Positions 1 to 21,054 of a stretch of 21,054 nucleotides of DNA are shown here, piece by piece. The notes beneath the pieces are model-generated. The model was not told the origin of the DNA, ran no database searches, and saw only the letters and a program-made list of their open reading frames with translations. The DNA is from a virus. The DNA is taken from the IMG/VR virus record IMGVR_UViG_3300042868_000793, positions 1-21,054 of that record. One strand, written 5' to 3'. Position 1 is the first letter of the stretch; every line of letters begins with the position of its first letter. A program made the translations under genes and the position numbers.

Positions 1-130
1 AACCTTCAATGCGTATCATGCCATTGGTAGTATGAATGTAGATAGTCTCATCGTCAGCATCAACTTCAATCTCCTCAAGCTCTGAGCCTAGAAGCTGATT
101 GCATATATCGTATAGGTCTCTCTCAGCCAT
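1..130 (-). CDS. Small phage protein of unknown function (partial, N-terminal 43 aa)
   Basis: The reading frame starts at ATG 130-128 and is still open at the left edge of the window, so only the first 43 residues are seen (MAERDLYDIC...GMIRIEG). The visible part is acidic, with an EEIEVDADDETIYI stretch, and looks like a small soluble beta-containing protein. The start codon overlaps the stop of the upstream phosphoesterase by one base (TAATG), which suggests coupled translation. I do not recognise the family. In T7 this side of the lysis genes carries terminase genes, but nothing visible identifies this one as terminase. Confidence 0.6.
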   Translation of the reverse strand, partial: MAERDLYDICNQLLGSELEEIEVDADDETIYIHTTNGMIRIEG

Positions 131-894
131 TAGTAGTTGTACCTTTCCTTGAGGAACTTAATGCTCACAGCCATCTCATCGAATGACCCATCGTTTACAT
201 CATGCAATACATAGAAGCCACGGTAGTGTTGGTTACCTTGTGGGCCAAGGTAGTCCTCTTCGTGTTCATAGCATGACCCACAAATTATGGCTGTCATCTC
301 TTGACCATTCGCCTTTTTAGCGTACGCGATTTGCCTACCCTGTTGGTGGCCTGCGAAACAGGACATGTGTTTCTTTGTGAGTAGCGCGTTAGCAGTTGTG
401 ATAGGACGACCCATAGGCCCAGAAGTAAAATAATGGGAGTAAGCAATGCCATCAATAACAACGACATCGAGAAAAGGATATACTTCCCAGTCTTGGTACG
501 GTAAATCGTCAATTGACATCAGCCCTTCTAGTTTACTATCCTCATTGATAGCGCGATTGATTCTGTTTTCGTGGTTGCCTAGAGTGAGAACCATCCTAGG
601 TTTGTATTGCTTGTGCTTGTTCTTCTTTGCAGTCTTGTTGTATCTATAGAGTGGTTCCAGCAACGCATCCATAGCGTCTCTAGCTGCAAATAAATCCTTG
701 GTGTACCTCTTACCCTCAAATGATTTTAAACCCTTGTCATAAGTGGACAGCGATTCCATGTCCGCGAAATCGCCTATGCAAATTATTGTGTCGGGCTGTT
801 TTTCTACAATAAAATTTCCAAGGCATTTAAGGAAAGTGAAATCATTTCCATCCTTGGCCTGAACGTCTGGTATCACGAGATGAACTGTCATCAC
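130..894 (-). CDS. Calcineurin-like metallophosphoesterase
   Basis: This 254-aa protein has the ordered metal-binding motifs of calcineurin-type phosphoesterases: D10-x-Q12 (in IPDVQ), G41-D42 (IGDFAD), G106-N107-H108-E109 (GNHENR), H154 (YSHYF) and G182-H183 (GHQQGR). The first motif is D-x-Q rather than the usual D-x-H, which is common in phage members as far as I recall. Family members hydrolyse phosphomono- or diesters with two metal ions; the substrate here is unknown. The longest start is GTG at 894, followed immediately by ATG at 891, so translation may begin at either; residues are numbered from the GTG. It begins just after the Rz stop (TGA at 896-898), with no strong ribosome binding site. 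It lies directly after the lysis genes, an unusual place for an enzyme of nucleotide or DNA metabolism. Confidence 0.85.
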   Translation of the reverse strand: MMTVHLVIPDVQAKDGNDFTFLKCLGNFIVEKQPDTIICIGDFADMESLSTYDKGLKSFEGKRYTKDLFAARDAMDALLEPLYRYNKTAKKNKHKQYKPRMVLTLGNHENRINRAINEDSKLEGLMSIDDLPYQDWEVYPFLDVVVIDGIAYSHYFTSGPMGRPITTANALLTKKHMSCFAGHQQGRQIAYAKKANGQEMTAIICGSCYEHEEDYLGPQGNQHYRGFYVLHDVNDGSFDEMAVSIKFLKERYNY

Positions 895-895
895 A

Positions 896-1357
896 TCATT
901 GAAGATTTATTTGTTCTTCAACCCATTGTTGTAATTGCAATAATTGTAGCACATCTAATGCACAGTCTACGGGATTAATTCCTGCGGTACTAATTGTATT
1001 GCTCGTGGCTTCTGCATCAATTCTGCTGGCGGTGTTGGAAGCTTGGGACACTGCACAGCTTGAGGCACTAGGCTTTGACACCCACTTAATGTTAGGATGA
1101 CTAACATAATAAGACTTGAGCTTAGTAACCGCATCTTTGTATTCCTTTACTGTAGCTTGATTGATTCTATCTTGTTTCTCTGCGAGCTGTTTATTCTTTT
1201 TATTTTGAAGTTCTGCATTAGCTTTAGTCTGTAATACAAAAGCATCAAACTTTTCTTTCTGATTGCTATATCCACTATAGTAGCCATAACCATATACTCC
1301 TATTACAAATAGTCCAATGGCGATAGCAGTATATAATGGATTTAATCTTGCAAGCAT
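896..1357 (-). CDS. Rz: Rz-like inner-membrane spanin
   Basis: This 153-aa protein has the architecture of an i-spanin. A short basic N-terminus is followed by one membrane segment at about residues 9-30 (rich in I, G, Y, V), then a charged, K/Q/E-rich coiled-coil-like stretch at about 34-85, then a periplasmic C-terminal domain. It would sit in the inner membrane and, with the Rz1 lipoprotein, fuse inner and outer membranes at the end of lysis. Its start (ATG 1357) overlaps the end of the endolysin by 16 bases. The assignment rests on topology and position after the endolysin, and is strengthened by a second frame inside it that encodes an Rz1-type lipoprotein. Length is close to T7 gp18.5 (143 aa). 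Confidence 0.85.
   Translation of the reverse strand: MLARLNPLYTAIAIGLFVIGVYGYGYYSGYSNQKEKFDAFVLQTKANAELQNKKNKQLAEKQDRINQATVKEYKDAVTKLKSYYVSHPNIKWVSKPSASSCAVSQASNTASRIDAEATSNTISTAGINPVDCALDVLQLLQLQQWVEEQINLQ
967..1134 (-). CDS. Rz1: Rz1-like outer-membrane spanin lipoprotein, nested inside Rz
   Basis: A 55-codon frame lies entirely inside the Rz gene, in the +1 frame relative to it. It starts at ATG 1134-1132 and ends at TAG 969-967. The product begins with a hydrophobic signal peptide (MRLLSSSLIMLVILTLSGC). The lipobox is L16-S17-G18-C19, so the mature lipoprotein would start at Cys19. The mature part is proline-rich (CPKLPTPPAELMQKP and later), the hallmark of Rz1 o-spanins. Known Rz1 genes are commonly embedded in or overlap Rz in the +1 frame, exactly as here. 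It would be anchored in the outer membrane and bind the C-terminus of Rz across the periplasm. At 55 aa it is easily missed by gene callers. Confidence 0.88.
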   Translation of the reverse strand: MRLLSSSLIMLVILTLSGCQSLVPQAVQCPKLPTPPAELMQKPRAIQLVPQELIP

Positions 1358-1812
1358 AACTCTCTTTCTGCTTTCCGCCTATGAACAATACCAGAACAGT
1401 TGCTGCTTTTAATACGGCAATCTTTTCCAGCCACATAAACCCATCTGTCAAACTCTTTACATGAACCAATGCGGTCTCCAGCATTAGCCTTCTTAGCCAT
1501 TGTAGACTTGCAGAAAGCATTGCCTCCTACATTGTATGCAAAGCTAACGTAAGCATCATACTGGCCTTGTGTCATTGCAGTAGTCACGCATTGTGATACT
1601 TTAGTTCCCGTGGCAGATGTGTTTACTTTTAAATCTTCTAATGCCTTGACTACAGTAACAGGCTTGTTAGGAGTAATAGTAGCATTCCCAAATCCATTTG
1701 TCACAACTCCACCAGTATCTTTATATGGGTCAGAACTAAAGCCTTCGTGCATTGCAATCAGTAACAGTCCACTAGCAGATAAAGCAATTGCGCTTTGTGT
1801 AATCTTATTCAA
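1342..1812 (-). CDS. Endolysin, T4-type lysozyme (GH24) with N-terminal signal-anchor-release segment
   Basis: This 156-aa muramidase cleaves peptidoglycan glycan strands. The T4-lysozyme catalytic triad is present with exact spacing: E23-x8-D32-x5-T38, within HEGFSSDPYKDTGGVVTNGFG. The first 20 or so residues form a weakly hydrophobic segment rich in A, S, L, I and G, directly before the catalytic Glu. That is the signal-anchor-release (SAR) arrangement of the phage 21 and P1 endolysins. Secretion would be Sec-dependent, with activation on release from the membrane. Several cysteines follow in the catalytic domain. The start codon is TTG at 1812-1810. It is set by the holin stop TAA immediately upstream in the same frame; the first in-frame ATG (Met21) would remove the SAR segment. 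A GGAAG lies 8 nt upstream. Confidence 0.9.
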   Translation of the reverse strand: MNKITQSAIALSASGLLLIAMHEGFSSDPYKDTGGVVTNGFGNATITPNKPVTVVKALEDLKVNTSATGTKVSQCVTTAMTQGQYDAYVSFAYNVGGNAFCKSTMAKKANAGDRIGSCKEFDRWVYVAGKDCRIKSSNCSGIVHRRKAERELCLQD

Positions 1813-2019
1813 TTACTTTTCTTCCACACGTTTGTGATGCTCTTTCAATTCTTTGTGTGCCAAGTATTTAAATACTACATTGACAATAAGGCCCACCAAA
1901 CCAATGCACAAGCCGCCAATGGCAGCAAACTCATTAGCAGTCATGCCAAAAAATATAGCGCTGCCAGCTCCAGCGTAAGTTGCCTTGCCTGCAATGCTTG
2001 TGATTGTTTCGTGTTCCAT
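1813..2019 (-). CDS. Holin, class II, phage 21 pinholin-like
   Basis: This 68-aa protein has two membrane segments. The first, at about residues 10-26, is rich in G, A and S (GKATYAGAGSAIFFGM). The second, at about 30-52, is strongly hydrophobic (EFAAIGGLCIGLVGLIVNVV). The C-terminal tail is highly charged (HKELKEHHKRVEEK). Length, topology, the small-residue first segment and the A-A-I-G motif at the start of the second segment resemble S21, whose first segment flips out of the membrane so that small pinholes form. This pairs logically with the SAR endolysin that follows. The start ATG 2019 has an AAGGGA upstream. The stop TAA abuts the endolysin start with no spacer and in the same frame. 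The HP1-type holin family is the alternative label. Confidence 0.83.
   Translation of the reverse strand: MEHETITSIAGKATYAGAGSAIFFGMTANEFAAIGGLCIGLVGLIVNVVFKYLAHKELKEHHKRVEEK
1821..1825 (-). promoter_or_regulatory. Ribosome binding site supporting the TTG endolysin start
   Basis: On the minus strand GGAAG lies 8 nt before TTG 1812-1810, inside the last holin codons. It supports initiation at this rare start codon, although initiation by ribosomes terminating at the adjacent holin stop is also possible. Confidence 0.5.
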
Positions 2020-2028
2020 TATTATCCC

Positions 2029-2598
2029 TTACCTGTTTACAACAGCATCTATTGATAAATTAATTCTAGTTGTCCCTGATAAATTTTTAGTAATTCTATG
2101 CCAAATATCTGACGCATCAAATGTCATTAATCCTTTATTAGGTATATCTGCATCTACATAATTCATTGCATTTGATTCTTTACTTAATTGAAATATGCCA
2201 CCACGTTTAGCATTTTCTACAATTAAATTAATTCTTACTATTTTTTTAGTTGCCATTAGTTTTTCATCTAATGGGTCAACATGATTCATTACTTCTGTAT
2301 TTCTAGGAGCTATACTTATAACCCAGTTAAAATATGTGTTAGGATTTTCTTCTGGCACCCCAACGGCTTTCTGCATACGGCTTACAATCTCTTGTAACTT
2401 TGTATTGGTTTTTAATTCTTCCACTATAGAAAAGAAATATATAGGTTCAGTATTACGTCCAAATGTAGCATTGTGATGCTGCTCATGGTCTGCATAAGAA
2501 CGTAACTTCCCTGATGATTTAGCAATATATTGAGCTACTAATTCTTTTAAAAATACCTGTTCGTCATCGCTAATGAAATCAGGAATTACCTTGTACAT
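2029..2598 (-). CDS. 2-oxoglutarate/Fe(II)-dependent oxygenase
   Basis: This 189-aa protein has the iron-binding facial triad H106-x-D108 (NHVDP) and H167 (DIWHRIT). An Arg follows 11 residues later at R178 (TTRINLSI), fitting the 2-oxoglutarate-binding Arg. The overall pattern of N-terminal helix, HxD, GG-type turn (RGGIF), then H...R on late strands matches the small jelly-roll 2OG-Fe(II) oxygenases common in cyanophages and other aquatic phages. Enzymes of this type hydroxylate or demethylate protein, nucleic acid or small molecules; the substrate here cannot be read from sequence. It overlaps the GNAT-like gene by 20 bases and is followed by the holin, so it is expressed late. That favours a virion, envelope or late-infection target over DNA replication. 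Confidence 0.82.
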   Translation of the reverse strand: MYKVIPDFISDDEQVFLKELVAQYIAKSSGKLRSYADHEQHHNATFGRNTEPIYFFSIVEELKTNTKLQEIVSRMQKAVGVPEENPNTYFNWVISIAPRNTEVMNHVDPLDEKLMATKKIVRINLIVENAKRGGIFQLSKESNAMNYVDADIPNKGLMTFDASDIWHRITKNLSGTTRINLSIDAVVNR

Positions 2599-3004
2599 AC
2601 TTTCCCCATCTTTTGTGCATACTATCAGTAATGCTATTAAGTTCTAAAAACTCAAATCCGTTTTTGACGTATAACTTTTTAAAGCCTAACTGCCTAGCAC
2701 CTTTTCTTGATGTATGATTATCAATTGATACTTTAGCTAACAATCTACTCTTAACTTTTAATGCTTCAACTAATGCGGAATATCCTAATAAGCCTAAAGC
2801 AAAAGATGGCGGCACTGTTATCTCAATAGAAAAATTCTCAGTAGCCATAAAATTATTTAGGTTATATAAATTAATTCCACCTACACAAATATCTTTTTCC
2901 CAAAACCCCCATACATGGTCAGATGTATCTTGACCTGCTTTCCCCATAGTCTTTAATACTAATAACTTTTCTTCTAAGGTTTCAGCTTTTTTTAATACAT
3001 ACAT
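2579..3004 (-). CDS. GNAT-like acetyltransferase (tentative)
   Basis: The 141-aa protein ends with a motif typical of GNAT N-acetyltransferases: N96-H-T-S-R-K-G-A-R-Q-L-G-F108-K. This has the Asn and GF turn that follow the cofactor site. Upstream there is a beta-rich region (ICVGGINLYNL) and a strand plus helix (FSIEITVPP, then a small-residue helix). The canonical Q/R-x-x-G-x-G/A pyrophosphate loop is not clear, so cofactor binding could be altered. It starts at ATG 3004 in a TAATG overlap with the chaperone gene and overlaps the oxygenase by 20 bases, so the three are probably co-translated. Acceptor unknown. It could instead be an unrelated phage protein sharing one motif by chance. Confidence 0.5.
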   Translation of the reverse strand: MYVLKKAETLEEKLLVLKTMGKAGQDTSDHVWGFWEKDICVGGINLYNLNNFMATENFSIEITVPPSFALGLLGYSALVEALKVKSRLLAKVSIDNHTSRKGARQLGFKKLYVKNGFEFLELNSITDSMHKRWGKYVQGNS

Positions 3005-3432
3005 TACAATGGAGGCACTGGATATACAGGGTTATTAATGTCCAATGTGTCAGGCAAATCCCTTAATGCCTGTCTGTATGTACGCCAATTAGCAAGCCAA
3101 GTTTCATCATGCAAAGCAATAACATCAGGCAATTGTGTCCAATCACTAGCAGCTAAACGAACATCACGTTCTTGAAGAATCCAAGATAACTTCTGTTCTT
3201 GAGTTAGGTTTGGGTCTTGACCTATTAATTGTATAGCTGACGCATCTATTTCTGGAGTTGCATGAGTTAGCCATGTTTCATCTCCATTTGCTTGAACATC
3301 TATAACATTTACTACTAGCTTATGTTCATCAATAAAGTTTTTTAAAATACCTGAAACCATAGCATTTACTTCTTCTGCGGTTTCAACTTTTGTATTTTCT
3401 CCTGTAAACGGATTATATACGTTATAAATCAT
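3004..3432 (-). CDS. Tail fibre/tail assembly chaperone
   Basis: This 142-aa protein has the C-terminal signature of phage tail assembly chaperones: RDVRLAASDWTQLPD, then a W-x-x-YRQALRDLP block, then a short proline-rich end (NNPVYPVPPL). Family members help fold or attach distal tail fibre proteins and are usually encoded right after them, as here behind the polyglycine protein. The N-terminal half (about residues 1-60) is a variable beta-rich region. A strong ribosome binding site AAGGAG precedes ATG 3432. It ends in a TAATG overlap with the GNAT-like gene. Confidence 0.82.
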   Translation of the reverse strand: MIYNVYNPFTGENTKVETAEEVNAMVSGILKNFIDEHKLVVNVIDVQANGDETWLTHATPEIDASAIQLIGQDPNLTQEQKLSWILQERDVRLAASDWTQLPDVIALHDETWLANWRTYRQALRDLPDTLDINNPVYPVPPL

Positions 3433-3447
3433 CTCATCTCCTTAATT

Positions 3448-4497
3448 TTAAGATACGGCACCGTATACTCTAGTAGTATTGCCTGAAACCCATGTCACTG
3501 ATTTGCCATTTAATTCTACTGCGCGGCCACCAGACCCTGGACTGCCAGCAGAGCCATTACCACCAGAAGCTCCCCAGCCGCCACCGCCACCACCGCCACC
3601 ACCAGCATTCGTTTTATTTCCACCAACAGCATTAGATGAACCGCCATCGCCTCCATTAGACCTAGTTGGCCCTGCACTAGCAACGCCACCAGCACCTCCA
3701 GAACCTGGTAATATGCGACCACCGCCACCACCGCCAGAGCCATAAACAGTTGTGCCTTTAGCGTTTCCAGATTGACCGCCACCGCCACCGCCAGCGCCAC
3801 CACCAGAGCCGCCAGTAACAGATGTGTTTGACGTACCAGTAGCACCAGCACTTCCTACTCCGCCACCGCTACCGCCAGCACGTCCAGAAAAACCAGTTCC
3901 TCCGTTACCACCGCCAGCGCCACCGCCACCGCCACCTTCATAGTTAGTGCCATTACCACCGCCACCACCGCCACCAGCAATATAGGCAGAACCGTTGGTG
4001 TTATTAATAGTTGCGTTTAATGATAGACTTAGGGCAGGGCCACCTGATGTAGCTGCGGTAGATGTGCTTGAAAATCCATTACCGCCTTGACCAATAATAA
4101 ATCCATTATTAACAATAGTAAGCGTATCGCCTGTAGTTCCACCTGATAAAGCTAATCCAGCATTCCCAGTTGATGTTGCATATAGATATACGCCTGAATT
4201 AACTGTAATTGTAATATCAGATTTACCTGAAATATACCCACTAATTCCAGATAGGTTTAATGAAGCGTTAGCAGTACTTGATGCGTAGGTCACTGATAAA
4301 GCTACACGATTAGTAGTTCCATAAAAATTTTGAATTGAAATAGCACCACTTGTTGGAACTGCTCCATAAGTTCCAGAAGTTCCAGATGGAACTAACCCTC
4401 CTCCAGCGTAATACTCGCTAAGGCTAATTGGATTAGTGCCACCAAATTCAGTTTGAATATCAGCTAATGTTAGTGAGCCTGAGGTTGGTAATGCCAT
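3448..4497 (-). CDS. Polyglycine-rich receptor-binding tail protein (adhesin-like)
   Basis: The 349-aa protein has three parts. Residues 1-60 carry a repeated short motif, with (L/V)PTSG seen twice and followed by ISIQNFYG, typical of the attachment region of phage receptor-binding proteins. Residues 60-170 are beta-rich and Ser/Thr/Asn-rich, probably a stacked-strand shaft. Residues 174-325 are largely glycine in runs of up to nine, broken by short variable segments. The end (VELNGKSVTWVSGNTTRVYG) resembles the closing strands of T-even gp38-type adhesins. In phage S16 gp38 such glycine runs form a packed polyglycine-II sandwich that presents variable loops to the host receptor. I infer a similar distal adhesin role. 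It starts one base after the tail fibre stop (TAATATG) and is followed by a chaperone. Confidence 0.72.
   Translation of the reverse strand: MALPTSGSLTLADIQTEFGGTNPISLSEYYAGGGLVPSGTSGTYGAVPTSGAISIQNFYGTTNRVALSVTYASSTANASLNLSGISGYISGKSDITITVNSGVYLYATSTGNAGLALSGGTTGDTLTIVNNGFIIGQGGNGFSSTSTAATSGGPALSLSLNATINNTNGSAYIAGGGGGGGNGTNYEGGGGGGAGGGNGGTGFSGRAGGSGGGVGSAGATGTSNTSVTGGSGGGAGGGGGGQSGNAKGTTVYGSGGGGGGRILPGSGGAGGVASAGPTRSNGGDGGSSNAVGGNKTNAGGGGGGGGGWGASGGNGSAGSPGSGGRAVELNGKSVTWVSGNTTRVYGAVS
3523..3978 (-). repeat. Glycine-codon repeat tract in the adhesin gene
   Basis: About 450 bases encode residues 174-325 of the adhesin. The tract is dominated by GGT/GGC/GGA glycine codons, seen on the plus strand as repeated ccaccgccac blocks. 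At least five glycine runs of six or more alternate with short variable segments such as TNYE, RILP, GPTRSN and NKTN. This makes the tract GC-rich within an AT-rich genome and prone to slippage or recombination. Confidence 0.8.
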
Positions 4498-4498
4498 A

Positions 4499-6163
4499 TT
4501 AAATAGTCCCGTATGCTGTTACGTTTCCAACGACTGTTAAATTACCAGAGCCATCTAATTTTGCTTTTGCTGTACCACTTACTTCAAAATACAAAATTCC
4601 TGATGATTCATAAACTTTCCATGTAGAGCCAATTGGAACTTTTGCAGAACTATCTCTTTTTACATATTGACTATTTCCAGTTCCAGCACCATTTGTAGCT
4701 AAATCAGCAAGGTCTGCATCATACGCTTGAACATCAACACCAATTTCAACGCCTAAATTATCTCTAGCAATAGAAGCACTGTTTAAATCAGATAAGTTAT
4801 TATTAGCAATTAATGCTCCAGACAATGAAGCGTAAGCAGCAACCCATGCAGAGCCAGTATAAACTTTCATTACGCCATCTGTAGAATTAAAATATAAAGC
4901 CCCACCAAGAAGGGCATTGCCATCATTATCTACTGACGGGTCAGATGTTTTAGTCCCTAAGTAACGGTCATCAAAGTTATCAAAGGCTGTTAATGTTTGG
5001 TCTCTTGCGGCTTCTGCGGCAGTTTGAGCAGATGCTGCATTAGTTGCACTTGTTGAAGCAGAACTAGCAGATGATGCTGCATTAGTAGCAGATGTGCTTG
5101 CCGCAGATGCTGAGTTAGAAGCGTTGGTTGCAGATGTGCTTGCAGCACTTGCACTGTTACTCGCATTAGTCGCTTGTGTTGTTGCTGTGCTTGCAGAACT
5201 AGATGCAGAACTTGCAGAGCTACTTGCATTAGAAGCGGAAGTAGAAGCGGCAGATGCACTAGAAGCAGCGTTAGTAGCTGATGTAGATGCAGCACTTGCA
5301 GAGCTTGAAGCACTAGAAGCACTAGATGATGCAGCGCTTGCGCTAGATGATGCAGCACTTGCGCTAGAAGCTGCATTAGTTGCAGCAGTCTCAGCATTGG
5401 TCTCGGCTGTTTCAGCATTAGTCTCAGCAGTCTCAGCATTTGTTTCAGCTAACTCAGCAGCAGCTTGTGCAGCTTCGGCAGCAATACGAGCTTCACCAGC
5501 AGCAGCGGCATCTATAACTAAAGCCCATTTAGCACTATCAGCATTTGTACTAATCGGCAATGAGCCACTAGAAGTATGAGCTGTAGTTACTAAATAAATA
5601 TTGTCATTAGTTGTATCTTTAACAATGTCTCGGTTAGCATACGTTGTGCCACTAGCCCAATTGCCACGCCAGTTACCAATAGGGTCTCCAGCTACAGGAT
5701 TACCACTAGCATCAAACGCTAATGTTTTACCAGCACGAACCGTGTTAATTGGCAACACCATGTTAATGTTAGTAGGGTCTGTAACAGGAGCCTTAATAGA
5801 ACGCTCTGCTGTTTCAGCTACTTGTTGCACTAAAATAGTTTGTGAATCTAACTCATCATTGACTGTGTTAGCAAAGAAATCGCCACCAGTCGTAAAGTCT
5901 GTGGTACGCTCTACAGGTCTAGCGCCAACAATAGTAATACGGTCTGAGCCAGTAGCCGCAGATACTAATGTTACCGAACCTGTGCCTAGTGTGGAACTGA
6001 TTGATACTGTGTAATCAGTAGTCAATGTCAGCAACACATCATTCTTGTATACTTTAATGTCTGTGTTAGTTAATACTTCAAAATTAAAAGCGTAAGGGCC
6101 AACACCAGCAGAGCCTGTGTAGACAATACGTCTTGCTACGTTACTTATTGGATAATCTGCCAT
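4499..6163 (-). CDS. Tail fibre protein with T7 gp17-type N-terminal domain
   Basis: The 554-aa protein begins with a clear T7 tail fibre head domain (about residues 1-150). It contains the IVYTG, YAFNFEVL, ITIVGARPVERTTDF and GGDFFANTVNDELD motifs that dock the fibre on the podovirus tail. Residues about 220-388 form a long Ala/Ser/Thr/Asn repeat with heptad spacing (AETNAET units, then SASAAST units), likely a trimeric coiled or parallel-helix shaft. A C-terminal module (about 395-554) includes LGVEIGVDVQAYDADLADLA, a common fibre linker, and ends in a short beta segment without a large receptor-binding domain. Receptor recognition was therefore probably passed to the glycine-rich protein encoded next. 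Length nearly equals T7 gp17 (553 aa). Confidence 0.93.
   Translation of the reverse strand: MADYPISNVARRIVYTGSAGVGPYAFNFEVLTNTDIKVYKNDVLLTLTTDYTVSISSTLGTGSVTLVSAATGSDRITIVGARPVERTTDFTTGGDFFANTVNDELDSQTILVQQVAETAERSIKAPVTDPTNINMVLPINTVRAGKTLAFDASGNPVAGDPIGNWRGNWASGTTYANRDIVKDTTNDNIYLVTTAHTSSGSLPISTNADSAKWALVIDAAAAGEARIAAEAAQAAAELAETNAETAETNAETAETNAETAATNAASSASAASSSASAASSSASSASSSASAASTSATNAASSASAASTSASNASSSASSASSSASTATTQATNASNSASAASTSATNASNSASAASTSATNAASSASSASTSATNAASAQTAAEAARDQTLTAFDNFDDRYLGTKTSDPSVDNDGNALLGGALYFNSTDGVMKVYTGSAWVAAYASLSGALIANNNLSDLNSASIARDNLGVEIGVDVQAYDADLADLATNGAGTGNSQYVKRDSSAKVPIGSTWKVYESSGILYFEVSGTAKAKLDGSGNLTVVGNVTAYGTI
5000..5506 (-). repeat. Ala/Ser/Thr heptad repeat region of the tail fibre gene
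   Basis: These 507 bases encode residues 220-388 of the tail fibre. Three near-perfect AETNAET heptads are followed by many S-A-S-x-A-S-T/A-S heptad variants. The DNA is a degenerate 21-base periodic array built from GCT/GCA/TCT/TCA codons. Copy number probably varies between relatives because recombination between units changes shaft length. Confidence 0.82.
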
Positions 6164-6166
6164 GTC

Positions 6167-9100
6167 TTAGTCCCTTGCCCTTCTCATCATTAATTTTCTA
6201 TTTTCTTGCGCTTTTGCATCAGCTCTTGCTTTTAATGTAGCATGAGATTCTTTTACCATTCTTTCAATTTTAGCGTTCCCATAATATTTATCTTCTGGAT
6301 TTTCCAGTACGGTATCACGCGCTGATTTAAATGCAGATGACATTATGCTTTCTACATGCGCTTTTCTATCATCAGGATGACCATTAATAAAGTTGTTATC
6401 ATACTCCAACTCTAAGATTGCGTCACGCATACCAAATCCACCATCAGCAATTGGCAGACTAGCAAGTTTAATAATAGCCTTGTATTCTTTATCTGACAAT
6501 GGAACACTGTATGGAACAGTTCTAATCTCATCACCAACATCAATATCAAAAGAACCTTGAATATTTCTTTCTGGCATTCTTGTAGATGCGCCACTTAACA
6601 ATCTAATTTGCTCTGCTTTATCATTCTTGCCAAATGTTGTTTGCAATACAGAAGATGTGTCATAAGTTAAATCACGTCCCCATATATCTACTTTATTTAA
6701 ACCTTCTGATAAATATAAACCACGCATTGCTTGATTCCATCCAGCCATTAATCCAGCCAAGCCAGGTGGCATATCAGGGTCAATAGGGAATTCCTCTTTA
6801 TTGTAATCCCAATCTTTTACAAACATCTTTCTTGCGCCACTAGCTGGAGCGTAGAAATCTACCGCAACTTGAGATAGCCATTTTGATGTTTTATTAACTG
6901 CATTAACTGTGCCTTTTTCTGGGCTTCTGTTAATTTCATCTATGCCTCTGATAATATCAGATAAGCCAGTAAGCATCTGATAGTCCATCAAATATTCTGA
7001 CATGCCAACAACGGCTGCACCAAACATTCCAGAGTAATCATTAGGCTCTAAATATCTTGATGATTCATACATTGTTGCACTGATGCCAGCAAGCGCTGCA
7101 AAGGTACTCATACCATTATATGAAGCAAATATTTTACCTTTGTAATTTCCACTTCCCAATGAATATTTAAAAGATTTTCCATACATTGCTTCTGCGCCAG
7201 ATAAACGTTGTGCTTCTGTTTGCCCTTCTGTTTGGCCTTCTGCATCAATAACAAATGCAAATGGCAATGCGCCTTGTGACAGCCAAATTTCTCTCTCAGC
7301 TTTATCTCTAGGGCCAGCACCAGTAATTTTTCCATCAGCAGCTAAAGTAGTCATATATGTCATAATGCCAGCGCCAGTTGTAAGCTTTGCTAATGCCATA
7401 TCACGTTTAAGATAATCGCCAGATTTAATATCCTCGTTCATCTTACGACCAATATCTTGAATCTTCTTTGTTACTTCATGCCATTTACCTGGAGTTTCCA
7501 TAACAGTAGCAGCAGTTCCTTTTGCTGCCATCCATGCTGCACCTAATGGGGTATGCTCCAATGTTTGAATCATGTCATTTGTTGTTGTTGCCATAAATGG
7601 AAACTTCAACCTTATTAAATGACCAATTCCAGAAGTGTCATTATTAGAAGTCATATCAACAAGCCATTTGTGCATTGTCCCTTCTTTTGGTCTTGCTTCC
7701 AATGTCCAATACTTAGCTTCTTGTAATACATCATCTGGAGGATTTACATATACATCTCTAGCTGCCGCTTGATATGCAGCCCATTGCTCATCTTCTGACT
7801 TTCCAAATGAACTAGCAAAATCTCTAGCCTCAATGCCTTTGCGAGTTGCAAGTGCATCTAGCCCCATTTGATAATGTATTCCTTTTGAAAACTCACTTAC
7901 TGTCATTACAGAGCGACTTCCGTAAGAGTGAAGGAAGTTCATTGATTTAAAAAACATTTGAGATAATGGAGTAGCATCTGGGTCAATGTCATAAAAATCA
8001 GGGCGACCAGTCAAACCAGTTCTTTGACCAGAAAGATTATCTAATGCTGAATATTTATTTTTCCATGCAAACATTGCAGCTTGCAACCCATTCTTAATTC
8101 CCTCATCTAATGCAGCAACTTGAGATAATGCTTCCGTTGCATAGCGTCTATTAGATGAACCTAAATTAAGTTTTCCATTAAACAAGTCTGTGTTTCTTGC
8201 CGCCCCCCAAAATGACGCTCCTAATGTATTAGCAGGGCGCAATCCAATACGAGGTAAGTCACCCCCAACTACGCGCGCAAGCGTTCCAAATCCAGAGATT
8301 GTGCCGCTTAGATAAGCAGTAACACCACGGGTCATCCATGAATCTGTTGTTGCAGCATCATTCATTTTCATCAATACTTTATTTCTAGCGGCTTCATCTA
8401 AATCTGAATTTGCCATTACATCTTGACGCTTCTTAAAGAAAGCCAACAAATCATCTTTATTTTTAAATCCTGGCAAGATTGATTCAAATGCCTCGCCCAT
8501 TACTGGTTTATATCCTAACGCACCAAATGCTTGAGCAGTATTAGTTTGATAGCCTTTAACGCTTCTCATCAATAAGCTATTAAAAGAGATAGTCTTTACA
8601 GCGTCATATAATTCAGTATCAGTAGCTTGATTAGCTAATGCTTTACGACCAATGTCGTCAAGAACTGACTTGCTCCATTCAGCAGCCATATTTACTTGCA
8701 ATGAGTTCTCATAAGAAATACCAAGTTTTCCACCTAGCAAGTCATCAATAAACTCTTTATCAAACCCTTGACGTTCAAACTCTTTAGCTGCATCAGTAAA
8801 GCTAACGCGTTTTGTTTCGATGCCTGCTAAGTCTCCAATAGCTTTAAGCGCTGGAGCTAAATCGCCACTGCTTGAAAGATTGAACACTTCTTGTGGAGAT
8901 ATTAATTTTGCTTTTGTTTGAGACTTAATAATACTGCGTTCAGCATCAGATGTCGCATTAGCTAATCTCGATGCTTCTTCTGCTCTAATATTTGCAATGT
9001 ATTCTTCTGATGATTTAATTTGTTCGCCAAGTTGTTGTGGAGTAATCACAGGCTCTTGCGCCATCATTTGCTCAACATCTTGCACAGGTTGCTGTACTGG

Positions 9101-9517
9101 TTGTTCTAATTGTTGAACTGGAGGTTCTTGCGTTTGCTTGATTACGTCATCAATAGGCGCAGTCTCAATTGGCATTGCCTCATTAACATTATCTACAGGA
9201 ACAACAGTTTCATCAGTAATGCTTACTGGAGACGGCTCATCAAATGTGACAGCAGTGCTATTAATATCATCAGCAGTCTTAACATCAGCAGCAACATCTG
9301 TTGTTTCTACGGCTTGTTGTACCTCTTGTTTTTTAGGGACAATTGGCTTTTGATATTTACGTTGCTCAATAGTTTGTAGCACTGGCGTTTTAAATGCTGG
9401 AGCTTCCATTATCTTTTCATCGAGCTTTTTAATAGGCTCAACTATTTTATCTACTTTGCCTTTAACTACACTTCTTGATGCTTTGATAGCCTCAGCAACG
9501 CCTTTTAAACTAGCCAT
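6167..9517 (-). CDS. Large internal virion (ejection) protein, T7 gp16-like by position
   Basis: At 1116 aa this is the largest protein in the window. It occupies the slot of T7 gp16 (1318 aa), directly before the tail fibre gene. The N-terminus (about 1-45) is basic. Residues about 60-165 are low complexity, acidic and Pro/Gln-rich (for example EPPVQQLEQPVQQPVQ). From about 170 to the end it is long and mostly alpha-helical, with several Gly/Ala-rich apolar stretches (for example around LSGTISGFGTLARVVGG and MFGAAVVGMSEYLM). I see no lytic transglycosylase motif, unlike T7 gp16. Its likely role is to be ejected ahead of the DNA to form a channel across the envelope. The start is in a TAATG overlap with the 180-aa gene. 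Function rests on synteny, size and composition. Confidence 0.75.
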   Translation of the reverse strand: MASLKGVAEAIKASRSVVKGKVDKIVEPIKKLDEKIMEAPAFKTPVLQTIEQRKYQKPIVPKKQEVQQAVETTDVAADVKTADDINSTAVTFDEPSPVSITDETVVPVDNVNEAMPIETAPIDDVIKQTQEPPVQQLEQPVQQPVQDVEQMMAQEPVITPQQLGEQIKSSEEYIANIRAEEASRLANATSDAERSIIKSQTKAKLISPQEVFNLSSSGDLAPALKAIGDLAGIETKRVSFTDAAKEFERQGFDKEFIDDLLGGKLGISYENSLQVNMAAEWSKSVLDDIGRKALANQATDTELYDAVKTISFNSLLMRSVKGYQTNTAQAFGALGYKPVMGEAFESILPGFKNKDDLLAFFKKRQDVMANSDLDEAARNKVLMKMNDAATTDSWMTRGVTAYLSGTISGFGTLARVVGGDLPRIGLRPANTLGASFWGAARNTDLFNGKLNLGSSNRRYATEALSQVAALDEGIKNGLQAAMFAWKNKYSALDNLSGQRTGLTGRPDFYDIDPDATPLSQMFFKSMNFLHSYGSRSVMTVSEFSKGIHYQMGLDALATRKGIEARDFASSFGKSEDEQWAAYQAAARDVYVNPPDDVLQEAKYWTLEARPKEGTMHKWLVDMTSNNDTSGIGHLIRLKFPFMATTTNDMIQTLEHTPLGAAWMAAKGTAATVMETPGKWHEVTKKIQDIGRKMNEDIKSGDYLKRDMALAKLTTGAGIMTYMTTLAADGKITGAGPRDKAEREIWLSQGALPFAFVIDAEGQTEGQTEAQRLSGAEAMYGKSFKYSLGSGNYKGKIFASYNGMSTFAALAGISATMYESSRYLEPNDYSGMFGAAVVGMSEYLMDYQMLTGLSDIIRGIDEINRSPEKGTVNAVNKTSKWLSQVAVDFYAPASGARKMFVKDWDYNKEEFPIDPDMPPGLAGLMAGWNQAMRGLYLSEGLNKVDIWGRDLTYDTSSVLQTTFGKNDKAEQIRLLSGASTRMPERNIQGSFDIDVGDEIRTVPYSVPLSDKEYKAIIKLASLPIADGGFGMRDAILELEYDNNFINGHPDDRKAHVESIMSSAFKSARDTVLENPEDKYYGNAKIERMVKESHATLKARADAKAQENRKLMMRRARD

Positions 9518-10059
9518 TATTTATTCGCCTTTGTCATCTTTTTAATTCCTTTAGCGGCAACTTTTACAGCCTTACTGCCAGCATGCAATATTCCCACTGG
9601 GCCAAGTAATTGAGTTCCGCCCTCAACAAATTCAAATCCTTCTGGAGATTTACCAGCAACTTTAGATACTATTTCTTCTGCTCTTTGAGTATCAGGATTA
9701 AATTTTGATGAATCAGCCTCAAACTCTTGTAGTAATGCGTCTAACTTTGATTTTCCTTGTGGAGTGTTAATAACAGCGCCAATTCCTTTTATAAGCTTTT
9801 CAAGCTCACCGCCACCACCAACGTACCCTTCAACTAATCCTTTGCCGCCAGCCTCTATTGTTTTTAACAACGCTTCTCCAACAGGCATATCTTTAATTGT
9901 ATTTTGGTATTCTTTGCCAGATTCATTAATCTTAGTGCCAACTTGTTTAACAAATTCTACTGGCAATTCTGTTTCGCTTCTTACGCGATTTTCCATATCA
10001 CGATAAGCTTGCATAGCCTCTGCATGTTTATTTAAAATAACATCAACAAAACTATTCAT
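9517..10059 (-). CDS. Small putative virion/ejection protein between the gp15- and gp16-like genes
   Basis: The 180-aa protein is not recognised. Its N-terminal third is helical and charged (FVDVILNKHAEAMQAYRDM). A Gly-rich middle (GGKGLVEGYVGGGGELEKL) precedes a helical region. The C-terminus is small-residue and lysine-rich (AVKVAAKGIKKMTKANK), which could be membrane- or DNA-interacting. The gene overlaps the 588-aa gene by 8 bases and the 1116-aa gene by one base (TAATG), so it belongs to the ejection-protein operon. T7 has no separate gene in this position between genes 15 and 16. Confidence 0.65.
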   Translation of the reverse strand: MNSFVDVILNKHAEAMQAYRDMENRVRSETELPVEFVKQVGTKINESGKEYQNTIKDMPVGEALLKTIEAGGKGLVEGYVGGGGELEKLIKGIGAVINTPQGKSKLDALLQEFEADSSKFNPDTQRAEEIVSKVAGKSPEGFEFVEGGTQLLGPVGILHAGSKAVKVAAKGIKKMTKANK

Positions 10060-11818
10060 TTGGCCCTCTGCTATTTAAATTAGATGGCAGGTCATTCACC
10101 TTCATTTTAGTATAAGACTTAGCATCTTCATATTTTTCAAAATATGATTTAATGTCTTTATAAGTTTGGTCAGTATCTTTATTTAATCCTTTTGGGAATT
10201 TATAAACACGCTCAAAATGTGATACTCCATCATCTGCATTATACCCAAGGTCTTTGATTGCTTTATGTAAACTTTTCTGTCTAGTTCCATAATTAACAAA
10301 ATCTATTTTCCCTTGACGCTTTGTAATTGCATCTCTCATTGCTTCTACTTTAGAGCCAAATACTTTTTCCCCAGTTTTAGGGTCTGCCTCTAACAAGTTT
10401 TTTGTATATTCAACATTTATTTCTGTCCATACTTTTTGAGTATTAGGCTTAGTTCTTCCAGGGTCGCTATCAGCCCCAGAGTATTTATTGTGCAATTGTG
10501 TAGCAGTAATTGCATCATTGTCATCTATTTTATCCCATAGATTTACTACTTGCTTTGTAGACAACGAAGGGTATCTTGTTTGCAGTTGTTTAACATTATT
10601 AATGTTTCCCATTCTAATTTCATGCAAAGCAGACGCTTCCATCATAAGTTGATTGCTACTTACCTTTGGCTCTTTAGGAGACAAAAGTTCTTCATGTTGT
10701 TTAAAGCTAATAATATCATTATCAAATAACTCATCAGCAGCAGAAGTTAGCGCTTTCCCTGTAAGCTGACCTTTGCTTATGGCTTTAAGAACACCTTTAT
10801 ATTCTTGTTCTTTTTGTGTCTTAATAGCGTCCTGTTGTTTCTTTTGAGATTCATATTCATTCGTAAACATAGAATATGATTCTTTCATTACTTTATCTTT
10901 ATCTTCTTGAGACAAAGTTTCAAACAATGCGGAATGTTCACCAAAATCACCAGCTCGCATACGTTTCATAGCATAAGAGATGTCTTGAGTTTTAGTTACT
11001 GGGTTCATTGAATATTCTGGAGACAATGATTTTCTAACAAAGAATCCAGTCTTAATCTCTTGTTGAACTTTATCAAACTCTTTAACTTGCTCTAAAGCAA
11101 AATCAGAGCCACCTTCCAACGCTTGTCTATATATGCGTTGTCTATTAAGAGATGTAGCTTCTCCATATAATACTGGGTCTGTTGTTGTGGTAATTAGAGA
11201 GCGTTGGGCTTTAATTACATTGTTGATGTTATCGTAAGCTAATATCTTTTGCTCATTTTTATAATCATCTGCCAATTTATCCACAGATTGTTTATAGTAC
11301 GAACTGGCAACAGTTCCCATTGTATGCTTAAATTTAATAGCAGATTCTGGATTAATCTTATTAAGAGGCGCACTCATGCCATTTACAGCGGCATCTAATT
11401 TATTCTTAATTTCATTTGAATCTTTTAATACGCCAGCTTGCACTTGAGCAAAAATATTTGCTAAAGCAGACTGTCCATTTACTTCAAGTTGCGTCCGTAA
11501 TTGTTCGCCTTGTAGCTTACTTAATGTTTCTTGCCATATTTTACCTCCGCCAGATGCTTTAACAAGCTCATCTGGAGATATGCCAGATTCTTGAGCTTTC
11601 TTTAAATCATCAAGCGTAATGGGATTATCAACAGCAAATTGCGCTGCTTTTACCTCAGCTTGCTTACCAGCCTCTTTAAATGCGTATTCTGATAGCCTAT
11701 CCAAACCAGCAGACATGCTTGCTGACTTTTTAAAACTTTCACGGACATTGGCAAAGTCTAATTGAGGGACATCTGCAAAGACACGACCTGTTTGTTGGTA
11801 TCTAGGTAATTCAGCCAT
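10052..11818 (-). CDS. Internal virion protein, T7 gp15-like by position
   Basis: The 588-aa protein is largely alpha-helical, rich in K, Q, E and A, with no membrane segment or enzyme motif that I can see. The N-terminal signature RYQQTGRVFADVPQLDFANV, followed by a helical region (SAGLDRLSEYAFKEAGKQAE), is typical of the gp15-like internal proteins of podoviruses. It lies between a gp14-like gene and the large ejection protein. In T7, gp14, gp15 and gp16 form the core stack and are ejected to build a trans-envelope channel. It starts in a TAATG overlap with the 173-aa gene. Length is somewhat below T7 gp15 (747 aa). Confidence 0.75.
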   Translation of the reverse strand: MAELPRYQQTGRVFADVPQLDFANVRESFKKSASMSAGLDRLSEYAFKEAGKQAEVKAAQFAVDNPITLDDLKKAQESGISPDELVKASGGGKIWQETLSKLQGEQLRTQLEVNGQSALANIFAQVQAGVLKDSNEIKNKLDAAVNGMSAPLNKINPESAIKFKHTMGTVASSYYKQSVDKLADDYKNEQKILAYDNINNVIKAQRSLITTTTDPVLYGEATSLNRQRIYRQALEGGSDFALEQVKEFDKVQQEIKTGFFVRKSLSPEYSMNPVTKTQDISYAMKRMRAGDFGEHSALFETLSQEDKDKVMKESYSMFTNEYESQKKQQDAIKTQKEQEYKGVLKAISKGQLTGKALTSAADELFDNDIISFKQHEELLSPKEPKVSSNQLMMEASALHEIRMGNINNVKQLQTRYPSLSTKQVVNLWDKIDDNDAITATQLHNKYSGADSDPGRTKPNTQKVWTEINVEYTKNLLEADPKTGEKVFGSKVEAMRDAITKRQGKIDFVNYGTRQKSLHKAIKDLGYNADDGVSHFERVYKFPKGLNKDTDQTYKDIKSYFEKYEDAKSYTKMKVNDLPSNLNSRGPNE

Positions 11819-12339
11819 TATGCAACATATCCTTGTGATTGATTATATAAAGACCTATCTTCAACAGGAGCTTTACTCACAGACGTTCCAGTACGAACTT
11901 TGTCATACATGTATGCAGCTTCTCCAAGTTTACTTAAAGCATCAAAATATGAGCCTCTAACAGCTTGGTCTCCAGCTTCTTTAAACATATTAGCTTGAAT
12001 CTCACCAAATGAAATTGCAGACTTAGCACCTTCTTGCATAATCTGAATATCACGACCAGCAACTTTTTCATTACGTTCTTGAATAAGTTTTGCGGAACCA
12101 GAAAATCCTTGTATGCCAGCAGCAAATCCTTTGGCAGAAGCTGTTGCATTATTAGCAAGCAAACGCTCTAATACTTGATTAGCTTGTTGTTCATATTGCA
12201 AAGCATCACGACTAGCTTTTAATCTAGTTTGACTAGCTTGCAATTTATACATTTCTTTTTGCGCTCTACCTTGTTGGATTGAACCAACGGCAGATGTCAC
12301 TGATGATGCTACAGCTATATATGGAAGCGCCCATGCCAT
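11818..12339 (-). CDS. Internal virion protein, T7 gp14-like
   Basis: The 173-aa protein begins with a small-residue apolar segment (ALPYIAVASSVTSAVGSIQQG) and continues as a long amphipathic helix rich in Q, A, K and E. A central ERNEKVAGRDIQ block leads to a Gly-poor C-terminal helix. This is the typical appearance of gp14-like internal virion proteins, which insert into the host outer membrane during ejection. Position after tail tube B and before the gp15-like gene agrees with T7 order and size (T7 gp14 is 196 aa). The gene is separated by 2 bases from tail tube B and overlaps the next gene by one base. Confidence 0.78.
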   Translation of the reverse strand: MAWALPYIAVASSVTSAVGSIQQGRAQKEMYKLQASQTRLKASRDALQYEQQANQVLERLLANNATASAKGFAAGIQGFSGSAKLIQERNEKVAGRDIQIMQEGAKSAISFGEIQANMFKEAGDQAVRGSYFDALSKLGEAAYMYDKVRTGTSVSKAPVEDRSLYNQSQGYVA

Positions 12340-12341
12340 AA

Positions 12342-14336
12342 TTATGTTCCTTGATGCACTGCTACTTTATACTCCATCCCAAGTAATGTTAGCTTGAGTG
12401 GATATGATTGTGTTACTGTAATCTTAGCTTCGTTGCTATAGCCAAGTATACCATGTACTACTTTAGTTCCAGTAAACTCTGGAATGTCCGCGTCTAATAT
12501 ATTTGCTGTATCAAACGTTCTAAATGGAACTTCAATGCCATTAATTTTCATGTGTTGCGTTTCAAGTACCATTGCATTAACTTCAACAATACGTTTCTTA
12601 AATCCAATTCTTGGCCCAGATTGCAATGAAATCTCTATAGGCATTGTTCTAGCTTCAACAGTAATTGGCAAACCAGCCTCATAACTTGCAGTAGACGACC
12701 TAGGAATTGATACAGAGCCTCCAGCGCCCACAACTTTATTGGCTTGAACTAAACCGTCAAGCAATAAGTTTACGGTGCTTCCTACTAGGTGCGCGGCTGT
12801 TACAGATGATACTGCACCACCAGTAATTGCACAGTCTGTTAATAGCTCACGTTCAAACTTTTCAACGTAATATTGAACCGTGCCATTAATCGTACGTTTA
12901 ACAATACTATAAATGTCATCAATGTCTACGCCAACTTCTAAAAACTCACCGCCAGTAGTAATAAACTCTGTAGGAGCAATAACGTTCTGCGAGCGAATTA
13001 ATGAATAAGCAGCCATTGTGCCGCCAGTAGCATTGATAATAAACAGCAAGTCATTCTCATCAGTATTAATAGCACGACGTAATGCCATGCGTTTTGGGCC
13101 TTTAAGTAGATGCCCTGATAGCAATGAAATCTTACTTGTAACATACGTTAATTGCGTATCGTTGTATGACACTTCACTAAGCATCTTGCCTTGACGGTGA
13201 ATAAATAACACGCCAGATTCTAATTGCTGTACACGAACGCCAGGCTTACTACCACTACGTCCAGCAGCACTCATAAAGAATGCTGTAGGAGTAATAGGTT
13301 CAAGACCTTGTTGTGGCACGAAGAATTCACCACCAGTAGTAAAGACTTGCAAGTCCTTAGTGGAGATAATGTCAGTAATCGCGTTATATGTATTGGTGTC
13401 TAGCGTTGCTTCTACAGCATCATCATCAAAACCCTCGGTAGCTTCAAAGTCAAAGAACAATCCGACTTTAGAACCCCATACAGTAGATGGACGAGACTTA
13501 CTACCACCAAAGAATAATCGACCTTGATGGAATGTTACTGTGCGCGGATAACCTTTAGTGCTTGACCATACCGCTTCGTAACCAGTTTCTAAACTCCACT
13601 TGCCATTTGCAATAACGCCTGTGCTAAAGAATGGAAACTCTGTTACTACGTTTACAACGGTTGTGCTTACAAACTCAATAATCTTTGCTCGCCCTTGTGG
13701 GTCAGCATTAATGTACTGTCCAACGTGGCCTGAATTAAACACGGCAGACGATGCTGTAATAGTCACTTTGCCAGATACTGCAGATGGCGTAATAGTGCCA
13801 GCAGGGTTTGTTGATGCTAATGTAAAGGCATATTTAGGCACACTGTCAAATGTTAGCGTGCTTGCTGTCCATGTAGAATCAGATGCTCCACGAACAATTT
13901 TAATTGGCGCAATATCTTCTTGTACAACAATTAAAGTATCAGCAGATTGTGTCCAGCACATTTCATTTAATGATGATGATGGCAATGTTAATGTAAGGTA
14001 ATTATTACCAGAACCATTAATGTTTGTAACTAATGCGCCATTTTTGAAAACGTGCATACGGTTATGAGTAAAGCAAAGCATATAGCTATCATTAGTGCTA
14101 AACTCAAATGGCACAAGGCGTGAACCATTAGCAGCAGATTCTGTGCCACTGTTAGGTAATGCTAGTAAAAATCTAGTTCCAGGTCTACGAGTAATGCCAC
14201 CTTGTGGTTGACATACTACATTTGTAGCTTTTTCTAAAGCATTATTGTAAGTAGCTTTTAAATCAACACGCGCACGAAGTAATGGGTCTAGTTCACCGCT
14301 AGTAAAGTTTGTCTGCATTGTGACAAAACGAGCCAT
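12342..14336 (-). CDS. Tail tubular protein B-like (nozzle)
   Basis: The 664-aa, beta-rich protein opens with the conserved podovirus nozzle signature MQTNFTSGELDPLLRAR, followed by AYNNALEKATNVV-type and CQPQGGITRRPGTRF motifs. Further blocks include LVPFEFSTNDSYMLCF, GYPRTVTFHQGRLFFGGS and TDIISTKDLQVFTTGGEFFV, seen in gp12-like tail proteins. It forms the distal tail tube through which DNA leaves and to which fibres attach. It follows the tail tube A gene with a 3-base gap. It is shorter than T7 gp12 (794 aa), but the domain order seems complete. Confidence 0.88.
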   Translation of the reverse strand: MARFVTMQTNFTSGELDPLLRARVDLKATYNNALEKATNVVCQPQGGITRRPGTRFLLALPNSGTESAANGSRLVPFEFSTNDSYMLCFTHNRMHVFKNGALVTNINGSGNNYLTLTLPSSSLNEMCWTQSADTLIVVQEDIAPIKIVRGASDSTWTASTLTFDSVPKYAFTLASTNPAGTITPSAVSGKVTITASSAVFNSGHVGQYINADPQGRAKIIEFVSTTVVNVVTEFPFFSTGVIANGKWSLETGYEAVWSSTKGYPRTVTFHQGRLFFGGSKSRPSTVWGSKVGLFFDFEATEGFDDDAVEATLDTNTYNAITDIISTKDLQVFTTGGEFFVPQQGLEPITPTAFFMSAAGRSGSKPGVRVQQLESGVLFIHRQGKMLSEVSYNDTQLTYVTSKISLLSGHLLKGPKRMALRRAINTDENDLLFIINATGGTMAAYSLIRSQNVIAPTEFITTGGEFLEVGVDIDDIYSIVKRTINGTVQYYVEKFERELLTDCAITGGAVSSVTAAHLVGSTVNLLLDGLVQANKVVGAGGSVSIPRSSTASYEAGLPITVEARTMPIEISLQSGPRIGFKKRIVEVNAMVLETQHMKINGIEVPFRTFDTANILDADIPEFTGTKVVHGILGYSNEAKITVTQSYPLKLTLLGMEYKVAVHQGT

Positions 14337-14339
14337 CTA

Positions 14340-14954
14340 CTAATTCCTTACAGCAGTTAATGAGAAGTCTCTAATGCTATTTACTGGTTGGTTTTGACCG
14401 TCAATGTTCATAGCAGTACGCATATAACCACCACGACCATTTTCACCTGGAGAACCTACGGCAACACTTTGCCAGTATTGTGCTTTTTCTGTTTGGTCTG
14501 TAATTGGCCCAGCAATATGCCATGCTGTTAGATATTTAAGTAACTGAATAAACCAAACAGGCATTTCAGTTTCTGGAACGTAATATTGATAATCAACGTA
14601 GATTGTTTCTTCGTTAGTTAATAGTTTAGCTCCCATAATACGATATGCGGTAATAGGAGGATTGCTTACACCATTTGAGTTGTAAACAGCTCTGGGAGCG
14701 CCAAGCCTATCAGACGGCAATTGATATTCGTATTTGAACTCATTAGTAGGCGTAGTAACCAAACGGGCTAACTGCGTCTTTTTAAACGAAAAGCTCCATG
14801 GATATACCATAAGAGCTTGGTCGCGTGTGTCTGGATATAGACGGTCACATATTGAGGCTTCGTCGGTTCCCTCTGTGAAAGATGAAATTGGTTTAGCACC
14901 TAGCATCAATAATGCGTCAGAGCAAATTGATAATGCTGAATCCCCACTTGCCAT
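14340..14954 (-). CDS. Tail tubular protein A-like (head-tail adaptor)
   Basis: The 204-aa protein has the gp11-type adaptor pattern. It shows an N-terminal ALSICSDALLMLGAKPISSF, an ASICDRLYPDTRDQALMVYPWSFSF-like block (key residues C-x-x-LYP and YPWSF), then an ATTP..Y.YQLPSDRLGAPRAVY-type region and a C-terminal helix (WFIQLLKYLTAWHIAGP). Such proteins form a dodecameric ring under the portal that connects to the nozzle. Size is close to T7 gp11 (196 aa). It is the first gene after the terminator that ends the capsid unit and has AGAGG six bases before ATG 14954. Confidence 0.88.
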   Translation of the reverse strand: MASGDSALSICSDALLMLGAKPISSFTEGTDEASICDRLYPDTRDQALMVYPWSFSFKKTQLARLVTTPTNEFKYEYQLPSDRLGAPRAVYNSNGVSNPPITAYRIMGAKLLTNEETIYVDYQYYVPETEMPVWFIQLLKYLTAWHIAGPITDQTEKAQYWQSVAVGSPGENGRGGYMRTAMNIDGQNQPVNSIRDFSLTAVRN

Positions 14955-14970
14955 ATAGACCTCTACATAT

Positions 14971-15005
14971 AATAAAAGCTACCCCACCTTTTGAGCAGGG
15001 TAGCT
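14971..15005 (-). terminator. Intrinsic terminator after the capsid unit
   Basis: An inverted repeat lies between the 92-aa gene and tail tube A. AGCTACCC (15005-14998) pairs with GGGTAGCT (14984-14977) across a 13-base loop, followed on the minus strand by TTTTATTATAT. The U-tract is short and interrupted, so some read-through into the tail genes is expected. It is in the same relative place as the T7 terminator after gene 10. Confidence 0.72.
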
Positions 15006-15017
15006 AGTTACAACAAA

Positions 15018-15296
15018 TTAATCACTGTCAGTGTTAGCTAGTGTTGTACCGTCGTTCACGTCAACTACGCCAGAAGCGTTAGAAACAACATAAACTAAAG
15101 TAGCAACAGCAGTAGAACCTGTTGAAGTTACACAGTAGATTAAATCACCTACGCTAAGTACGCCAGACAAGCTGTTGAAATAACCACTTGTATTAACGTC
15201 TGCAATAGCGTCTGCTGTTTTATAAGCATAAATCGCTGGTGAGTTACCAGCTTTAGATGCTGCTACGGTTGAAAAACCAGTTGCTGAATAAGCCAT
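15018..15296 (-). CDS. Probable head accessory/decoration-type protein
   Basis: The 92-aa, Ser/Ala/Thr/Val-rich, beta-type protein is encoded immediately after the major capsid gene with a strong ribosome binding site (AGAGGAG). Motifs such as ADAIADVNTSGYFN, VLSVGDLIYCVTSTG and YVVSNASGVVDVNDG recur in small proteins next to podovirus capsid genes, in my recollection. Being co-transcribed with the capsid gene between a promoter and a terminator implies high expression, which fits a virion surface protein. No experimental role is readable from sequence. A glue or decoration role is inference. Confidence 0.65.
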   Translation of the reverse strand: MAYSATGFSTVAASKAGNSPAIYAYKTADAIADVNTSGYFNSLSGVLSVGDLIYCVTSTGSTAVATLVYVVSNASGVVDVNDGTTLANTDSD

Positions 15297-15310
15297 TATC
15301 TATTCTCCTC

Positions 15311-16153
15311 TTAAGATTCACGAGCAACAATAGACACGATACCTTCTGCGTCGATAGTAGTTGCGCCAGCAGAGAACATAGATGCAACCAAGAAAGATGT
15401 TTTTTCTGGGATGTAATTGATTTCTGTTTTTGGAGCAATACCTTCGCCATAGCCGATAGCATCTTTGTGGAATGCAAAACATGTACGGTCTAATGAACCG
15501 TCAATAGCCAAGCCGCCTTCTGTACGGTCGCCTAATACATGGAATTGGAAGCCCAAGAATGTATTTAACTCACCGTTTACTAATGCTTTAACAGTGTTAA
15601 AGTCAGAAGAAGTTACAGCAGTTTCAGCCAACAATGATTGCAAGCCATTTGAATGGATAACAATGTGACGGTCTGTAGGTGGAACGTTGTTTTTGTCCAT
15701 CAAGCCTTTAGCTTGACGAAGTTTAGCTACGTTCATGTTAGTGTCAGAACCACCAACGTCGTTGCCAACGCTTAATGATGTGCCTGAGTTAGCCAATGCG
15801 TTAAGTACCAATTGGTCTTGACGACGACCAATAGCGTTACCTAATACTTGTACAAGCTCTGAGCGCTCATCAAAGTTTACTTTTTGTTGACTGAAAATGT
15901 CGCTGTATTCAGCTGCAATCCAATCTTCCAATGTTAATGTTACGTTTGAGAAACCAACGTTTAACGGTGTAACATCTGTTTGACCAATACGAGGTGTAGC
16001 AACGCCACGACCTACTTTTGGAAATTTAACTGTAGAACCTTCTACCCCACGACGCTGACGTACAGCACCTACCAACATTGCTTTACCTTGGTATGCTTGT
16101 TTAACTTCCGCGTCAAATAGGGTTACAAATGCGTTTGACAAAGCAATACTCAT
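15311..16153 (-). CDS. Major capsid protein (HK97-fold, Phage_capsid_2-like)
   Basis: The 280-aa protein shows the expected capsid features. These include an N-terminal arm (SNAFVTLFDAEVKQAYQG), a glycine- and charge-rich E-loop-like region with repeated basic residues (about residues 28-60), a long spine-type helix (SELVQVLGNAIGRRQDQLVLNAL), an A-domain-type region (RHIVIHSNGLQSLLAE) and a C-terminal strand segment. It is preceded by a separate scaffold gene. It resembles capsid proteins of aquatic podoviruses more than T7 gp10. Translation starts at ATG 16153 with AGGAG seven bases upstream. A promoter and a long leader precede it, and a terminator follows the next gene. Confidence 0.88.
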   Translation of the reverse strand: MSIALSNAFVTLFDAEVKQAYQGKAMLVGAVRQRRGVEGSTVKFPKVGRGVATPRIGQTDVTPLNVGFSNVTLTLEDWIAAEYSDIFSQQKVNFDERSELVQVLGNAIGRRQDQLVLNALANSGTSLSVGNDVGGSDTNMNVAKLRQAKGLMDKNNVPPTDRHIVIHSNGLQSLLAETAVTSSDFNTVKALVNGELNTFLGFQFHVLGDRTEGGLAIDGSLDRTCFAFHKDAIGYGEGIAPKTEINYIPEKTSFLVASMFSAGATTIDAEGIVSIVARES

Positions 16154-16160
16154 TTTGTGT

Positions 16161-16290
16161 CTCCTAATAACGAATTAAAAAAAAGTTTTGTGCTGTGGTA
16201 TGCCGTGGGAACGGGCCATTGCTTGCTAATTACGTCAGCCAATCGGCAAGGTTACTTGCGTCACGGGTCACAATGTGATATGCCGTACAC
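16161..16290 (-). promoter_or_regulatory. Capsid mRNA 5' leader with possible folded structure
   Basis: Between the predicted start of transcription (near 16286) and the capsid ribosome binding site is about 130 nt without a gene. It contains a perfect hairpin (GCAAG/CTTGC, loop TAAC, 16259-16246). A second stem has bulges (16243-16237 with 16227-16218). A closing stem CCGTG/CACGG (16266-16262 with 16207-16203) encloses both, so a three-helix junction can be drawn. A 13-base repeat flanks the structure. Function is unknown. RNA stability or translation control of the capsid gene is a guess. Confidence 0.4.
16194..16286 (-). repeat. Direct repeat ACGGCATAyCACA flanking the capsid leader
   Basis: On the minus strand ACGGCATATCACA (16286-16274) and ACGGCATACCACA (16206-16194) match at 12 of 13 positions and lie exactly 80 bases apart. 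The upstream copy falls at the predicted 5' end of the capsid transcript. Next to it is the palindrome TCACAATGTGA (16268-16278). Confidence 0.6.
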
Positions 16291-16292
16291 GC

Positions 16293-16321
16293 TTTATACC
16301 ATAGTCAATAAGTAAATGCAA
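16293..16321 (-). promoter_or_regulatory. Predicted extended -10 sigma70-type promoter for the capsid gene
   Basis: On the minus strand TATAAA (16298-16293) is preceded by TGG, giving an extended -10 element. TTGCAT (16321-16316) is placed 17 bases upstream as a weak -35. It lies directly after the scaffold terminator and about 140 bases before the capsid start codon, the logical place for an independent capsid promoter. A phage RNA polymerase promoter in the same AT-rich stretch cannot be excluded. Confidence 0.5.
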
Positions 16322-16363
16322 TAGACTTTGCCTGTTTAATTTAAAATATTTATTATTGCAGGC

Positions 16364-16389
16364 AAAAAAAGACCCCAATTAAGGGGTCT
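16364..16389 (-). terminator. Strong intrinsic terminator after the scaffold gene
   Basis: On the minus strand AGACCCC (16389-16383), loop TTAATT, GGGGTCT (16376-16370) form a perfect 7-bp stem followed by a run of T residues (seven counting the last stem base). It lies 19 bases after the scaffold stop codon and before the capsid promoter. Confidence 0.9.
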
Positions 16390-16407
16390 AAGTTCCACTC
16401 GGGAGAT

Positions 16408-17184
16408 TTAGTCACCGTATACTTGTTGGAACAAGCGTTCTACTTTCTGACGGTATGCTGGGTCTGTTTTATATTTAGGGTCTGCTACCATTTGATTTAA
16501 CTCTGCTTTTGACGGAGCGCCATCTACAGGTGCTGATTGTGTTGGGATGCGACCTTCATAAGTCTCACGCAACTTCATCAACGCCTTGATACCATTGGCT
16601 GTGCCACCCATAACTTTAAATTCCTCAAAGTCATCAGCACCCCAAACACCTTTTTGCACTAGGCCACTGGCCCACTGCGTCATGCCTTTAATGATTGTAT
16701 CTGCATTAGGGCCAAGCGCTTTCTTCTCAGCAGCAGCATCAAACTTAACTTGCTGTTGTTGTTGACCACCCATCTCAATGATAGGGCCAACTAGAGCATC
16801 TAACGCGGCTTGACTAACGCCATATTCTTTTGCCCATGTAGAAACGTGTCCACGAACTGGGTCATCTTCTGGGGTTTCACCAAATGCTTTCCAGTCATAG
16901 TTGCCATCTTCTGGAGCTTTGTGCTTACCTTGACTAATCTGCTTACGCAAATCTGTCCATGATTTAGCTAATGCTTCTAAGTCTGGCTCTGATTCGTCTT
17001 TCTTCCAGAAATTTTCAGGCCACCAATCAGGGCGTTCGAGAGGGCCGTCATCTTCTGGTTGTTGTAAATGGCTAATCTCAGCCGCTTGTGTATCTACTGC
17101 TTCATTATTCTCGATTGAAACATTATCCAATAGGCCTTCGGCAGGTTGTTCTCCGCCTTGGGGTTGGTTGTTATCTTCGGTCAT
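16408..17184 (-). CDS. Capsid assembly scaffolding protein (T7 gp9-like)
   Basis: The 258-aa acidic protein has the typical scaffold composition: a disordered Q/E/D/N-rich N-terminus, then the conserved RPDWWPENFWKKD block (about residues 51-63) and LEALAKSWTDLRKQI helix found in T7-type scaffolds. A helical middle follows, and the C-terminus is charged (KYKTDPAYRQKVERLFQQVY), the part that in related scaffolds contacts capsid protein. It directs procapsid assembly and leaves before packaging. Its ATG overlaps the stop of the preceding gene (ATGA). It ends the portal operon, followed by a strong terminator. Confidence 0.85.
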   Translation of the reverse strand: MTEDNNQPQGGEQPAEGLLDNVSIENNEAVDTQAAEISHLQQPEDDGPLERPDWWPENFWKKDESEPDLEALAKSWTDLRKQISQGKHKAPEDGNYDWKAFGETPEDDPVRGHVSTWAKEYGVSQAALDALVGPIIEMGGQQQQQVKFDAAAEKKALGPNADTIIKGMTQWASGLVQKGVWGADDFEEFKVMGGTANGIKALMKLRETYEGRIPTQSAPVDGAPSKAELNQMVADPKYKTDPAYRQKVERLFQQVYGD

Positions 17185-17450
17185 TTGTTTTCCTTAGCTA
17201 ATTTAATACGATTTTCTAAATCCCGTACAACGCTACATTGACCCTCACGATAGAATGCAAAGCTAGGGTCAGCTCCTGGTACGGCAACAGGATGCTCTAA
17301 AATGGTTTGACGTAGCCAAGCCATGAGTTTCTTACCTTCTTCGTTAGATGCTAACACACGGAAGCATAACTTGTTTAAATCTTCTCGTCGTTGCATCTCA
17401 TCACGAATATCAATCTGCTGTGATTCTAAACCTTCCCAGCCATCAGCCAT
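17181..17450 (-). CDS. Small conserved phage protein, Bbp19-like (tentative)
   Basis: The 89-aa helical protein has the pattern L-x-x-CFRVLASNEEGKKLMAWLRQTIL followed by a FAFYREGQCSVVRDL block. This resembles a small family placed between portal and scaffold genes in many podoviruses (Bbp19-like). The role in assembly is not known to me. It begins in a TAATG overlap with the 117-aa gene and ends in an ATGA overlap with scaffold, so it is tightly coupled to head assembly genes. Confidence 0.7.
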   Translation of the reverse strand: MADGWEGLESQQIDIRDEMQRREDLNKLCFRVLASNEEGKKLMAWLRQTILEHPVAVPGADPSFAFYREGQCSVVRDLENRIKLAKENK

Positions 17451-17803
17451 TATTCAAATTCCTCATTACGTTCTTTAAATGGAGACTTACCTTGTTTCAA
17501 TCTCATAGTAGCATGGTCAATTGCTTTATTAATAATTGTTTGAGGCATTTTATCCATAAACTTTGGATTTCTTTTCCCATTAATTTCCATTGGAGTATCT
17601 AATATATACTTCATTTCTTGTTCATTTAATAATGGATTTAACAAAGGAATAGCAGTTTTCTTTCCATCTAAAGAAACATCAATACTAATTTCCGTTGAAT
17701 ATCCACCTTCTTTTTTCTTGAGCAACCCAAGCCATCCAGTTCCTTTTTCAGAACCGTCCTCTCTCTTGCCCATACTTTTTCTGGTATCTAAATATTCAGC
17801 CAT
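17450..17803 (-). CDS. Conserved phage protein of unknown function next to portal
   Basis: The 117-aa protein has a short basic N-terminus (MAEYLDTRKSMGKRE), a glycine-containing GTGWLGLLKKKEGG turn, a beta segment STEISIDVSLDGKKTAIPLLNP and a C-terminal helix ending in AIDHATMRLKQGKSPF. This order recurs in small proteins beside podovirus portal genes, but no function is established to my knowledge. It overlaps both neighbours by one base (TAATG at each end). A head-assembly role is inferred from the operon only. Confidence 0.7.
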   Translation of the reverse strand: MAEYLDTRKSMGKREDGSEKGTGWLGLLKKKEGGYSTEISIDVSLDGKKTAIPLLNPLLNEQEMKYILDTPMEINGKRNPKFMDKMPQTIINKAIDHATMRLKQGKSPFKERNEEFE

Positions 17804-19380
17804 TACATACCGCCTTTCATAGCTTCGCCTGCAACTTGTGCAGCTAACTCAGGATTTTGTTGCGCCATCATCTGCGCTTGCTCTGCCATCTGCTGTTTCA
17901 TCATCTCACGTTCTTCTGGAGAGTTACGAACAGCTTGTGGAATAGCCATCTTATCACCAATCAAATCTAACAGTGCATCCATTTTTAACATCATCTGACC
18001 TTCTGGGCCAGCTTGTTGTGCAATCTGTGCAAACTGCATAATGTTTTGTACGTCATCCATGTTCTGTGACATAGCTAATGGAGATACTGGCGTTACCTTA
18101 ATCTCAAGGCCATTGACCTTTAATGGCAAATCAATAATACCACGGTCATCCATAATCTGTAGAATCTTCTCTACCAATGGAACCATTGTCTCGTTAATCA
18201 AACGACCAAAGGCAGAACCTAAGTTCTGTGATAACTGTTTCATACGCTCAATAACTTCTGTTGCAGAACGTGCTGACATGTTATCTGGTGGCAATGATTC
18301 ATCAAGCAAGATAGATTTAATGTTCATACGCAAGTCGTTCATCACAATTTGTGATACGTTGAAGTCACCAGAACGCGCTAAAGCCTTTAATGATTCGCCT
18401 TGAGGCCCACCATTACGAGCAACAGGAATAATCACGCCTGGAGCGATTGTGACAGTATTAGGGTTAAGTACACCATCATCTGCGGCTGTATACACACCAG
18501 CAATAGCTAATGATGCGTTTTTTAGTACCAATTCTAGTACTTTATTTAGTGTCTTAATATCTGGCAATGCTGTGATTAACGGGCCACGACCATATATTTC
18601 ACCAGCCACTTTCATGTAGCGTGATACAACCCAAGGGCTAAACTTCATACGACGATAGACAATCTCTTGTTTGCTTTCCTTGTGGATAACATGGTAGCAA
18701 TAGTCACCGCGTTTAGCATCAAACACAGTCGCTTCAATTAGTTCTACATCTTCTGTTGGCTTTTGCTCAATCTTATTCTTTAATGCGCCATCAATCTTAG
18801 CGTCTTTCCATTGTTGACTGATTGCTTCGCCTTTCAAACGCATGCGACGATAGACGTTATCTACTCGACCATTAGCACCTTCTTCAAATGCTACAAGGAA
18901 TTGTGGAACAGGAATAAAGTTAATAGGACTTGCATCATCACCTGGCTGCACCATCATCACTGCTGTGCCTACGCACAAGTCTAGCAATGCCTCACCAACA
19001 GCAATGTCAAAGTTAGATTGCTTAATGGTAGCAAACATCTTCTCTGTATATACATCTAACGCTGCTTGTGCTTCTGCTTTACGCTCACCTGGAATATCTG
19101 TACCAGCTTCAAGGCGACACCATTTAGTTTGTGGAGGAAAGATACCAGACTGCATACGGTTAGCAAATCGTTGTGTAGAGTTAATTGCCGTAGCATCAAA
19201 CACACGATTCATCTTCTTAGCACCGCCTACTTTGCCATCGTAGAATCCGTCATACAGATTACGTTGTGGCAATGCAAACTCATAAGCCTCGTCATATAAA
19301 GAACGAAACTCCTCTTTTTTTGTTAGAGCCAGTTCATGGCGCTTTAAAATATCTTCTGGTTTTAATCTCATTTCAGCCAT
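17803..19380 (-). CDS. Portal protein (head-tail connector, T7 gp8-like)
   Basis: The 525-aa protein matches the T7-type head-tail connector family in length (T7 gp8 is 536 aa) and motifs. N-terminal features include YEFALPQRNLYDGF, FDATAINSTQRFANRMQSGIF-like (key residues FDAT, FANRMQSG) and PPQTKWCRLEAG. Later come YGRGPLITALPDIKTLN and, near the C-terminus, SARSATEVIERMKQLSQNLG followed by a Met/Gln-rich tail. It forms the dodecameric ring through which DNA is packaged and ejected. A ribosome binding site AGGAAG precedes ATG 19380. The Q/M/A-rich C-terminal 40 residues probably form the barrel or crown. Confidence 0.93.
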   Translation of the reverse strand: MAEMRLKPEDILKRHELALTKKEEFRSLYDEAYEFALPQRNLYDGFYDGKVGGAKKMNRVFDATAINSTQRFANRMQSGIFPPQTKWCRLEAGTDIPGERKAEAQAALDVYTEKMFATIKQSNFDIAVGEALLDLCVGTAVMMVQPGDDASPINFIPVPQFLVAFEEGANGRVDNVYRRMRLKGEAISQQWKDAKIDGALKNKIEQKPTEDVELIEATVFDAKRGDYCYHVIHKESKQEIVYRRMKFSPWVVSRYMKVAGEIYGRGPLITALPDIKTLNKVLELVLKNASLAIAGVYTAADDGVLNPNTVTIAPGVIIPVARNGGPQGESLKALARSGDFNVSQIVMNDLRMNIKSILLDESLPPDNMSARSATEVIERMKQLSQNLGSAFGRLINETMVPLVEKILQIMDDRGIIDLPLKVNGLEIKVTPVSPLAMSQNMDDVQNIMQFAQIAQQAGPEGQMMLKMDALLDLIGDKMAIPQAVRNSPEEREMMKQQMAEQAQMMAQQNPELAAQVAGEAMKGGM

Positions 19381-19388
19381 ATTGCTTC

Positions 19389-19658
19389 CTAACTCTTTTT
19401 ATGTGTGTTTGCAAATTTACGAGCAGCTTCTTTACTTCCAAATCCCCAAGCCTTTAATGCTAATTTTAATCTAGTAGGCTTGCCATTCTCATCTACAAGT
19501 GGGCCTTTCATGCCAGCAAATCGTGCGGCAAATGATACGCGCCTAGGGTTTGTACCTGACTTTACTGGTGCTTTAAGGTTAGCGCCTTCTGTACGCTTAA
19601 AGTATTTACGCCCAGCTTCTGTTAAGCCGCCTTCTGGATTCTTATGTTCTTTTTTCAT
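19389..19658 (-). CDS. Small basic conserved phage protein (DUF6321-like)
   Basis: The 89-aa lysine/arginine-rich protein has the pattern KNPEGGLTEAGRKYFKRTEGANLK, then V-x-FAARFAGMKGPLVDENGKPTRL and LALKAWGFGSKEAARKFA (listed here as separate blocks). A family with GGL-x-x-AGR and GKPTRL-x-LALxAWG signatures occurs in many phages and is annotated as a domain of unknown function; I believe DUF6321, from memory. Its basic charge suggests DNA or RNA contact or packing inside the head. It starts in a TAATG overlap with the frameshifted upstream gene and is followed 8 bases later by portal. Confidence 0.75.
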   Translation of the reverse strand: MKKEHKNPEGGLTEAGRKYFKRTEGANLKAPVKSGTNPRRVSFAARFAGMKGPLVDENGKPTRLKLALKAWGFGSKEAARKFANTHKKS

Positions 19659-20050
19659 TATTCATACCATTCAATTAAAAGTTCAGCAATGTGCGCTTGA
19701 GAATTAATATTGGTTAGTCTAAATAAGTATGTAGTCAATGGAGCTAATACATATTCGTATGTATATCCACCACCGCCTGCACCAGTACCACCTTGTCCAC
19801 TTGTAATAATCTCGCCAAAGATTTCTGTGCCTAGACTTGTTACAGTAGGGTTGTAAACTGCAACCCCAGTGCTTGTTGTATTTAGATTACGATTACGTCT
19901 GTGGATTGTTTGTGCAGTGCCACCACTTGTTGTAGGGTTCTCGTATACATAAAACCTAGAATCACCACCACACTGATAATTAAATATCAAGATGTGAATT
20001 AACAGCAAGTGATGATTCAATCTTATATGTATAATATGCACGACCTTCAT
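19658..20050 (-). CDS. 3' part of a frameshifted virion-type protein gene
   Basis: This frame is open from ATG 20050 to the stop at 19658 (130 codons). Only residues from about FNYQCGGDSRFYVYEN onward look like real protein. The first 23 residues are low-complexity H/I/L and coincide with the other frame of the upstream coding segment. The real part contains FYVYENPTTSGGTAQTIHRRNRN, a Gly-rich GQGGTGAGGGG loop and a beta-rich C-terminus (YEYVLAPLTTYLFRLTNINSQ then AELLIEWYE). These are features of a conserved podovirus protein whose N-terminal half is encoded just upstream in another frame. It is therefore best read as the second half of one gene. Whether the junction is a mutation, an assembly error or a recoding site is unresolved. 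Confidence 0.7.
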   Translation of the reverse strand: MKVVHIIHIRLNHHLLLIHILIFNYQCGGDSRFYVYENPTTSGGTAQTIHRRNRNLNTTSTGVAVYNPTVTSLGTEIFGEIITSGQGGTGAGGGGYTYEYVLAPLTTYLFRLTNINSQAHIAELLIEWYE

Positions 20051-20192
20051 GTAGACGCAAATGGTTTACATCTAAAACAGGAGCTGGCCTATCAGAACCA
20101 ACTACTTGTTGCACTCCACTTTGGTCTGTATATGTAGGCGATACAAACCTAGACTTGGTAGTTATGGATTCCCGTTCTACTTGAATAGCCAT
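19980..20192 (-). CDS. 5' part of a frameshifted virion-type protein gene
   Basis: This 70-codon frame begins MAIQVERESITTKSRFVSP, continues through the block SGVQQVVGSDRPAPVLDVN and then HLRLHEGRAYYTYKIE, and stops at TAA 19982-19980 after SHLDI. In related podovirus proteins, as I recall them, this N-terminal region continues directly into the CGGD-x-x-FYVYENPT region. Here that region lies in the +1 frame immediately downstream. The start is coupled to the 53-aa gene (TAATG). On its own the 70-aa product would lack the beta-rich C-terminal domain. The function of the intact protein is unknown; its place among head/portal genes suggests a virion or assembly role. Confidence 0.7.
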   Translation of the reverse strand: MAIQVERESITTKSRFVSPTYTDQSGVQQVVGSDRPAPVLDVNHLRLHEGRAYYTYKIESSLAVNSHLDI

Positions 20193-20353
20193 TATTTACC
20201 TTTAGCTTTTTTCTTCATAGCAGTTTTAGCTGCTTTCTTAAACGCTGCGTCTGTAGGAGCGTCTTCTGAGCCAGGCTCACGCATTTTCTCTTTAGAGCCA
20301 GCTTCAATACGCTCACGCTTTGCATGAATGTTTGCATATAATCCGTTTTTCAT
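20192..20353 (-). CDS. 53-aa basic conserved phage protein
   Basis: A 53-codon gene starts at ATG 20353-20351 with AGG about 8 bases upstream and ends at TAA 20194-20192. The product opens MKNGLYANIHAKRERIEAGS, then KEKMREPGSEDAPTDAAF, then a lysine/alanine-rich tail KKAAKTAMKKKAKGK. The order NGLYANIH..R..R...GS.E.MR.PGS..AP....F...AKTA.K is a widespread small phage protein motif, in my recollection; the function is unknown. The strong positive charge suggests nucleic-acid binding. Its stop shares one base with the next start (TAATG), and its start is one base after the preceding stop. Confidence 0.85.
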   Translation of the reverse strand: MKNGLYANIHAKRERIEAGSKEKMREPGSEDAPTDAAFKKAAKTAMKKKAKGK

Positions 20354-20354
20354 T

Positions 20355-20948
20355 TTATATCCTTGTTCTGCGACCTAAAAGTGAATCATTACCAAGAGCA
20401 TCGTCTACGCCAAGTTGTGGGCCTGTGGTAATAGCAGAAGCTCCAGGAGTTTGTACGCCAGCTAATAAACCACCAGTAACGCGAGACATGCGTCTATTGC
20501 GAGCTTTCATTTCACCAGATGTACGTTGTGCTTGCTCTACTTGCCCTTTTGATTGAGCTGTAATTGCTTTTAATACATTAATTGTGGCATCTTCATATAC
20601 AGGATTATAAGTTACTGTTTGATATTTAGGTACGCCAAACTGATTTTGTCTAAACACTTTTTCAGTATATGCCTCAGTTTGTCCTTCTGGGCCTTTTACT
20701 ATAGGGTTTTGAACTCCATATAACCCACCGTGCATATTTGTATTAGCTGCACTATTTGACCTAAATCCTATAATTTCTTTAAAATCTTTAGAATTAACTT
20801 GTTTATTTAATTGTTGATTCCACCAAGATTCTGGTCTAAATGCGCTTTCACCGCCAGCAGCTTGTAATGTTTGCTTCTCTGCAATTTTATTTGGCGCAAC
20901 TAACCCAAGTTTCTTAGCCTCGTTAAAGTTAATATTTCTTTCAGCCAT
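20355..20948 (-). CDS. Hypothetical phage protein upstream of portal
   Basis: This 197-aa protein is not recognised. It starts at ATG 20948 with a good AGGAGC ribosome binding site seven bases upstream. The N-terminus is charged (MAERNINFNEAKKLGLVAPN). A middle region is polar and aromatic-containing (ESWWNQQLNKQVNSKDF, then QFGVPKYQTVTYNPVYED). A helical Q/K-rich stretch follows (NVLKAITAQSKGQVEQAQRT), and the C-terminus is glycine/leucine-rich, ending in DALGNDSLLGRRTRI. The short R-rich end resembles the tail of the gene just upstream. Position before portal is where T7 keeps gp6.7/gp7.3, small virion proteins, so a virion or tail-assembly role is possible. Confidence 0.7.
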   Translation of the reverse strand: MAERNINFNEAKKLGLVAPNKIAEKQTLQAAGGESAFRPESWWNQQLNKQVNSKDFKEIIGFRSNSAANTNMHGGLYGVQNPIVKGPEGQTEAYTEKVFRQNQFGVPKYQTVTYNPVYEDATINVLKAITAQSKGQVEQAQRTSGEMKARNRRMSRVTGGLLAGVQTPGASAITTGPQLGVDDALGNDSLLGRRTRI

Positions 20949-20950
20949 GA

Positions 20951-21054
20951 TTAAGCTCCTAGAGTTTCTTCATCCATGCCAGCTTCTGGGTTTAAACGAG
21001 ATTCTGCTAACAATAAACGATTACCGCCACGCGCACGGGCCATACGTTTAGATG
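20951..21054 (-). CDS. C-terminal end of an upstream phage gene (partial; gp7.3-like end possible)
   Basis: A frame is open from the right edge to TAA 20953-20951. The visible 34 residues end with SKRMARARGGNRLLLAE followed by SRLNPEAGMDEETLGA. The basic RARGGNRLL segment followed by a short acidic end recalls the C-termini of small virion proteins such as T7 gp7.3 (ARAGGKKSLSVARS), but this is weak evidence. It lies two bases upstream of the start of the 197-aa gene, whose ribosome binding site is inside this gene's last codons. Confidence 0.6.
   Translation of the reverse strand, partial: SKRMARARGGNRLLLAESRLNPEAGMDEETLGA

Follow-up and report, generated by a model that had tools for sequence, protein, structure and literature searches.

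A predicted Rz1-type o-spanin gene nested within Rz in the lysis cassette of an uncultured phage

The 21,054-nucleotide stretch analysed here (the window), which is an entire 21-kb virus record, carries a short gene hidden within the Rz (i-spanin) gene of its lysis cassette. Our analysis confirms that this hidden gene is real and, as judged from its sequence, that it is an embedded Rz1-type o-spanin; its identity, nesting, lipobox and selection in two frames are demonstrated at the sequence level. Spanin genes arranged in this manner, as in lambda and T7, are customary in phages that infect double-membraned bacteria. We consider it very probable (about 0.96) that Rz1 is the o-spanin subunit of an embedded two-component spanin, which would act at lysis according to the lambda model. 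The decisive evidence is the conservation of Rz1 in relatives, reached through an adjacent phosphoesterase gene and profile searches, and the pattern of codon-position changes in Rz points the same way. The window adds to the known spanins an embedded family from uncultured phages, represented on dozens of contigs and distant in sequence from the spanins of lambda and T7.

An open reading frame nested in Rz

A sequence-only reading of this DNA had described a 55-codon, +1-frame gene at positions 967-1134, lying wholly inside Rz, without giving its strand. The open reading frame coordinates bear this out on the minus strand (Table 1), whereas the plus-strand reading of the same positions is full of stops. 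Read from 1134 to 967, the 55-residue translation is MRLLSSSLIMLVILTLSGCQSLVPQAVQCPKLPTPPAELMQKPRAIQLVPQELIP. The ATG lies 223 nt inside Rz and the stop codon 71 nt short of its end, so that Rz1 is fully nested and spans 0.48-0.84 of the Rz length.

Table 1 Features of the lysis cassette in the window.
Feature	Position	Strand	Length	Evidence
Class II (two-TMD type) holin	1813..2019	minus	68 aa	PF16082, E=9.3e-10 (above cutoff); PHROG 20 holin
Endolysin, T4-lysozyme-type muramidase	1342..1812	minus		PF00959, E=4.3e-31; PHROG 7, E=1.3e-44
Rz (i-spanin)	896..1357	minus	153 aa	PHROG 2536 'Rz-like spanin', E=1.3e-5
Rz1 (predicted o-spanin)	967..1134	minus	55 codons	PHROG 3198 'Rz-like spanin', E=1.5e-9; begins with ATG
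Shine-Dalgarno-like AAAGGAA within CAGTAAAGGAATACAAAG	1135..1147	minus		just upstream of the Rz1 ATG

The LSGC lipobox and the proline-rich mature part, which had likewise been proposed, are both present in the translation. Residues 1-18 form a signal peptide that ends in the lipobox L16-S17-G18-C19, as judged by motif and conservation, and Cys19 is predicted to be the lipidated residue. The residue that follows it (+2) is Gln, and there is no Asp retention signal. The mature part contains eight prolines among 37 residues, as well as a second conserved cysteine, Cys29. When read in the Rz frame, the Shine-Dalgarno-like site of Rz1 corresponds to conserved K-E-Y codons, and a similar purine-rich site precedes Rz1 in nearly all relatives.

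Rz itself has an N-terminal hydrophobic segment (approximately residues 8-27), followed by a long helix, a variable linker over mature Rz1, and a conserved C-terminal segment with Cys132. An AlphaFold model, which we used as a hint only owing to its low confidence (mean pLDDT 52.9), places helices at residues 7-86 and 129-151.

Family comparisons place Rz1 among the spanins. It matches PHROG 3198 'Rz-like spanin' with E=1.5e-9, residues 3-45 aligning with profile positions 4-47 and the last ten residues falling outside the match, and it also matches two further spanin families. PHROG 3198 is matched by all six aligned members of the Rz1 family, and the members of the Rz and Rz1 alignments likewise match spanin families. 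Against the Pfam Rz1 family PF06085, the protein scores 17.4 bits, under the cutoff of 27.9, and is thus not a member of that family but divergent from lambda Rz1.

These matches bear on the reading that Rz1, although a real lipoprotein, is no spanin partner and overlaps Rz by coincidence, as a Cor-like superinfection-exclusion lipoprotein might. A weak match to PHROG 1119 Cor (E=0.013) favours it, although this match probably reflects common signal-peptide composition, whereas the best family matches are spanins, the gene is nested in Rz within a lysis cassette, and the proline-rich domain resembles that of lambda Rz1, in which the proline-rich region is essential (PMC5295617). We regard a Cor-like lipoprotein as very unlikely.

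Conservation of Rz1 in relatives

Used as a single query, the Rz sequence retrieved no relatives from viral contigs, nor did tblastn match it to any of 50,697 phage records. Relatives were reached via the adjacent phosphoesterase, which led to 80 loci, several of them with Rz and Rz1 homologs, and then by profiles built from five of the phosphoesterase-derived loci together with the window. The profile searches yielded 60 loci with the Rz1 profile and 46 with the Rz profile; in each locus, Rz was located and its +1 frame was then read. Of the two profile searches, that with Rz alone does not depend on Rz1, and each of its matches with a complete overlap region carries Rz1.

A hydrophobic segment, the lipobox cysteine and a proline-rich tail were found in the +1 frame of 61 of the 62 distinct Rz sequences (the window included), and the sole exception, L198, runs off the end of its contig. 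Rz1 is nested inside Rz in all relatives with a complete Rz. The frame and the lipobox cysteine are kept wherever they could be assessed, and neither stops nor loss of Cys19 prevails among relatives with an intact Rz.

The six-sequence Rz1 alignment has 18 invariant columns, among them Cys19, Cys29, P30, P35, P36, P43, L39 and M40. Rz1 C29 and Rz C132 are both invariant in the six-member alignments, and both are predicted to be periplasmic cysteines open to intermolecular disulfides.

Two of the relatives deserve separate mention. In MW202796.1 (L097), the Rz homolog at positions 488-898 is annotated as a hypothetical protein, and the Rz1 in its +1 frame, with its cysteine in LAGC and a proline-rich tail, is left unannotated, which makes it another case of embedded spanin genes escaping annotation. 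The contig CAIUOC010000007.1 (L206) comes from a Candidatus Saccharibacteria bin and has an embedded spanin pair that belongs to a distant subgroup; as Saccharibacteria are thought to have no outer membrane, this contig is probably a misbinned phage.

Selection on two overlapping frames

In a +1 overlap, the wobble base of an Rz codon is the second base of an Rz1 codon, and the wobble base of an Rz1 codon is the first base of an Rz codon. In pairwise comparisons of the sequences, the third positions of Rz are the most divergent outside the overlap (0.52-0.59); within it, they are the least divergent (0.28) and the first positions the most (0.49). This codon-position shift over Rz1 has p=5e-5 in a codon-column permutation, the lower limit for 20,000 permutations, in which the tree is held fixed and autocorrelation along the gene is ignored. 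In a scan of 16 non-redundant Rz genes (at most 90% identical), the strongest inversion among 55-codon windows starts at Rz codons 75-77, and Rz1 starts within codon 75. A comparison of substitutions in the two frames across relatives, which had been suggested as a check on the gene, thus finds Rz third-position change suppressed over the Rz1 span and the +1 frame conserved. Codon-position statistics alone can therefore strongly support an overlapping gene.

We compared the observed sequences with two recoding nulls, both of which treat the sequences as independent and ignore phylogeny, so that significance is overstated. When recoding preserves only the Rz protein, the identity of the +1 frame is 0.242 (sd 0.008), as against an observed 0.559; when it preserves only the Rz1 protein, the identity of Rz over the overlap is 0.279 (sd 0.009), as against an observed 0.377. 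Both nulls are exceeded, and therefore both the Rz and the Rz1 frames are constrained. The earlier claim that both frames are constrained at once thus holds for each frame, but the constraint is lopsided. Mature Rz1 residues have a mean pairwise identity of 0.60, and Rz read from the same bases has an identity of 0.33, the lowest in the gene, so that Rz1 is dominant over its mature span and Rz is most variable there. This inequality agrees with the pattern in lambda, in which mutationally sensitive parts of one spanin protein overlie silent parts of the other (PMC5295617).

The low identity of Rz over mature Rz1 is what would be expected if only Rz1 had a function and Rz, where the two overlap, passively followed from the Rz1 frame. 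We give this reading only a slim chance of being correct: Rz identity over the overlap exceeds the Rz1-only null, the Rz frame is open in all sequences, and the Rz C-terminus downstream of the overlap is well conserved (identity 0.63). Conservation and the two recoding nulls led us to reject both this reading and that of a Cor-like lipoprotein.

Synonymous recoding of the window's own Rz (20,000 recodings) left the Rz1 span open in 2.6% of cases. The longest +1 frame observed is 59 codons, as against a mean of 54.5 in recoded Rz, and because recoded Rz gives +1 frames as long, we rejected open-frame length as evidence for Rz1. If the frame were open by chance, yielded no protein and had its lipobox by coincidence, just such an ordinary length would be expected, but this is the least probable of the readings and can be dismissed, as any +1 lipoprotein with a proline-rich tail arose in only 4 of the 20,000 recodings, Rz1 is conserved in all but one of the Rz sequences, and the suppression of Rz third positions is confined to the Rz1 span.

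The lysis cassette and a proposed mechanism

The genes on the minus strand are ordered, 5' to 3', holin, endolysin, Rz (which contains Rz1) and calcineurin-like phosphoesterase. The four-gene lysis system envisaged in the sequence-only reading is correct, with holin, endolysin, Rz and Rz1 assigned through PF16082, PF00959, PHROG 2536 and PHROG 3198, respectively. The holin also has weak matches to PF16080 and to the P21-holin family PF04971, the latter below the Pfam cutoff. Upstream of the cassette lie podovirus tail, internal virion, capsid and portal genes.

The endolysin gene starts with TTG directly after the holin stop codon. On direct reading of the sequence, the N-terminus of its product consists of a hydrophobic Ala/Gly/Ser-rich stretch, followed by E23, eight residues, D32, five residues and T38. 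We take this E-8-D-5-T spacing to be that of the phage-21 SAR endolysin. These features suggest that the enzyme is a SAR endolysin, and the cassette may therefore follow the pinholin/SAR-endolysin route of the phage 21 type (reviewed in PMC9636201).

Elsewhere in the window, a 189-aa protein encoded at 2029-2598, with the holin gene on one side and a weakly GNAT-like gene on the other, matches PHROG 13746 (unknown function; E=4.6e-5) and, judged by eye, is possibly an oxygenase-like enzyme. An Rfam scan of the window found no RNA family.

By analogy with lambda Rz/Rz1 (PMC5295617, PMC6139136), the embedded spanin would work as follows. Translation of Rz1 would start within the Rz message, at a Shine-Dalgarno site and ATG of its own. 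After export, the protein would be cleaved ahead of Cys19, acquire its lipid and, with Gln at +2, be sorted to the outer membrane. Rz would be anchored in the inner membrane through its N-terminal segment, and the periplasmic domains of the two proteins would join to form the Rz-Rz1 complex. After holin triggering and degradation of the peptidoglycan by the endolysin, this complex would disrupt the outer membrane, which in the lambda model means fusion of the inner and outer membranes, and would thereby serve in lysis.

Lysis modules next to the phosphoesterase

The portal and capsid proteins of the window are each 79% identical to those of the cultured Methylophilales (OM43) phage MEP301 (MW452941, L207), and the virion genes, up to 79% identical, are syntenic. 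A holin and an M15A peptidase are annotated in the corresponding region of MEP301, and the paper on that phage lists the peptidase as its sole lysis gene. A motif scan of the whole MEP301 genome, which is not proof of absence, found no credible lipoprotein or spanin. The virion genes are thus MEP301-like, yet no spanin was found in MEP301, and the lysis module therefore appears to have been exchanged.

The best identity of the window's phosphoesterase to MEP301 is only 28%. Different lysis modules occur on other contigs whose phosphoesterases share 78-99% identity with that of the window. Such phosphoesterases adjoin at least three unrelated modules (window 130-2019; L008-L033; MW452941 (L207) 4699-6304): the one described here, a lysozyme with a different holin-like gene, and an M15-peptidase-like gene accompanied by one for a holin-like protein of 131 aa. 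Because similar phosphoesterases stand beside unrelated modules, lysis modules appear to be exchanged at this place. It is conceivable, if on balance unlikely, that the embedded-spanin module in particular has been exchanged among MEP301-like OM43 podoviruses, and that the MEP301-type relatives rely for lysis on a holin and M15A peptidase and lack a recognisable spanin. If so, lysis would depend on a spanin in some phages and not in others, even though their virions are related. The OM43-type phages in any case offer a natural contrast between a spanin-bearing phage and an apparently spanin-less relative.

Comparison with known spanins

In a 2018 survey of 677 genomes, 182 of the 528 two-component spanin systems were embedded, the o-spanin was unannotated in 196 of the 528, and 91 of the genomes were spanin-less (PMC6139136). 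Embedded o-spanins typically extend from 0.4-0.5 to 0.9-1 of the i-spanin length (PMC6139136), and the placement of Rz1 in the window is near this norm.

As in lambda Rz/Rz1, the o-spanin is contained entirely within the i-spanin, is read in its +1 frame, and has a lipobox and a proline-rich mature domain. Lambda Rz1 has 10 prolines (25%), as against 8 of 37 residues here; a further cysteine near the lipid anchor is C29 in both proteins; and the cysteine towards the C-terminus of Rz is C152 in lambda and C132 here (lambda: PMC5295617, PMC6139136). Unlike lambda Rz1, the protein has PTPP and no penta-proline stretch, comprises 55 rather than 60 residues, falls under the Pfam Rz1 cutoff and belongs to a different phage group.

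T7 gp18.5/18.7 offers a second comparison. The T7 spanin is classed as embedded (PMC6139136), and the window likewise has an embedded spanin alongside virion genes of a T7-like podovirus; no T7-type phage was among the tblastn matches with Rz and Rz1. Unlike gp18.5/18.7, the spanin genes described here share a lysis cassette with the adjoining holin and endolysin genes. The arrangement of Rz1 is thus not unusual for spanins: the architecture, an embedded two-component spanin, is known, and this divergent pair is a further instance of it.
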